Positions 1-57,986 of a DNA stretch of 57,986 nt are shown here, piece by piece. The translations under genes and the position numbers were made by a program. The DNA is from Myxococcales bacterium (GTDB taxonomy: Bacteria; Myxococcota; B64-G9). The notes under the pieces were generated by a model. The model worked only from the letters and a program-made list of their open reading frames with translations, made no database searches and was not told the DNA's origin. The stretch lies in the NCBI GenBank assembly GCA_012798435.1, contig JAAZNF010000075.1, positions 1 through 57,986 of the forward strand, in the 5' to 3' direction. Within the stretch, counting starts at the first letter, position 1, and every line of letters starts with the position of its first letter.

Positions 1-97
1 CGGTCTCGTCGCGGATCACCCGGAAGGCGCGGCGCGGGTTGGTGAGCAGTTCGATGGCCCGGTTGATGATGGCGGCGTAGTCCAGCATGCGGGGCAT
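1..97 (-). CDS. Partial Yip1-like membrane protein (N-terminus only)
   Basis: The reverse strand opens with ATG at 97 and stays open to the window edge, giving 32 residues. They include a run NPRRAFRVIRDE, which resembles the N-terminal signature of Yip1-domain membrane proteins (Asn-Pro, then Ala-Phe, then Ile-Arg-Asp/Glu). A second ATG lies at 88. The gene is divergent from the acyl-CoA dehydrogenase at 228. Only the first residues are visible, so the family call is tentative and the membrane segments lie outside the window. Confidence 0.4.
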   Translation of the reverse strand, partial: MPRMLDYAAIINRAIELLTNPRRAFRVIRDET

Positions 98-144
98 GGT
101 ACGGATCGGGTGGCGCAAAGTCAAGGCGCGGATCCTCGTCGGGC

Positions 145-173
145 TTGACCGACGACACGCCAGCAGGCATGCT
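145..173 (+). promoter_or_regulatory. Candidate sigma-70 promoter of the acyl-CoA dehydrogenase/thiolase operon
   Basis: TTGACC (145-150) is followed after 17 nt by CATGCT (168-173). The predicted start of transcription is near 180, leaving a leader of about 48 nt before the ATG at 228. The -10 box is imperfect. Confidence 0.4.
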
Positions 174-227
174 ACGGCCGACATCGGCCGCCCGACTTCT
201 CGGGCGCGGCCGCACGGGAGGACGATT

Positions 228-1385
228 ATGGATTTTTGCCAGAGCGACGAAGTCCAGGCCATGCGGGTCGAGGCCCGCAAGTTCACCGAGGAGAAGATTG
301 TCCCCTTCGCCGACAAGTGGGACGAGGAGCACCACTTCCCCATCGAGGTGGTGCGCCAGATGGGCGAGCTGGGGTTCTTCGGCTGTTGCATCCCCGAGGA
401 GTTCGGCGGCACCAACGTCGGCCACCTGGCCCAGGCGGTGCTGTGCGAGGAGGTGGGGCGGGGCAGCGCCTCCTTGCGGGTGGCCTTCAACACCCAGTGC
501 TGGGGCACGGCCTTTTCCATCCTGCGCCACGGCACCGAGCAGCAGAAGAAGAAGTGGATCCCCGACCTGATCTCGGCCAAGAAGATCGGCTGCTTCGCCA
601 TCACCGAACCCAACGCCGGCTCCGACACTCTGTCCATGAAGACCACGGCGAAGCCGACGGACGACGGCTTTGTCCTCAACGGCAACAAGATCTGGATCTC
701 CTACGCCTCGCGTGCGGACGTGGCGCTGGTGTACGCCTACCACGACCGCGAGGCCGGCTCGCGGGGCCTGTCGGCCTTCATCGTGGACCTGCACAGCCCC
801 GGCGTCTCCACCAGCGACCTCGACAAGATGGGCACCCGCACCTCGCCCACCTCGGAGATCTGCTTCGAGGAGGTGAAGATCCCCAAGGACGCCTTGCTAG
901 GGAAACTCGGCGACGGGGTGAAGATCCTGTTCTCCTCGCTCAACCAGACCCGGCTGGGTTGTGCCTCGGGCGGGGTGGGGCTGGCCCAGGCCTGTCTGGA
1001 CGCGGCGGTGAAGTACTGCGACGAGCGCGAGCAGTTCGGCCAGAAGATCGGCCAGTTCCAGATGAACCAGGAGATCGTGGCGGTGATGGCCGCCGACATC
1101 GAGGCGGCGCGCCTGCTCACCTACCGCGCCGCCTGGCAGAAGGACCAGGGCCAGGTGGGCAACGTGCTGGAGACCAGCATGGCCAAGTACATGGCCGCCG
1201 AGGCCGCCCAGCGCTGCGCCCACGGCGCCATGAAGATCCTGGGCTCGTACGGCTACTCCACCGAGTACCCGGTGGCGCGCTACTACCGGGACGCGGTGCT
1301 GTACCAGATCGTGGAGGGCACGGTGAACGTGCAGAAGATGATCATCGCCCAGGACCAGCTGGGCATTCGCAAAGCCAATCGCTAG
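228..1385 (+). CDS. Acyl-CoA dehydrogenase
   Basis: 385-residue FAD-dependent acyl-CoA dehydrogenase, which introduces the alpha,beta double bond into an acyl-CoA and passes electrons to ETF. The acyl-CoA dehydrogenase signature FAITEPNAGSD is present near residues 122-132. The C-terminal helix carries VEGTVNVQ, with E363 in the place of the usual catalytic base. Length is typical of the family. The open frame extends upstream to 87, but I chose ATG 228 because GGGAGGAC lies just ahead of it and the protein then starts at the family N-terminus. It is 11 nt upstream of a thiolase and surely co-transcribed with it, so a role in beta-oxidation or a related dehydrogenation/thiolysis pathway is likely. 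Chain-length specificity cannot be read from sequence alone. Confidence 0.93.
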   Translation: MDFCQSDEVQAMRVEARKFTEEKIVPFADKWDEEHHFPIEVVRQMGELGFFGCCIPEEFGGTNVGHLAQAVLCEEVGRGSASLRVAFNTQCWGTAFSILRHGTEQQKKKWIPDLISAKKIGCFAITEPNAGSDTLSMKTTAKPTDDGFVLNGNKIWISYASRADVALVYAYHDREAGSRGLSAFIVDLHSPGVSTSDLDKMGTRTSPTSEICFEEVKIPKDALLGKLGDGVKILFSSLNQTRLGCASGGVGLAQACLDAAVKYCDEREQFGQKIGQFQMNQEIVAVMAADIEAARLLTYRAAWQKDQGQVGNVLETSMAKYMAAEAAQRCAHGAMKILGSYGYSTEYPVARYYRDAVLYQIVEGTVNVQKMIIAQDQLGIRKANR

Positions 1386-1396
1386 GAGGAAAACCC

Positions 1397-2584
1397 ATGC
1401 GCGAAGTCGTGATTTTGAGCGCGGTGCGGACCGCCGGCGGCAAGTTCGAAGGCTCCCTCAAGAACATGGCGGCGCCGGAGTTCGGTGCGTTAGTGGTGAA
1501 GGAGGCCGTACGCCGGGCTGGCATCTCGGCGGACACGGTGCAGCAGACGGTGTTCGGCAGCGCCTGGCAGGCGGGCGTCGGCCCCAACCCGGCGCGGCTC
1601 ACCGCGGTGAAGGGCGGCATCCCGGTGGAGGCCCCGGCGGTGTCGGTGAACGTGCGCTGCGGCTCGTCGCTGCAGGCGCTGATCTTCGGCGCCCAGGCCA
1701 TCAAGGCCGGCGACGTGGACTGCGTGCTGGTGGGCGGCACCGAGTCCACCTCCCAGGTGCCCTACGCCCTGCTCAAGGCGCGTTGGGGTCTGCGCATGGG
1801 CGACGACAGCGTGGTGGATCTCATGCACAAGGACGGTTTCCGCTGCCCGCTGGGCGGAGGTCTCATGGGAGAGATGACCGAGGCCCTGGCGGCCGAGCTC
1901 AAGATCACGCGCGCCGAGCAGGACCAGTTCGCGCTGGAGTCGCACCACAAGACCGAGGCCGCGGTGAAGGCCGGAAAGTTCAAGGACGAGGTGGTGCCGG
2001 TGGAGGTCCCGGCCGGCAAGGGCAAGACCACCCAGTTCGCCGAGGAGGAGATCTACCGGCCCGGCTCCACCCTGGACGGGCTGGCCAAGCTGCCGCCGGT
2101 GTTCAAGAAGGACGGCGGCACCATCACCGCCGGCAACTCCTGCGCCCTGTGCGACGCCGCCGCGGCCCAGATTCTGATGGATCGCGACAAGGCCAAGGCG
2201 CTCGGCCTGAAACCTCTGGCTATCGTGCGTGGCTACGCCTTCGTGGGCTACGAGCCCAAGCGTTTCGGGCTATCGCCGGCCAAGGCCATTCCTGCCGCAC
2301 TGGCAAAGGCCGGGCTGAAGCTCTCCGACATGGATCTGATCGAGCTCAACGAGGCCTTCGCGGCGCAGTACCTGGCCTGCGAGCGGGAGCTCAAGCTCGA
2401 CCGCGCCAAGGTCAACGTCCACGGCGGGGCCATCGCGCTGGGGCACCCGGTGGCGGCCACCGGCAGCAAGATCCTCACCACCCTGCTGTACGCCCTGAAG
2501 GACCGCGGCAAGAGCCTCGGCGTGGCCTCGGCCTGCATCGGCGGCGGCAACGGCGTGGCGGTGGTGGTGGAGCGGCTGAACTGA
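1397..2584 (+). CDS. Acetyl-CoA acetyltransferase / 3-ketoacyl-CoA thiolase
   Basis: 395-residue thiolase, which cleaves 3-ketoacyl-CoA or condenses two acetyl-CoA. The nucleophile lies in NVRCGSS (C88). The C-terminal acid/base residues are in ALGHPVAATGS (H350) and SACIGGGNG (C380), and NEAFAAQ is also present, so the active site is complete. The start ATG at 1397 follows AGGAGGAAAACCC directly after the dehydrogenase stop. The pairing with an acyl-CoA dehydrogenase favours fatty-acyl or branched-acyl degradation. Hydratase and 3-hydroxyacyl-CoA dehydrogenase genes are not in the window, so the exact pathway is inference. Confidence 0.94.
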   Translation: MREVVILSAVRTAGGKFEGSLKNMAAPEFGALVVKEAVRRAGISADTVQQTVFGSAWQAGVGPNPARLTAVKGGIPVEAPAVSVNVRCGSSLQALIFGAQAIKAGDVDCVLVGGTESTSQVPYALLKARWGLRMGDDSVVDLMHKDGFRCPLGGGLMGEMTEALAAELKITRAEQDQFALESHHKTEAAVKAGKFKDEVVPVEVPAGKGKTTQFAEEEIYRPGSTLDGLAKLPPVFKKDGGTITAGNSCALCDAAAAQILMDRDKAKALGLKPLAIVRGYAFVGYEPKRFGLSPAKAIPAALAKAGLKLSDMDLIELNEAFAAQYLACERELKLDRAKVNVHGGAIALGHPVAATGSKILTTLLYALKDRGKSLGVASACIGGGNGVAVVVERLN

Positions 2585-2740
2585 CCTCGTTTTCCGGGAT
2601 GATCCGGTGAATCATCGCTGAACGCCGGGTCGCGGGGCCAACAAAACCCGTGCGGCCCGGCGGACGTGCGATCTGGGAGCGGCTGGCCGCAGGGCTGAAA
2701 GCGCCAGCTCGTTCGCCCGCGACATCGCACCTCGACGTTC

Positions 2741-2764
2741 GCTTGCGCTGCCAGATGCGCAAGC
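2741..2764. repeat. Perfect 8-bp stem hairpin in the thiolase-C45 intergenic region
   Basis: GCTTGCGC (2741-2748) and GCGCAAGC (2757-2764) are exact reverse complements with an 8-nt loop. The site lies about 157 nt after the thiolase stop and 104 nt before the C45 lipoprotein. It has no T tract, so it is not a classical terminator. Nothing else was recognised in the 283-nt gap 2585-2867 apart from a 6-bp inverted repeat GATGAT/ATCATC near 2599-2617. Confidence 0.45.
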
Positions 2765-2867
2765 GGCCGGGCACAGACGCGAAAATCACGAGAGGCGGTG
2801 GACCCAGCGTCGCTCCTGTGCGAGACTCGCTGTCGTGACCCAGGTCTCGCCAAAAGAGAGGTGTCGG

Positions 2868-4160
2868 ATGATCTGGTCGTGGTTTCTGCCTGGGATCGTG
2901 GCGGCGCTTTCGCTGTGCGCCTGCGGCGACGGCGGCCGCTCGGCGTACACGGAGCCCTCGCGGGAGGAGCGGCAGGGCATCCACGTGCTGCGCCTCCTGG
3001 GCACGCCCTACCAGATGGGCTGGCAGCACGGCCGGCTCATGGCCGCCGAGCTCGCCGAGGGCGTCGAGTTCGTGAAAAACGACCCGCTGTTCTCGCTCTT
3101 TCTGCCCATGGCCCGTTCCCAGGGCCTGATCGAGGACGCCCTGGCCCAGTCCTACCCCGAGGTCCTGGACGAGTGCCGCGGCATGGCCGCCGGCGCCGCC
3201 GACGCCGGGGTCGAGGGCTGGGACCTGGAGACCTGCGTGGCGCTGGCCTACGGCGACGTGATCATCGCCTTCATCAACGATCTGCTCGGCAACGGCTGCA
3301 CCCAGTTCGTGGCCAGCGGCCCGGCCACCCCGGCGGGGGTCATGGTGCACGGGCGCAACATGGACTGGGATCGCCTGAGCTACCTCATCCGCCACCCCAC
3401 CGTGATCGTGCGCCGGCCCGAGGGCGGCGTGCCCTTCGCCAGCGTGGGCTTTCCGGGGAACGTCGCGCCCTACAACGGAATCAACGCCGCCGGCCTGTCG
3501 GTCGCCAGCAACAACAACGGCGCCAACCCCGACACCGACCCCAACCAGCGCAGCCGCCGCGGCCACACCCAGATGATCTACCAGATGCTCTCGCGCTGCG
3601 GCAGCCTGGCGCAGGCGGAGGAGTTCTTGCTCGCCCAGACCCACGCCCGGGCCACCATCCTGGTGGTCGCGGACGGCGAGCGAGGGGAGGCGGCGGTGTT
3701 CGAGGTGTCCCCCAGCCACCACGCGGCGCGGCGGCTGGATGCGGACGGCCTGGTGTACGCCACCAACCACTTCCTCGACCCCGGCATGGACCCGTACGAC
3801 AACGAGCCGGGCAGCCCGCAGGACAGCACGGTGTGCCGGCTGGAGCGCCTGCGGCAGCTCCTCCCTCCCGGCGGGGCGGAGACGCGCTACGGGCAGATCG
3901 ACGCGGCGGCGGCGGTGGCGGTGCTGCGCGATCGCAAGAACGGCTGCACCGGCGAGGTGTACCCGCCGGAGGAGTTCGACACCAACGGCAGCATCGCCAA
4001 CAACGGGGCCATCTGGTCGATGGTGTTCGTGCCCATGGAGCGCCTGCTGTATCTGGCCGCGGGCGAGCCTCCCGTGCCCTCGCACCCCTACGTCGGCTTC
4101 GGCATGGACGAGCTGTTGCATCCCGGCGCGCCGCCGCCGAGCCCCTCGCAGATTCCTTGA
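2868..4160 (+). CDS. Secreted lipoprotein of the C45 peptidase / acyl-CoA:6-APA acyltransferase-like family
   Basis: 430 residues. The start at ATG 2868 follows AAAGAGAGGTGTCGG and gives a lipoprotein signal with lipobox L-C-A-C (C19); an in-frame GTG at 2835 would spoil the signal peptide. The mature part has the family opening GTPYQMGWQHG near residues 45-55 and NGCTQF with C144. C144 is the likely autocatalytic N-terminal nucleophile of the Ntn-hydrolase fold, followed by HGRNMDWD. Family members hydrolyse or transfer amide-linked acyl groups, and bacterial ones are often of unknown substrate. If C144 is the mature N-terminus, the chain must be cleaved after lipidation, which would free the catalytic domain from its anchor. 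Substrate unknown. Confidence 0.78.
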   Translation: MIWSWFLPGIVAALSLCACGDGGRSAYTEPSREERQGIHVLRLLGTPYQMGWQHGRLMAAELAEGVEFVKNDPLFSLFLPMARSQGLIEDALAQSYPEVLDECRGMAAGAADAGVEGWDLETCVALAYGDVIIAFINDLLGNGCTQFVASGPATPAGVMVHGRNMDWDRLSYLIRHPTVIVRRPEGGVPFASVGFPGNVAPYNGINAAGLSVASNNNGANPDTDPNQRSRRGHTQMIYQMLSRCGSLAQAEEFLLAQTHARATILVVADGERGEAAVFEVSPSHHAARRLDADGLVYATNHFLDPGMDPYDNEPGSPQDSTVCRLERLRQLLPPGGAETRYGQIDAAAAVAVLRDRKNGCTGEVYPPEEFDTNGSIANNGAIWSMVFVPMERLLYLAAGEPPVPSHPYVGFGMDELLHPGAPPPSPSQIP

Positions 4161-4205
4161 TGGACGAGCGCGGTCTGTTCGTTGCGAACGGCGGGCCGAA
4201 AAGGA

Positions 4206-4967
4206 TCAGGCCGCGGGCGCCTCGCCGCGCTCCTCGGGGGGGAGCCCCGAGGCGATGACGGCGCGCACGTTGGCCATGAGCCGCTCGCGGTCCTCGCCGT
4301 AGGCGGCGGGGTCGATGGGCGGGTGGACCTGGATGCGGATGGCGCCGGGGAGCAGCCACAGGGTCTTGCCGGGCAGCACGTGGCGCGAGCCGGAGATGGT
4401 CAGCGGCAGGATGGGGAGGCCCAGGTCCTTGGCCATCATGAAGCCGCCCTTCTTGAACTCGCGCATGCGCCCGTCCCGGCTGCGCGTCCCCTCCGGGAAG
4501 ATCATCACCGAGATGCCGCCGGCGAGCAGGGGCCGCGCGGCGCGCATGCTCTCGATGGCCTTCTCGCGGTTTGAGCGGTCGATGAAGATGTGCCCGCCGG
4601 CGGCGCAGTACCAGCCCAGGCCGGGGATGTTCTTGAGCTCCTTCTTGATCACCCAGCGGAACTGCCGCCCCCAGTGCCCGTAGAAGGCCAGGATGTCGAA
4701 ATGGCTCTGGTGGTTGCTCATGATCACGTAGGACTGCTTCGGGTCGGCGTTCTCGCGGCCGAGGATGCGGACGCGGGTGAAGTTCACCCGGCACAGCAGC
4801 CAGCTCCACACCGTGCCGAAGTGGAAGGCCGCGCGCGGCGCCACGAAGGCCAGCAGCATGGCCACCAGGCCGAAGCTCACGGTGGTCGCGGCCAGAAAAG
4901 GGACGAACACCAGCCAGGTGTAGGGAAAGTACAGCCAGCGCAGCCGCTTGCGGGTGGCCTCGGTCAT
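4206..4967 (-). CDS. plsC: 1-acyl-sn-glycerol-3-phosphate acyltransferase (PlsC family)
   Basis: 253 residues. Two N-terminal hydrophobic segments (about residues 13-45) precede the acyltransferase core. The catalytic NHxxxxD motif is NHQSHFD (H86, D91) and the glycerophosphate-binding motif is FPEGTRS (157-163). Both are intact, so it should transfer an acyl chain to lysophosphatidate at the inner membrane. It starts 6 nt after the stop of the Ldh-family gene, so the two form one transcription unit. Whether it is the housekeeping PlsC or a paralogue for ornithine or ether lipids cannot be told. Confidence 0.9.
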   Translation of the reverse strand: MTEATRKRLRWLYFPYTWLVFVPFLAATTVSFGLVAMLLAFVAPRAAFHFGTVWSWLLCRVNFTRVRILGRENADPKQSYVIMSNHQSHFDILAFYGHWGRQFRWVIKKELKNIPGLGWYCAAGGHIFIDRSNREKAIESMRAARPLLAGGISVMIFPEGTRSRDGRMREFKKGGFMMAKDLGLPILPLTISGSRHVLPGKTLWLLPGAIRIQVHPPIDPAAYGEDRERLMANVRAVIASGLPPEERGEAPAA

Positions 4968-4973
4968 GGCGCC

Positions 4974-6089
4974 TCAGGCGTCCCAGGGAAAGCGGTACTG
5001 GGTGAGCTTCTGCTCGGCGCGCATGGTGTCGATGGCCCGGCGCAGGGCGGCGTTCACCGGCACGCCGCTGCGGGCGCGCTCCAGCGAGGCCAGGTATTCC
5101 TTCTCGCCGGCGGTGTAGATGCGCTTGCAGCCGGGGGCCTTCTTGGAGGCGCGCAGCTCGCGGCAGATCTGGCCGGCGATGCGCTGGAAGGACGAAAGCT
5201 CGGTGAAGGCCTCGACGTCGATGGCCAGGAAGAAGTGCCCCAGTGCGTAGGGGATCTTCTTGCCGTGCGCGTCCAGGCCGTTCAGCATCTTGAGGAAGGC
5301 GCCCTGCTGCAACGCCGCCGACAGGATCTCCACCACCGTGGCGTAGCCGTATCCCTTGTAGCCGGCGGTCTCCTCCCCGATGCCGCCCAGCGGGGTGAGC
5401 GCCGCCTTGCCCGTGGTGAGGTCCTTCAAAATTTGCGCCGTGTCGGTACGGGTGCGGCCCTGCTCGTCGATGACCCAGCCCGGCGGCACCTCCTTGCCAG
5501 CCCGATCGTACCACTCGATCTTGCCGCGCTGGGTGACCGAGGTGGCGCAGTCCAGCACGAAGGGGAAGGCCTCGTCTGTGGGCATGCCGAAGGTGAGCGG
5601 GTTGGTGCCCAGCATGTTCTCGACGCCGAAGGTGGGCGCGATGGAGGGCCGGGCGTTGGTGCCGGTCACCCCGATCATGCCTTCCTTGGTGGCCATGGTG
5701 ACCCAGTAGCCGGCGATGCCGTAGTGGGTTGAGTTGCGTACCGCCACCATGCCCAGGCCGTACTTCTTGGCCTTGTCGATGGCCATGCGCATGGCCCGGT
5801 GGGCGATGACGTGGCCCATGCCGTGGTGTCCGTCGACCACCGCGGTGGTGGGGCCCTCGCGCACGATCTCGAAGTTTGTCTTGGCGAACTGGATGCCGTC
5901 CTTGATGCGGTCGTAGTAGATGGGCTTCATGCGCCCGATGCCGTGGGACTCGATGCCGCGCTTGTCGCTCTCGATGAGGACGCTCGCGCAGATGGCGGCG
6001 TCCTCGGGAGGCACGCCGATGCCGATGAAGACGTCGCGCATGAAGGCTTCCAGGGTGTCGCAGGGAACGTGGTACAGGTTTTCGGCCAT
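4974..6089 (-). CDS. Ldh-family (malate/L-lactate/ureidoglycolate dehydrogenase) NAD(P)-dependent oxidoreductase
   Basis: 371 residues of the Ldh_2 fold, which is unrelated to classical LDH. The substrate-site motif SHGIGRM with its conserved His lies near residue 50, followed by DGHHGMGHVIA and the active-site region NSTHYGIAGYW. I chose ATG 6089 because GGGAGA lies just upstream; the frame stays open upstream to 6137 without a ribosome site. Enzymes of this family reduce 2-keto acids (malate, sulfolactate, lactate, 2,3-diketogulonate) with NAD(P)H. The substrate cannot be decided here. It is the first gene of an operon with plsC. Confidence 0.85.
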   Translation of the reverse strand: MAENLYHVPCDTLEAFMRDVFIGIGVPPEDAAICASVLIESDKRGIESHGIGRMKPIYYDRIKDGIQFAKTNFEIVREGPTTAVVDGHHGMGHVIAHRAMRMAIDKAKKYGLGMVAVRNSTHYGIAGYWVTMATKEGMIGVTGTNARPSIAPTFGVENMLGTNPLTFGMPTDEAFPFVLDCATSVTQRGKIEWYDRAGKEVPPGWVIDEQGRTRTDTAQILKDLTTGKAALTPLGGIGEETAGYKGYGYATVVEILSAALQQGAFLKMLNGLDAHGKKIPYALGHFFLAIDVEAFTELSSFQRIAGQICRELRASKKAPGCKRIYTAGEKEYLASLERARSGVPVNAALRRAIDTMRAEQKLTQYRFPWDA

Positions 6090-6135
6090 GGGGTCTCCCG
6101 TTCGGTGGTGGCGCGGCCCGACCGCGCGAGCGGAC

Positions 6136-6163
6136 ATTGTAGGCGACGGGAGGGCAAATGCAA
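6136..6163 (-). promoter_or_regulatory. Promoter of the Ldh-family/plsC operon
   Basis: On the minus strand TTGCAT (6163-6158), 16 nt, TACAAT (6141-6136). Predicted transcription start is near 6129, giving a leader of about 40 nt that contains the GGGAGA ribosome site. Confidence 0.6.
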
Positions 6164-6177
6164 GTGCGGCCAGGATG

Positions 6178-7245
6178 TTACGAACCCATCTTGGCCGAAA
6201 GAAGCATGGAACAGGCCGCCATGACGCGCGCGAGTTCCACCTCCTCGGGCTCGGCCGGATCGCCCACGGAGAGGTTCTTCACAAATAGCGCGGGGTGGCC
6301 GAAGCGGGAGGCGCTGGTGGCGGTGAAGAGCGCCACCGTCGGCGTGCCCAGGGCTACCGCCAAGTGCATCGGGCCGGTGTCGTTGATGACCAGCAGGTCG
6401 AGCCGGCGCAGCAGGCCGGCCAGCGCCACCAAGTCCGTCGGTGGCGCCGCGACCGTTTGCGGGGGACGCAGCAGCGCGTCGCGCAGCGGTTCTTCGCCCG
6501 GGCCCCACAAGACGATCCGGGTCCCGCCGGCCGCCCCAGCCAGCCTCTCTCCAAGGCGGGCGAAACGGGACGTCGGCCAGCGGTTCTCGGCCTTGCGCGC
6601 GCCGGGCCATAGCCCGATGCGCGGGCGGGGCAAGGCGTCGAGCCACGGTGCCAGCGAGGCCGGCTCCTGCCAGTCGAGGTCGAGGCGCGGCCATGCGCAC
6701 GCGGCAGTGATCCCGAGCGGCAGGAGCAGCCGCAGGCGCTGGGTCACCTCGTACTCGTCCGCCGGTCCGGGATCCACGAGGTGGGTCGCCAGTGTGGGGC
6801 CCGGGCGGCGAAAGGAGCACACCACCGGCGCTCCCGAGAAGTGCGCCAGCGCGTTGTGCGTGAACGAGGCCTCGTGCCAGGAACTTCCGTCGATGGCCAC
6901 GGGGTACGCGGCGGCCCGCACCGCGCGCACGACGCGCAGCCAGCGCGAAGGCCGGCGCATAAAATCGCGCTTTTCGATGAGGAAAAGATCGTCCGGCCCG
7001 AGGGCCCGGGCGGCGATTTCCATGCGGCGCGCGGCCAGCAGGCCGATGCGGATCCCCGGGCGGGAGCGGCGCAAGGCCGAGAAGAGCGGCTCGAGCAGCA
7101 CCAGGTTGCCGACCCGTTCGTCCGCTCGTACCACGAGCACGCGCTCCGCCGACGCAGGGTCCTGTGGGGAGCCGGTGCGCCGGGCGAAGGTCTTTCGCGC
7201 GAGCCACCACAGCAGTCGGCTCGCCGGCCGGCCGGGATCTCTCAC
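6178..7245 (-). CDS. Glycosyltransferase family 9 (heptosyltransferase-like), second copy
   Basis: 355 residues, GT-B fold. Visible features are the N-terminal VLVVRADERVGNLVLLEPL (compare RTDRIGD in heptosyltransferases), the C-terminal nucleotide-sugar region GLWPGA near the middle, and NDTGPMHLAVALGTPTVALF, the hallmark of ADP-heptose:LPS heptosyltransferases. The start is taken as GTG 7245, whose GTGA overlaps the stop of the upstream GT9 gene and which has GGAG upstream; the frame is open further up without a start that fits. It is last in a five-gene LPS core operon. It probably adds a heptose or related sugar to the core oligosaccharide on the inner face of the inner membrane. Acceptor specificity is unknown. 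Confidence 0.85.
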   Translation of the reverse strand: MRDPGRPASRLLWWLARKTFARRTGSPQDPASAERVLVVRADERVGNLVLLEPLFSALRRSRPGIRIGLLAARRMEIAARALGPDDLFLIEKRDFMRRPSRWLRVVRAVRAAAYPVAIDGSSWHEASFTHNALAHFSGAPVVCSFRRPGPTLATHLVDPGPADEYEVTQRLRLLLPLGITAACAWPRLDLDWQEPASLAPWLDALPRPRIGLWPGARKAENRWPTSRFARLGERLAGAAGGTRIVLWGPGEEPLRDALLRPPQTVAAPPTDLVALAGLLRRLDLLVINDTGPMHLAVALGTPTVALFTATSASRFGHPALFVKNLSVGDPAEPEEVELARVMAACSMLLSAKMGS

Positions 7246-8315
7246 GGGCGGGTCTCCGGGCGCGGGGCCGGAAGGGGAGCCGGCGCCGCGGGGAGGGAGC
7301 GGGGCGTAGGGCATCGCGGCGAGAGCAGATCGAACACCGCCTCGGCCACTTCCTGCGGGCTGATGAGGCGCATGCAGTCGTGGTGCCCCTTGGGGCAACG
7401 CTGCGGGCCGTGGCGGCTACAGGGCCGGCATTTCACCTGCGCCGTCAGCGGGCGGCTGCGGCGGTCGAAGAGATGAGCGCGGGCGTCGGTGGGGCCGAAC
7501 AGCACCACGGTCGGGATGCCCAGGGCCCGGGCCATGTGGGCCAAGCCCGAGTCGCCACCCACCGCCGCGGCGCAACCCGAGAGCAGGGCGGCGGCGTCCG
7601 AGAGCGTGCCGCCGACGTCGCTGAATATCTCGACCGTGGCGGCGCGGCGGATCTCGGACTCGATGTCTCGTTCGCCCGGCCCGCCCAACAGGAGCGCGTG
7701 GTACCCGGACCGTGAGAGAAGCGCGGCCAGGCTGGCGAAGTACACCGCCGGCCAGCGCTTGGTGGCCCACACCGAGCCGATACACAGCGCCACCCAGGGG
7801 CCGGGGGGCAGCTCGGGGTGCCGCAGGCGGAAGGCCTCGATGCGGCGCGGGCTGTCAGGCGGCGCCTGGAGCCGGAGCTGCGGGTTCTGCGCCGGGATGC
7901 CGATGGCCTCGAGGAGGCGCAGGTACTGAGGCAGCGGCGCCGGCTCCGCCTCGCGCCAGGGCACGGCCCGGTGGTAGGCGAGGCGCCAGGGGCCCTGGCG
8001 AAAACCCACCCGCAGCGGGATGCCGGAAAGATAGGCCAGCAAGCCGGAGCGGGTGGAGCGGTGCAGAGAAAGCAGCACGTCGAAACGCCCCCGCAGCCGG
8101 CGCGCCGCGCGCCACAGGCCCACCGGGCCGCGATCAGCGCCGCGCTTGTCGAAGATTACCACCTCGTCGACCCCCGGGATGCAGGATGCGACCTCCGCCT
8201 GCGCGGCGCGGACCACCAGCGCCAGACGCGCCTGCGGGTGCCGGGACTTGATGGCCTGGGCCAGCGGCGAGGCGAAGATCACGTCCCCCACGAAGGCGGT
8301 CTGGACGATGGCCAC
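7242..8315 (-). CDS. waaF: ADP-heptose:LPS heptosyltransferase (GT9, WaaF-like)
   Basis: 357 residues. The N-terminal motif TAFVGDVIFASPLAQAI is typical of heptosyltransferases. The donor-binding loop GGDSGLAHMARALGIPTVVLFG is followed by GPTD, and a Cys cluster follows (KCRPCSRHGPQRCP), as in WaaF. The annotated start is GTG at 8315. The C-terminus is Pro/Ala-rich (last 25 residues) and overlaps the next gene by GTGA. Operon position right after the heptose-activation genes supports transfer of heptose to the inner core. WaaF versus WaaC cannot be fully separated by eye. Confidence 0.85.
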   Translation of the reverse strand: MAIVQTAFVGDVIFASPLAQAIKSRHPQARLALVVRAAQAEVASCIPGVDEVVIFDKRGADRGPVGLWRAARRLRGRFDVLLSLHRSTRSGLLAYLSGIPLRVGFRQGPWRLAYHRAVPWREAEPAPLPQYLRLLEAIGIPAQNPQLRLQAPPDSPRRIEAFRLRHPELPPGPWVALCIGSVWATKRWPAVYFASLAALLSRSGYHALLLGGPGERDIESEIRRAATVEIFSDVGGTLSDAAALLSGCAAAVGGDSGLAHMARALGIPTVVLFGPTDARAHLFDRRSRPLTAQVKCRPCSRHGPQRCPKGHHDCMRLISPQEVAEAVFDLLSPRCPTPRSLPAAPAPLPAPRPETRP

Positions 8316-8362
8316 TCGTGGGGCTTCGGCTCCCGGTGTGGTGCCGTTGTCGCGCGGATCGG

Positions 8363-9502
8363 TCAGCAGCGCCTCCCGTCGGCTTTCGCAAGGACGACTC
8401 GATACAACTCCTCGACCCGGTCGGCGGCCCGCTGCGGGGTAAAGCGCGTCTGCGCTTCTTCTCTGGCTGCCCTTCCCATGCGTTCTCGCGTGGCGTGATC
8501 GGCGAGCAACTCGCCGAGGGTGTTGGCCAGAGCGCGGACGTCACCCGCCGGGACCACCCGTCCGGTTTCGTGGTCCCGAACTATCTCGGGCAGTGCCCCG
8601 CGGTCCGAGACCACCATGGGTTTGCCGCAGGCCATGGCCTCGAGCGCCGCGCGGCAGGTGCCGTCATTTCCGGGGGAGAGCAGTACCACCACGTCGGCCG
8701 ATCGGTATACCTGCGGCAGATCGCGCCGGTAGCCGATGAAGCGCACCGTCTCGTCCAGCCCCGCCTGGTGCACCCGTTCGCGGAGTTCAGCTTCCAGCGG
8801 GCCCCGGCCGGCCAACATGAGGTGCGCTCCGGGAAGTCCTCGGTGGATGCTGGCGAAGGCCTCGATCAGCTCGGCGTGACCCCGGCCGGGGACCATGCGC
8901 GCGAGCAAGAGCGCCACCGGTGCGTCCGGCGCCAGGCCGACTTCTTGGCGCACCCGCTCGCCGCTTCCGGGAGAGAAACGCTCGGCATCGACCACGCCCT
9001 CGATGCTGACGACCCGTTCGGGCGGGAGCAGGCAGCGCCGAAGCAGCGCCTCGCGGTCGCGCCGGGCCACGGTGATCAGGCCATCGGCCCGGCGGAGCTG
9101 AAAGCTTCGCCGAGGCGACAGGGCGCGCTCGGTGTGCAGGGTGCGGACCAGGCGGGTGGGCGAGTGGCGCGTGCGCGCCAGCGCCGCCAGGGTGTGGTCG
9201 TGCGAGCGGTGGGCGTGCAGGATGTCGAACTCGCCCTCGCGCCACAGGCGCTTGAGGGCGAGCACGTCGCGCAGCAACAGGATGGGGCCGGACTTGGCGC
9301 ACAGGCTCAAGCGGCGTTCCACCGGCAGGCCCGCCTCCTCGGCTCGTTGCACCAGATCTCCTTCCCGCTCGGTGTCGCAGGCGAAGGCCACGCGGTGCCC
9401 GCGCCGCTGCTGGACCAGGGCCAGGGTGAGCACCGGCTCGGCCGGCCCGGTGAACCAGGGGTAGGAGAGGAGGTGCAGGATGCCGAGGGGACGCTCAGGC
9501 AT
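8363..9502 (-). CDS. Glycosyltransferase family 4
   Basis: 379 residues, GT-B fold. The N-terminal domain has DILHAHRSHDHTLAAL. The C-terminal Rossmann domain has LLLARMVPGRGHAELIEAF, the loop GRGPLEAELR and an EX7E-type motif within CRAALEAMACGKPMVV, as in GT4 retaining transferases such as WaaG. It starts 8 nt inside the end of the heptose nucleotidyltransferase gene. It probably adds a hexose or other sugar to the LPS core. Confidence 0.85.
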   Translation of the reverse strand: MPERPLGILHLLSYPWFTGPAEPVLTLALVQQRRGHRVAFACDTEREGDLVQRAEEAGLPVERRLSLCAKSGPILLLRDVLALKRLWREGEFDILHAHRSHDHTLAALARTRHSPTRLVRTLHTERALSPRRSFQLRRADGLITVARRDREALLRRCLLPPERVVSIEGVVDAERFSPGSGERVRQEVGLAPDAPVALLLARMVPGRGHAELIEAFASIHRGLPGAHLMLAGRGPLEAELRERVHQAGLDETVRFIGYRRDLPQVYRSADVVVLLSPGNDGTCRAALEAMACGKPMVVSDRGALPEIVRDHETGRVVPAGDVRALANTLGELLADHATRERMGRAAREEAQTRFTPQRAADRVEELYRVVLAKADGRRC

Positions 9503-9986
9503 TCCCGCTCCCCTTCAGCCGGCGGATGATGTCGGAGGTGGCGTGGGCCTTCTCGTCGCCCGCCACCGCCACCCGGCCGCCATAGGCCAGCACCACGTCG
9601 CGCTCGGGGACGGTCTCGGGGGTGTAGTCCGTACCCTTGATGTGGAGGTCCGGTTGGATCTTGCGCAGGATGGCGCGCACGTCGTCGTCGTCGAAGAGCA
9701 CCACGAAGTCCACTGCCGCCAGCGCGGCCACAAGCTCGGCGCGTTCTGCGGCGGGGATGATCGGCCGGCCGGGGCCCTTGAGCCGCCGCGCCGATTCGTC
9801 GCCGTTCACCGCAACCACCAGCACGTCGGCGAGCTCGGCGGCGCCTTCCAGGTAGCGCAGGTGGCCGACGTGCAGCAGATCGAACACCCCGTTGGCCAGG
9901 GCCACGGTGTGGCCCTTCTCGCGCAGCGCTCGCAATCGCCGCGTCAGCTCCTCCAGGAGAAGGATCTTTTCCAGGCGGGGCTTCAC
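9495..9986 (-). CDS. rfaE2: D-glycero-beta-D-manno-heptose 1-phosphate adenylyltransferase
   Basis: 163-residue nucleotidyltransferase of the cytidylyltransferase fold. ANGVFDLLHVGHLRYL carries the HxGH motif (39-42), and KGTDYTPETVPE and AHATSDIIRRLK lie near the C-terminus. It makes ADP-D-glycero-beta-D-manno-heptose. This is the second half of what is the fused HldE protein in E. coli; here it is a separate gene starting at GTG 9986, whose GTGA overlaps the kinase stop. GC-rich neighbours and operon position support LPS core biosynthesis. Confidence 0.92.
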   Translation of the reverse strand: MKPRLEKILLLEELTRRLRALREKGHTVALANGVFDLLHVGHLRYLEGAAELADVLVVAVNGDESARRLKGPGRPIIPAAERAELVAALAAVDFVVLFDDDDVRAILRKIQPDLHIKGTDYTPETVPERDVVLAYGGRVAVAGDEKAHATSDIIRRLKGSGNA

Positions 9987-10966
9987 GCGACCCCCGCGAG
10001 CGCCCGCTGGAGCTCGTCGGCGAAGACCGCGGCGGTGCCCGCCTTGGTCACCTTGATTCCGCCGGCGGTGTTGGCGAGGTTCAGCGCCACCTCGGGCGGG
10101 GCGCCCGCGGCGCGCGCCAGGGTGAAGGCCGCGGCCACCGTGTCGCCGGCGCCGGTGACGTCGGCCACCTCGTCGCTGCCGAAGGCCGGCGCTTCGAGGA
10201 TTCCGTCCGGCCGGATCAGCGCCATGCCGTTCCGGCCGCGCTTGAGCGCCACCATGCGCGCGCCGGTCTCCCGGAGCAGCCTCTCGCCGGCACGACGCCA
10301 GTCGAAGCCGGCCGCGTCTTCGTGGGCGAAGGCGGCCAGCTCCGGCTCGTTCGGGGTGAGCGCCTCGACCGCGCGAAAATCGCCGATGCGGTAGCGCGAG
10401 TCCACCACCACCGGGATCTTCTCCGCCAGGGAGAGCCGGTTGACCTCGGCCAGGATGGCCGGGGTGAGCACCCCCTCGCCGTAGTCCGACACCAGGAGCA
10501 CGCCGGCATCCGCCACCGCTTGCCGCAGCCGCTCGAGCAGCGCCCGCTCCGTGCCGTTCTCCAGCGGCTCCCGGCATACCCGGTCCAGTCGCACCACCTG
10601 TTGGCGCACCGTGTTTTCGCCGCCCGCCAGGACCCGGGTCTTGGTGGTGGTGGCGCGGCCGTGTGCGGTCACGATGCGGCCGCAGTCCACGCCGCGCCGG
10701 GAGAGCGATTCGAGCAGCGCCCGCCCCGGCGCGTCATCGCCGACGCATCCCATCACGATGGGCGCGCCGCCCAGGGCGCGGAGGTTGGCCGCGGCGTTGG
10801 CGGCCCCGCCCGGGCGCAGCTCGCGGCGCTCCTCGCGCACCACCAGCACCGGGGCCTCGCGCGACACCCGCGTGGCCGTGCCGTGGACGAACTCGTCGGC
10901 GGCAAGGTCGCCCAGCAAGGCCACCCGCCGCCCGGCGAACTTCCCGATCCATTCCGCCGGCTTCAT
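9983..10966 (-). CDS. rfaE1: D-glycero-beta-D-manno-heptose-7-phosphate kinase (PfkB family)
   Basis: 327 residues, ribokinase/PfkB fold. The N-terminal substrate motif is RPGGAANAAANL (51-62). The C-terminal ATP/anion-hole signature is DVTGAGDTVAAAF with catalytic D275. It phosphorylates heptose 7-phosphate at C1, the first committed step of ADP-heptose synthesis. It is first in the operon rfaE1-rfaE2-GT4-GT9-GT9. No Shine-Dalgarno sequence precedes ATG 10966. Instead a promoter sits immediately upstream, so the message may start at the A of the ATG. Confidence 0.92.
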   Translation of the reverse strand: MKPAEWIGKFAGRRVALLGDLAADEFVHGTATRVSREAPVLVVREERRELRPGGAANAAANLRALGGAPIVMGCVGDDAPGRALLESLSRRGVDCGRIVTAHGRATTTKTRVLAGGENTVRQQVVRLDRVCREPLENGTERALLERLRQAVADAGVLLVSDYGEGVLTPAILAEVNRLSLAEKIPVVVDSRYRIGDFRAVEALTPNEPELAAFAHEDAAGFDWRRAGERLLRETGARMVALKRGRNGMALIRPDGILEAPAFGSDEVADVTGAGDTVAAAFTLARAAGAPPEVALNLANTAGGIKVTKAGTAAVFADELQRALAGVA

Positions 10967-10972
10967 GCGGCG

Positions 10973-11001
10973 ACGCTATGCCGTCGGCGGCGGGCTGTCA
11001 A
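10973..11001 (-). promoter_or_regulatory. Promoter of the LPS heptose operon, probably leaderless
   Basis: Minus strand: TTGACA (11001-10996), 17 nt, TAGCGT (10978-10973), then CGCCGC and ATG at 10966. The expected start of transcription falls on or next to the start codon. Confidence 0.65.
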
Positions 11002-11048
11002 CGGCCCGCTGTGGGTCGCATCCCAGGCATGGCCTCCGCTCGGCTTGT

Positions 11049-11100
11049 GCTGTCAAGGGCCTTCGGTCGCTCGCGATTCGCTGCGCTCACCCTTGACAGC
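11049..11100. repeat. 11-bp perfect inverted repeat with TTGACAGC arms
   Basis: GCTGTCAAGGG (11049-11059) and CCCTTGACAGC (11090-11100) are exact reverse complements separated by 30 nt. Each arm contains TTGACAGC, which is also the -35 region of the rfaE1 promoter 48 nt away (10994-11001). It could be a regulator site, a pair of outward or inward -35-like boxes, or a large stem-loop. Confidence 0.5.
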
Positions 11101-11129
11101 AGCCGAGCTGCGGCCGGATCTGCAATTAT

Positions 11130-11153
11130 GAGGAGCATGCAGGCATGCTCCTC
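11130..11153. repeat. 11-bp inverted repeat (possible transcription stop of the Cys-rich lipoprotein gene)
   Basis: GAGGAGCATGC (11130-11140) and GCATGCTCCTC (11143-11153) are perfect reverse complements; as a hairpin it has a 10-bp stem and a CAGG/CCTG loop. It lies about 85 nt downstream of the minus-strand gene ending at 11237. There is no T run, so it is not a textbook intrinsic terminator. Confidence 0.5.
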
Positions 11154-11236
11154 TTCGTAAAGGATGACATCCGGTTTTTCGGGGATTGCCCTTGTCAGTA
11201 GGTTTTTTCCAAACGGCGCGGTCGCCCCAATCGCTG

Positions 11237-14200
11237 CTACTGGGCGAAGACGAGGGTGTCGCTGGCCCGCACGGCGGTGCCGCCCTCGTTCCAGACGCAC
11301 TCCAGGGTGGCGTGCAGGGCCCCTTGGCGCTGGTTGAGGAGCTGGATCTCGTATCCGCCGGCGCCTTCGCCCGAGATGTCGCTGAGCAGCAGGTACCCCA
11401 GTTCGCCGGCGTCGCAGCGGCTGCCGACCTCGCGCACCACCACGTCATCGAGCGCGAACTTGCGCGACTGCACCGACCAGGAGAAACGGATGCGCAGGTT
11501 GGGGTTGTTGGCGACCGCCGGATCCAGCGCGCTCAGGTCCACGCACTGCTGGGGGCACACGTTGTCCGGGCCCAGGTTGCCGCTCACCTCGTAGGCGGTG
11601 GCGTAGGTCCCCGAGGCGTTGAACTCGACGCGGAAGGTCCCGACCGAGGGGCCGTCGTCCCCGAGCGACCAGCACAGCTCGATGTGGTTGCCGCCCGTCC
11701 CGCCGGTGGTGTCCACGGCGTGCTCCAGGGAGGCGGAGTTCTCTCCCAGGATCGCCTGCGTCCCGCAGATGTTGGTGTCGCACCGAACCGTGGTCATGCC
11801 GGTCTCCCAGCCGTTCCAGCCGGGAAAGAGAAGGTTCGGGCAGCCCGCGAAATCCTCGGAGAAGAACACCTTGCCCGAGGGCGGGCAGCCCGCGTACCAG
11901 GCGGTGAGTTGGATGTCGTCGAGGAACATGTAGTGGGAGGTGCTGGCGGTGAGCATCCAGAAGGTGATCTGAAGGGGATTCCAGGAGTGGATCCGGCCCG
12001 AAATGTCCTGGCAGAACCGGGTGAGCTGATCGGGGATGGTCCCACCGCGCATGCACTGGAGCGTGGCTTCCCCGTCCGCGTCCTGCGGAGGACCGATGTG
12101 GACCTGGTAGTAGTCGCGGCTTGTGGTAGACTGGAAATGGGTCGCCGAGTAGCATAGCTCGGCCCCGTCGAACTCGGAAAAATCGAAGAGATTTTGCAGC
12201 TTGAGGTTGCGGTTGCTGCACGTGCCGGGGTTGTGCTCGAGCACCATCGCTCCCGTGAGCGGGCCGTGCTGCGCCGGACAGGTCCAGCTGGGACAACAGG
12301 TGGAGGTGTAAATGGGATTGAGATTGACCGGGCAGCCGAGCGAATACTGGCCCTCTTGATTACAGAGCTCGACCCCCACTCCGCCGACAAGTTCCCAGCC
12401 GTCCAGATCGCAGGTGCCGGGGTTGGTATCGGAATCGAAGTCCACGCGCGAGAGCACCATCGGCGATACCCAGGCCCGGCAGGAGATGCAGGCATCCTGT
12501 CCGGCGAGTGTGCCGAGCTGGATGTGGCAGGTCATCGGGCTCGGCACCTCGCCGTCCGGGCACTCCACCGTCATGTCGGGCCGCGCCAGGCAGCCGCTGG
12601 AGTCCTGGCGGCAGGCCGGGGCGCAGATCTGGCCGGGGATCATGCAGTTGGTGTCGCTGGGGATTCCGGCGCAGATGAGATTGGCGTCGCAGGTGTCATC
12701 CTCGGTGCAACGCACCCCGTCGTCGCAGGTGTCGCCCGGCTGGGCGTTGCAGGAGCGCGACAGCTCGCTGCAGCGATCGTGGCAAGGGAGGCCGTCCGCG
12801 CAGGGGTCGCCGGAGCCGGCACACTTGCCGGCGCCGTCGCAGCGGTCCGTGACCGTGCAGAACAACCCGTCGTTGCAGGGCGTATTGGCGGGTGCGAAGC
12901 AGTTCCGGGCCTGCTCATTGCAGGAGTTGTTGCAGGCGTCTCCCTGGCGGCAGGGGTCGCCGGTGTGGGTGCAGGCGCCGTTCTGGCACACGTCGGTGCC
13001 GTTGCAGAACACGTCGTCGTCGCACAGCACGCCCGCCTGCGGTGCGTGAGTGCAGCCGGTCTGGCGGTTGCACCCGTCTTGTGTGCAGACGTTGTCGTCG
13101 TCGCAGGAGATGCTCGCCCCGTGGCACACCTCGTTTGCGTCGCAGGCGTCCTTTTCGGTGCAGGCGTCGCCATCGTCGCAGTCGCTGCCCACGGGCTGGC
13201 CCTGGCACTGGCTGGAGCGGCAGAAGCCGTTCAGACAACCCAACGGGCAGGGGACGTCGGAATAGTCGTACTGGCAGTCACCGCCAACCGGATCGCAGTT
13301 CCCACTGGGGGCGTACTGCCGCGCCGTGTTCGCATCCTGGCAGGTGTTGGCCGGCGGCGAGGCGCACACCACCGGGTTGCCGGCGCAATGTCCGGCTCCG
13401 TCGCAGGTGTCGCCGCTCGTGCAGGGGTTGGCGTCGTCGCAGGCGAGGGTGTTGTTGGCGTGGGTGCAACCCGAGGCCGGGTCGCAGCCGTCGTCGGTGC
13501 ACACGTTCTGATCGTTGCAGCCGACGGGGGCTCCCTGGCACACACCATCATTGCAGGAATCGCCCTCGGTGCAGCGCGAGCGATCGTCACAGCCGGCCCC
13601 GTCCGCCCGGATGGTTACGGTGCAGACCCCCTGGGCGCACTCCCCGTCCAGGCAGGAGGGGTCGTGAACGCAGTCGGCGTTGGTGGCGCACGGGGTGCAG
13701 CCCGCGTTGTCGGTGACGCCGTCGCAGTCGTTGTCGAGAGAGTCGCACCACTCCTGCCCGTCTCGGGTGAGGTGGCATTCGCAGCCGTCGGACCACTCGG
13801 TGTTCTGGTTGACGAACTCTGCATCGCAGGTGTAGCGGCACACCCCGTGGACGCAGGCGGTGGCGTGGGCGTGGTTCACCGCCGGGCACATGGCCGCGGG
13901 ATCCGCCTCGTCGGTCTCGCCGTCGCAGTCGTTGTCGACGTCGTCGCAGGTCTCCACCCCGCCGTTGCTGGGCCGGCACAGCCAGGTGAGCGCGATGGCG
14001 ATCTCCTGGATGCCGCCGCCGCCGGCCCGGGCCGGGGTGCAACCGCGCAGGATGGCACGGCCGGTGCCGTCCCTGGCCTCCGCGAAGAACAGGCGGTCGC
14101 CGGGGCCGATGTCGCGGAGCGGCTCCACGGCGCCGCTCACCGGAAAGGCGAAGCTCACCTCGCCGTCGATGGCGTAGCCGGCCGACCCGGGAGTTGCGGT

Positions 14201-14377
14201 GCCGTCGATGAGAAGGGTGCAGCTCGCGCCCAGGCCGGGCTCCAGCGCCGCCAGCCGGATGCTGCGCGTCTGCTCGCGCGCGGGGGTGTCGGGGAAGGTG
14301 AGCGTGATCCAGAAACTACCGCCTCCACCGCATCCGGCGAGGAGAAAGGCGGCTGTCCAGAATAGGGTTCTTTTCAT
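11237..14377 (-). CDS. Giant Cys-rich lipoprotein with MopE-type and slime-mould-type repeats
   Basis: 1046 residues. The start ATG 14377 has GAGGT upstream and gives a lipobox LAGC (C16) followed by Gly. Residues about 144-158 and 211-225 are two DNDCDG motifs of the MopE/putative metal-binding type. From about 230 to 620 there are roughly ten repeats with the rhythm CDDGxxCTxxDxCxxxxxCxG, as in the Dictyostelium-type Cys-rich repeats common in myxobacterial surface proteins. The C-terminal 400 residues hold two beta-rich, Cys-bridged domains with acidic loops (FLDDIQLT, FALDDVVV), like jelly-roll/MAM-type adhesion domains. It should be a surface-exposed, disulphide-stabilised protein. Its gene is 7 nt behind a TPR membrane protein, so they may be made together. 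Function unknown; adhesion or metal binding are guesses. Confidence 0.8.
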   Translation of the reverse strand: MKRTLFWTAAFLLAGCGGGGSFWITLTFPDTPAREQTRSIRLAALEPGLGASCTLLIDGTATPGSAGYAIDGEVSFAFPVSGAVEPLRDIGPGDRLFFAEARDGTGRAILRGCTPARAGGGGIQEIAIALTWLCRPSNGGVETCDDVDNDCDGETDEADPAAMCPAVNHAHATACVHGVCRYTCDAEFVNQNTEWSDGCECHLTRDGQEWCDSLDNDCDGVTDNAGCTPCATNADCVHDPSCLDGECAQGVCTVTIRADGAGCDDRSRCTEGDSCNDGVCQGAPVGCNDQNVCTDDGCDPASGCTHANNTLACDDANPCTSGDTCDGAGHCAGNPVVCASPPANTCQDANTARQYAPSGNCDPVGGDCQYDYSDVPCPLGCLNGFCRSSQCQGQPVGSDCDDGDACTEKDACDANEVCHGASISCDDDNVCTQDGCNRQTGCTHAPQAGVLCDDDVFCNGTDVCQNGACTHTGDPCRQGDACNNSCNEQARNCFAPANTPCNDGLFCTVTDRCDGAGKCAGSGDPCADGLPCHDRCSELSRSCNAQPGDTCDDGVRCTEDDTCDANLICAGIPSDTNCMIPGQICAPACRQDSSGCLARPDMTVECPDGEVPSPMTCHIQLGTLAGQDACISCRAWVSPMVLSRVDFDSDTNPGTCDLDGWELVGGVGVELCNQEGQYSLGCPVNLNPIYTSTCCPSWTCPAQHGPLTGAMVLEHNPGTCSNRNLKLQNLFDFSEFDGAELCYSATHFQSTTSRDYYQVHIGPPQDADGEATLQCMRGGTIPDQLTRFCQDISGRIHSWNPLQITFWMLTASTSHYMFLDDIQLTAWYAGCPPSGKVFFSEDFAGCPNLLFPGWNGWETGMTTVRCDTNICGTQAILGENSASLEHAVDTTGGTGGNHIELCWSLGDDGPSVGTFRVEFNASGTYATAYEVSGNLGPDNVCPQQCVDLSALDPAVANNPNLRIRFSWSVQSRKFALDDVVVREVGSRCDAGELGYLLLSDISGEGAGGYEIQLLNQRQGALHATLECVWNEGGTAVRASDTLVFAQ

Positions 14378-14384
14378 GGCGACC

Positions 14385-15335
14385 TCACGGGATACGGATG
14401 CCGTAATCGACTGGCCCGCTGCCACCCGAGGAGGAGACGCCGACCGCCACTCCGGCGGCCGTGCCCGCCACTACCACTCCCACCGCAGTCCAGAACCACC
14501 AGGTCTGGTACCAGGGCCCGGAGCGCTCGTCCGCGTCGCGGGGTTGCGGCGAGCGGGCCGGCGCGGCCGGTGGGGGCTGGCTGCTCTTCGGCGGCGGAAG
14601 GTCCAGCGCGGCGGAGGCTACCTTCACTGCATTGCCTCCGGCCGAGGGCTCCGGTGCCGCCGCGGTCGTGGCGTCGCCGGGCAATCCCACCCGCAGCCGA
14701 AACGGCGCGCCATTGTCCTGCGCCACCGCCAGCACCCCGCCGGCCGCGGTCAGGGCCTCGAAGCGGTAGCGCACCTCGCGGGCACGGAGTTTCGCGGGCA
14801 AATTCACGGTGACCTCGCCCGGCCCGGCCACCGAGGCCTCCAGCCGCTGCTCGTTCGGTTCCAGATCGCTTTCGAAGACGAGGCGAAGTCTTCGCACCAG
14901 CCGTTTGGGATCGGACTCGAGACGAACTCTGAGACTCGTGCCGCTCAACGCTTCTGCGGCCGGTGGCGGTTGGTGGGAGAGGCGGATGGGCTTCCCGGTG
15001 CGCGCGCGCGCCAACGCCTGGTAGAAGGGCGCGGTGAGCTTGGGGGAGAGATCCGCCGACATCTCGGCGCCCGGCTCGATGGAGAGTAGACTCTCGAAGG
15101 CCTCCTGCGCTGCGTCCAGTTTTCCGGTCCCCGACAGGCACAGCCCCTTGAGCCGGTAGGCGCGGGCGAGATCCGCCGGTCCGCTGGCGCTCGACGAGAG
15201 CACCTGGTCGGCAAGGCGCAGGGCGGTTGCGTACTCCAGGTTTTCGAAGGCGGCCTCGGCCTTCTGGAGCAGGGTGGCCGGGTTTGGCGGCGCCAGCAAA
15301 AGGCCCCACGCCAGAATCCATCCCGTCACCAACAT
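14385..15335 (-). CDS. TPR-containing envelope protein with C-terminal membrane anchor
   Basis: 316 residues. ATG 15335 follows GGGAGGTGG and gives an N-terminal hydrophobic signal (2-16). About residues 20-110 form two or three tetratricopeptide-like helices (LQKAEAAFENLEYATAL; AYRLKGLCLSGTGKLDAAQEAF). A beta-rich middle region and a Pro/Ser/Ala-rich linker follow, and near the C-terminus a membrane helix WWFWTAVGVVVAGTAAGVAV sits before a Gly/Ser tail. This signal-TPR-linker-helix build is frequent in myxobacteria and of unknown role. It is the first gene of a two-gene unit with the Cys-rich lipoprotein. Confidence 0.72.
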   Translation of the reverse strand: MLVTGWILAWGLLLAPPNPATLLQKAEAAFENLEYATALRLADQVLSSSASGPADLARAYRLKGLCLSGTGKLDAAQEAFESLLSIEPGAEMSADLSPKLTAPFYQALARARTGKPIRLSHQPPPAAEALSGTSLRVRLESDPKRLVRRLRLVFESDLEPNEQRLEASVAGPGEVTVNLPAKLRAREVRYRFEALTAAGGVLAVAQDNGAPFRLRVGLPGDATTAAAPEPSAGGNAVKVASAALDLPPPKSSQPPPAAPARSPQPRDADERSGPWYQTWWFWTAVGVVVAGTAAGVAVGVSSSGGSGPVDYGIRIP

Positions 15336-15377
15336 GTCCACCTCCCGCGGGCAACCCCGCCTCGCCTTTTCGCCGCC

Positions 15378-15406
15378 ACTATAGCACCCGTACAGCCTCC
15401 GGAAAA
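15378..15406 (-). promoter_or_regulatory. Extended -10 promoter of the TPR/Cys-rich lipoprotein unit
   Basis: Minus strand: TTTTCC (15406-15401), 17 nt, TATAGT (15383-15378), with TG at the extended -10 position (GTGCTATAGT). The weak -35 fits an extended -10 promoter. Confidence 0.5.
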
Positions 15407-15609
15407 GCGCATCCAGAGAAGCCATAATCCTCGGATAACGCGACCGGGTCCTGCCGCCTCTTTCCCCGGCTCTCTCCCGAAAGATCGTTCGCCGGGGGCC
15501 CCATCGGCGTCACCCCTTCGCGTAAAAAATCTATCGCGGGTTCAGTGGAGCCGAGTCTTACCCGGGGATAAGGGGAGAAGCGCGCCGCGCCAAGCGTGGC
15601 GGATCTTTT

Positions 15610-15638
15610 TTGAATCGCCGACCGCTTGCCAGTATGCT
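15610..15638 (+). promoter_or_regulatory. Promoter of the PEGA kinase gene, probably leaderless
   Basis: TTGAAT (15610-15615), 17 nt, TATGCT (15633-15638), then CGGCGC and ATG at 15645. Transcription should begin at or next to the ATG; no Shine-Dalgarno is visible. Confidence 0.6.
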
Positions 15639-15644
15639 CGGCGC

Positions 15645-17483
15645 ATGGCCCCCGAGCAGCCCCGCCAACTGGGTCGCTACCGCCTGCTGGCCCGCCTGGC
15701 CGTCGGCGGCATGGCCGAGATTTACCTGGCGCGCCAGACCGGTATCCACGGCTTCGAGCGGCTGGTGGTGGTGAAGCGCATCCTGCCGCACCTGGCCGAG
15801 GAACGCCGCTTCGTGGAGATGTTCTTCGACGAGGCGAGGATCGCGGCGCAGCTCAACCATCCCAACATCGTGCAGATCTTCGACCTGTGCCAGGAGGGGG
15901 ACGAGTCCTTCATCGCCATGGAGTACCTGGAGGGCGAGTCGCTGGGGTACCTGTCCAGCGAGGCGGTTCGCCTGCGCCGCGCGTTGCCCTTCCCGGTGTG
16001 CGCGGGCATCATCGCCCAGGTGTGCGACGGGCTGGAGTACGCCCACCGCCTGTGCGACGAGAAGGGCCGGGAGCTGCGCATCGTGCACCGCGACGTCAGC
16101 CCGCACAACATCATCGTGTTGTTCTCGGGCATGGTGAAGCTGGTGGACTTCGGTATCGCCAAGGCCGCCAGCCAGATGCACGAGACCCGGGTCGGGACGC
16201 TCAAGGGGAAGCTCGCCTACATGTCCCCCGAGCAGTGCCGCTCGGAGACGGTGGACCAGCGCTCGGACGTGTTCTCGCTGGGGATCGTGCTGTGGGAGCT
16301 CCTCACCGGCCGCCGCCTGTTCAAGCGCGGCAACGAACCGGCCATCATCTCGGCCATCGTCACCGAGGACGCCCCGGATCCGAAGACCGTCCGGCCCGCG
16401 CTGCCCCGGGAGCTGGCGGCGGTGGCCTTGCGCGCGCTGCGCCGCGATCCAGCGGAGCGTTTCGAGAGCGCCGCCGAGATGGGCGCCGCCCTGCGGGAGG
16501 TGGTGCTGCGCCTGGGGCAGCCCGCTGGCCCGGCCGAGATCGCGAACTTCGTGCGCTCCGTGTTCGGGGAGCGCGCCCGCACCAAGCAGAAGCTGATCGA
16601 GGAGATCGAGGCCGGCACCCAGGACGCAGCGCTCCTGCGAGTGCTCAAGCCGGACACCGACGAGTCGCTGCCCTCGCGCTCGAACCCGGCGGTGGCGAAG
16701 GATGTCGCCGAGGCGTCCACCCGGCTGTTGCCACCCAAGCAGGACGCGTTCGAGGGCGAGCAGGAGTCTCCCACCGTCCCGCGGGGAAGATCGCTCCCCG
16801 AGAGCCCCCGGCGGCGGCGCCTGCCAGGGTTGGTGGTGTTCTCGCTGGCGCTGGTGGTGCTGGTGGCGGGGTTGTGGTTCTTCTTGCCGCGGATCATCCT
16901 GACGCTGAAGCCCGAGATCCTGGACCCGGAGTACGGCACCAGAGAAGGCGGTTCGGGGCCGTTGCTCCCACCCGCTGAACAGGACCCCCGATGGGTGATG
17001 CAGAACACGAAAAAGAAAAAGCTTCCGGAGCCTCTCGACGGTGCCAAGACCCATCCCGATCGGATGGACGATTCGCCTGGCTCCGCCGACGTTGGCGTGA
17101 CGGGCGGTGATTTCGTTCAAGCATCCGACGCGGGAGCGGCGGGAGAGGGACAGGACGGGGGCGAAACCGTGTCAATCGACGGTGATAGGGTCGCCATCGG
17201 ACCCGACGCGGGCACGCGCACTTCTCCTGAAGATGCCGGGACGGAGGTTCGCGCGCCACCCGCGCCCGCGACCGGCCTGCTTCGGCTGGACACGTCGCCC
17301 TGGAGCGAGGTGTACCTCGGCCGAAAGAAGCTCGGCATCACGCCCATCATCGACCTGCGCCTGTCCGCCGGGACCCATACCCTGCGCCTGGTGAACGAGC
17401 AGCGGGGCGTCGAACAGAAACTGCAGGTCGCCATCCCGCCGGGCAAGACGGCTGTCTACAAGGTGAAGCTCAAGACGGAGTAG
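15645..17483 (+). CDS. Transmembrane Ser/Thr protein kinase with periplasmic PEGA domain
   Basis: 612 residues. The N-terminal Hanks-type kinase domain (about 10-290) is intact: Gly-rich loop LAVGGMAE, K44 in VVVKRIL, E63 in the C-helix, HRD catalytic loop (D150) as HRDVSPHN, DFG (168-170) and the APE-like MSPEQ. A single membrane helix lies near 394-417. The far side starts with a basic and Asp/Gly-rich linker (DAG repeats) and ends with a PEGA domain (about 545-612: LRLDTSPWSEVYLGRKKLG, TPI, AGTHTLRLVN). It is a typical delta-proteobacterial receptor-type kinase that senses or binds in the envelope. It stands alone, convergent with the GNAT gene (12-nt gap). Substrates unknown. Confidence 0.92.
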   Translation: MAPEQPRQLGRYRLLARLAVGGMAEIYLARQTGIHGFERLVVVKRILPHLAEERRFVEMFFDEARIAAQLNHPNIVQIFDLCQEGDESFIAMEYLEGESLGYLSSEAVRLRRALPFPVCAGIIAQVCDGLEYAHRLCDEKGRELRIVHRDVSPHNIIVLFSGMVKLVDFGIAKAASQMHETRVGTLKGKLAYMSPEQCRSETVDQRSDVFSLGIVLWELLTGRRLFKRGNEPAIISAIVTEDAPDPKTVRPALPRELAAVALRALRRDPAERFESAAEMGAALREVVLRLGQPAGPAEIANFVRSVFGERARTKQKLIEEIEAGTQDAALLRVLKPDTDESLPSRSNPAVAKDVAEASTRLLPPKQDAFEGEQESPTVPRGRSLPESPRRRRLPGLVVFSLALVVLVAGLWFFLPRIILTLKPEILDPEYGTREGGSGPLLPPAEQDPRWVMQNTKKKKLPEPLDGAKTHPDRMDDSPGSADVGVTGGDFVQASDAGAAGEGQDGGETVSIDGDRVAIGPDAGTRTSPEDAGTEVRAPPAPATGLLRLDTSPWSEVYLGRKKLGITPIIDLRLSAGTHTLRLVNEQRGVEQKLQVAIPPGKTAVYKVKLKTE

Positions 17484-17495
17484 GCGACGGACGCC

Positions 17496-18449
17496 TCAGT
17501 GAACGTCGTTGTCGAGGTAGGAGAACACCCAGCCCCCGCGATCCAGGCCCGAAAAAGCAGCGTCTCCCTGGTGGGAAAAACCGATGAGCCAGTCGCGCAC
17601 CCGGTCCGCCGGGGTGAACCCCCGCCGGGCCAGCGCCGGGCGGCGCACGTCGCGTTCGCACACCCACAGGTTGATCTCGCGGCAGCCCTGCGACAGGCCG
17701 GCGGCGCCGGCCAGGAGTTCATCCAGCGCGCCCGCGTCCTCGGCCCACAGATCGAGGATATGAGCGATTTGACCCTTGGTCCCGTCGTATCGCTTGAGAA
17801 CCAGCCAGCCACGGAGCGTCTGGCCGTCGGCCAGAATGAGCCGGTGGTACGATCCACCGGGCCGCTCAAGCCGCCAGTTCATCCAGGCCGCGTCTCGCGC
17901 GACGGCGAGGGACAGGCCTTCCGAGAGCCGTTTCCATGCCTCGCTCAACCGCTCGTCGAAGGCGCCCACCTCGCGGCAGGCGTGGGCGCGGGGCGGAGGC
18001 GGCGCTCTGCGAAGCACCACAAGGTCCGACAGTACGCGAAATCCCGCCCGGCGGTGCCCGGGCAGGGCCTGGGCGTTCGGCTTCCCCAGCGTAAAAGTGT
18101 GGCCGGCCGCGGCCGCGCGCGAGAGGATTTCCCGCCCCAGGCAAGTGAAGACGCCGCGCCGTCGATGAGCCGGGTGCACCGCCGCTCCCACCGCCAACGA
18201 GGCCGTCACCACCTGGTCTCGGAACCGCACTCTGAGGGGAAGCAGCGAGTAAGTTCCCACGATCCCCGCCCCGGGGGCGTCGGCGACGAGATCGAGCGTC
18301 GGGCCCGTGGGTGCCTGGCGGTGGAGCCAGGAGAACAGCGCTCGATCCAGCGGGCGGCCGTAGCAGTCCCGATGGAACCGCTCCAGCGCGGGAAAATCGC
18401 CATCGGTGAGCTCCCGGATGACGGGCACATCCTCCATGCTCGGCGCCAT
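17496..18449 (-). CDS. GNAT-family N-acetyltransferase
   Basis: About 317 residues if started at ATG 18449. The acetyl-CoA-binding loop is AAVHPAHRRRGVFTCLGREI near residues 90-110 (V-x-P-x-x-R-R-x-G), followed by a long C-terminal half as in two-domain GNATs of the Eis/YhcW kind. The upstream gene ends at 18479 and a TTG at 18482 overlaps its TGA, so the true start may be TTG 18482, ATG 18449 or ATG 18437. No start has a good ribosome site, and translation may depend on coupling. It ends the operon hybrid kinase - TPR-CHAT - GNAT. Substrate unknown. Confidence 0.75.
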   Translation of the reverse strand: MAPSMEDVPVIRELTDGDFPALERFHRDCYGRPLDRALFSWLHRQAPTGPTLDLVADAPGAGIVGTYSLLPLRVRFRDQVVTASLAVGAAVHPAHRRRGVFTCLGREILSRAAAAGHTFTLGKPNAQALPGHRRAGFRVLSDLVVLRRAPPPPRAHACREVGAFDERLSEAWKRLSEGLSLAVARDAAWMNWRLERPGGSYHRLILADGQTLRGWLVLKRYDGTKGQIAHILDLWAEDAGALDELLAGAAGLSQGCREINLWVCERDVRRPALARRGFTPADRVRDWLIGFSHQGDAAFSGLDRGGWVFSYLDNDVH

Positions 18450-18478
18450 GCCAGGGTTCGAGCGCGCCGTCAAGCGCC

Positions 18479-21400
18479 TCAACCGCCGATGGTCTGGAAG
18501 GCCGCCCAGTAGAAGGGGTGAGAATACTTCTTGCCGTGGATGAGCGTTCGGGCGGCGGCGCTCAGGGCCGAGGCAGGGGCCTGGCCGGAGCGCAGCGAGC
18601 GGTAGAAAGCGCCGAACAGCTCTCGGGTCCCATCATCGGCCACGTTCCACAGGCTGGCCAGCAGCGCCGAGGCGCCCGCCTGGAGGAAAGCACGGGAGAG
18701 CCCCATCAGCTCCTCTCCGGGTTGCGCCTCGGCCTGGCCGGAGGCGCAGGCCGAGAGCACCACCAGCGGGCTGAGCGCCAGGTCGAGACCCAGCACCTCG
18801 AGGCCGCTCAGGCGGCCGGCCTCCGGGGTCGCGCCCGCCAGGACGAGGTACGATTCCAGGGGCCGCTGCGGCAGGAAGATCCCGTGCGCGGAGACGTGGA
18901 GCAGGCGGGCCGAGGGGGCCCGTTCGAGCAGCGCCGCCTTGGTCGCCCGTTCGCCGACCAGGAGCGCGGCGCCCGGGAAGTGTCGCGCCACCTCCCGCGC
19001 CTCGCCCTGCGCCGCCGGCAGGTCGGGGAGATCGGTGCGCGGGTTGCCCAGCGCCAGCACCGCTCCCTTCGCCTGCGCAGGACGGGAGCGAACCAGCACC
19101 AGGGCCGAGGCCGAGGGCGCGCTCGAAAACTCGAAGCGCTCGGTCAGGTAGCGCTGCCCGTCCCACAGGGCGCCCAAGGGCAGACGGTGCAGCGGACCCC
19201 ACGGAACCAGGGTGAGTTTCGGTGTTTTCGCCAAAAAATCGCCGAGCGGTTCGAGCAGGAGGCGGTAGATCTCATGGCCCTTGTCGCGTAGGAGCCCTTC
19301 GCCGCGCTGTGGCTGCTGCAGCGTGCGCAAGAACCCGGCGATCCGTCCCTCGATCTCCTGCGTGGGGATCTCCATGGACGCCGCCCGGAAGTCCTTTCGG
19401 CTCACCGCGAACAGGTGGAGCTTCCGGCCGTCGTGGAACCAGGAGAGCAGCGTCTCGTTCGGGCGCAAGGCGGCGCGGACGTCGGGAAGCGTCGCCGGGT
19501 TCACCCGCGCCAGCGAGAGCCACCCCTGGCGGGGATCGGGGGCCGGGAGCGCATCGACGCTGGTGGGGACGGGCGCAAGCGCGAAGGCGCCCTCCTCCGG
19601 CGCGCTGAAGGGCGGCGGCAGGCCGCGCAGGCGGCGGCGGCGAGCGTCGTCGAGCCGTTGCTGGTCCGCGTGGCGCGCCAGGCGCAGGCGGCGCTCGCCG
19701 ATCTCGTCCAGGAAGGCCCGCGCCCGGGCCCGCTCACTGGTCTCGAAGGCCGCCTCCATCCGCCCGGACGCCGCCTGCACCGCCACCGCGGCCTGGTACA
19801 GGCGCGTCTTGGCGGCCGAGAAACTGCGGCGGGCGCCCTCGGCGCCGATTCGGGCGCGCAGGCGCTCCACCAAATCCATGGCGGTCTTGAGAGCGGATTC
19901 GGCCTCGGCCGCCTCGCCCAGCCCGGCCAGGGCCCGGCCCTTCTCGGTGAGCGCCTGCCACCCCGCGTCGGGTTGCCGATCGATGTCGAGAAATTGCAGC
20001 GCGGCCTTGGCCTCCTCGAGCGCCTGCGCGAACCGGCCGGAGTCGTTGAGAAGCTCGGCCAGGTTGACACGCGCGATGACCCCGCTTCGCACGTCCCCGT
20101 TGGGGATGGAGGCGCTGGCCACGGCGGTGAAGGCGCGCTCGGCCTCGGCAGTTTTTCCGGAAAGCAAGAGCGCCAGCGCGCGTTCCAGCTCCAGCGTCCG
20201 GCCGAGCTCGCCGCGCTCGGGCTCCCTCAGGGTGGGCAGGAGGGTGGAGGCCTTCTCGAGATTCTCCAATGCCTCGGTGGAGCGGCCGGCGAACGAGAGC
20301 GCATGGCAGCGACCGGCCAGGGCCCGCAGGCGGGCTGGGGAGGCCGGCGCGAAGCGCTCGGCGGCCCGGGCGAACTCCTCAGCGGAGGTGGCGTAGTCGC
20401 CCAGGAAGTGGAGCGCCTGGGCGCGGGTGGCGAGCGCGCGAGCCGAGAGCTCCTTCGGCAGCGAGGGTGCGCCGGCCGCCTGCGCCAGGAGCAGCCCCGC
20501 CCCCTCGAAGTCGCCTTGCTGGAAGGCCAGGTAACCGAGCAGGACGGCGATCCGGGCGCCCAGGTACGGATCCGACATTCGAGCGGCCTCGGCGATGTTG
20601 GAAAGCTCCTCGGCCGCCTCTCCATCGCCGGCGACCACTCCCGCGAAGGCGGCGGCGAAGTGCAGCACCATGCTGGCCCGGGAATTGAGCGGGGCGAGGC
20701 GGGCCAGCGCCAGGCCCTGTTCCCTCGCCCGGGCCAGATCCGCGGTGAAATCCTGCGGCGAGGGCACCAGCTCGAACGAGAGTTCGGGCGGGGTGAGCGC
20801 CTTGGTGGCGAGCTGCTGCACCATCTGGACCAGGCGCCGGGCCTCCTCCTCTCGCCCGAGAATCCGCAGCGTGTCGGCCCCCTCTTGCAACGCGGCGCTG
20901 AGCTCCTCCGGCGGGGCGGCGGTCGCCTTTCCGTCCTGGCGCGAGCGGCCCAGCGCACCCTCGATGCGCAGCGCGATCTCGGCGGCGCGCTCGGGGTCCA
21001 GCGCCAGCCGGGCCAGGCGGAAGGCGGCCAGCAGCGGCACGGGGGCGTCGGCCGCGTCCCGCGCCTGCTGCAGCAGACGCCGGATCTCCGGGGCCAGGGC
21101 CGCCTGGAGCGCGGTTCGTTTGGCGTCCGCGGCGTCCTGATCGAGCAAGGCCAGCGCCTCGGAGATCAACGAACGGTCCCGGCAGAGCGTACCGGACGAC
21201 CGGTACAGCTCCTCCAGGAAACGGGTCAGATCCCGCCGGGGGAGGGGGCTGCCGCCGAGTGGGGAGACGTAGCCCCCCAGGGACCGGCCGGCTTGGCGGG
21301 AGTTCTCCAGGCAACCCTCGACATCCGAGAGCAGGCATAGGATCTCGGCCAGCTCGGCGCGCAGCGCCGCGGCGGCGGGATCTTGCGCGTCCGCTCGCTC

Positions 21401-21538
21401 TCCCAGCGCCGTTCCCAGCCGGGTGGCCGCCCGCTGGTAGAGCTCCCGCGCCTCGGCGGCGAGGTCCGCCGTGGAGGGAGCCGGCCCCGGCGCGGCGAGA
21501 AGGAGGGTCACCAGTGATGAGACAAGGACCATGCTCAT
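18479..21538 (-). CDS. TPR-CHAT caspase-like peptidase, secreted
   Basis: 1019 residues from ATG 21538, which overlaps the histidine-kinase stop (ATGA). An N-terminal signal-like stretch (MVLVSSLVTLLLAAPG) is followed by about 600 residues of TPR-like helical repeats. The C-terminal CHAT domain spans about 690-1019. The Cys-His dyad is visible: H885 in HVSAHG and C931 in VLSACASG, followed by the diagnostic ALLASLWNVAD and a C-terminal HPFYWAAFQTIG. CHAT proteins are caspase-clan proteases often activated by ligand binding to their TPRs. The signal sequence suggests a periplasmic or exported protease. Its fusion by overlap to a hybrid kinase gene suggests joint control. Target unknown. Confidence 0.88.
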   Translation of the reverse strand: MSMVLVSSLVTLLLAAPGPAPSTADLAAEARELYQRAATRLGTALGERADAQDPAAAALRAELAEILCLLSDVEGCLENSRQAGRSLGGYVSPLGGSPLPRRDLTRFLEELYRSSGTLCRDRSLISEALALLDQDAADAKRTALQAALAPEIRRLLQQARDAADAPVPLLAAFRLARLALDPERAAEIALRIEGALGRSRQDGKATAAPPEELSAALQEGADTLRILGREEEARRLVQMVQQLATKALTPPELSFELVPSPQDFTADLARAREQGLALARLAPLNSRASMVLHFAAAFAGVVAGDGEAAEELSNIAEAARMSDPYLGARIAVLLGYLAFQQGDFEGAGLLLAQAAGAPSLPKELSARALATRAQALHFLGDYATSAEEFARAAERFAPASPARLRALAGRCHALSFAGRSTEALENLEKASTLLPTLREPERGELGRTLELERALALLLSGKTAEAERAFTAVASASIPNGDVRSGVIARVNLAELLNDSGRFAQALEEAKAALQFLDIDRQPDAGWQALTEKGRALAGLGEAAEAESALKTAMDLVERLRARIGAEGARRSFSAAKTRLYQAAVAVQAASGRMEAAFETSERARARAFLDEIGERRLRLARHADQQRLDDARRRRLRGLPPPFSAPEEGAFALAPVPTSVDALPAPDPRQGWLSLARVNPATLPDVRAALRPNETLLSWFHDGRKLHLFAVSRKDFRAASMEIPTQEIEGRIAGFLRTLQQPQRGEGLLRDKGHEIYRLLLEPLGDFLAKTPKLTLVPWGPLHRLPLGALWDGQRYLTERFEFSSAPSASALVLVRSRPAQAKGAVLALGNPRTDLPDLPAAQGEAREVARHFPGAALLVGERATKAALLERAPSARLLHVSAHGIFLPQRPLESYLVLAGATPEAGRLSGLEVLGLDLALSPLVVLSACASGQAEAQPGEELMGLSRAFLQAGASALLASLWNVADDGTRELFGAFYRSLRSGQAPASALSAAARTLIHGKKYSHPFYWAAFQTIGG

Positions 21539-23268
21539 GAGACAATCGACGGATTCGTTGGAGGTTTTCTTCCCGCCGCCAGCCAGCGTTCGACCACCTG
21601 GAGCAGCTCGCCCGCCTGGACCGGTTTTCCGATGAAGTCGTCCATGCCGGCGGCGAAACACCGGTCGCGCTCCTCGCTGAGGACGTGGGCCGTCATGGCC
21701 AGTATGGGAACGCGCCGCCCGGCGGCGGAGGCGCCTTCCGCCTGGCGAATGCGGTGAGCCGCTTCGATCCCGTCCAGGCCCGGAAGCCCCACGTCCATCA
21801 GGATGAGGTCCGGCCGGGCCGCCGCGGCCGCCTCGACGACGGCGTTACCGTCGGCGACGACCTCGACCTGGTATCCCTTGCGCTGCAGGATGGTCTGGAC
21901 CAGCATGCGCGACACCGGGTCGTCCTCCGCGGCCAGGATGCGGCGGCCGGCGGTCGCCTCCGGGGCGGCAGGCAGCGGTAGCGTCGCCTCGAAGACAGCG
22001 CCACCCGCCGGGAGGTTCTCGGCGCGTATCGAGCCGCCCATGACGTGGCACAGCTGCTGCACGATGTGCAGACCCAGGCCGCTGCCGTCCACGCCGCCGC
22101 AATCCTTCGCGCGCAGGAACGGCTCGAAGAGGTGCGGCATGACGTCCGGTGGGATCCCCGGCCCGGTGTCCTGCACCCGAAGACGCAGCCCAACCGTTTC
22201 GGCCAACCGGGCGCTCACCTCCACGCGGCCGGCCGGGGTGTACTTGATGGCGTTGTCCACCAGGTTGACGACGATCTGACGCAGGCGCAGCGTGTCGCCC
22301 AGGAGGCGCTTGGGCACGTCGCCGGAGATGTCGAGAGACAGCGCGATGCCTTTGGCCCGGGCCCGGGGCTGGAGTTCTTCGACCACCTCCGCGAGGAGGC
22401 ACCGCGGTTCGAACGGCACCGGGTGGAGCTGGAGCTTCGAGGCGTCGATGCGGGAGACGTCCAAAAGGTCGTTCACTAGCCGCCGCAGCGCCAGCGCGCT
22501 CTGTTTCACCGCTGCCAGGTGCCGGGTGCAGGCGTCGTTGGGAGCGTTGGTATGCATGAGATCGCACAGGCCCAGGATGGCGTTGAGGGGTGTCCGCAGC
22601 TCGTGGCTGGCCTTGGCCAGGAAGGCCCGGCGGGCCTCGCTCGCCTGTTCCACCCTGCTCTTCGCCTCCAGAAGCTGGTTCAGGCTCAGCCGGCGGTACA
22701 GCTCGTAGTAGCCGGCCACGCCGAGCAGCACCACCAGCGAGAAGAAGAGGGTCAGGCCCATGTCCACCAGGCGTTGCTCGGGGAGCACCGCGTCGGGGAA
22801 TTCGAAGCCGGCGGCGTGCATGGCGAGGAACACCACCAGCGCCAGCGCCGAAACGCCGACCCACAACACGCCTCCTCGCCCCAAAAGAAAGATCCCGATC
22901 AGGGCCAGGACAAAGTAGAGCACCGAGTTGGCTCGGGCCAGGCCGCCGGTGGAGAAGTTCGCCAGAACCACTCCCACCAGGAAAATGAGCAAGATCAGGT
23001 GGCCGATCAAGGGAGGGTGCCCGAGCTTTCTCCCCAGCAGATAGACCACCAGCAGCACCAGCACGCCGGTGAAGAAGGCGACGGCCAGGTTCGTGGCGCC
23101 GTACAGAAAGAAAGACAGCGCCCACATGTTACCCAACACCAGGCACAGCCAGAATACCAGCGAGAGCAATCGGAGCCGCAGGGCGTTCTCCAGGTGGGCA
23201 GGATTCACTTTGCCGCCTTCACGAGGAAGGTCGAGCGAACCGAACCAGCGGTGGAAGGGCATCGCCAT
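21535..23268 (-). CDS. Membrane hybrid histidine kinase with receiver domain
   Basis: 577 residues from ATG 23268 (GAGGA upstream). About six hydrophobic helices fill residues 35-190. HisKA follows with ASHELRTP (H222), then an HATPase domain (N box NLVDNAIKY, DTGPGIP, GSGLGL). A C-terminal receiver has acidic pocket EDD and phospho-acceptor D492 in LMDVGLPG. There is no HPt and no DNA-binding domain, so the phosphate must go to a protein elsewhere or the receiver may be regulatory. First gene of the operon with the CHAT protease and the GNAT enzyme. Confidence 0.92.
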   Translation of the reverse strand: MAMPFHRWFGSLDLPREGGKVNPAHLENALRLRLLSLVFWLCLVLGNMWALSFFLYGATNLAVAFFTGVLVLLVVYLLGRKLGHPPLIGHLILLIFLVGVVLANFSTGGLARANSVLYFVLALIGIFLLGRGGVLWVGVSALALVVFLAMHAAGFEFPDAVLPEQRLVDMGLTLFFSLVVLLGVAGYYELYRRLSLNQLLEAKSRVEQASEARRAFLAKASHELRTPLNAILGLCDLMHTNAPNDACTRHLAAVKQSALALRRLVNDLLDVSRIDASKLQLHPVPFEPRCLLAEVVEELQPRARAKGIALSLDISGDVPKRLLGDTLRLRQIVVNLVDNAIKYTPAGRVEVSARLAETVGLRLRVQDTGPGIPPDVMPHLFEPFLRAKDCGGVDGSGLGLHIVQQLCHVMGGSIRAENLPAGGAVFEATLPLPAAPEATAGRRILAAEDDPVSRMLVQTILQRKGYQVEVVADGNAVVEAAAAARPDLILMDVGLPGLDGIEAAHRIRQAEGASAAGRRVPILAMTAHVLSEERDRCFAAGMDDFIGKPVQAGELLQVVERWLAAGRKPPTNPSIVS

Positions 23269-23289
23269 GATTTCCTCAGCCGGCTCGTT

Positions 23290-23318
23290 CCTATACCCCG
23301 GCGGCGTTGCGGTAGCAA
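23290..23318 (-). promoter_or_regulatory. Promoter of the hybrid kinase/CHAT/GNAT operon
   Basis: Minus strand: TTGCTA (23318-23313), 17 nt, TATAGG (23295-23290). Predicted start near 23283, 15 nt before ATG 23268. Confidence 0.55.
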
Positions 23319-23444
23319 CAGCCTTTACATGATCCCGGCGGTTTTCCCTTGACAGCGAGCGGTGATAGGTGTTTGCGTATTCCAAATCCCATTCCCCGGC
23401 TCAGTCCGGAGGAGGCGGAATTGATCTCAGGAAGGAGCGCCAAA

Positions 23445-24899
23445 ATGAGCATGCGAATCAAGGGGTTGTGGGTCGCTTGGGTGTGTCTGGCCTGCCTGGG
23501 CCTGTACGCTCGGTCGGCGCACGCGCAGGGCGAGGAGCGCACCATCCGCCTGGTGGTCGGGGAGCAGAAGAGCTTCAATTTCCCGGGGATGACCAAGGTG
23601 GTGATGGGCAACAGCAGCATCGCCGACGTGCGCGTGGTCGGTAGCGAGAACATCATCCTGTTCGCCACCGGCTCCGGCCGGACCACCATGATGGTCATGC
23701 GCCACGGCAAGCCCAACATCTCCTACACGGTGGTGGTCTCGAAGGAGGACGTGAACACCCTGATGGCCGAGGTGCGCAAGCTCCTCGGTGATCGCGAGGG
23801 CATCTCCATCCGGCCCATCGGCGATCGGGTGATTCTGGACGGCCGGGCGTTCACCAGCGAGGACTTCACTCGCGTCCAGGAGATCTGCAAGCTGTACCCC
23901 CAGGTCACCTCCTTCGTGAAGATCAATCCCAACGCCCGCAAGCTGGTGGCCGACCAGCTCAACGTGGAGCTGCAGAAGGCCGGCCTCAAGGACGTGGAAG
24001 CCACCGTGGTGGGCACCAAGATCTTCCTGGAGGGCTCGGTCGAATCCAAGCAGGACCTCCAGAAGGCGGAGATGATCACCAAGGCCGTAGGCGAGGAGGT
24101 CGAGAACCTCCTGACGGTGGGCATCAAGCGCATGGTGCTGGTGGAGGTCGACTTCGTGGAGATCAAGAAGAGCGGTCAGGATCACGTCGGTATCCGCTGG
24201 CCGCTGAACTTCGAAGGAAACGCCAACTGGAACATGACCTGGACCTTCCCGCTCAAGCCCAGCGGGCCGCCCGCCGGCTTCTCCGGGCTCAACATGCAGG
24301 CGGAGACGGCCTTCGGCTTCGGGTTCCTGTTCACCAACGGCTACGCCCGCGTGCTGGCCCAGCCCAAGCTGGTGTGCGCCAGCGGCGAGCCCGCCGAGTT
24401 CATGGCCGGCGGCCAGGTCCCCATCCCGATGGTGACCGCCACCTCGTTCCAGGTGGACTTCAAGCCCTTCGGCATCATCCTCAAGATCACGCCGGTGGCG
24501 GACCGGCACGGCAACATCCAGATCGACATCATGAGCGAGGTGTCCGACATCGACCGTTCGCTGGGCGTGGTGGCCAACGGCGTCGACATCCCGGGCTTCG
24601 TCACCGATCGCGCCAAGACCAACGTCACCGTGCGCCACGGCCAGACCATCGTGCTGTCCGGCCTGTTCCACCACGTCGAGGAGAAGGACCTCTCCAAGGT
24701 GCCGCTACTGGGCCACATCCCCATCATCGGCGAGGTCTTCAAGTCCCGTACCTTCCGCGAGAAGAAGGCCGAGCTGTGCGTGTTCGTCACCCCGCGCATC
24801 GTGAACCCGGAGACCCCCAAGATCCTCAAGATGATCTCGGACGTGAAGAGCCGTTACAAGCGCGCCCGGGACGAGGTGAGCTTCGGGATCTTCGACTGA
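23445..24899 (+). CDS. cpaC: Tad/Flp-type secretin (CpaC/RcpA family)
   Basis: 484 residues. ATG 23445 follows AGGAAGGAGCG and begins a signal peptide (cut near AHAQ, about residue 28). The N-terminal pilus-secretin domain (VGEQKSFNFPGMTKVVMGN) is about 30-105, followed by a BON-like part. The secretin domain at about 250-470 has the conserved end VPLLGHIPIIGEVFKS and CVFVTPRIV. It should form the outer-membrane ring of a type IVc (Tad) pilus or related secretion device. Downstream are an FHA-CpaF ATPase and an FHA/TPR protein; no pilin, TadB/TadC or CpaB gene is present in the window, so the machine must be completed elsewhere. Confidence 0.9.
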   Translation: MSMRIKGLWVAWVCLACLGLYARSAHAQGEERTIRLVVGEQKSFNFPGMTKVVMGNSSIADVRVVGSENIILFATGSGRTTMMVMRHGKPNISYTVVVSKEDVNTLMAEVRKLLGDREGISIRPIGDRVILDGRAFTSEDFTRVQEICKLYPQVTSFVKINPNARKLVADQLNVELQKAGLKDVEATVVGTKIFLEGSVESKQDLQKAEMITKAVGEEVENLLTVGIKRMVLVEVDFVEIKKSGQDHVGIRWPLNFEGNANWNMTWTFPLKPSGPPAGFSGLNMQAETAFGFGFLFTNGYARVLAQPKLVCASGEPAEFMAGGQVPIPMVTATSFQVDFKPFGIILKITPVADRHGNIQIDIMSEVSDIDRSLGVVANGVDIPGFVTDRAKTNVTVRHGQTIVLSGLFHHVEEKDLSKVPLLGHIPIIGEVFKSRTFREKKAELCVFVTPRIVNPETPKILKMISDVKSRYKRARDEVSFGIFD

Positions 24900-24932
24900 G
24901 AACGGCCTGGACCGGACAGCGGAGGCACCCGC

Positions 24933-26777
24933 ATGTTGAGCATCACCATCGCGGAAAAAGGGGGAGCCACCAAGGCCCGAGACTTCCAGCGGGATGAGAT
25001 CACCATCGGCCGCATCCAGGGCAATGACATCGTCCTTCCGCGGGGCAATGTCTCGAAGAAACACGCCCGCATCGTGCAAAGGGACGGCAAGGTGGTGGTG
25101 CTGGATCTCAAGAGCACCAACGGCACCTACGTCAACGGCAAGCGCATCGGGGCGCCCCAGGTGGTGAAGCCTGGCGACAAGATCCAGGTCGGGGACTTCA
25201 TCATCCAGATCACCCCACCGGCCGAGGTCATCGCCGAGACGCCCTCGCGACCCTCGCTGGGCACCACCCGCGGCGTCAAGAAGCGGCTCGACGTGGAGCC
25301 CGAGGAGGAGGTGGCAGAGGCAGAGGCAGAGGCGGAGGAAGAGGCAGAGGAAGTGGAGGACATGGGTTCCGCCGACGAGGAGGAGGTTTCGGCCACCTCC
25401 GCCGAGGCGCAGCCGGCACCTCCGCCGCCGCGGCCGCCCTCCCGCCCGGCCACCCCCAAGGCGCCCGAGAGCGCCAAGAAGCGCGAGCGCGATCCGCGCA
25501 CCGAGGAGTACAGCCGCCTGCAGCGCGAAGTCCACAACCGCCTGATCGACTACCTGGACCTGCGGCGCATGGAGATCGAGCGCCTGGGAGACGAGGAGCT
25601 GTGGAACCAGACCGAGCGCGCCATCCGGGACATCATGGGGCAGATGGAGAAGGATGGCGAGGTGCCCGGGTGGGTGGATGTGGAGCTGCTGGTCAAGGAC
25701 GTGCTGAACGAGGCCTTGGGGCTGGGGCCGCTCGAGGAGTTCTTGGCCGATCCCAGCATCAACGAGATCATGGTCAACCACTCCAAGCAGATCTACATCG
25801 AGCGCGGCGGCAAGCTGCAGCTTTCTGAAAAGACCTTCAGCTCGGATCAGGCGGTGCTGGGCGTGATCGAGCGCATCGTGGCGCCGCTGGGGCGGCGCAT
25901 CGACGAGAGCTCGCCCATGGTGGACGCACGCCTCAAGGACGGCTCGCGGGTGAACGCCATCATCCCGCCGCTGGCCATCAAGGGCCCATCCATCACCATC
26001 CGCAAGTTCAAGAAGGACGTGCTGACCGTCGACCAGCTGGTGAAGTACAACACCCTGACCAAGGGGATGGCCGAGTTCCTGGAGATGTGCGTGAAGGCCC
26101 GCAAGAACATCGTCGTCTCCGGCGGCACCGGCTCGGGCAAGACCACCACCCTCAATTGCCTGTCGGCCTTCATCCCCGAGGAGGAGCGCATCATCACCGT
26201 GGAGGACGCCGCCGAGCTGCAGCTGCGCCAGGAGCACTGGGTGGCGCTCGAGTCCCGCCCGCCCAACATCGAGGGCAAGGGCCAGATCACCATCCGTGAC
26301 CTGGTGCGCAACTGCCTGCGCATGCGCCCGGATCGCATCGTGGTGGGCGAGTGCCGCGGCGGCGAGACCCTGGACATGCTACAGGCCATGAACACCGGTC
26401 ACGACGGCTCGCTCACCACCCTGCACGCCAACACCCCGCGCGACTGCCTGTCCCGCCTCGAAACCATGGTGCTCATGTCCGGCATGGACCTGCCGGTGCG
26501 CGCCATCCGCGAGCAGGTCGCCTCCGCCATCAACATGATCGTGCAGCAGACGCGCTTCTCGGACGGCTCGCGCAAGATCACCTTCATCACCGAGGTCACC
26601 GGGATGGAGGAGGACATCATCTCGCTGCAGAACATCTTCTACTTCAAGCAGGAAGGCTTCGACGAGAACAACAAGGTGATGGGCCGCTACGTGGCCACCG
26701 GTTTCATCCCCAAGTTCTACGACGACCTGCAGCGGCGCGGCATCCCCGTCAACATGGACATCTTCCGCGAGCAATAG
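24933..26777 (+). CDS. cpaF: FHA-domain-fused CpaF/TadA secretion ATPase
   Basis: 614 residues. Residues 1-95 form a canonical FHA domain (ITIGRIQGND, SKKHARI, STNGTYVNGKRI) that should bind phosphothreonine. A Glu/Ala-rich acidic linker (about 105-155) follows. From about 190 to the end is a type II/IV secretion ATPase of the CpaF branch: N-domain, Walker A GGTGSGKT (about 397-404), Asp box, the Walker B-like region RIVVGECRGGE and the His box GHDGSLTTLHANTP. The FHA fusion suggests control by Ser/Thr phosphorylation; a candidate kinase is encoded 7.5 kb upstream (inference only). 33 nt behind the secretin gene. Confidence 0.93.
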   Translation: MLSITIAEKGGATKARDFQRDEITIGRIQGNDIVLPRGNVSKKHARIVQRDGKVVVLDLKSTNGTYVNGKRIGAPQVVKPGDKIQVGDFIIQITPPAEVIAETPSRPSLGTTRGVKKRLDVEPEEEVAEAEAEAEEEAEEVEDMGSADEEEVSATSAEAQPAPPPPRPPSRPATPKAPESAKKRERDPRTEEYSRLQREVHNRLIDYLDLRRMEIERLGDEELWNQTERAIRDIMGQMEKDGEVPGWVDVELLVKDVLNEALGLGPLEEFLADPSINEIMVNHSKQIYIERGGKLQLSEKTFSSDQAVLGVIERIVAPLGRRIDESSPMVDARLKDGSRVNAIIPPLAIKGPSITIRKFKKDVLTVDQLVKYNTLTKGMAEFLEMCVKARKNIVVSGGTGSGKTTTLNCLSAFIPEEERIITVEDAAELQLRQEHWVALESRPPNIEGKGQITIRDLVRNCLRMRPDRIVVGECRGGETLDMLQAMNTGHDGSLTTLHANTPRDCLSRLETMVLMSGMDLPVRAIREQVASAINMIVQQTRFSDGSRKITFITEVTGMEEDIISLQNIFYFKQEGFDENNKVMGRYVATGFIPKFYDDLQRRGIPVNMDIFREQ

Positions 26778-26797
26778 GCTTGCGCTGACACGCCGAG

Positions 26798-28753
26798 ATG
26801 CAAAAGCTAAAGATCATCGACTCCAGCGGTCGCGAGCGCGAGGTGGAGATCACCACGCAGCCGAAGGTGTTCGGGCGCGGCGAGGACAGCGACGTGGTGC
26901 TGGGCTCGCGCAGCGTTTCCCGTCACCACGTCAAGATGTGGGACGAAGCCGGCAAGGTGATGGTGGAGGATCTCACCAACGGTCAGGCCACCAAGCTGGC
27001 CGGGGAGCTGGTGTCGGGCTCCTTCGAGCTGCCGCCGGGTGTTCCCATGGAGGTCGGGGCCTTCATCTTTCAGCTGCCGGCCCCGGAGCCGGTGGCCACC
27101 GAGCAGGCGCCCACCGAGCAAGCGCCGGTGCCGCTGCTGGTCGGCACCCGCGGGCCGACCAAGGACATCGAGATTGAACTCGACGAGGGCGACAATAGCA
27201 TCGGCCGCGATCCCAACTCCACCGTGGCCATCGAGGACCCCTCCATCTCCCGCATGCACGCCCGCCTGCAGATCCAGGCCGGCCGCTTCACCCTGATCGA
27301 CATGCGCAGCAGCAACGGCACCTTCGTCAACAACAAGCGTATCGAACAGGTCGATCTGGTCAGCGGGGACGTGCTGCGCTTCGGCAACCTGGAGTTCCGC
27401 TTCCTGTACGGCGAGCCGGTGCGGCCGAGCGGCATGCCGCGGCGCAAGAAGCTCATGCTCATCGGCGGAGGCGTGCTGGCTCTCTTTCTCATCATCGGCA
27501 TCGCCGCCAAGAGCTGTGGCGCCCCACCTCCCAAGGCGAGCGACGGCGGTCCGGTGGAGCCGCAGGTCCCGGACGAGGTGCTGGCCGAGCAGGCGTTGAT
27601 GCAAGCGCGCTCGTTCATCTCGGAGCTCAATTGGGACGAGGCGGAGAAGGCAGTGGAGACCGCGCTCAACCACTACCCCATCTCACCCGAGGGCAAGAAA
27701 CTTCAGAAGAAGATCAAGGCCGAACGGGCCAACAAGATCCTGTTCGAGGACGCCACCACCAACTACGAGGTGGGCCGGCTGGAGGAGGCCCTGGAGCAGT
27801 TCCGGCGCGTCCCCAAGGACAGCATCTACTATCAGAAGTGCAAGTACAAGATCGGCGAACTCGAGAAACGCCTGGGGGATTACCATTTGAAGGAGGGCAT
27901 CTCCTACTTCAAGGCCAACAACTTCAAGGCCGCCCACCGGCACCTCACCAAGTACATGGAACTCTCCGACGAGACCCGCTGCGATCAGAAGACCTACCAG
28001 AACTGGGTGAAGCGCACCGAGGCCAACCTGCGGGTGGAGCGGCAGGCCTTCACCCCGTACGTGGTCCGCTGCGACAAGCCGGATGTTCAGCCGGTGGCCC
28101 CCACCGCCACGCCGGAGGAGCTGCTGCGGGCGGCCTTCCCCGAGCGCGAGCTGTACGACATCATGCTGCTGTACTACAAGGGCAAGGCCGACACCGCGCT
28201 GCTCTCCCTGCGCAAGCTCATCGCCCTGACCAACAACGGCAAGCTCCTGGAGCGGGCCAAGGACATCGAGCTCAGCATGAAGATCGTCAACGGCAAGTTC
28301 AAGGAGGGCACCGCCTCCCTCCAGGCCGGCGACATCAAGACGGCGCGGGAGCAGTTCCGGGTAGCGCTGGAGAACGATCAAAAACTCATGGGTGCCGAGC
28401 TTCGCAGCTACTACCGGGAGGACGTCGGCCGCCAGCTTTCCTTGCGGCTGTACAAGGAGGGCCTGGAGATCTTCAACCGGGCCGTCGACAACGGGGACGC
28501 CAAGATGCTCGAGAAGGCGTTCGTGTCCTGGAGCGACTGTCTCAAGCTCAAGCCGGACGATACCGACTGCCTGAGCGGGATGCAGCTTCTGGAGAACGCC
28601 GCCGAGCAGCTGTTGCAGGCCGCCACGGCCTTCGAGCAGCGCGACGATCCGCGGGCCATCGAGCGCTGGCGCCAGGTGGTGGCCATCACCCGCCCCGAGA
28701 GCCTGCCCTACAAGAACGCCAAGCTGAAGTTGCGCGAATACAACGCGGAGTGA
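26798..28753 (+). CDS. Double-FHA membrane protein with TPR-like periplasmic region
   Basis: 651 residues. A first, degenerate FHA domain (2-92; keeps GRGEDSD and SRHHV but has LTNGQA in place of STNGT) and a second canonical FHA (about 122-203; IGRDPNS, SRMHARL, SSNGTFVNN) lie in the cytoplasm. A single membrane helix is at about 219-238, and about 400 residues of TPR-like helices follow on the other side. It is 20 nt downstream of cpaF and should be the third gene of the same unit. The layout suits a scaffold that couples phospho-threonine signals to the secretin complex; this is inference. Confidence 0.82.
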   Translation: MQKLKIIDSSGREREVEITTQPKVFGRGEDSDVVLGSRSVSRHHVKMWDEAGKVMVEDLTNGQATKLAGELVSGSFELPPGVPMEVGAFIFQLPAPEPVATEQAPTEQAPVPLLVGTRGPTKDIEIELDEGDNSIGRDPNSTVAIEDPSISRMHARLQIQAGRFTLIDMRSSNGTFVNNKRIEQVDLVSGDVLRFGNLEFRFLYGEPVRPSGMPRRKKLMLIGGGVLALFLIIGIAAKSCGAPPPKASDGGPVEPQVPDEVLAEQALMQARSFISELNWDEAEKAVETALNHYPISPEGKKLQKKIKAERANKILFEDATTNYEVGRLEEALEQFRRVPKDSIYYQKCKYKIGELEKRLGDYHLKEGISYFKANNFKAAHRHLTKYMELSDETRCDQKTYQNWVKRTEANLRVERQAFTPYVVRCDKPDVQPVAPTATPEELLRAAFPERELYDIMLLYYKGKADTALLSLRKLIALTNNGKLLERAKDIELSMKIVNGKFKEGTASLQAGDIKTAREQFRVALENDQKLMGAELRSYYREDVGRQLSLRLYKEGLEIFNRAVDNGDAKMLEKAFVSWSDCLKLKPDDTDCLSGMQLLENAAEQLLQAATAFEQRDDPRAIERWRQVVAITRPESLPYKNAKLKLREYNAE

Positions 28754-29073
28754 GCCGGCGGCGGCAGTGTTGTTTTCACCGGTTTTTAGTGAGCGAACAT
28801 GATTTGAGATCGGATAGGGGACTCATTCAGTGACCCGCTCCCGGAGCTTGCGATCTGGAAGCGTCTGATCGCGATACCGACGAAGCCAGTGCGGTCTGAC
28901 ACGAGCGATCGATGTGTTGCGAAGAGGCGGGGCTCATGTTTTTGGGGTGAGCTTTGTTCGAGCGAGGCGTGGGATGACGATTTTTGCGAGGACGCACCGG
29001 CCGCGCATCGCGAGTCTTTCGAAGTGTCCGTCAGCGGGGGCGGGGCGATGAGAGGGGGAAGCGATGTGTCTGG
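28754..29073. other. Intergenic region between the Tad-type unit and the mlaC-like gene
   Basis: 320 nt between two convergent genes. A 90-codon open frame from 28889 has no ribosome site, an atypical composition and no recognisable product, and I do not call it. A T-rich stretch (TTTTCACCGGTTTTTAG near 28774-28790) follows the FHA/TPR gene but lacks a clean stem. No tRNA or other RNA gene seen. Confidence 0.5.
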
Positions 29074-29721
29074 CTACTGGATCTTGGTGTCCTTCTCGGA
29101 GATCTTGCCCGCCTTGACCTCGTCGAGCTTCTTCTTCATGGCCGCAACCAACGCCGCGTAGGACTCCTTCTTGATCTTGCGGTTGAACTCGGCGCGGTAG
29201 TGGCGCACCAGGCTCACGTCGCCGAACTCCACGTCGTAGATCATCCAGCGATCGCCCTGCAAGAACAGGTGGAATACCAGGTCCTCGCTGACCGTCTTCT
29301 TCTTCTTGGTCTGGGCGCTGGCCACCGCGCTGACCGAGGCGGTGGAGCCGTCTTCGGAGAACTGCTCTTCGTCGATGCGCAAGGTGAACTCCACGTTCTG
29401 CCGGATGGCGTTGGTGTAAGCGGCCTCGATGAGGTCGCGAAGGAGTCTCACGAACTCGGTACGCTCCTGGGCGGTGCGGGGCTCCCAGTGCGCGCCCAGT
29501 GCCCGCTTGGCGAGCTCGGTGAAGTCCAAAAAGCCATCCACCACTTTCTGCAAGCGCGCCTTCTGCTCCTGTTCCTCCTTGGAGCCCTTGGCGGTCTTCT
29601 GCCGTAGCACGCCCTTGACGCTCTCGGCGCTGGCCTCGATGACCTGCCGCGGCGCCTGTCCGGCGTGAAGCGGCTGTGGAAGGATCCACAGGGTCATGAG
29701 ACCGATCAGGAAGGTTCGCAT
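29074..29721 (-). CDS. MlaC/Ttg2D-like phospholipid-binding periplasmic protein
   Basis: 215 residues from ATG 29721 (GAGGAGAGACACC upstream), with a signal peptide to about residue 20 (LPQPLHAG). The core KVVDGFLDFTELAKRALGAHW and TAQERTEFVRLLRDLIEAAY is the typical N-terminal helix pair of the MlaC/toluene-tolerance family. A curved sheet segment (DVEFGDVSLVRHYR) follows and binds a phospholipid between membranes. It is downstream of the TolC-like gene (86-nt gap) on the same strand. The MlaEFBD transporter is not in the window. Confidence 0.85.
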   Translation of the reverse strand: MRTFLIGLMTLWILPQPLHAGQAPRQVIEASAESVKGVLRQKTAKGSKEEQEQKARLQKVVDGFLDFTELAKRALGAHWEPRTAQERTEFVRLLRDLIEAAYTNAIRQNVEFTLRIDEEQFSEDGSTASVSAVASAQTKKKKTVSEDLVFHLFLQGDRWMIYDVEFGDVSLVRHYRAEFNRKIKKESYAALVAAMKKKLDEVKAGKISEKDTKIQ

Positions 29722-29807
29722 GGTGTCTCTCCTCGAAAACGAGAGTTTCATTCCGCTCAACGCCCATTTCGACGGCGCCGGCAGAGTTCGGATTCACCCC
29801 TGGGGGG

Positions 29808-31262
29808 CTAAGGTGCGCGGCACAGGTCGTCGCCCGCGGCGGAGCGCAGCGCGTCGTAGGCCAGCCGTTGATCGTGGATGGCCTTCTCCCGGTCCATGCG
29901 CGCCTTGGCGAACGCCGCCAGCGAGTCCAGCAGGTCCCGGGTGTTGGTGAGGCCTACACCGTAGTCCATCATGTTCGCGCGCATCCAGGCCTTGGCGGCG
30001 CGCTCCCCGCGGGAGAGTTGCTCGAGCTGCTCGGCGCCGGTCCGCAGGTCCAGGAGTTTCTGCTCGAGCTGCAACCGCACCGCGGCCTCGGCCTGGGCGA
30101 GTTGGGCAGTGACGCGCGCCAGATCGGCCCGGGCGCGATCGAGCCGAGCCAGCTTCTGGGGAATGTCCAGGGTGATCTGCAGGCCCAGGGCCACACCGCC
30201 GTCGTAGGCGGTGAGCGAGGACTGCAGCAGCGGGTTGCGCACGAAATCCTGCACCGGCGAGTACGACCCCTTGAGGTATCCGGCCACGAAGAAGTCAGGG
30301 AAGAACGCCGCTCGTTGGACGTCCTCCAGGGCCGACATGGCGTCGCGGGCGGCCCGCAGCTGGGCCAGGTCGGCTCGTTGGGCCAGGGCACGCTGGGCGA
30401 ACACCTGGAGCGGTTCGGCCGGCAGTGGCGGGGGCTCCAAGGGCTCGGACCGCAGCGGCGTCTTCTCCCCCAGGTCGTCCTGTCCGGTGAGGAAGCGCAG
30501 GGCGGCCACGGCCAGCTCGCGGCCCTGACGTGCCTGGAGCCACATGCCCTCCACCTGTGCGGCGTAGTAGCGCAGCTTGAACTGGTCGCGATCCGACACG
30601 TCCTCGTTCCCCTCGTCGAGCATCTTCTTGAGCTTGGCCTCGGCCTCCTTGAGTTTGGCCCTTCCGTCCGCCAAGATCTCGCAGGCGGCGTCGGCGAGCA
30701 GCCAGCCATAGTAGGCGCGCCGCACCTCGAGCGCGATCTCCTGCCGGGCGCGGTTCAGCCCGGCCTCGCCCGCCCGCACCCCGCTGTGGGCCGCGCGCCG
30801 CGCGGCGTCCAGCTTTCCGAAGGTGAACAGCGGCAGCGCCGCCTCGATCTTGCCGCCGAAGGCCACCCCCAGCTCGCCGAAGTCGAAGTTGCCCCGCTCC
30901 GAGGCGTGGCTGACCTTGAGACACTCGTCGGCCGGGATGGCGCCGCAGGCCGCCCGGTCGATGCGGCGTTCGCTCACCGGCCCACCCGCCAGGGCCTCGA
31001 AGCGGATGACCGGGAACCAGGTGCGGCGGGCCTCGGCGTAGCGCGCCCGGTAGGAATCCAGCTCGGCGTGCGCGGCCAGCACCCGCCCGTCATGAGCCAA
31101 CGCCAGGCGCAGCAGCTCCTCCAGACCCAAGCCCTCGGCGGATTCCTCCTGCTCCGCTGGGGGAGACACGACGGAGGCCGGGGTGGCCGCGGGTGCTGGA
31201 GGGGACTCGATGGGAGCCTCGGCGGCGAGGAAGGCACCGGCCAGCAACGCGAGCACGAGCAT
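29808..31262 (-). CDS. TolC-like outer membrane efflux protein
   Basis: 484 residues from ATG 31262 (GGGAGGA upstream), signal peptide ending near AEA. Two OEP repeats can be followed by long amphipathic helices with Ala/Leu/Glu heptads (for example SYRARYAEARRTWFPVI and the C-terminal ARADLARVTAQLAQAEAAVR) and beta strands such as FFVAGYLKG. It should form a trimeric outer-membrane/periplasmic duct. No membrane-fusion or inner-membrane pump gene is adjacent; its neighbour is the MlaC-like gene, so a lipid-export link is possible. Confidence 0.85.
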   Translation of the reverse strand: MLVLALLAGAFLAAEAPIESPPAPAATPASVVSPPAEQEESAEGLGLEELLRLALAHDGRVLAAHAELDSYRARYAEARRTWFPVIRFEALAGGPVSERRIDRAACGAIPADECLKVSHASERGNFDFGELGVAFGGKIEAALPLFTFGKLDAARRAAHSGVRAGEAGLNRARQEIALEVRRAYYGWLLADAACEILADGRAKLKEAEAKLKKMLDEGNEDVSDRDQFKLRYYAAQVEGMWLQARQGRELAVAALRFLTGQDDLGEKTPLRSEPLEPPPLPAEPLQVFAQRALAQRADLAQLRAARDAMSALEDVQRAAFFPDFFVAGYLKGSYSPVQDFVRNPLLQSSLTAYDGGVALGLQITLDIPQKLARLDRARADLARVTAQLAQAEAAVRLQLEQKLLDLRTGAEQLEQLSRGERAAKAWMRANMMDYGVGLTNTRDLLDSLAAFAKARMDREKAIHDQRLAYDALRSAAGDDLCRAP

Positions 31263-31287
31263 GGGGTCCTCCCGATTCGCGATGCCG

Positions 31288-31316
31288 AGACTAGGCGGCA
31301 CATCTCGGCCTGTCAA
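31288..31316 (-). promoter_or_regulatory. Promoter of the TolC-like/MlaC-like unit
   Basis: Minus strand: TTGACA (31316-31311), 17 nt, TAGTCT (31293-31288); predicted start near 31281. Confidence 0.65.
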
Positions 31317-31334
31317 GCGCCGCCGGAGCGGCGC
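31317..31334. promoter_or_regulatory. Candidate operator between two divergent -35 boxes
   Basis: GCGCCGC (31317-31323), 4-nt spacer, GCGGCGC (31328-31334): a perfect inverted repeat that exactly fills the gap between the minus-strand -35 (31311-31316) and the plus-strand -35 (31336-31341). Confidence 0.5.
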
Positions 31335-31335
31335 C

Positions 31336-31364
31336 TTGAAAAAATTGTGGCGGATGGCAATACT
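31336..31364 (+). promoter_or_regulatory. Promoter of the CAP/kelch-like gene pair
   Basis: TTGAAA (31336-31341), 17 nt, AATACT (31359-31364), predicted start near 31371 and ATG at 31386 with GGAGG between. Confidence 0.55.
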
Positions 31365-31385
31365 TTTCTGTCACCGGAGGTCACC

Positions 31386-32048
31386 ATGTCGGGATGCGCA
31401 TGTTGGTTCACCGCCTGGTTGCTTGCGCAGGCGAATGCCGCGGAAGCGGAGCCCGCGCTCCCCGCGCCGACCGAGGTGCTGGCCGAGCTCAACCGCCTGC
31501 GCCAGGATCCCCGCGGCTTCGCGCCCGGCCTGGAGGAATGGCTCTCCTGGTTCGATGGCTCTCTGTTGCGCCGTCCTGGAGAGATGACGCTTCGCACGCG
31601 AGAGGGAAAGACGGCCGTGGAGGAAGCCCTGGCCTTCCTCGCAGAGGCCAAGGCCGCACCATCGCTCCACCTCTCTCCTGGTATGAGCCGGGCCGCGCTG
31701 GAACACGCGACGGATCTGGGAACGAGCGGAGAGACGGGTCATACGGGCAGCGACGGCAGCAACCCGTCCCAGCGCTTGCGACGTTATGGGACCTGGCGGG
31801 GGAAGGTCGGCGAGAACCTGGCTTTTGGCGAGTCTGCCGCCCGGCGGGTGATCCAGCTCTTGCTCGTGGACGACGGCGTGCCCGACCGCTCTCACCGCCA
31901 GAGCCTGTTGGAGCGAAGGTTCGGTTTCGTCGGCATCGCCTGCGCGCCCCATCCCGTGTACCGGGTCGTGTGCGTGATCGACCTCGCAACAACGTACGAG
32001 GAGAAAGAGCCGTCGCTTGGCAGTCCCAGCGAGGAGAGAAAGCCATGA
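31386..32048 (+). CDS. Secreted CAP-superfamily (SCP/PR-1-like) protein
   Basis: 220 residues from ATG 31386 (CCGGAGGTCACC upstream) with a short signal sequence (to about residue 20). The body carries CAP-domain landmarks: HLSPGMSRAALEHATDLGTS with conserved His, the GHTGSDG loop, VGENLAFGE and DRSHRQSLLERRFGFVGIAC (RSHRxxLL helix). CAP proteins in bacteria are extracellular, of mostly unknown role (lipid binding or protease-like). Its stop overlaps the start of the kelch-like gene (ATGA), so the two are translationally coupled. Confidence 0.8.
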   Translation: MSGCACWFTAWLLAQANAAEAEPALPAPTEVLAELNRLRQDPRGFAPGLEEWLSWFDGSLLRRPGEMTLRTREGKTAVEEALAFLAEAKAAPSLHLSPGMSRAALEHATDLGTSGETGHTGSDGSNPSQRLRRYGTWRGKVGENLAFGESAARRVIQLLLVDDGVPDRSHRQSLLERRFGFVGIACAPHPVYRVVCVIDLATTYEEKEPSLGSPSEERKP

Positions 32049-33490
32049 AGCTTCCCATCTCGCTCATGTCGCTTCTCGGGATGGCGGCAGGCGCAGCCGC
32101 CGCCCCGAACTGGAACGACCTTACGCCCGGCCGCTGGGTGGTGATCTCGGAGAACACCATTCAGGACCTCGATCCCTGCCCGCAACGCGATTGCAGCTAC
32201 AGCGCCGTGGAGGGCCTGGCCGGCCTCATCAACGACTGGTGCGGCGGGGCCTTCGCCGCGGGGTACGGCCGGTTCGGCAGTCTGGTGGCGTGGGGCGGCG
32301 GCCACAACGGCTACTTCGGCAGCGAGCTGTACGTCTTCGACCTGGATTCGGGGCGCTGGGCCCGCGTCACCGACCCGTACGACGACGGCTCGTCGTCGGT
32401 GGCCGCCAGTTGCAGCGATGACGGTGTCTACCCCGATGGCTCGGCCTGTCCGACCCACACCTACGATCAGGTCGACTACCACCCTGCCACCAACCGTTTC
32501 GTGATCATCGGCGGCACGCCCGACCCGGTGTGCGGCGGCTGCGTCGATGACCGCATCCACCTGTTCGACTTCGACGACCGCACCTGGCACCTGGGCGCGC
32601 GCAAGCCCTCGGCGCTCATGTACTCGGGGGCCACGGGGTACGATCCGACCCGCGACGTGTTCTGGCTGCTCTCGGCCTACACACGGGTGTTCTCGAAATA
32701 CGATCCTGGCGCCGACGTCTGGAGCGAGTACGGCGCGGTGGACAACTCCTTCGATATCGACGGCGCCGGGGTGTTGGACCCGGTGCGGGACCTGTTTTTG
32801 TTCCTCGACTCGCGCGGCTCGGGAAAGCTTTACGCCATACCGCTATCGGATCCCACGAGCGATCTTATCGAGCTTGCCACCGAGGGGGATCGCGAGATCC
32901 AATCGGCCGGTGCGGCCCTGGGGTTCGAACGGATCCCACAGGAGGACTGCCTGGTGGCCTGGCACGATGGTGCGGAGGTGTACGTGCTCCGGCCTCCCGA
33001 CGGCGACTGGCGGACTGGCTCCTGGCGCTGGACCCGCGTGGTGCCCGATCCGGCCAACTCGGTGGTTCCGCGGCGCAACCCCAACGGGACGTACGGCCGG
33101 TTCCGTTACGCTCCGAGCGTCAACGCCTTCGTGCTGGTCTCCGCCTACGATGGGCCGGTGTGGGCCTACCGGCTGACTCCCGGCGCGGGCACGGGCCCCA
33201 ACCCGGACGGCGGTTCGGACGGAGCGGATGGCGGGCGCGACGCCGGCGTCGACGCGGGTGACGGCGCAGGGGCCGACGGGGGACTGGATGCGGCGGGGGA
33301 CGCCGGGCCGGACGGGGCGGACGGGGCGGACGAGCCGAGGGATGCCGGGGGCGACGGGTTGGGTAAACCCGTCGGCGGCTGCGGGGGATGTGGTACGGCC
33401 GAGGGTACGGCGTCGTTACTCGTGGTGGCGGTCGGCGCGATGGCGAGCCTGTTGAGACGGAGATCTTGGCGGCGCGGCGTGGTGAGCTAG
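32045..33490 (+). CDS. Secreted kelch/galactose-oxidase-like propeller protein with MYXO-CTERM-like anchor
   Basis: 481 residues with a signal peptide (MKLPISLMSLLGMAAGAAAA). Residues about 50-370 contain propeller-type repeats (GSLVAWGGGHNGYFGSELYVF, DLDSGRWARVTDPY, ATNRFVIIGG, IHLFDFDDRTWHLG, KYDPGADVW). A low-complexity Asp/Ala/Gly stalk (DAG-type, about 380-435) follows. The C-terminus has GGCGGCG, a hydrophobic helix (TASLLVVAVGAMASLL) and RRRSWRR, which is the tripartite layout of myxobacterial MYXO-CTERM surface-anchoring signals. It should therefore be exported, processed at the Cys-Gly and shown on the cell surface. Its stop shares the CTAG with the convergent Cys-rich lipoprotein gene. 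Ligand unknown. Confidence 0.75.
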   Translation: MKLPISLMSLLGMAAGAAAAPNWNDLTPGRWVVISENTIQDLDPCPQRDCSYSAVEGLAGLINDWCGGAFAAGYGRFGSLVAWGGGHNGYFGSELYVFDLDSGRWARVTDPYDDGSSSVAASCSDDGVYPDGSACPTHTYDQVDYHPATNRFVIIGGTPDPVCGGCVDDRIHLFDFDDRTWHLGARKPSALMYSGATGYDPTRDVFWLLSAYTRVFSKYDPGADVWSEYGAVDNSFDIDGAGVLDPVRDLFLFLDSRGSGKLYAIPLSDPTSDLIELATEGDREIQSAGAALGFERIPQEDCLVAWHDGAEVYVLRPPDGDWRTGSWRWTRVVPDPANSVVPRRNPNGTYGRFRYAPSVNAFVLVSAYDGPVWAYRLTPGAGTGPNPDGGSDGADGGRDAGVDAGDGAGADGGLDAAGDAGPDGADGADEPRDAGGDGLGKPVGGCGGCGTAEGTASLLVVAVGAMASLLRRRSWRRGVVS

Positions 33491-33918
33491 GGTTGCCGTT
33501 CTTTCCCGCACGGGCAGGGCTGGCCGTCCTTGCCGCACTGGCACTTCCCGTCCTTCATGCAGGGGCAGTTGCCGGTGCCGTCCTTGCCGCACTGGCACTT
33601 CCCGTCCCCGCTCTTCTGGCATGGGCACTCGCCGCTGGCCACGGCGGGATCGGCCGGCGCGGCCTGGTCGGCGGCCTTCATGTGAGGACAGCCGCCCGCG
33701 CCTTGCATGTGGGGACAACCTCCGCCCATCCCTTGCGCGTGAGGGCAATTTCCGTGTGGGCTCGCCGTCGAGCCCGGGGCTTGCTGGCTCAGGGTGTCGA
33801 TGGCCTGGGCCGTAGCGGCCGAAGCCTGGGGAGCCTGCGAGTCCGGGCCGGACCCCGAACAGGCGGCACCGAGACCCAAGAGCAGTGTCAGCGAAAGAAA
33901 GAGCACGCACATTTTCAT
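33487..33918 (-). CDS. Small Cys/His-rich lipoprotein, metallothionein-like repeats
   Basis: 143 residues from ATG 33918 (AGGAGGATGTC upstream). The signal ends at a lipobox-like GAAC (C20; Gly at -3 is unusual). After a Ser/Ala-rich part there are three C-P-H units about 11 residues apart (CPHAQG, CPHMQG, CPHMKA). Five C-x-C units follow, linked by G/K/D (CPCQK, CQCGKDG, CPCMKDG, CQCGKDG, CPCGKE). This density of paired Cys and His strongly suggests soft-metal (Cu, Zn, Cd, Ni) binding, though no metal is shown by sequence. It lies 35 nt after the Spy-like gene in the ECF sigma unit, so it is likely an effector of that response. I do not recognise a named family. Confidence 0.7.
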   Translation of the reverse strand: MKMCVLFLSLTLLLGLGAACSGSGPDSQAPQASAATAQAIDTLSQQAPGSTASPHGNCPHAQGMGGGCPHMQGAGGCPHMKAADQAAPADPAVASGECPCQKSGDGKCQCGKDGTGNCPCMKDGKCQCGKDGQPCPCGKERQP

Positions 33919-33953
33919 GACATCCTCCTGGCCGACGAACCGGTCGGCCGCGG

Positions 33954-34421
33954 TCAGTGGCACGAGCCGGTGCAGCCCATGCAGCCGCAACCGCCCACGC
34001 CGGTGAGTTGTCGAACCGTCTTCTGGTACTTCTCCCGCTGCTCGGGCGAGAGCAAATCGAATTTTTGGCGCAGATTCTCCACAAGCTGCCGCTGGAGCGA
34101 GAGCTGTTCGGCGTTCATGGCAAGGAGTTTTTCCTCACAGGGGGATGGCTCGCTGCCCGGCGCCAGGATGCAATCGATCAGGTCCGCCCGCAGAGTGCGC
34201 AGCCGCTCCTGGACCTGGGTGCGGAGGAGGTAATAGTCCTGGTCCAATCGTTCGAATCCAGCCACCTGTTCGGGGGTGAGCCCGAGCGCCTCCTGGTTCA
34301 CCGGGGCGGGGGTCATCCCCGGGCAGCCGGTGTGGGGGCGCGGGCGCAGCGCCGTGACCAGGATGGCCGCGTTCGCCGCCAGCGAAAACGCGAGCAATAG
34401 AAGCAAGATCTTCCATTTCAT
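33954..34421 (-). CDS. Spy/CpxP/CnrX-like periplasmic sensor with Cys-rich tail
   Basis: 155 residues, ATG 34421 overlapping the anti-sigma stop (ATGA). An N-terminal signal/anchor helix (4-24) is followed by an all-helical body with two LTPEQ-type motifs (LGLTPEQVAGF, LLSPEQREKY), as in the heavy-metal-resistance/Spy family (CnrX, ZraP, CpxP). The last 12 residues read C-G-C-M-G-C-T-G-S-C-H: four Cys and a His that could bind metal or sense thiol state. In the CnrYXH system of Cupriavidus a protein of this fold binds Ni/Co and frees the sigma factor; the same logic is likely here by gene order. Confidence 0.72.
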   Translation of the reverse strand: MKWKILLLLLAFSLAANAAILVTALRPRPHTGCPGMTPAPVNQEALGLTPEQVAGFERLDQDYYLLRTQVQERLRTLRADLIDCILAPGSEPSPCEEKLLAMNAEQLSLQRQLVENLRQKFDLLSPEQREKYQKTVRQLTGVGGCGCMGCTGSCH

Positions 34422-34855
34422 GGCTGTCTCCCGCCTGGGCCCATGGACGGGTGTTCCAAGCCGCCGATGGGTGTGGCGTCGAATAACTCCGCGTAGGCGA
34501 CTTCCGGTGGTTCGAAGTGTATGGCTGGAGGGGCGCTTGTGGAGAGGGCGCGCCAGATCCAGACACCGTACACGATTCCCGCGGCCAGCGCGGCGGCGCC
34601 GGCCATTCCCAGGACCAGCCTGTGGAGGCGGAATGCCGATCGCGGTCGCGCGCGCTCGAAGATGCGCCCGGCCAGCCCGGCGGGGGGTTCGGGCTCGCGA
34701 ATAGCCCCCAGGGCTTGCCAGGCGGCTGCGTCCCGCTCCATCCATTGTCGGCAGTCCGGACAGGCGGCCAGGTGCGTCGCGACCCCTGGTGAATGCACCC
34801 CGCCCGGCGGGCGGGCGGAGAGATCGGTACGGCAGTGCAGGCAGGCGTCCGTCAT
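34418..34855 (-). CDS. Membrane anti-sigma factor with zinc-finger motif
   Basis: 145 residues. The N-terminal cytoplasmic part has THLAACPDCRQW, the HxxxCxxC zinc-binding anti-sigma signature (H28, C32, C35), with an extra CLHC near residues 5-8. One membrane helix lies at about 80-100 and a short periplasmic tail of about 40 residues follows. ATG 34855 overlaps the sigma gene stop. It should hold the ECF sigma factor at the membrane until the periplasmic partner signals. Confidence 0.82.
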   Translation of the reverse strand: MTDACLHCRTDLSARPPGGVHSPGVATHLAACPDCRQWMERDAAAWQALGAIREPEPPAGLAGRIFERARPRSAFRLHRLVLGMAGAAALAAGIVYGVWIWRALSTSAPPAIHFEPPEVAYAELFDATPIGGLEHPSMGPGGRQP

Positions 34856-35436
34856 CGTTCTACCTCCCGGAGGCTTGCGGCGGCTTGCAGCAGTTCGGCC
34901 ATACGGCCGCGGGCCCGGTACAGCAACGAATGCACGGCTGCCGGTGAACGATCGAGGACCCGGGCGATCTCCTCACCGCTCATCTCCTCGTAGCGGAGCA
35001 AGATGAGCGCCAGCCGCTGGTCGGCGGGCAGCTCGTCCAGTGCGCTGCGGATGGCGGCTTCTCGCTCCTTCTGCCACAGGGCTTCTTCGGGGCTCGCGCC
35101 GGCGGAGGGCCCCGGGCTCGCCTCGATGGCCGCGGGTGCGACCGGCACGGTGCGGCTCCGGTCGTGCCTTTTATTGCGCTTGAGGCAGAGCCTCGCCGCG
35201 ATGGTGAAGAGGTACGCACGCAAGGGGCGCTCGGGCCGGTAACGCCGGGCGGCTTCGAAGAGACGATGGAACGTGTCCTGGGTGACGTCCTCGGCGTCCG
35301 CGACGGAGCCGAGGTGCCGGTAGGCCAGGCGGAAGATAGCGCGATGGTGGCGCTCGACCAGCATGCGAAAGGCCTCGTCGTCGCCGGCGGCCGTGCGGGC
35401 CACCAGAGTTGCGTCTTCAGGTTGCCGCTCGGACAT
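34852..35436 (-). CDS. RNA polymerase ECF sigma factor
   Basis: 194 residues. Region 2 is about 8-75 (FRMLVERHHRAIFRLAYRHLG, then DAEDVTQDTFHRLFEAARRY). Region 4 is about 125-180 (ALDELPADQRLALILLRYEEMSGEEIARVL, AAVHSLLYRARGRM). No region 1 or 3. ATG 35436 fits the family N-terminus although its ribosome site is weak; ATG 35478 is an alternative with a G-rich run and AT-rich TTAATAA upstream. It heads a four-gene unit: sigma, anti-sigma, Spy-like protein, Cys-rich lipoprotein. Confidence 0.88.
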   Translation of the reverse strand: MSERQPEDATLVARTAAGDDEAFRMLVERHHRAIFRLAYRHLGSVADAEDVTQDTFHRLFEAARRYRPERPLRAYLFTIAARLCLKRNKRHDRSRTVPVAPAAIEASPGPSAGASPEEALWQKEREAAIRSALDELPADQRLALILLRYEEMSGEEIARVLDRSPAAVHSLLYRARGRMAELLQAAASLREVER

Positions 35437-35636
35437 GTTCAATGGCCCGGTCCTCTGGCCAGGTGGCCACGACAACATTTATTAACCCCCCAGCGCACAC
35501 CGACTGACGGTCGATCGAGTCAGAACCTCGGCGGGGCCTGTCCCCGCGGGGGGGCCGTGGTCCGCGTTGCGGGTATTCCGCTGACTTTCCAGAGAGTTGG
35601 ACGGGGGTTCGGTTCGCGGCGTCCGAGCCGGGTCTT

Positions 35637-36281
35637 TCAGCGCCGGCCGGACTTTCTGCGCTTCCGCTTCGACCCCGACTTCGGCTCCTTCTTGTCGCGC
35701 AGAGCCTCGGCGTCCTCATCCGCCCACAGGCCCGCCTTTCCCTCGACCGCCTCGCGAAACAGCTCGTCGTACGAATCGAGACGCGGGTGGGGAAAGCGCC
35801 GGTAAGGGTAGGCGAATCCGTCTCGGAGCATGCGGCCGCCCAGATCCTCGCCATCGCCGTCGACGTAGGCCAATAGCCGCCCGTAGCGGTCGCGCCGCTC
35901 GTGGTGCGCCGGGAACACCAGGGTGAGCTTGCGGCCCTGGACCAGCTCCTCCATGTGACGGGAGGCCCGGCGCCCGAGGGCGATCATGGCCGCGCGGTCC
36001 TTGCCGGTGCGCTCGAGATCCCGATCCAGCTTCTTCGAGGACCACTTCTCGGGCGAGTCGATGCCGATGACGCGTACGTGCTCTTTCTTGCCGTCCAGGC
36101 GCACCTGGAGCGTGTCCCCGTCCACCACCTTGATGAGCTCGACCTCGACCCGCGTGTCGCCTTCATCGGCGCGCGCCGCCGGGATCCAAGCAAGCGAGGC
36201 GAGCAATACCGCCCAGGCGATTCTCCCCCCTCGAATCGGTGCGACACGGGGCATCCGCGAGCCGGGGGGCATTTCGGTCAT
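35637..36281 (-). CDS. Secreted thermonuclease-like (SNase) protein
   Basis: 214 residues. Signal peptide about 20-38 (AVLLASLAWIPAARA). The SNase domain follows: VKVVDGDTLQV-like KVVDGDTLQVRL, VRVIGIDSPE and RRDRYGRLLAYV, so the acidic metal-binding residues and both arginines of staphylococcal nuclease have counterparts. A very basic C-terminus (KKEPKSGSKRKRRKSGRR) may bind nucleic acid. It starts 19 nt after the RAM-domain gene. ATG 36254 is an alternative start. Likely a periplasmic or extracellular nuclease. Confidence 0.85.
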   Translation of the reverse strand: MTEMPPGSRMPRVAPIRGGRIAWAVLLASLAWIPAARADEGDTRVEVELIKVVDGDTLQVRLDGKKEHVRVIGIDSPEKWSSKKLDRDLERTGKDRAAMIALGRRASRHMEELVQGRKLTLVFPAHHERRDRYGRLLAYVDGDGEDLGGRMLRDGFAYPYRRFPHPRLDSYDELFREAVEGKAGLWADEDAEALRDKKEPKSGSKRKRRKSGRR

Positions 36282-36300
36282 GGACCGAGATCCCGCTTCC

Positions 36301-36540
36301 TCAGTCCAGATCGATCACGTTGCAGGTGATGGTGCGGATGACGCCTTCGATCATTTGAATCTTGGAGTAGCTCACCTTGCCGACGGAGTTGACGTCGTCG
36401 GCCTCGACCAGGGCGATGATGTCGTACTGCCCGGTCACGGCGTGGGCGGTCTTCACGCCCTCGATGGTGGCCAGGCGCTTGAGGATACCGGGCACCGTGC
36501 CCGCCGCTCCCTCGATCAGGATGTACGCTTGTGATGGCAT
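36301..36540 (-). CDS. Stand-alone RAM domain (Lrp/AsnC ligand-binding) protein
   Basis: 79 residues covering one Lrp/AsnC effector-binding domain without the helix-turn-helix (AYILIEGAAGTVPGILKRL, VKTAHAVTGQYDIIALVEAD, IRTITCNVIDLD). Such single-domain proteins form octamers and bind amino acids or similar small molecules. ATG 36540 has AGAGAGGTGA upstream. It is divergent from guaA and followed by the nuclease gene. A mate with a DNA-binding domain is not seen nearby. Confidence 0.88.
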   Translation of the reverse strand: MPSQAYILIEGAAGTVPGILKRLATIEGVKTAHAVTGQYDIIALVEADDVNSVGKVSYSKIQMIEGVIRTITCNVIDLD

Positions 36541-36588
36541 GGGTCACCTCTCTTTTGGGGCCTCGCCGGCCGCTTTCGCTTGGTGATG

Positions 36589-36617
36589 TTTGTACCCCGT
36601 CCAGCGGGCGAATGCAA
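36589..36617 (-). promoter_or_regulatory. Promoter of the RAM/nuclease unit
   Basis: Minus strand: TTGCAT (36617-36612), 17 nt, TACAAA (36594-36589). Predicted start near 36582, leader about 42 nt. Confidence 0.6.
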
Positions 36618-36653
36618 GCGGCCATCAGCGGGCGACCGCTTTCGCCGATCTTC

Positions 36654-36682
36654 TTGACAGGGCCGGCCGCTACGCGTACGAA
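36654..36682 (+). promoter_or_regulatory. Promoter of guaA
   Basis: TTGACA (36654-36659), 17 nt, TACGAA (36677-36682); predicted start near 36689 and GGAGG before ATG 36711. The -10 is imperfect. Confidence 0.5.
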
Positions 36683-36710
36683 GAAGCGTCTTTCCAACCC
36701 GGAGGCGCGT

Positions 36711-38543
36711 ATGCCCCGCGGCAGCCCAAGCCACGATCGGATCGCGGTCATCGATTTCGGCGGCCAGTACGCCCACCTCATCGCCACCAAGGTGCGCCGG
36801 CTCGGGGTGTACTCCGAGATCCGCCAGCCGGAGGACCCCATCGAGCGCTTCCGGGGCTTTCGCGGCATCATCGTCTCCGGCAGCCCCTCGCTCTCCTCCC
36901 ACGGCGAGGACAGCGACTACACCCGCGCCATCTACGACCTGCCCGTACCCATCCTGGGGCTGTGCTTCGGCCACCAGGAGATCGCCAAGCACTACGGAGG
37001 CGAGGTGGTCCACGGCGGCCGCGAGTGGGGCCGGGCCCAGTTCCACCGGTTGCGCGAGCACCCGCTGTTCGCCAACCTCTCGCCGGTCGAGCAGGTGTGG
37101 ATGAGCCACTTCGACTCGGTCACCCGCGTGGGCCCGGGATTCGAGGAGCTCGGCTACACGGTGGACGCCGCCGGCAAGGAGCACCGCTTCGCCGCCCTGG
37201 GCTCGGACGAGAAGAAACGCTACGGCTTCCAGTTCCACGCCGAGGTGGACGACACGGTCCACGGCGAGAAGATGCTGGAGAACTTCGTCCTCGGCATCTG
37301 CGGCTGCCGGCCCACCTGGAACATGAAGCAATACCTGGAGGACGCGCTGCGCGCGCTCCAGCAACGGCTGGCCAAGCAGAGCGTCTTCCTGCTCGCCTCG
37401 GGCGGGGTGGACTCCACCGTGGCGGCGGTGCTGCTGGGGCGGGCGGTGGGTCCCGAGCGGCTGCACCTTCTGCACGTGGACAACGGGCTCATGCGCAAGG
37501 ACGAGAGCCGCCGGGTGATGGAGACCTTCCAGCGCCTCGGGCTCGAGCGCAACCTGCACTTCGTGGACGCCGGAGGGCAATTCCTGGCCGCCCTGGAAGG
37601 GGTGCTCGAGCCGGAACAGAAACGCCGCATCATCGGCGACACCTTCGTGCGGGTGTTCACCGAGCAAGCCGAGCGGCTCGGCATCCGCGATCACCTGCTG
37701 GCCCAGGGCACCATCTACCCCGACACCATCGAGACCGGCGGCACGCGCCGGGCCGATGTGATCAAGACCCACCACAACCGGGTGCCGGTGATCGAGGAGA
37801 TGATCCGGGCGGGCAAGGTGATCGAGCCGCTGGCCGACCTCTACAAGGTCGAGGTGCGCGAGCTGGGCCGCGAGCTCGGGCTCCCGCGTGAGGTGGTGAA
37901 CCGCCACCCCTTCCCCGGGCCGGGGCTAGGCGTACGCCTGCTGTGCAGCGACGGCCGCGAGGACCGTTCCCACTTTTCCGAGATCGAGCCGGCCCTGCCC
38001 GCACTGGCGCAGCGTTTTTCGCTCCAGGCCCTGGCGCTGCCCATCCGCTCGGTGGGGGTCAAGGCCGACCTGCGCGCCTACGAGCACCCGGTGCTGCTCT
38101 CGGGCGCGATCGAGTGGAGCCGGCTGCAGCAGGCCATGAACGCCATCACCGCCGAGGTCCCCCACATCAACCGCTGCGTGTGGAACCTCTCACCCATCGC
38201 CCCCAAGGTGGCGCAGCCGGTGGCCGGCACGGTGAGCCGCGAGCGGCTTTCGGTGCTGCGCGAGGCGGATGCGCTGGTGATGGAAGGTCTGCGGCGGCAC
38301 GGGGTGTACGACGCCATCTGGCAGTGCCCCACGGTGCTGGTGCCGCTGTCGCTGGGGCCGCGGCCCGGCGAGCTGGTGGTCATCCGGCCGGTGCTCTCCG
38401 AGCGGGCCATGACCGCCGCGGCAGCCGAGCTGCCGCCACGGCTTCTGGAAGAGCTGCGCGATTCGCTACTCTCGCTGCGTGGGGTGTCGGCGGTGGCGCT
38501 GGACGTCACCTCCAAGCCGCCCGGGACCATCGAGTGGGAGTGA
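36711..38543 (+). CDS. guaA: GMP synthase (glutamine-hydrolysing), eukaryote-type long form
   Basis: 610 residues, about 85 longer than the E. coli enzyme. The class I glutaminase domain has GLCFGHQ (C85) and the triad mates in FQFHAEVD (H176, E178). The ATP-pyrophosphatase domain has the PP-loop SGGVDS (230-235), QGTIYPDTIETGG and HPFPGPGLGVRLL. Several stretches resemble animal GMPS more than typical bacterial GuaA, as recalled from the human sequence: IKTHHN, GKVIEPLADLYKVEVRELGRE and LPIRSVGVKADLRAYEHPV. It converts XMP to GMP with glutamine and ATP. ATG 36711 follows GGAGGCGCGT; upstream in-frame codons lack family similarity. Confidence 0.93.
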   Translation: MPRGSPSHDRIAVIDFGGQYAHLIATKVRRLGVYSEIRQPEDPIERFRGFRGIIVSGSPSLSSHGEDSDYTRAIYDLPVPILGLCFGHQEIAKHYGGEVVHGGREWGRAQFHRLREHPLFANLSPVEQVWMSHFDSVTRVGPGFEELGYTVDAAGKEHRFAALGSDEKKRYGFQFHAEVDDTVHGEKMLENFVLGICGCRPTWNMKQYLEDALRALQQRLAKQSVFLLASGGVDSTVAAVLLGRAVGPERLHLLHVDNGLMRKDESRRVMETFQRLGLERNLHFVDAGGQFLAALEGVLEPEQKRRIIGDTFVRVFTEQAERLGIRDHLLAQGTIYPDTIETGGTRRADVIKTHHNRVPVIEEMIRAGKVIEPLADLYKVEVRELGRELGLPREVVNRHPFPGPGLGVRLLCSDGREDRSHFSEIEPALPALAQRFSLQALALPIRSVGVKADLRAYEHPVLLSGAIEWSRLQQAMNAITAEVPHINRCVWNLSPIAPKVAQPVAGTVSRERLSVLREADALVMEGLRRHGVYDAIWQCPTVLVPLSLGPRPGELVVIRPVLSERAMTAAAAELPPRLLEELRDSLLSLRGVSAVALDVTSKPPGTIEWE

Positions 38544-38632
38544 GCGCGCGTGATGGCGCGTGGGGTTCACGCCCGCACCTCGCACAGGAAGAGGCCTGTT
38601 CCCGAAGTGGTGGTGTCACTGGGGGTCCCACG

Positions 38633-40717
38633 TCAGCGGCGTGCCAGAACCTCCCTCAGCAGGACGGATAGCTGTTTGAAATCGAACGGCTTCTGCAAGA
38701 ACGGGAGATCGTCCGGCAGGCTGGCGCGCTCGGAGATGGCCGCTTCGGTGTAGCCCGAGATGAAGACGAGCTTGAGCGCAGGTAGCGTCTTTTTCAGCCG
38801 CTGCGCCAACACCCAGCCGTTCATGCCCGGCATGACTATATCGCTGAGCAGCAGGTCCGGCCGGAGCTTTTCCTCTTCCACCAAGAGCAGCGCCGCCCCA
38901 CCGTTCTCGGCAGCGGCCACCCGGTAGCCCAGGGACTCGAGCATGCGCGAAAGCAAGTTGCGGAGCGGGGTCTCGTCCTCCACCACCAGGATGAGCTCGC
39001 CCCGGCCCGGGGTCTGCGAGGCGGGAGGCGCGGGGTTCGTTTGCCGCAGGGCCTCCTCCGACAGCGCAGGGAAGAAGATGCGGAAGGTGGTGCCCTTGCC
39101 CTGGCGCGACTCGACCGAGATCTCCCCCCCGGACTGCTTGACGATGCCGAAGACCGTCGAGAGCCCCAGCCCGGTACCCTTCGCCTTGGTGGTGAAGAAC
39201 GGCTCGAAGATCTTCTGCAGCGTCTCGTGCGGCATGCCGCAGCCCGTGTCCGCGACCTCGATGGTGACAATCTCCCCGCCCGGTTGCCCGAGACGGGCCT
39301 CGCCGGGCAGCTCGTTGGGGTTGCCCGGGCGGGTGGCGATGGAGAGCCGGCCGCCATCCGGCATGGCGTCGCGCGCGTTCACCGCCAGGTTCACGATGAC
39401 CTGCTCGAGCTGCGACGGGTCGATGTGGATCGACGGCAGGTTGTCCGCGAGATCGAACCGGAGCTCGACGTCCTCGCCCAGCAGTCGACCGAGCATCTTC
39501 TGCATGCGGCGTAGCAGGTCGTTGAGAGCCACTGTCTCCAGGCGCATGGGTTGCCGCCGGGAGAAGGCTAACAGTTGCCGGGTGATGTCGGCGGTGCGCC
39601 GACCCGCGTCGCGGATCTCCAAGACCGCCTCGCGCAGCGGATCGGCCGGGGGAAGCTCCTCCAGCATCTGGTCGGCGTAACCCTGCACCACCGTCAGCAG
39701 GTTGTTGAAGTCGTGGGCCACTCCGGCCGCCAGTCGTCCGATGGCCTCCATCTTTTGCGAGTGGCGAAGTTGCTCCTCGATGGCGGAGCGCTCGCGTTGG
39801 GCGCGCACCTCCTCGGTGGCGTCCTCGAACGAGGCCACCATACCGTCGAAGTCGCCCGCCGCGGAGAACAACGGTGCGGCGTTGATGGAGAGCAGCACCC
39901 GCCGACCGTCCGGCCACTCGATGGCGTGGCGCACGCCGAACACCGGCTGACGGGTGGCCTTCACCCGAGAAAAGGGCAGCTCCTCGTCCGGAAACGGCCT
40001 GCCGTCCCAGCTCGTGATCTTCCAGGCCGAGGCGTTGTAACGGCGCTGCACGATCTCGGACTGCCGGACGCCGAGCAACTGTTCGGCCCGCTGGTTGGCG
40101 AAGGTGATGTGCCCCTCCCGGTCTACGAAACAGATGGACACGGGGCTCGTCTCCATGAGCCGGGAGAGGAGCGCCTCCTGCTTGGAGAGCTTCTCCAGCG
40201 CTGCGCGGAGCTCCTGCTCCCGCGCCAGCAGGTCGGCGGTGCGCTCTCGCACCAGCGCCTCCAGTCCGCGGTTCAGTTCCCGCAGCGCCCGCTGGAGCCG
40301 GTCGTGTTCGATGCGGATGGCCACCTGGTTGGCGAGGTTGGAGACGAGCTGGGGGAGCACAGCGGGCGGTGAGTCGTCGAGCGAAAAAATGATGTGTCCG
40401 AACCAGCGCTCGGCGGTCCGGATGGTGGCACGCTTGAAGTCGGGGCCGGTGAAGCGACGGCACTGCTTCTGGCACGGCGCTTCCGGCCTCTCGCCTTGCC
40501 AGCCCTCGCACGCCTCTGGCGCTGTTCGGCCCGGACGGAACACGCTCCCCTCGATACAGGCAGCCACCTGTCGTACCCCGGGAAGGCTTTCCAGGCCGTG
40601 CAACAACAGCTCGAACAGGTGCCGCTCGTCGGGGGCCGCCGGGATGGCGGACTGCAGGAGCAGTATCCGCTCCAGCAGCTCGTGACTGGCGTAACTGGCG
40701 TCGGTGGAACCGCTCAC
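38633..40717 (-). CDS. Soluble PAS hybrid histidine kinase with receiver domain
   Basis: 694 residues, no membrane segment. Order: GAF-like sensor (about 10-140) holding a Cys group (C70, C82, C86), coiled coil (140-188), PAS (about 188-305), HisKA with VAHDFNNLL (H335), HATPase (NLAVNARDAM, DTGCGMP, GTGLGL) and C-terminal receiver (acidic EDE, phospho-acceptor D626 in LSDIVMPG). The HDFNN form of the H box is typical of NtrB-like/hybrid kinases. It starts at GTG 40717, overlapping the MEDS gene stop by GTGA, so the two are coupled. No DNA-binding response regulator is adjacent. Confidence 0.92.
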   Translation of the reverse strand: MSGSTDASYASHELLERILLLQSAIPAAPDERHLFELLLHGLESLPGVRQVAACIEGSVFRPGRTAPEACEGWQGERPEAPCQKQCRRFTGPDFKRATIRTAERWFGHIIFSLDDSPPAVLPQLVSNLANQVAIRIEHDRLQRALRELNRGLEALVRERTADLLAREQELRAALEKLSKQEALLSRLMETSPVSICFVDREGHITFANQRAEQLLGVRQSEIVQRRYNASAWKITSWDGRPFPDEELPFSRVKATRQPVFGVRHAIEWPDGRRVLLSINAAPLFSAAGDFDGMVASFEDATEEVRAQRERSAIEEQLRHSQKMEAIGRLAAGVAHDFNNLLTVVQGYADQMLEELPPADPLREAVLEIRDAGRRTADITRQLLAFSRRQPMRLETVALNDLLRRMQKMLGRLLGEDVELRFDLADNLPSIHIDPSQLEQVIVNLAVNARDAMPDGGRLSIATRPGNPNELPGEARLGQPGGEIVTIEVADTGCGMPHETLQKIFEPFFTTKAKGTGLGLSTVFGIVKQSGGEISVESRQGKGTTFRIFFPALSEEALRQTNPAPPASQTPGRGELILVVEDETPLRNLLSRMLESLGYRVAAAENGGAALLLVEEEKLRPDLLLSDIVMPGMNGWVLAQRLKKTLPALKLVFISGYTEAAISERASLPDDLPFLQKPFDFKQLSVLLREVLARR

Positions 40718-41361
40718 GCCGGGCTCTCACCGTTTTTCGCCCGCAGGCGAGCCAGAAAGACCTCGGGCTTCACGAAGAAGGGGTTGCGCACCAGTTGGCC
40801 GTTGACAATGGTCAAGGGGTGGACCTGGAGCACGTCCAGGATCACGTCTCCCGGAAATCGTCGCGTGTCGTACTGGCAGCAGGCGGTGCATGGACACTCG
40901 GCCAGAAGCTGGTTGAGCCGCGCCTCGTACTCCATGAGCTTCACCCGATCCGCGCCTTTGTCGAGACACCAGCTCATCTCGCCGGTGCCGCGGGCGCCCG
41001 GATAACCTTCCTTCTCGACCGCCTGGATGTAGAAGTCGCGCACGACGCCGAGCATCTCGTCCGGAGCGAAGGCTCCCGAGGGGCAGTACGCATCGCGCGC
41101 CCCGGTCACCGTGATGGCCGCGGGCGATTGGTGTACCTCGAGCCCCAGACGCTCGAGTTCGAGAAGCATCTCCGCCGGGGTCATGGTGTCGGCGAGGTAC
41201 AAGAGCTTCTCGCCCTCCCGGCGGCCGCTCTCGAGGTAGCGTGCGAGCACCCCCAGGCGCTCGCGGTCGTCGGCGAAGAGGTAGCAGATGTGCTGCCCCT
41301 CCTCGAACCGCGCCTCGGTGAACCCCAAGGATATCATCCGCTTCTTTTTGGGCTGGCACAT
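40714..41361 (-). CDS. MEDS-domain (DcmR-type) sensor protein
   Basis: 215 residues from ATG 41361 (GGAAGGGAGGGAACG upstream). The domain opens with EEGQHICYLFADDRERLGVLARYLESG and EKLLYLADTM and closes with CCQYDTRRFPGDVILDVLQVHPLTIVNG and NPFF, the hallmarks of the MEDS domain first named from DcmR and methanogen regulators. These domains are thought to bind small hydrocarbon-derived ligands or act as catalytic-like sensors; no enzymatic role is shown here. It includes a Cys cluster CPCTACCQYD. Coupled to the hybrid kinase downstream. Confidence 0.82.
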   Translation of the reverse strand: MCQPKKKRMISLGFTEARFEEGQHICYLFADDRERLGVLARYLESGRREGEKLLYLADTMTPAEMLLELERLGLEVHQSPAAITVTGARDAYCPSGAFAPDEMLGVVRDFYIQAVEKEGYPGARGTGEMSWCLDKGADRVKLMEYEARLNQLLAECPCTACCQYDTRRFPGDVILDVLQVHPLTIVNGQLVRNPFFVKPEVFLARLRAKNGESPA

Positions 41362-41411
41362 CGTTCCCTCCCTTCCTGGCCGGTGGTGGCCGGGAACGTC
41401 TCATCGTAACG

Positions 41412-42656
41412 TCAGCGCTGGCCCACGAACTTGCCGTAGCTGAACACGCCCTCCTGGCGCTTGCCGTCCTTCATGACCAGCACGCCGTCGCCGTGGGGCT
41501 TGCCGTCCATCCAGTCGCCCTCGTAGGTCCACTGCGGGGTGACCGCCTTCCCCTTTCCGTAGCGCAGGTCGTTCTTCCACTCGCCCTCGTAGCGCGAGCC
41601 GTCCTTGAGGACCTCGACGCCCTTGCCCTGGCGCTTGCCCTGCACGAAGTCCCCCTCGTACATGCTGCCGTCGGGCTGGGTGAGCTTGCCCCGGCCGTGC
41701 ATCTTGCCGTCCTGCCACTCGCCCTCGTAGCACATGCCGGCCTTGGTGGTGAGCATGCCGCGCCCGTGGGTCTTGCCGTTCTTCCACTCGCCCACGTAGC
41801 GCGTGCCGTCCTTGGAGGAGAGCGTTCCCTTGCCCGAGCGCACGCCGCGCTCGAACGTCCCCTCGTACACCACGCCGCGCGCCGAGACTTCTTTTCCTTC
41901 GCCGTGGCGCTCGCCGCCTTGGAAGGCGCCGCTGTACACCGTTCCGTCCGCGAGCGTCTCTTTGCCCTGGCCAGATCGCACGCCGTTCTCGAACGAGCCC
42001 TCGTAGCGGCTGCCGTCTTTTCGCACCTCTCTGCCCGGTCCGGTGAGGCGGTCGTCCTTCCAGGTGCCGGTGCGCTGGGTGCCGTCGGCCAGCGTCTCCG
42101 TGCCCGGTCCCTGGCGCAGGCCCTTCTCGAACACGCCCTCGAAGCGCTCGCCGCGGGGGGTGGTGAGCACGCCCTTGCCGTGCCGCTCGCCGGACTTCCA
42201 CTCGCCGGTGTAGCTCGTGCCGTCGGGCAACGTCTCGCTGCCCTGGCCCTCGCGCTCGTCGTTCTTCCACTGGCCCTGGTATTTGAGCCCGGTCGGGGTG
42301 GTGAGCGTCCCCTGGCCATGGTGCCGGTCGCGCTCCCACTGGCCGGTGTAGGTGGTCCCGGTGGAGGAGACCTCACTGCCCTGGCCGTGGCGCAGGCCGG
42401 CTTTCCACTGCCCGGTGTAGCGGCTGCCGTCGGCCGACTTCAGCGTGCCCTCGCCCTCGGGGAGCCCGTTGATGAAGCCACCCTCGTACTCCTCGCCCTG
42501 CGGTCCCTTGGCCTTGCCCGGGCCGGCGGCCAGGCCGTTCTGGCAACTACCTTCCAGGTGCGTCCAGCCCTTCATGGACTGGTGCAGCTTGCAAGCAGGC
42601 TCGGCGGCCGAGGCCGCGAGCGGAAAAGACAGCAAGAACGCGATCGAGATCCTCAT
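41412..42656 (-). CDS. Secreted MORN-repeat protein
   Basis: 414 residues with a signal peptide (cut near ASA/A, about 18). Sixteen consecutive MORN repeats of about 23 residues (pattern YxGxWxxGxxHGxGxxxxxDGxx) run from about residue 55 to the end, the last one short. MORN repeats form flat beta ribbons that bind lipids or proteins. ATG 42656 overlaps the stop of the small Cys protein gene (ATGA). Function unknown. A much longer open frame continues upstream across other genes but is an artefact of codon bias. Confidence 0.88.
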   Translation of the reverse strand: MRISIAFLLSFPLAASAAEPACKLHQSMKGWTHLEGSCQNGLAAGPGKAKGPQGEEYEGGFINGLPEGEGTLKSADGSRYTGQWKAGLRHGQGSEVSSTGTTYTGQWERDRHHGQGTLTTPTGLKYQGQWKNDEREGQGSETLPDGTSYTGEWKSGERHGKGVLTTPRGERFEGVFEKGLRQGPGTETLADGTQRTGTWKDDRLTGPGREVRKDGSRYEGSFENGVRSGQGKETLADGTVYSGAFQGGERHGEGKEVSARGVVYEGTFERGVRSGKGTLSSKDGTRYVGEWKNGKTHGRGMLTTKAGMCYEGEWQDGKMHGRGKLTQPDGSMYEGDFVQGKRQGKGVEVLKDGSRYEGEWKNDLRYGKGKAVTPQWTYEGDWMDGKPHGDGVLVMKDGKRQEGVFSYGKFVGQR

Positions 42657-42877
42657 GGCATTCCCCCATGGACGATACGGATCCCCCAGATGGGACAGCG
42701 CGAGAGGGGCAGGCGGCAGGACCGCTCGCATCCCGGGCAATGTTGGCCAGCGCGCTCGAGTAGCCATAGCACGCCCGCCCCGCCGAGGCCGAGCCCGAAC
42801 ATAAGACGAAACAGCTCGCGCCGGCTGAGCCGATGGACGTCCGAGGATGCCTGGGGTTCTGGGTTGTGCACGCTCAC
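42653..42877 (-). CDS. Small Tat-like, Cys-rich membrane protein
   Basis: 74 residues, start GTG 42877 or GTG 42871 (GGGG upstream). An S-R-R-x-L-F motif precedes a hydrophobic helix (LMFGLGLGGAGVLWLL), as in twin-arginine signals or signal anchors. The remaining 30 residues contain C-P-G-C, a further Cys and C-P (four Cys), perhaps a metal or Fe-S site. Its stop overlaps the MORN gene, so both are translated together. Not recognised as a named family. Confidence 0.6.
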   Translation of the reverse strand: MSVHNPEPQASSDVHRLSRRELFRLMFGLGLGGAGVLWLLERAGQHCPGCERSCRLPLSRCPIWGIRIVHGGMP

Positions 42878-42927
42878 CCCTCTGGCGGAAATCTACTCGA
42901 TCGCGGGCCGGATGGGAAGTGAAACGC

Positions 42928-42956
42928 TTGCGGTGGCCGGGCGGGCCGGATATGTT
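42928..42956 (+). promoter_or_regulatory. Promoter of the ERG2/sigma-1-like gene
   Basis: TTGCGG (42928-42933), 17 nt, TATGTT (42951-42956); predicted start near 42963, leader about 24 nt with GGGAGAAA before ATG 42987. Confidence 0.55.
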
Positions 42957-42986
42957 CTCACCCGAAACCGCCCAAGGGAGAAACTC

Positions 42987-43685
42987 ATGCCAAGACCCAT
43001 CTTCGACCCCGACGTCGTCCACCAGTGCGCGCTCGCCGCCATCGGCAAGCCGAAGCCCGCCATGTTCGAGGTCTTCGCCGACGCCATGGAGGAGCATTAC
43101 CCCGGCGTGCTCGACCGCGGCCAGCCCTGGATCTACTCCATCGCCGGCGGGGCCATGATCCAGATGAAGCTCTATTACGCCTCGCTGTACGAATACATCA
43201 TGATCTGGGGCACGCCCATCGGTTCCGAGGGGCACTCGGGGCGGCACTTGTGCGGCTTCTGGGACACGGTGATCGACGGCGAGACCTGGTACTACGGCGA
43301 GGGGCAGTTCGAGAAGACGGTGTACCGGCCGGGCGACCGCATCTACGTGGGACCGGGCCAGGCCCGGGCCATGAACTTCACGAACGGGGTGTGGGCGGTG
43401 GAATACGAGCGCGGCCCGCTGCCCCTGTCGATGCCGTTCGGGCTGGCTGACGAGATTTTCTCCTGCCTCGACTTCTGCACCGCGGCCCAGACGGTGAGCC
43501 TGTACACCGACCTGGTGTGCCGGCACTTCGGGCGCACCCTGGGGGCGGTGCCGGGCGCCGGGGGACTGGTGCGAACCGTCACCGGCGCGGTGGGTGGCCT
43601 GGCGCGCAAGATCACCTTCGCCTTGCAGCCGCCGCCCGAGGTGGAGGCCATCCCCAAGGAGAACATCCGCTGGTTGTGCCGGTAG
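42987..43685 (+). CDS. ERG2 / sigma-1 receptor-like protein (sterol C8 isomerase family)
   Basis: 232 residues. The whole length follows fungal ERG2 and animal sigma-1 receptor: FDPDVVHQ near the start, AGGAMIQMKLYYASLYEYIMIWGTPIGSEGHSG split over residues 53-85, YRPGDRIYVGPGQA (113-126) and WAVEYERGPLPLSMPFGLADEIFS (136-159). By recall of the human protein, its two pocket acids D126 (ISDTIISG) and E172 (VEYGRG) correspond here to D93 (FWDTVIDG) and E139 (VEYERG), both kept. Unlike the eukaryotic proteins it has no N-terminal membrane helix before FDPD. The C-terminus (183-232) is a Gly-rich extension. In fungi the enzyme moves the sterol double bond from C8 to C7. In a bacterium the substrate is unknown, but a 5-alpha-reductase operon lies 9 kb away. 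A short non-coding gap separates it from the S46 gene. Confidence 0.85.
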   Translation: MPRPIFDPDVVHQCALAAIGKPKPAMFEVFADAMEEHYPGVLDRGQPWIYSIAGGAMIQMKLYYASLYEYIMIWGTPIGSEGHSGRHLCGFWDTVIDGETWYYGEGQFEKTVYRPGDRIYVGPGQARAMNFTNGVWAVEYERGPLPLSMPFGLADEIFSCLDFCTAAQTVSLYTDLVCRHFGRTLGAVPGAGGLVRTVTGAVGGLARKITFALQPPPEVEAIPKENIRWLCR

Positions 43686-43703
43686 GAGGAGAGACTTTTT
43701 CTT

Positions 43704-43724
43704 CACGCGGCTGCGGGCTGCGTG
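43704..43724 (+). other. Small hairpin between the ERG2-like and S46 genes
   Basis: CACGC (43704-43708) pairs with GCGTG (43720-43724) with a partial inner stem. It lies just ahead of the GAGGAGAGGAAGG ribosome site of the S46 gene and could affect its translation or partly stop transcription. Weak evidence. Confidence 0.3.
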
Positions 43725-43745
43725 AGGAGAGGAAGGAGCGGGATC

Positions 43746-45827
43746 ATGAAACGCGCACTGGTGTGGGCCCTGGGGGTGCTGTTTTCGGCGAGCGCCGCGG
43801 CCGACGAGGGCATGTGGTTGCTCAATGACTTCCCCGCGACGCTGGTGAAGAAGCGCTACAACTTCCTCCCCGACCAGAAGTGGCTCGACCACGTGCGGCT
43901 GTCCTCGGTGCGGCTGGCCCAGGGTTGCTCGGGGAGCTTCGTCTCGCCGGACGGGCTGATCCTCACCAACCACCACTGCGCCCACTCGTGCGTGGAGCAG
44001 CTCTCCAGCGCCGAGAAGGACTTCGTGCGCGACGGCTTCTACGCCGCCACGCTCGCCGAGGAGAAGAAGTGCCCCGAGCTCGAGGCCAACGTGCTGGAGG
44101 AGATCCGGGACGTGACGAAGCGCGTGCTGGACGCGGGCGGCAAGAAGAGCGGCGCCGCCTGGAACGACGCCACCCGGGCCGAGATTGCTCGCATCGAGAA
44201 GGAGTGCGCCGCGGGGACGGAGGTGCGCTGCGACGTGGTGACGCTGTACAACGGCGGGCGCTACCATCTGTACCGCTACCGGCGCTACCAGGATCTGCGG
44301 CTGGTGTTCGTGCCGGAGTTCGCCATCGCCTTCTTCGGCGGCGATCCCGACAACTTCACCTACCCCCGCTACGATCTCGACATGGCCTTCGTGCGGGCCT
44401 ACCACAACGGCCAGCCGGCGAAGGTGGAGCACTTCTTGCGCTGGTCTGAGGCCGGCGCGGCCGAGGGCGAGCTGACCTTCGTCACCGGCCACCCCGGCGC
44501 CACCCAGCGCCGCCTCACGGTGGCCGAGCTCGAGGTGCAGCGCGACGTGGCGCTGCCGCTCGTGCTGCACTACCTGCTCGAGCTGCGCGGGGTGCTGTCG
44601 CAGTTCAACCGCTCCTCGGAGGAGCACAAGCGCATCTCGACCGCCAACCTGTTCTACGTGGAGAACGGCGTCAAGGCCCGCCGCGGCATGTGGCAGGCGC
44701 TGCTCGAGCCGGGCTTTCTCTCGCAGAAGATCGCCGCCGAGGAGAAATTGCGCCAGGCCATCCGCCGCCGTCCCGCGCTGGCGCACCGGGTGGGCCGAGC
44801 CTTCGAGGAGATCGCCGCCTCCCAGAAGACCCTGCGCGCGTTCCTGCCGCGGGCGATGTTCTTGGAATACGATCCCAAGGTCCCGCTGCTCCGGGGGCTG
44901 GGCACCCGCGAGGATCTGCTGCGCATCGCCCTCCATCTGGTGCGGCTCGCGGACGAGCGCGAGAAGCCCAACGAGGAACGCCTGAGCGAGTACAGCGACG
45001 CCAACCTGCCGGCCCTGGAGCAGGAGGTCCTCGTCGCGGCGCCCTTCTACGACGACATGCAGGAGGTGCTGCTCGCATACTCGCTGTCGAAGCTGCGCGA
45101 GGCGCTGGGGCCGGACGACCCGGCGGTGAAGGCCATCCTGGGAGCGGAGTCGCCCGAGGAGCTGGCCCGGCGGGCCATCCGCGAGACGAAGCTCAAGGAC
45201 CTCGCCTTCCGTCGCGCGTTGTTTGCCGGCGGTCGGGCGGCGTTGGCCGAGTGTCGTGACCCGCTCATCGAGCTGGCGCGGCGCATCGACGGGCCGGGCC
45301 GGGAGGCGCGCAAACAGATATGGGAGCGAGTGGTGGCGCCGGTGCGCCGGGCCAGCGAGGCCATCGCCGCGGCGCGCTTCGCCCTGGAAGGGACGGCCGC
45401 CTATCCCGACGCCACCTTCACCCTGCGCATCAGCTACGGGGCGGTGCAGGGGTACCGCGAGTTCGAGCGCGACATCCGTCCGCACACCGATTTTCGCGGG
45501 GCCTTCGCGCGCCACACCGGGCGGGAGCCGTACGCGCTGCCGGCCTCCTGGCTGGCCGCCAAGGAGCGGCTGGAGCTGGACACGCCGTTCAACTTCTGCA
45601 CCACCAACGACATCATCGGCGGCAACTCCGGCTCGCCGGTGATCAACCAGAACGCCGAGATGGTGGGGCTGGTCTTCGACGGCAACCTCCAGAGCCTGGG
45701 CGGGGATTTCTACTATGACGGCAGCCAGAACCGCACCGTAGCGGTGAGCTCGCGGGGCATGCTTCACGCCCTGGAGCGCATCTATCGCGCGGAGCGGATC
45801 CTCAAGGAGATCGCGCCCAAGAAGTGA
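43746..45827 (+). CDS. S46-family dipeptidyl-peptidase (DPP7-like), secreted
   Basis: 693 residues with a signal peptide (to about 19, ASAAADEGMW, the S46 N-terminus). The trypsin-like catalytic triad is visible: H77 in LTNHHC, an Asp in YPRYDLDMAF (D210 or D212) and S628 in GGNSGSPV. The large alpha-helical cap between the two protease lobes is present. Eighteen residues after the Ser is Gly in FDGN, where DPP11 enzymes have Arg and DPP7 enzymes Gly, as I recall; this would predict hydrophobic rather than acidic P1 preference. It should release dipeptides in the periplasm or outside. ATG 43746 has a strong ribosome site. Confidence 0.92.
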   Translation: MKRALVWALGVLFSASAAADEGMWLLNDFPATLVKKRYNFLPDQKWLDHVRLSSVRLAQGCSGSFVSPDGLILTNHHCAHSCVEQLSSAEKDFVRDGFYAATLAEEKKCPELEANVLEEIRDVTKRVLDAGGKKSGAAWNDATRAEIARIEKECAAGTEVRCDVVTLYNGGRYHLYRYRRYQDLRLVFVPEFAIAFFGGDPDNFTYPRYDLDMAFVRAYHNGQPAKVEHFLRWSEAGAAEGELTFVTGHPGATQRRLTVAELEVQRDVALPLVLHYLLELRGVLSQFNRSSEEHKRISTANLFYVENGVKARRGMWQALLEPGFLSQKIAAEEKLRQAIRRRPALAHRVGRAFEEIAASQKTLRAFLPRAMFLEYDPKVPLLRGLGTREDLLRIALHLVRLADEREKPNEERLSEYSDANLPALEQEVLVAAPFYDDMQEVLLAYSLSKLREALGPDDPAVKAILGAESPEELARRAIRETKLKDLAFRRALFAGGRAALAECRDPLIELARRIDGPGREARKQIWERVVAPVRRASEAIAAARFALEGTAAYPDATFTLRISYGAVQGYREFERDIRPHTDFRGAFARHTGREPYALPASWLAAKERLELDTPFNFCTTNDIIGGNSGSPVINQNAEMVGLVFDGNLQSLGGDFYYDGSQNRTVAVSSRGMLHALERIYRAERILKEIAPKK

Positions 45828-45855
45828 CGTGGTTTTGGCGCGACGATCGCGCGAC

Positions 45856-45884
45856 TTGGCCGAGACCGAAAGCTGCGCTATCAT
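45856..45884 (+). promoter_or_regulatory. Promoter of the PKD/Cys-rich lipoprotein gene, probably leaderless
   Basis: TTGGCC (45856-45861), 17 nt, TATCAT (45879-45884), then GCCGCC and ATG 45891. The -10 is 6 nt before the ATG and no ribosome site is seen. Confidence 0.6.
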
Positions 45885-45890
45885 GCCGCC

Positions 45891-47933
45891 ATGGGAAGAA
45901 TAGCTCATGGGCTGACGGGTCTTGGGCTGGCGCTGTGGTGCGGAGCGTGTTTGAGCGAAACCGCCGGCCCCAACCGGTCCCCGGTCGCCGAGGCCGGGCC
46001 GGATCGCGCGGTCCAGGTCGGCGAAAGCCTGATCCTCGACGGGAGCGAAAGCCGTGATCCGGACGGAGACGCGCTCTCGGGCGCCTGGCGCCTGCTGGTG
46101 GTCCCGGACGGTGCCCAGGCGGTGCCGGTCCCTCTGGACACGGATCCGCTTCGCGCCCAGCTCACCCCCGACCGCGCCGGGCTGTGGATGGTGGGCCTGC
46201 GAGTGCGCGACCGGGCCGGCCTGACGGCCTCGGACGCGCTGGTGATCCGGGTCGAGCCGCCCCAGGCCTGCCAGCGGGACGATGATTGTGAGGACTTCGA
46301 CTACTGCAACGGGCTCGACACCTGCGACCCGCAAGGGGTGTGCCGGCACTCGGGCAACCCGTGTCCGGGAAACACCATCTGCGACAGCCCGAAGAAGCGC
46401 TGCGTTGACTGCCTGCGCGACGAGCACTGCCCGCCGCCGGGCGAGCTGTGCCAGAAGGCGCACTGCGAAAGCGAGGCCGGCCTGTGCCGGACGGTGAACG
46501 ACGATGGCGCCGCCTGCGACGACGGCGACTTCTGCAACGGCAAGGACAACTGTCGCGACGGAGCCTGCTCGGTCCACAGCGATCCTCCCGAGTGCCCCTT
46601 CGGCTGCAACTCGTCGGCCAACCGCTGCAACGAGTGCCAGGACAGCGGCGCCTGCGACGATGGCAACGCCTGCACCGATGATCGCTGCGAGAACCAGGCC
46701 TGCCTCCACCCCTGTCTGGACTCCCGCTGTGCCCACCTCGAGCCACGGCCCGGCTCGGAGCCCGGCTCCGCGAGCTTCGAAATCGACACCTGCCCCGGCG
46801 CGGTGAGCCCGGGGAACGTGCTGTGCCAGTCGAGCCGCAACCAGTCCGCGCTGCTCATCGACGAGAACCTCGACGAGGGCTTCGGCATGTTCGATACCGT
46901 GAGCAGCGAGGTCACCCTGGAGAGCGCGGCCCAAAACCCGCGCCGGCCGGGACTGAAGGGCGCCCGCATCTGTATGAACATGTCTGTGGTGTCCACCTCG
47001 CTCGACACCCGCGGGCTCGCCGATGTGCTGGTGGCCTTCTCGGCGGCCAACGAGTCGCTGGGGACGGATCAGATGTTCGTGCTCGACTACACCACCAACG
47101 GCAGCGACTGGGTGAGTCTGTTCATGTTCGGCGAGGGCAAGCCGCAGGCCTACCGGGACTTCTTCGTGTTTCTGCCCGCCGACGCGGAGAACCAGGAAGA
47201 CGTCACCATCAGCTTCTTTCTGCTGGGCAACAACCTCGGCGCCAGCGACTGCGCCAAGCTCGATGACGTGCGCGTGTTTGCGCTGCTGCCGGCGGCACGC
47301 ACGAACGACCTGCTCAGCGCGGACTTCGAGGGCACGCCTTGCACCCTGGGTGCCTTCACCGTCACCGGAAACGCCGGCGACGTGACGCCCATCCTGGACA
47401 GCGGAAGCTGCCGGGTGCGCCTGAAGGAGAACCGCAACGGCGCGCTGGTATCGCCGCTCATCGACACCAGCGCGGTGGCGCGCGAGAACCTGCTGCGCCT
47501 GAGCTGGGAGTGGAAGGCGGAGGGTGACGTGCGGGAGAACCGCTACTGGTTGGTCGAGTTCTCGATCGACAACGGCGGGACCTGGCTGCCGTTGGCCGCC
47601 ACCGGCCACGCTGAGCCACCGCTGAGTTACACACGCTTCTCGGTGCTGCTCCCGTGCGAGGCCTACGGCACGCAGTCGCTGCGCTTCCGTTTCATCGCCC
47701 CGGATACCGCCAGCTCGGGAGCGTCCGAGCTGGCCTACATCGACAACGTGCGGCTTTCCGCGATCGAGCCGCAGTGGGTCGACGCATTCTCTCCCATCGA
47801 GGATCTGGGCGGCGGCGTGCTGGGTGGCCACATCAGCTCGAGCCAGGGCGGCACGGCGCGGGTCGAGTGCCGCATCGGCTGTGGCCCGAACCTGCTGTGG
47901 ACCTCCCGCGAAGACATCAGCATTCAACAATAG
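45891..47933 (+). CDS. Lipoprotein with PKD domain, Cys-rich repeats and beta-sandwich domains
   Basis: 680 residues. The signal ends at W-C-G-A-C (C20 likely lipidated; a Cys at -3 is unusual). A PKD-type domain fills about 28-125 (AEAGPDRAVQVGESLILDGS, DPDGD). A Cys-rich region (about 130-285) has units such as CDDGDFCNGKDNC and CDDGNACTDDRC, related to those of the 1046-residue lipoprotein at 11237. The C-terminal part has two acidic-loop beta domains (KLDDVRVFAL, AYIDNVRLSA), like the jelly-roll domains of the same paralogue. A surface adhesin or scaffold is the best guess. Convergent with the small TM gene (15-nt gap). Confidence 0.8.
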   Translation: MGRIAHGLTGLGLALWCGACLSETAGPNRSPVAEAGPDRAVQVGESLILDGSESRDPDGDALSGAWRLLVVPDGAQAVPVPLDTDPLRAQLTPDRAGLWMVGLRVRDRAGLTASDALVIRVEPPQACQRDDDCEDFDYCNGLDTCDPQGVCRHSGNPCPGNTICDSPKKRCVDCLRDEHCPPPGELCQKAHCESEAGLCRTVNDDGAACDDGDFCNGKDNCRDGACSVHSDPPECPFGCNSSANRCNECQDSGACDDGNACTDDRCENQACLHPCLDSRCAHLEPRPGSEPGSASFEIDTCPGAVSPGNVLCQSSRNQSALLIDENLDEGFGMFDTVSSEVTLESAAQNPRRPGLKGARICMNMSVVSTSLDTRGLADVLVAFSAANESLGTDQMFVLDYTTNGSDWVSLFMFGEGKPQAYRDFFVFLPADAENQEDVTISFFLLGNNLGASDCAKLDDVRVFALLPAARTNDLLSADFEGTPCTLGAFTVTGNAGDVTPILDSGSCRVRLKENRNGALVSPLIDTSAVARENLLRLSWEWKAEGDVRENRYWLVEFSIDNGGTWLPLAATGHAEPPLSYTRFSVLLPCEAYGTQSLRFRFIAPDTASSGASELAYIDNVRLSAIEPQWVDAFSPIEDLGGGVLGGHISSSQGGTARVECRIGCGPNLLWTSREDISIQQ

Positions 47934-47948
47934 CGCCGGCGTCCGGTG

Positions 47949-48305
47949 TCAGCCTTCGGACACCCAGGGGACCAGGTCGAGGCCGAAGACCAGCCCAAGG
48001 CAGCCGGCGATCACGATCCCGAAACACAGCGCCGCCTGCAGCGGGGAGGGGCGCAGCCGCTGGAACAGCAGGCTGCCGCCGAGCAGGCCGCCGAGCGCCA
48101 GCAGCGGGCCTCCCACGTTCCAGGCCATCTCGGCCAGCCGCGCCGAGGCGCTGGCGCGGTGCAGCAGCGCGGCCAGCACAAGGGCCAGCGTGGTTCCCAC
48201 GACCAGGCCGCATATCCCGCCCACCCAGGCGAACGATGGGGCCACCGGCTCGCCGTCATCGGTCGGCTCGGGCAGCGGCTGGTTTTCTGGTTTGGGGGTC
48301 ATCAT
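47949..48305 (-). CDS. Hypothetical membrane protein (3-4 helices) at the end of the lpxB operon
   Basis: 118 residues from ATG 48305, which overlaps the preceding glycosyltransferase stop (ATGA). A Pro-rich N-terminus is followed by hydrophobic segments about 27-48, 61-80 and 87-110 (FAWVGGICGLVVGTTLALVLAALL, LLALGGLLGGSLLF, ALCFGIVIAGCLGLVFGL). No family recognised. Position suggests an envelope role. Confidence 0.65.
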   Translation of the reverse strand: MMTPKPENQPLPEPTDDGEPVAPSFAWVGGICGLVVGTTLALVLAALLHRASASARLAEMAWNVGGPLLALGGLLGGSLLFQRLRPSPLQAALCFGIVIAGCLGLVFGLDLVPWVSEG

Positions 48306-49786
48306 GGCGGCTCGCCTTGCGGAGGAATTCCCAGGCACGCCCAGAAACGGTACTGCCGGGCCCGCCAGGGCGCCTCGGGTCCGTCCTTGAGGAGGAGAAA
48401 GCGCTCCGCGGCCCCTTGGCAAACGGCGGGCGGCCGCAGCGTGTCCGAGGCGGGTTGCAGCACCAGCAGCCGGGGGGGTCGGCTGCGCGGCGGCAACTCC
48501 TCATCCCAGAGATCGTACTGGGAGCGCCGACCCGGCGCGGGCAGGTAACGGACGCTGTGTCCGGTGTAGTAGGAGAGGGCGCTGGTGGTGGCATACCCTT
48601 CGGCCGCCAGCGCGGCGCCCAGGGCGTCGGCGTCGTCCGCAGCCTCCCGCGCCAGCTCCCACCAGCCCCGCAGGCGCGCCGTGGCATCGCGATCCGGAGA
48701 AATGGGCAGGAACGGCATCAACGCCTGGAGGTGGATGAGCACCGAAAAGAGCCCGGCGATTCCCACGGCCAAGGCGGTCCACAGGCCCCGCCGACGCACA
48801 AACCACCTGCCGCCAGAGATCATCCACGGCACGGCGGGCAATGCCGCCGTCCAGGCCGCCGCCGGCCAGTTGGCCTCGACCTTGTGGAACAGCGAGAGCC
48901 CGGCGCATAGCAGCACAAGCGGGGCCGCCAGGCACCAGCACAGGAAGATCTGCGGCCGGGTGGTGGCGACGCGCCGGGAGAAGCCGGTGGCCAGAAACAG
49001 CGCCAGGGCCACCGCCGCCACCGGGCCCAGCACGCCAAGCTGTCCGCCGATGAATTGCACAAAGTGCAGAGGGGCGAAGGATGCGTCGGCAAAGGCGTGG
49101 TGGGCCTGAAAAGTCAGCGAGCCGCCCCGGTGCATGGCATTCCAGGCCAAGTGCGGAACGAGCAGCCCCAGCGCCACGGCACCCGCCAGAACACTGTGGG
49201 GTGAGAGCAGTGCTTCGCGGCCAGTGCGCGACGCCGCGGCGTACAAGAGCAGGCCCAGCACCGCGAGAAAACCGGTGTTCTTCGAGAGCACGCACAACCC
49301 GAGTGCCAGGCCCAGCCCCACCCACGCCGAGCGCCGGTCGGCCCGCAGGCGCAGGGCGAAGAACAGGGTCCACGACCAGCCAAAGGCCAGAGCGGTTTCC
49401 GGAGTGCTGATCAGGGAGCCCACCGAAAGGATCGGCGTCGCGCTCCCCAGGACGGCGATCCACAGGGCCTGACGAGGGCTGGCGGAGAGCGTGAGCGCGT
49501 TCTGGAACAGGAGCCAGGAGGTCGCCGCGCCCAATAGGATGGCCGGCAGGCGCACCGCGAGCTCGGATTCCCCCAGGAGACCGGCGGATAGGTGGATCAG
49601 CCAGGCCAGAAGCGGCGGGTGATCGAAGTAGCCCCAGGCCGGCTGGCGCGACCAGGCCAGGTAGTAGGCCTCGTCCGGGGATAGCTCGAGCCGCCCCGCC
49701 AGGAACAGGCGCAGGCCGCTCAGGATCACCAAGAAGACCCCCAGCGCGAGCGCGGAGTTTCGTTCCTCTTGGTTCGCGAAGATCAT
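48302..49786 (-). CDS. Polytopic glycosyltransferase (ArnT/GT39/GT83-like)
   Basis: 494 residues, about 10-12 hydrophobic helices. Near the N-terminus LSPDEAYYLAWSRQ and YFDHPPLLAWLIHLS carry the acidic D-E motif and the DHPP loop of lipid-linked-sugar transferases of the PMT/ArnT type. These act on the outer face of the inner membrane with undecaprenyl-phosphate sugars. ATG 49786 overlaps the lpxB stop. Coupling to lpxB suggests transfer of a sugar or aminosugar to lipid A or core. Confidence 0.82.
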   Translation of the reverse strand: MIFANQEERNSALALGVFLVILSGLRLFLAGRLELSPDEAYYLAWSRQPAWGYFDHPPLLAWLIHLSAGLLGESELAVRLPAILLGAATSWLLFQNALTLSASPRQALWIAVLGSATPILSVGSLISTPETALAFGWSWTLFFALRLRADRRSAWVGLGLALGLCVLSKNTGFLAVLGLLLYAAASRTGREALLSPHSVLAGAVALGLLVPHLAWNAMHRGGSLTFQAHHAFADASFAPLHFVQFIGGQLGVLGPVAAVALALFLATGFSRRVATTRPQIFLCWCLAAPLVLLCAGLSLFHKVEANWPAAAWTAALPAVPWMISGGRWFVRRRGLWTALAVGIAGLFSVLIHLQALMPFLPISPDRDATARLRGWWELAREAADDADALGAALAAEGYATTSALSYYTGHSVRYLPAPGRRSQYDLWDEELPPRSRPPRLLVLQPASDTLRPPAVCQGAAERFLLLKDGPEAPWRARQYRFWACLGIPPQGEPP

Positions 49787-50922
49787 GTCACCTCGCTCGA
49801 TCCGCCGGACGATGCGGTCGCACCCACCAGAACGGATTTTACAATCTCGGCGACCCGCGGCGCGGGCGGCCGAGCTCCCAGCCGGGCGCGGACGTCCCGG
49901 TAGCCTTCCAGCACCGCAGCGCGCGCCGGGCCATCCTCCAGCAGGCGCTCGGCGGCCTCGGCCACTGCCTGAGGACGGGCGCCGTGCTGCAGCAGCTCGG
50001 GCAGCACCTCGCGGCCGGCCAGGATGTTCACGATGCACACGTGGCGCAGGCGGAAGATGGGCCGCACCAGCGCGTAGGTCGTCCATGACACCTTGTAGAG
50101 CACCACCGCCGGGACCTCGAGCAGGGCGGCCTCCAGGGTCGCAGTGCCCGAGGCGCACAGCGCGAGCCGGGCGCCCCGCAGCGCCGCCTGCCCGCCGGCC
50201 ACAGGCTCGGTGTGGACACCCGCGGAGAGCAGCCGCTCTTGCATCTCGGTGCCATTCATCTCCGGCGCCACTGCCAGCACGAACCGCAGCTCGGGGCGCC
50301 GCTCCTGCAGCATCCGGGCCGCGTCCGCGATCACAGGCAGCAACCGCTCGACCTCGCGCGGCCGGCTCCCCGGCAGCAAGGCGACCCGCGCGGGGAGGGC
50401 GGGCGTCGTCGACTGGAGCCCGGCCAGGGGATGACCCACGTACTCCGTGGGGATCCCGAAGCCGGCGAAGAACTCGGCCTCGAAGGGGAAGATCACGCAC
50501 AGGCGCGCCACCCGGCGCCGAAGCTGCTCTACCCGCGCGCGGCGCCAGGCCCAGGCCTGCGGCGCGATGTAGTAGACCACGGGAACCCCGAGGCGGCGCA
50601 GGCGCCGGGCCAGGCGCAGGTTGAAATCGGGAAGATCCAGGAGCAGCGCCGCGTCCGGACGGACCCGCTCGACCTCCGAGCGAATGGCCCGAAACACCCG
50701 GCGGATGGCCGGGAGTCGCCGCAGCGCCTCGCTCACCCCCACCACGTTGAGGGCCTGCGCGTCCGCCACTCGGCGTAAGCCAGCGCGGGAAAGGCGCTCG
50801 CCGCCAAGGCCGAAGCAATCCAGATCCGGCACATCGCGCCGGAGCGCCTCCAGCACCGCGGCGCCATGGCTGTCGGCCGATGCCTCGCCGGCCACCAGCA
50901 GCAGTCGGGGCGGGCGGCTCAC
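49783..50922 (-). CDS. lpxB: Lipid-A-disaccharide synthase
   Basis: 379 residues, close to the E. coli length. N-terminal VAGEASADSHGAAVLEAL is the family signature, followed by CFGLGGERL, NVVGVSEAL, LLLDLPDFNLRLA, YYIAPQAWAWRRAR and LLPGSRPREVERLLP. GTG 50922 overlaps the upstream oxidoreductase stop. It joins UDP-diacylglucosamine and lipid X to give the tetraacyl disaccharide. Proof that the cell makes lipid A-based LPS. Confidence 0.95.
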   Translation of the reverse strand: MSRPPRLLLVAGEASADSHGAAVLEALRRDVPDLDCFGLGGERLSRAGLRRVADAQALNVVGVSEALRRLPAIRRVFRAIRSEVERVRPDAALLLDLPDFNLRLARRLRRLGVPVVYYIAPQAWAWRRARVEQLRRRVARLCVIFPFEAEFFAGFGIPTEYVGHPLAGLQSTTPALPARVALLPGSRPREVERLLPVIADAARMLQERRPELRFVLAVAPEMNGTEMQERLLSAGVHTEPVAGGQAALRGARLALCASGTATLEAALLEVPAVVLYKVSWTTYALVRPIFRLRHVCIVNILAGREVLPELLQHGARPQAVAEAAERLLEDGPARAAVLEGYRDVRARLGARPPAPRVAEIVKSVLVGATASSGGSSEVT

Positions 50923-51839
50923 CGGCTCCCCCTCGCGACACGCCGGACCTGGTCGGCCAGCCGCACCGCGCGCAGGCCCGCCTGGCCGTCCACCGGGACC
51001 GGCCCCCGGCCGGCCAGCGCCTCCAGGAAGGCGCGGTCCTGGGCGAGCAGGGCATCCTCTCCCGTGGCCGTAGAGAAGGGGACCTGCCCATCGCTGGACC
51101 CGTGGACGAGCCGGACCGAACGGGAGAGCAGATCCGCCTCTCCCAGAACCCCGTCGGCGAAGGCCTGGATCGTGCGGGCGGGCGCGGCCGCCCGCCGGGT
51201 GGCGAAGAACTCGGCGACGAGCCCGTCTCCAAAAACGACGCGCGCCGAGGCCGCGTCGGCGTGGGCCGGCGGCGGCGGCCAGGCCTGGGCCTCGACGCCG
51301 GTCGCCGGGCCGGTGGAGAGCGTGAGCGCCAGATCGAGATCGTGGATCATGAGGTCGAGCATGACGTCCACGTCGGTGCCGCGCCCGGTGAACGGGCTGC
51401 GTCGCTCGAACCGGAGAAAGCGCGGGCGTGGGAGCGCCTGTCGCAAGGCCTCGAAGGCCGGGTTGAAGCGCTCGATGTGACCCACCTGGAGGAGGCAGCC
51501 GTGATGTCGCGCCAGCGAGCACAGCTCCTCCGCCTGGTCGGGCTCCGGCGCCAGGGGTTTTTCCACGAGCAGGTGAACGCCGGCACGAAGCAGCCCGGTG
51601 GCCACGGGGTGGTGCTCCGAGGCCGGGACGGTGACCACCGCGGCGGACACCGCGCCCGCCAGGCCGTCGCAGCCTGCGCTGGCCTCGCCTTTCACCTCGG
51701 CCGCCAGCGCGCGGGCGCGCGTGAGGTCGCGGTCGACGACGCGGGCCACCTTCACGCCGGGAAAGCGGGCCAGGAGGCGGGCGTGCTTTGCGCCCATGGC
51801 TCCGGCACCGACGATAGCGAAAGAAAACTGCAGGGTCAT
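50919..51839 (-). CDS. Gfo/Idh/MocA-family oxidoreductase next to lpxB (GnnA candidate)
   Basis: 306 residues. Rossmann motif FAIVGAGAMGAKHARLL, then LLVEKPLA with the catalytic-type EKP, QVGHIERFNPAF and VDVMLDLMIHDLDLAL. ATG 51839 has GTGAGGAC upstream. Gfo/Idh/MocA genes next to lpx genes in delta-proteobacteria often encode GnnA, which oxidises the 3-position of UDP-GlcNAc so that LpxA can add an amide-linked chain. A GnnB aminotransferase is not in the window, so the assignment is a hypothesis. First gene of the operon oxidoreductase - lpxB - glycosyltransferase - TM protein. Confidence 0.82.
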   Translation of the reverse strand: MTLQFSFAIVGAGAMGAKHARLLARFPGVKVARVVDRDLTRARALAAEVKGEASAGCDGLAGAVSAAVVTVPASEHHPVATGLLRAGVHLLVEKPLAPEPDQAEELCSLARHHGCLLQVGHIERFNPAFEALRQALPRPRFLRFERRSPFTGRGTDVDVMLDLMIHDLDLALTLSTGPATGVEAQAWPPPPAHADAASARVVFGDGLVAEFFATRRAAAPARTIQAFADGVLGEADLLSRSVRLVHGSSDGQVPFSTATGEDALLAQDRAFLEALAGRGPVPVDGQAGLRAVRLADQVRRVARGSR

Positions 51840-51876
51840 GTCCTCACCGGACTTCGCTCAGACTCGCCGCACCTCG

Positions 51877-51904
51877 TTTATCGTAGCGCGGCCTTTGCCT
51901 GCAA
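51877..51904 (-). promoter_or_regulatory. Promoter of the lpxB operon
   Basis: Minus strand: TTGCAG (51904-51899), 16 nt, GATAAA (51882-51877). Moderate match; predicted start near 51870, leader about 31 nt. Confidence 0.45.
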
Positions 51905-51973
51905 CCAAAATCGCGCCCGAGCATTGAGTGGGCAAGACGAAGGATTCATTCAGTGGCGATGGCGGCTGACCGC

Positions 51974-52004
51974 GCTTGCACTGCGGCAGTGATCAGGCGC
52001 AAGC
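51974..52004 (-). terminator. Possible hairpin end signal of the SDR/5-alpha-reductase operon
   Basis: GCTTGC (51974-51979) pairs with GCAAGC (51999-52004), and an inner ACTGC/GCAGT pair (51980-51984, 51986-51990) lies within. It is 27 nt after the stop of the minus-strand reductase gene (52031). No U run, so it is a weak terminator candidate. Confidence 0.35.
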
Positions 52005-52030
52005 ATTTTCTGGAAGTGTCTTGGGTGAAC

Positions 52031-52792
52031 CTACAGCAGACCAGGCAAGATGGCGCGTCGCTCGGGCGGGTAGTCCGGGAAGGTCTTGCGGTACCAGCGG
52101 TGGTGGGCGAGCGCGCGCGGCACCAGGTTGCAGGCGGTCCAGGCGAAGAACACCCAGGCGGCGGGCGAGGCGGAGGCCAGCGCGAAGCCGAGCCACTCCA
52201 CGAGCTCTCCCAGGTAGTTGGGCGAGGACACCCAGCGGTACAGCCCGCCGCGGGGGATGCGGTAGCCGCTCTCGCCCGGGCCGCGCAGGCGCCGCAGCAG
52301 AGCGTCGCTGTGCTGGTTGATGGCGAAGCCCACGGCGAAGATCAAAGCGCCGGCGATGAAATTCGGGCTCGTCAGCCAATCGTCGGGCAGGATCGGGCCG
52401 AAGGCGAACAGGTAGCGGCCGTTGAGGTAGCCGTTGAACAGGTTGAAGACGAAGCCGAAGGCGGCGATGGCGAGCGGCATGGGCTTGCTGGCCGGGGAGA
52501 GGCGGAACGGGAAGACGAAGGTCCGGTTGAGGTAGTGCAAAAGCCACAAGCAGAGCAGCACCACGGCCGGCAGGTTGCCGTGCCGATCGCCCACGATGAA
52601 CAGCGCGACCATCAGGGCCGGGGAGGGGATCTCCATGAGCACCCAGCCGAAGCGCGCCGGCAGGGTCGGTCCCCAGTGGGGCCGAAGGTGCCGCCCGTAA
52701 GGCGCGGTGATGAACAGCAGCGAGACGAAGATGACGACCCCGCTCGCCAGGAACCCCCACAGCACGATCTCGAAGATCTCGCGCTCGATCAT
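52031..52792 (-). CDS. Steroid 5-alpha-reductase (SRD5A-type membrane reductase)
   Basis: 253 residues, about seven hydrophobic segments. The match to animal SRD5A1/2 runs along the whole protein as I recall those sequences: MEIPSPAL, LHYLNRTFVFPFRL, FNGYLNGRYL, DDWLTSPNF, INQHSDALLRRLRGPGE, YRIPRGGLYRWVSSPNYLGE and HHRWYRKTFPDYPPERR. The SRD5A2 catalytic pair E57 and Y91 correspond to E54 and Y87 here. It should reduce a delta-4 double bond of a 3-oxo-steroid, or a related enone, with NADPH. Isoprenylcysteine methyltransferase-like relatives lack these motifs. Two nt downstream of the SDR gene. Confidence 0.9.
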   Translation of the reverse strand: MIEREIFEIVLWGFLASGVVIFVSLLFITAPYGRHLRPHWGPTLPARFGWVLMEIPSPALMVALFIVGDRHGNLPAVVLLCLWLLHYLNRTFVFPFRLSPASKPMPLAIAAFGFVFNLFNGYLNGRYLFAFGPILPDDWLTSPNFIAGALIFAVGFAINQHSDALLRRLRGPGESGYRIPRGGLYRWVSSPNYLGELVEWLGFALASASPAAWVFFAWTACNLVPRALAHHRWYRKTFPDYPPERRAILPGLL

Positions 52793-52794
52793 CT

Positions 52795-53775
52795 CTATTT
52801 ACCTTCTTGCTCGCGGAACCAGGCCACCGTGTCGCGGATGGTCTCCGAGAGCGGCCGGGCGGAGTAGCCCAGCTCGCGCTCCGCCTTCTTTCCGCTGATG
52901 CGCCGGTTGCTGTGGCGCAGCACGTCCAGGGATTCGAGGGTGTAGATAGGGCGGCGCTTGCGCAGCCGGCACCAGGCGGTGACGAAGGGCGCGCCGACGC
53001 CGGCCAGCCACAGGGGCGCCGCGTGCTGCGGCACCTTCACCCCGCCGAATTCGGCGACCCAGCGGGCCAACTCCGCGAACGGCGCCCAGCGGCCGGGCAG
53101 CAGGTAGCGCTCGCCGCGCCGGCCCTTCTCCTCGGCGGCCATGGCCCCGGCCACCACGTCGCGCACGTCCACCCAGTCGAAACCGCCGTCCACCAGCATG
53201 GGGAACTTGCCGCGCAGCAGGCCCAGGATGGCCTCGCCTATGGGTGAGGGCTTGAAGTCCAGCGGCCCGATCACCGAGGTGGGGTTGACGATCACCGCGT
53301 CCAGCCCTTGTCGCACGCCCGCCATGACTTCGGCCTCGCCGGCCACCTTGGAGCAGTCGTAGGGCAGACCCTCGCCGGGCGCCACGCACTCGCGCGCCTC
53401 GTCGAGGACTTCGTCGCGCGGCTCCTGGCGAAAGGCGTGGATGGAGGAGAAGTGCACCAGGCGCCGCACCTTGTGTTTCAGGCAGGCGGCGACGACGTTG
53501 CAGGTGCCCTCGCGGTTGATGCGGTCGATCATCCCGCCCAGGTTGCCGGACACCCAGATCTTGGCCGCCAGGTGGTACACCACGTCGGCGCCCTCGAGGG
53601 CACGTTCGATGCAGCTCGGGTCCAGAACGTCGGCCCGGACCACCGCAAGGTCCAGGCCGTCCACCGCCCGGGTGTCGGAGTGGACGATGGCGCGGACCTT
53701 TCGGCCGCGCGACAGCAACGCCCGCACCAGGTTGCCGCCCACGTGTCCCGAGGCGCCCGTCACCGCGACCAGCAT
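52795..53775 (-). CDS. Extended SDR oxidoreductase (3-beta-HSD/DFR/epimerase-like)
   Basis: 326 residues from ATG 53775 (AAAGGAGATCGC upstream). Rossmann motif TGASGHVGG (G7, G10, G13), HFSS (110-111) and Y139-x3-K143 in PYDCSKVAGE form the SDR catalytic site. The middle part (NPTSVIGPLDFKPSPIGE) is like dihydroflavonol reductases, 3-beta-hydroxysteroid dehydrogenases and sugar epimerases. Coupling with a 5-alpha-reductase makes a steroid or sterol 3-oxo/3-hydroxy step attractive but unproven. Confidence 0.85.
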   Translation of the reverse strand: MLVAVTGASGHVGGNLVRALLSRGRKVRAIVHSDTRAVDGLDLAVVRADVLDPSCIERALEGADVVYHLAAKIWVSGNLGGMIDRINREGTCNVVAACLKHKVRRLVHFSSIHAFRQEPRDEVLDEARECVAPGEGLPYDCSKVAGEAEVMAGVRQGLDAVIVNPTSVIGPLDFKPSPIGEAILGLLRGKFPMLVDGGFDWVDVRDVVAGAMAAEEKGRRGERYLLPGRWAPFAELARWVAEFGGVKVPQHAAPLWLAGVGAPFVTAWCRLRKRRPIYTLESLDVLRHSNRRISGKKAERELGYSARPLSETIRDTVAWFREQEGK

Positions 53776-53802
53776 GCGATCTCCTTTCGCCACCGACGCG
53801 CC

Positions 53803-53831
53803 TTGGTAGGGCAATCCGGCGGGGCTGTCAA
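53803..53831 (-). promoter_or_regulatory. Promoter of the SDR/5-alpha-reductase operon
   Basis: Minus strand: TTGACA (53831-53826), 17 nt, TACCAA (53808-53803); predicted start near 53796, leader about 21 nt. It lies in the 78-nt gap after the helicase gene, so the operon is separately transcribed. Confidence 0.6.
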
Positions 53832-53853
53832 GTGAAGGCCGGGCCGCCGCCGT

Positions 53854-56415
53854 TCAGGGGTGGATGTCGATGAGTTCCAGCACCGGGCCCTCGGGCTCGC
53901 TGACGGCCGACGGGTCGGCCGCGGCCTCGATCACCCAGTCGCCGGCGCCCTCCGGATCCAGGATGCGCTGGCGCAACAGCACCGTGCCGTCGGGGCGGCG
54001 CTCGATGAAGGTGTACTCGCCGAGCCGAGAGCGAGCCGAGACATCGATGGCGCCGTATTCCTCGAAGTACGGGCCGAGCGCCCGCTCGAGGTCCGCGGCG
54101 CTCCAGGGGTGGGCCTCGCTCTGGCGCACCAGCTCGAGCGCGCCCTCGAAGTCTCGCCGCGCCAGGGCCTTGAGCAGGGCGTGCAGCTCGCAGCGCAGCT
54201 CGGCGTTCTGGGTGCGCGGGTTCTCGCGGAAGGCGCGCAGGCGGGCGGCGCCGGGGGCCTCGCGCTCGATCCGGGGGCCTTCCGGCGCTCCCTCCCGCAT
54301 GTTCTCCCACTCGGAGAGCAGGCTGGCGTCGGTGCGACGCACCACCCCGTGCAGGAAGGCGAGCAGCTCCTCGAACTCGTCGTTCCAACGCTCCTCGGGG
54401 ACGTTCTGCAGCGCCGTCTTGTAGACCTGGGACAGGTGGCGCAGCAGCACGCCCTCGCTGCGGGCGAGCCCATACTCCTGCACGTACTCGCCGAAGGTCA
54501 TGAAGCGCTCGACCATCTCGCGCGCGATCGACTTCGGCCGGATGCGGTCCCGCGCCAGCCAGGGGTGGGCCCGCGCGAACTCCTCGAAGGCCTGGTAGAG
54601 GAGCTCCGCCAGCGGCTTGGGGTGTTCCACCCGCTCCAGCCGCTCCATGCGCTCGGCGTACTCGACGCCCTCGGCCTTGAGCTTCGCGATGAGCTCGGTC
54701 TTTTGCCGATCCACCTGCTTGTAGAGCACCGCCCCGGGGTCCTCCAGGATGGCCTCCACCAGCGAGAGCAGATCCAGCGCGTACGTCTCCGACTCGGGAT
54801 CGAGCAGGTCGATGGTCGCGATGAGGAACAGCGACAAGGTGTGGTGCAGCGAGAAGTCGAGCTGCAACCCCGCGCGGATCGTGGCGCGCCGGCCTCGGCC
54901 GTTCGCCAGCGGCGCGAGCTCCACGATCCCGGCCTGGACCAGGGAGCGGAACAGCATGGCCGCCTGCCGGCGCAAGAAGCGCTTCTCGTTGTCCGGCTGG
55001 TGGGAGCGTTCGATGAGCTCCAGCAAGCGGCGGTATCCGCCCCCTGGCGTCTCATCGTCCTGAGATTGCAGCAGATCGACCAGCATGCCGTGCGTCACGC
55101 TGAAACGAGGCGCGAGCGGCTCGGGCGGAGTCCGTTGCAGCCGCTCGAACACGTCCTGGCTCCACCCCGGCGCGCCCGGCGGGGGTTTTTTCTTTACCAG
55201 TTTCTTCTTCAGCGCCGGGTTCTCCGCGATCCGGGCCTCGATGCGCTGGTTCTCCACTTGCCAGGGTGGGGCCAGGGCCACCACGTTGCCGTGATCGTCG
55301 AAGCCGCGGCGGCCGGCGCGGCCGGCGATCTGATGGAAGTCCCGCGCCGAGAGGATGGCCGTCTTCTGCCCGTCGTACTTGTAGAGCTGGGTAAAGAGCA
55401 CGCTGCGGATGGGGATGTTCACGCCCACCCCCAAGGTGTCCGTGCCCGAGATCACCTTGAGGTGTCCGGTCTGGGCCAGGCGCTCGACGATGCGCCGGTA
55501 GCGCGGCAGCAAGCCGGCGTGGTGGACCCCGATCCCCTGGCGCAGCAGGCGGCTGAACTCCTTGCCGAAGGGCGTGTGCAGCCGCTCCTTCGCCAAAGAC
55601 TCGGCGATGGCCTGGCGGTCCTCGCGCGAGCACACGCTGAGCGAGGCGAGATCCGAGGCCACCTCCACCGCCGCGCGCTGGGTGAAGTTCACCAGATACA
55701 CCGGGGTCTCGCCGGCGCGCGTGAGCTCCTCGACCGCGTCCTGCAACAGCGCATCCAGGTAGGAAAAGCGCAGCGGCACCGGGCGCTCACCGCTGGCGAT
55801 GATCCGCACGGCGCGGCGGGTGGCGGTCTCCAGGTGTTGTTGGATGGCCCGTGGGTCGCCCAGCGTCGCCGACATGAGCAGGAATATGCAGTCGGGCATG
55901 GTGAGCAGCGGTATCTGCCAGGAGGCGCCGCGCTCGGGGTCGGCGTAATAGTGGAACTCGTCCATCACCACGTAGTCGACGTCGGCCGCCTCGTTGCGTA
56001 GGGCCAAATTGGCGAGCACCTCGGCGGTGGCGCAGATGACCGGCGCCCCGGCGTTGACGCTGCCGTCACCGGTGAGCAGGCCCACCCGCTCGGGGCCGAG
56101 CGTCTTGCACAGGGCGAAGAACTTCTCGTTCACCAGCGCCTTGGTGGGAGCGGTGTACCAGGAGAGGCGGCCCTCGGCCAGCGCCTGGAAGTGCAGCGCC
56201 TCGGCCACCAGCGACTTTCCCGAGCCGGTGGGGGTGGCCAGGATGACGTGCTTTCCGGCGAGGAGCTCGAGGATGGCCTCCTCCTGGGCGGAGTACAGGG
56301 AAAGGCCGCGCTCGGCCACGTACGAGACGAACTCGTCGAGGATGGCGTCCGGCGCGGGCTCGGAGGCGCCCGTGAAACGCTCCAGGCGTCTTCCGAGCGG
56401 CGGGAGGTCGGTCAT
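53854..56415 (-). CDS. Ski2-like DExH helicase with C-terminal DUF3516-type region
   Basis: 853 residues. Superfamily 2 motifs: Q-like YSAQEEAI, Walker A ATPTGSGKS (60-68), TAPTKAL, DEFH (152-155), LMSATLGD, VHHAGLLPRYR, VISGTDTLGVGVNIP and QIAGRAGRRG. The C-terminal half (about 450-853) is helical and matches the long tail of Ski2/DUF3516 helicases by layout only. It should be an ATP-driven RNA or DNA helicase in RNA turnover or repair. Start ATG 56415 lies 55 nt behind the small lipoprotein gene. Confidence 0.88.
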   Translation of the reverse strand: MTDLPPLGRRLERFTGASEPAPDAILDEFVSYVAERGLSLYSAQEEAILELLAGKHVILATPTGSGKSLVAEALHFQALAEGRLSWYTAPTKALVNEKFFALCKTLGPERVGLLTGDGSVNAGAPVICATAEVLANLALRNEAADVDYVVMDEFHYYADPERGASWQIPLLTMPDCIFLLMSATLGDPRAIQQHLETATRRAVRIIASGERPVPLRFSYLDALLQDAVEELTRAGETPVYLVNFTQRAAVEVASDLASLSVCSREDRQAIAESLAKERLHTPFGKEFSRLLRQGIGVHHAGLLPRYRRIVERLAQTGHLKVISGTDTLGVGVNIPIRSVLFTQLYKYDGQKTAILSARDFHQIAGRAGRRGFDDHGNVVALAPPWQVENQRIEARIAENPALKKKLVKKKPPPGAPGWSQDVFERLQRTPPEPLAPRFSVTHGMLVDLLQSQDDETPGGGYRRLLELIERSHQPDNEKRFLRRQAAMLFRSLVQAGIVELAPLANGRGRRATIRAGLQLDFSLHHTLSLFLIATIDLLDPESETYALDLLSLVEAILEDPGAVLYKQVDRQKTELIAKLKAEGVEYAERMERLERVEHPKPLAELLYQAFEEFARAHPWLARDRIRPKSIAREMVERFMTFGEYVQEYGLARSEGVLLRHLSQVYKTALQNVPEERWNDEFEELLAFLHGVVRRTDASLLSEWENMREGAPEGPRIEREAPGAARLRAFRENPRTQNAELRCELHALLKALARRDFEGALELVRQSEAHPWSAADLERALGPYFEEYGAIDVSARSRLGEYTFIERRPDGTVLLRQRILDPEGAGDWVIEAAADPSAVSEPEGPVLELIDIHP

Positions 56416-56470
56416 CGGGTGGTGGTCCCGGGCCTCGGGTTGGCGCCGGGGTTGGATGGATGCGTGGCGC

Positions 56471-56737
56471 TCAGGTCCCGGCGCTGCAGTCGGCGATCAT
56501 CTGGGTGGCGGCGGCCTGGCAGTCCGAGCCGTTGCACTCCCACTTGCGGCTGCCGGCCTCGTACCAGCACTGCACGTTGGATTGACTGGTGCCCTCGCAG
56601 CAGGCCTGAGGGTTGGTGCAGGTGCCGATGGTCTGGCCGAACGGCTCGCATTGCGTGTTGCCGCCGTCGTCACCGCAGGCGGAGAAGACGAAGGCCAGCG
56701 CCGAGAGCGCCAGGATTGCCAAAAGGATCTTTTTCAC
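56471..56737 (-). CDS. Small Cys-rich lipoprotein
   Basis: 88 residues. Start GTG 56737 with AGGAGC at ideal distance; a closer ATG is out of frame and stops at once. Signal with lipobox FSAC (C about 21) then GDDGG. The mature part has eight Cys (TCTNPQACCEG, QCWYEAG, WECNGSDC), probably disulphide-linked. No family recognised. Confidence 0.7.
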   Translation of the reverse strand: MKKILLAILALSALAFVFSACGDDGGNTQCEPFGQTIGTCTNPQACCEGTSQSNVQCWYEAGSRKWECNGSDCQAAATQMIADCSAGT

Positions 56738-56787
56738 GGCATTGCTCCTTTCAAGCGTGAGCGTCTGGTGGGGGTTCCCCGGGACCA

Positions 56788-56816
56788 TTTCTAACAGAAT
56801 CACAGCTTGTGGGCAA
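56788..56816 (-). promoter_or_regulatory. Promoter of the small Cys-rich lipoprotein
   Basis: Minus strand: TTGCCC (56816-56811), 17 nt, TAGAAA (56793-56788), just after the ogt stop. Confidence 0.45.
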
Positions 56817-56817
56817 A

Positions 56818-57303
56818 TTATTTCTTGGAAGCGGTATCGCGCTCCAGACGCAGCAGGAAGCGCTTGCGCGATGGCCCGGCACCGTACCCGCCCAGGCTGC
56901 CGTCGGCCTGGATGACGCGGTGGCAGGGGACCAGGATGGCGATACGGTTCCGGCCGTTGGCGTTTCCGGCGGCGCGGCAAGCGCGCGGGGTGCCGACGGA
57001 ACGCGCCAGCTCGGCATAGGAGCGTGTCTTCCCATAGGGGATGCGCAGCAACGCCTTCCACACTCGAACCTGGAAGGCGGTGCCCTCGAGCGCCAACGGG
57101 ATGGTGAAGGTGCGGCGCCGGCCGGAGAAATACTCCCCGAGCTCCCGCCGCAGGCGCGTGAGCAGACGCTGGGCTTCGGCGGGGGCGCGGCCGCCGCGTC
57201 GCGTGGATGAGGCCGGCCCTCGCGCGAACTCGAGCCGCACGAGCGCATCCGGGCGGGCCTCGGCCAGCATGGGCCCGAGCGGTGTGACGATGAGCGCCCG
57301 CAT
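56818..57303 (-). CDS. ogt: Methylated-DNA-protein-cysteine methyltransferase
   Basis: 161 residues, family length. Acceptor site VPCHRVIQADGSLGGYGAG, helix-turn-helix region QVRVWKALLRIPYGKTRSYAELA, and ACRAAGNANGRNRIA. It repairs O6-alkylguanine in a suicide reaction. ATG 57303 is the family-like start; the frame is open to 57414 with no similarity. Ribosome site is weak. Confidence 0.92.
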   Translation of the reverse strand: MRALIVTPLGPMLAEARPDALVRLEFARGPASSTRRGGRAPAEAQRLLTRLRRELGEYFSGRRRTFTIPLALEGTAFQVRVWKALLRIPYGKTRSYAELARSVGTPRACRAAGNANGRNRIAILVPCHRVIQADGSLGGYGAGPSRKRFLLRLERDTASKK

Positions 57304-57432
57304 CGTTCGCTGCGCCCTTGAGCGGGCTGGGAAACGCCGTGGGGTTCTTTTCGTCAAGGATGCCTCCAGGAATATCGGATACCTGTGTCTGACATGTTTG
57401 CGGCGCGTAATCAAATCCGAAGCGGTACATTT

Positions 57433-57461
57433 TTGACAGCGGACGCAACCAAGCGTAGTTT
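57433..57461 (+). promoter_or_regulatory. Promoter of the truncated envelope gene
   Basis: TTGACA (57433-57438), 17 nt, TAGTTT (57456-57461); predicted start near 57468, GAGGAG ahead of ATG 57482. Confidence 0.6.
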
Positions 57462-57481
57462 ACGCCGCCGGTGAGGAGCGG

Positions 57482-57986
57482 ATGATCTTCGAGGACCCCA
57501 AGCAGCGTCGCTGGCGCTATTCGTTGCTCTTGTTTTCGGCGCTACTGGCCACGGCGCTGCTCATCGGCGCCCTGGTGGTGTCGGGCCTGCTGGTGCCGCC
57601 GCCCATCCCGGACACCTTCTCACAGCACAAGCTGATCTCCGCCGCCGCCATCCGCGAGGACATGGAGCGGCGCATCAAACCCCGCTTCACCCCCGAGCAG
57701 CTCGCCCGGTTGGCCCGCATGCGGGCCAAGAACCGCTGGCGCCTGGACCGGCTGGTGAAGGGCGCCATCGAGGGCGCTATGCCCTTCGCCGAGGGGACGG
57801 TGGTGGCCTTCGTGCTGGACGACGATCCGTTGTCGATTTCCTCGCTGGAACGCCACCTGCCGCAGCTCGACGTGGTGGTGCCGGACTGGTTCGAGCTCCC
57901 CGGCGCTGGCTGCGAAGTGGTCGAGCGCAGCAGCGACAAATTGCGCCGGTTGCTCTCTCGCGCCGACGCGCTGGTGCTGCCGCGGC
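57482..57986 (+). CDS. Partial membrane-anchored glycan enzyme (GH18/deacetylase/GT2-type N-terminus)
   Basis: 168 codons to the window edge. It begins MIFEDPKQRRWR, then one membrane helix (about 14-38), a Pro-rich segment and a helical stretch. A region then begins with AFVLDDDPLSISSLERHLPQLDVVVPDW, which resembles the start of GH18-like domains in large proteins that also carry a polysaccharide deacetylase and a GT2 domain. The reading frame continues beyond the window, so the call is tentative. Confidence 0.5.
   Translation, partial: MIFEDPKQRRWRYSLLLFSALLATALLIGALVVSGLLVPPPIPDTFSQHKLISAAAIREDMERRIKPRFTPEQLARLARMRAKNRWRLDRLVKGAIEGAMPFAEGTVVAFVLDDDPLSISSLERHLPQLDVVVPDWFELPGAGCEVVERSSDKLRRLLSRADALVLPR

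What the first reader, a model, noticed from the sequence alone, without database searches (positions are those of the whole stretch)
42987..43685. Bacterial ERG2/sigma-1-receptor homologue with both pocket acids kept and no membrane anchor
The translated protein follows ERG2/sigma-1 along its whole length and keeps D93 and E139, matching sigma-1 D126 and E172 as I recall them. The N-terminal membrane helix of the eukaryotic proteins is absent and a Gly-rich C-terminal tail is added. A possibly soluble prokaryotic ERG2 would be useful for understanding sterol isomerisation and the origin of the sigma-1 receptor.
Basis: partly seen in the sequence, partly recalled or inferred. Interest (0 to 1): 0.8.

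Follow-up and report, generated by a model that had tools for sequence, protein, structure and literature searches.

The report
Sigma-1-like protein in steroid gene module
A bacterium that appears unable to make sterols carries a cousin of the human sigma-1 receptor and yeast sterol isomerase ERG2, near genes for a steroid 5-alpha-reductase and a steroid-dehydrogenase-like enzyme, and the same set recurs in unrelated bacteria, which suggests a pathway that remodels steroids taken from other organisms.

Summary
Window 42987-43685 encodes a 232-aa ERG2/sigma-1 homologue (Pfam PF04622, E=4.5e-46; PDB sigma-1, E=1.4e-29). D93 and E139 align with sigma-1 D126 and E172. The AlphaFold model (pLDDT 93) superposes on human sigma-1 at 1.3-1.4 A over about 175 residues. 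There is no N-terminal membrane helix, but the 'Gly-rich tail' is a predicted extra helix and the membrane-facing lid helices remain, so 'soluble' is unproven. The interpretation needs changing. The protein belongs to a bacteria-only clade, sister to a clade holding eukaryotic ERG2/sigma-1 plus a few bacterial proteins. The host genome (97% complete) has no detectable oxidosqualene/hopene cyclase, squalene epoxidase or ERG24, so it is probably not a step of de novo sterol synthesis. Relatives in four phyla usually sit beside a short-chain dehydrogenase and/or an extended SDR plus a steroid 5-alpha-reductase. The last two lie 8.3 kb away in this window (52031-53775). All three partner types resemble steroid enzymes. 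Best explanation: a steroid double-bond isomerase (perhaps delta5 to delta4) in a module that converts exogenous stenols or 3-keto-steroids to 5-alpha-reduced products. The reaction is inferred, not shown.

The parts
42987..43685 (+). ERG2/sigma-1-like cupin protein, 232 aa, with D93 and E139
   Evidence: PF04622 E=4.5e-46; sigma-1 5hk1 E=1.4e-29; AlphaFold model pLDDT 93, Foldseek to sigma-1 6djz/5hk1 E 4e-19 to 1e-18, rmsd 1.3-1.4 A
42974..42980 (+). ribosome-binding-site-like sequence AAGGGAG, six bases before the ATG
   Evidence: read from the sequence
   Evidence: AlphaFold/DSSP H192-212, block pLDDT 94-98 with 89 towards the end; hydrophobic moment 0.41
52031..52792 (-). steroid 5-alpha-reductase homologue (SRD5A family), 253 aa
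   Evidence: PF02544 E=8.6e-50; PDB 7C83 PbSRD5A E=1.6e-76, human SRD5A2 7BW1 E=7.6e-47; only PF02544 match in the host genome
52795..53775 (-). extended SDR, hydroxysteroid-dehydrogenase-like, 326 aa; first gene of a two-gene unit with the 5-alpha-reductase (2-bp gap)
   Evidence: PF01370 2.2e-30 and PF01073 3Beta_HSD 2.6e-21; HpnA 241 bits and SdmB 223 bits, both under their cut-offs; catalytic Ser, Tyr139 and Lys143 kept

Best explanation
The gene encodes a bacterial member of the ERG2/sigma-1 cupin family that works as a steroid double-bond isomerase. Its partners are an SDR, an extended SDR (3-beta-HSD-like) and a 5-alpha-reductase, which together form a steroid-remodelling module in bacteria that mostly do not make sterols. 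Most likely order of steps: a dehydrogenase oxidises the 3-beta-OH of an exogenous stenol; the ERG2-like protein moves the ring double bond (best guess delta5 to delta4) with the D93/E139 pair as proton relay; the 5-alpha-reductase reduces the delta4-3-ketone with NADPH; the other dehydrogenase reduces the ketone to a 5-alpha-stanol. Shown here: homology, fold, pocket acids, intact catalytic residues of the partners, recurrent gene neighbourhood, absence of sterol-synthesis markers in the host. Inferred: the substrate, the isomerase activity, the double-bond positions and the direction.
For: Homology and fold. D93 and E139 invariant in 28 homologues. Neighbours: an SDR is adjacent in 16 of 22 close relatives; 5AR-SDR-ERG2-ExtSDR are contiguous in L011; ERG2, ExtSDR and 5AR are adjacent in L012, L021 and L038; an ExtSDR is adjacent in the more distant L063/L064. 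The window has ERG2 and the ExtSDR-5AR pair 8,346 bp apart (chance about 0.003 for single copies in 5.05 Mb). Closest solved relatives of the partners: PbSRD5A and human SRD5A2, an SDR chain that I recall as Collinsella 7-beta-HSDH (5fyd/5gt9), and NCBIfam SdmB/7betaHSDH below cut-off. Co-occurrence: 8 of 8 Myxococcota genomes with a full-length ERG2 match have a strong 5AR against 47 of 193 overall, and 5 of 5 ERG2-bearing Chloroflexota relatives against 4 of 200 sampled others. No cyclase, squalene epoxidase or ERG24 in the host. The homologous sigma-1 pocket binds progesterone and DHEA-sulfate in crystals (PMC11224282). PbSRD5A reduces progesterone (PMC7815742).
Against: No activity is known for any member of this clade. 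In the window the ERG2 gene is not in an operon with the pair, and the best SDR partner homologue (42-44% identity) lies on another contig. Termite-gut genomes with SDR-ERG2, and Amycolatopsis L018, have no strong 5AR. The ExtSDR-5AR pair also occurs widely without ERG2, so ERG2 is not needed for it. The 5AR QEY motif reads MEY in many of these proteins, the window's included. Progesterone binding by sigma-1 does not need E169/E172 (PMC11224282). The co-occurrence p-values ignore relatedness of the genomes.
Confidence: 0.5

Rival explanations
1. It is a conventional sterol C8-C7 isomerase (ERG2 function) acting on sterols made by the cell or taken up.
For: Membership of PF04622, conserved pocket Glu; three relatives (G010, G019, G021) do have squalene epoxidase and a cyclase; bacterial sterol clusters with C-8 isomerisation homologues are reported (PMC10202945).
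Against: The host has no detectable cyclase, squalene epoxidase or ERG24; the protein is outside the ERG2/sigma-1 clade; acids around the pocket differ from yeast ERG2 (yeast sequence recalled). The bacterial proteins that group with ERG2/sigma-1 are other sequences, one of them next to an ERG24 gene (L118).
Confidence: 0.17
2. It is a non-catalytic steroid-binding or carrier protein, like sigma-1, that hands substrate to the membrane reductase or dehydrogenases.
For: Same fold and pocket as sigma-1, which binds steroids without known catalysis; membrane-facing helices retained.
Against: Strong conservation of the acid pair and of a clade-specific pocket set (G90, W92, D97, Y102) suits an active site; the gene is paired with a reductive pathway that needs a delta4 bond.
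Confidence: 0.13
3. The module acts on a non-steroid isoprenoid, for example alpha-saturation of polyprenols in the manner of SRD5A3 plus an SDR.
For: The SRD5A family also includes polyprenol-type reductases (established knowledge), and most hosts lack sterol synthesis.
Against: The window reductase is closest among solved structures to PbSRD5A, a proven steroid reductase (260 bits), and SRD5A2 (163 bits) (no SRD5A3 chain was among the hits, so that subfamily was not compared); an ERG2-like cupin has no known role in the polyprenol route.
Confidence: 0.1
4. The genomic association is incidental: ERG2-like and 5AR genes are separately acquired accessory lipid genes.
For: Many 5AR-ExtSDR pairs lack ERG2; some ERG2 loci have no partner nearby (L018, L023, L036).
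Against: Adjacency in several divergent lineages with different gene orders (L011, L012, L021/L038, L063/L064) and SDR adjacency in 16 of 22.
Confidence: 0.1

Closest known systems
Sigma-1 receptor (SIGMAR1; PDB 5HK1, 6DJZ, 8W4B)
   Same: Same cupin barrel plus alpha4/alpha5 lid (rmsd 1.3-1.4 A, 34% identity over about 175 residues to the human protein), D126/E172, Y103 and the GHSGR motif equivalents
   Different: No N-terminal membrane helix, extra C-terminal helix, Gly in place of E123, bacterial, sits among steroid-enzyme genes
Fungal sterol C8-C7 isomerase ERG2
   Same: Same Pfam family; FDP start motif, conserved pocket Glu
   Different: About 29% identity; outside the clade that holds ERG2/sigma-1; yeast ERG2 (recalled) has Phe at the D126 position; host has no detectable sterol pathway
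Bacterial ERG2-proper (L035, L118, L119 here; Calothrix and methanotroph C-8 isomerase homologues in the literature)
   Same: Bacterial PF04622 proteins
   Different: L035, L118 and L119 group with ERG2/sigma-1 and keep the extra acid at the E123 position; L118 lies next to ERG24; the literature proteins were not compared here
Gut cholesterol-to-coprostanol pathway (SpiR, IsmA, 5-beta-reductase)
   Same: Same chemistry as proposed: oxidation, delta5-4 isomerisation, delta4 reduction, 3-keto reduction
   Different: There isomerase and dehydrogenase are one SDR protein and reduction is 5-beta; here a separate cupin protein and a 5-alpha-reductase
PbSRD5A / SRD5A2 steroid 5-alpha-reductases
   Same: Window 52031-52792 is a full-length homologue (E=1.6e-76 to 7C83) keeping catalytic Glu and Tyr
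   Different: Gln of the QEY motif is Met

Membership tests
Pfam PF04622 (ERG2_Sigma1R) | Profile match above the curated cut-off | tested here: met
   157 bits, cut-off 21
Pfam PF04622 (ERG2_Sigma1R) | Cupin barrel with sigma-1-type lid helices | tested here: met
   Model pLDDT 93; all Foldseek matches down to E 1.4e-17 are sigma-1
Pfam PF04622 (ERG2_Sigma1R) | Pocket Glu (E172) and, in sigma-1, Asp (D126) | tested here: met
   E139 and D93, invariant in 28 homologues
Sigma-1 receptor / eukaryotic ERG2 | N-terminal transmembrane helix | tested here: not met
   Protein starts at the post-helix FDP motif; no hydrophobic stretch
Sterol C8-C7 isomerase ERG2 | Groups with ERG2/sigma-1 in a tree | tested here: not met
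   Sister bacterial clade with L063/L064, 99/99 and 100/100 support; only three eukaryotic sequences, one recalled, and long branches
Sterol C8-C7 isomerase ERG2 | Host makes sterols | tested here: not met
   No PF13243, PF08491 or PF01222 match in the host genome, 97% complete
Sterol C8-C7 isomerase ERG2 | Delta8 to delta7 isomerase activity | not testable with these tools
   needs enzyme assay
Steroid 5-alpha-reductase (window 52031-52792) | PF02544 and catalytic Q-E-Y | tested here: inconclusive
   PF02544 169 bits, Glu and Tyr kept, Gln replaced by Met

The most novel reading that the evidence does not exclude
The four genes are a stenol-to-5-alpha-stanol pathway of non-sterol-making, largely anaerobic bacteria, in which a sigma-1-type cupin is a new class of steroid delta5-4 isomerase. 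This would supply genes for the microbial formation of 5-alpha-stanols in soils, sediments and termite guts, and a catalytic relative for the sigma-1 receptor.
Probability: 0.25. Interest if true: 0.85.

Novelty: new variant of a known kind. Interest (0 to 1): 0.6.

Why it matters
Sigma-1 is a drug target whose catalytic ancestry and natural ligand are debated; a bacterial relative tied to steroid enzymes gives a tractable system to ask whether this fold catalyses steroid chemistry beyond C8-C7 isomerisation. The module would also give marker genes for microbial hydrogenation of sterols to 5-alpha-stanols, widely used as geochemical and faecal markers, for which my limited searches of the held literature turned up no genes in such bacteria.

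Tried and rejected
Viral contigs gave no relative and plasmids none. L024 (Oligoflexia) was a chance match: it is a carbamoyltransferase. NCBIfam has no model matching the ERG2-like or 5AR proteins. The extended SDR as a hopanoid HpnA was considered and set aside: below cut-off (241 against 368 bits) and the host has no cyclase. Fusion of the ERG2 frame to the long upstream open frame (730 aa) was rejected: it runs antisense over the MORN-type gene, while homology and the ribosome-binding site start at 42987. Recent transfer from a eukaryote was considered and is not supported by the tree, although few eukaryotic sequences were available. S46 peptidase, MORN-type protein and histidine kinase neighbours in the window gave no functional clue.

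Full report
Observation. Window 42987-43685 is an open frame of 232 codons with ATG at 42987 and AGGGAG six bases upstream. Pfam gives one family, PF04622 ERG2_Sigma1R, 157 bits, E=4.5e-46; it is the only such gene in the host genome. In the PDB only sigma-1 receptors match convincingly (E=1.4e-29 to 1.7e-27). D93 and E139 align with D126 and E172; Y70 aligns with Y103. In 28 aligned bacterial homologues both acids are invariant.

Structure. AlphaFold with 28 sequences gives mean pLDDT 93. Foldseek returns sigma-1 receptors for all of the top 42 hits, E 3.7e-19 to 1.4e-17, those to human sigma-1 at rmsd 1.3-1.4 A over about 175 residues. D93 lies in strand 90-97 and E139 in strand 135-142; since the superposition is close and D126 hydrogen-bonds E172 in human sigma-1 (PMC10094450), the two acids should meet in the pocket. 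I could not measure the distance directly. The protein has no N-terminal membrane helix, but helices 149-159 and 163-185 correspond to the membrane-facing alpha4/alpha5, and in several relatives this region is strongly hydrophobic. The 'Gly-rich tail' is a third helix, 192-212, mostly at pLDDT about 90 or more. Solubility is therefore open.

Kinship. Close relatives (61-73% identity) occur in Myxococcota, Dehalococcoidia, Actinomycetota and Spirochaetota, including MAGs whose names point to fens, sediments and, by my inference from the isolate names, termite guts. The family is rare: 9 of 195 Myxococcota, 3 of 201 Chloroflexota, 5 of 396 Actinomycetota and 3 of 198 Spirochaetota genomes. The window protein falls in a bacterial clade (100/100; 99/99 with L063/L064) apart from a clade holding sigma-1, yeast ERG2 and the bacterial L035, L118, L119 (one search agrees). 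Within the window's clade phyla are mixed, which suggests horizontal transfer. Caveats: the yeast ERG2 sequence was recalled from memory (it scores 316 bits to PF04622), only three eukaryotic sequences were used, and some branches are long. Near the pocket the clade has Gly where sigma-1 has E123 and yeast ERG2 has Asp, while yeast ERG2 has Phe at the D126 position.

Sterol synthesis. The host genome (97% complete) has no match to the cyclase domain PF13243, squalene epoxidase PF08491 or ERG4/ERG24 PF01222. Of 33 genomes with PF04622 tested for squalene epoxidase, only G010/G127, G019 and G021 have a clear one, plus a weak match in G301. So the gene is probably not part of de novo sterol synthesis in this host or in most relatives. 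A few others without squalene epoxidase (G003, G013, G022) do carry an ERG4/ERG24-type reductase, which fits modification of sterols from outside.

Neighbourhood. A clustering of frames across the relatives showed an SDR adjacent to the ERG2-like gene in 16 of 22 loci. In L011 (Myxococcaceae) the order is 5-alpha-reductase, SDR, ERG2-like, extended SDR, contiguous. In L012 (Rugosimonospora africana) and L021/L038 (Anaeromyxobacter-type) the extended SDR and 5-alpha-reductase are adjacent to ERG2-like on the other strand. In Dehalococcoidia the set is split into SDR-ERG2 and extended SDR-5-alpha-reductase pairs. In the window itself the extended SDR (52795-53775) and 5-alpha-reductase (52031-52792) form a two-gene unit 8,346 bp from the ERG2-like gene, and that reductase is the only PF02544 gene in the genome; chance of such closeness is about 0.003. 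The window's best SDR partner homologue lies on another contig (42-44% identity).

Partners. The 5-alpha-reductase matches PbSRD5A (7C83) at E=1.6e-76 and human SRD5A2 at 7.6e-47; catalytic Glu and Tyr are kept, the supporting Gln is Met. PbSRD5A reduces progesterone (PMC7815742). The extended SDR scores best to HpnA and SdmB, under both cut-offs, and also matches 3Beta_HSD in Pfam; Ser, Tyr and Lys are kept. The SDR of L002 has as nearest solved relative 5fyd/5gt9, which I recall as Collinsella 7-beta-HSDH.

Co-occurrence. All 8 Myxococcota genomes with a full-length ERG2-like match (one of them, G025, of the ERG2-proper type) have a strong PF02544 gene, against 47 of 193 overall; the partial match in G200 has none. 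All 5 ERG2-bearing Dehalococcoidia have one, against 4 of 200 others sampled (p values, uncorrected for relatedness). The presumed termite-gut genomes, G001, G017 and G021 lack a strong one. The extended SDR-5-alpha-reductase pair also occurs without ERG2, so ERG2-SDR looks like an added step.

Mechanism. The proposal is oxidation of a 3-beta-hydroxyl, double-bond shift by the ERG2-like protein with D93/E139 as proton relay, delta4 reduction by the 5-alpha-reductase, and 3-keto reduction. The gut coprostanol route has the same logic with other proteins (SpiR, PMC13079761). The sigma-1 pocket binds progesterone and DHEA-sulfate in crystals, although progesterone binding did not need E169 (PMC11224282). 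The isomerase step, the substrate and the direction are inference; overall confidence 0.5, the specific delta5-4 stanol route 0.25.

Novelty. Bacterial C-8 isomerase homologues in sterol-making bacteria are known (PMC10202945, PMC13277303). I found no description, within limited searches of the held literature, of this clade or of its association with 5-alpha-reductase and HSD-like genes in bacteria without sterol synthesis. I rate it a new variant of a known kind.

Noticed in passing
L118:1399-2151 (genome G918, Spirochaetota): A bacterial PF04622 gene of the ERG2/sigma-1 clade, with a hydrophobic C-terminal stretch, directly next to an ERG4/ERG24 sterol reductase gene (414 bits).
   Followed up: partly
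L072-L074, L078-L080 (Actinomycetota genomes G491, G741, G777): Divergent PF04622 proteins next to cytochrome P450 genes; in two of them the D126 position is Lys.
   Followed up: partly
L103-L113 and L115 (Myxococcota and Chloroflexota genomes without PF04622): An extended SDR plus SRD5A-type reductase pair is widespread in bacteria without the ERG2-like gene, a candidate steroid-reducing unit of its own.
   Followed up: partly
L082:4370-5551 (genome G200): A 394-aa protein with a weak, partial PF04622 domain (55 bits, residues 186-340) of unknown meaning.
   Followed up: no
window 41493-43685 +: A spurious 730-aa open frame runs antisense across the MORN-type gene into the ERG2-like gene; automatic annotation could misplace the start.
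   Followed up: yes
G013, G003, G022: Genomes with the ERG2-like gene, no squalene epoxidase and no substantial cyclase match, yet an ERG4/ERG24-type reductase (126-155 bits); G013 is a Spirochaetaceae MAG.
   Followed up: no
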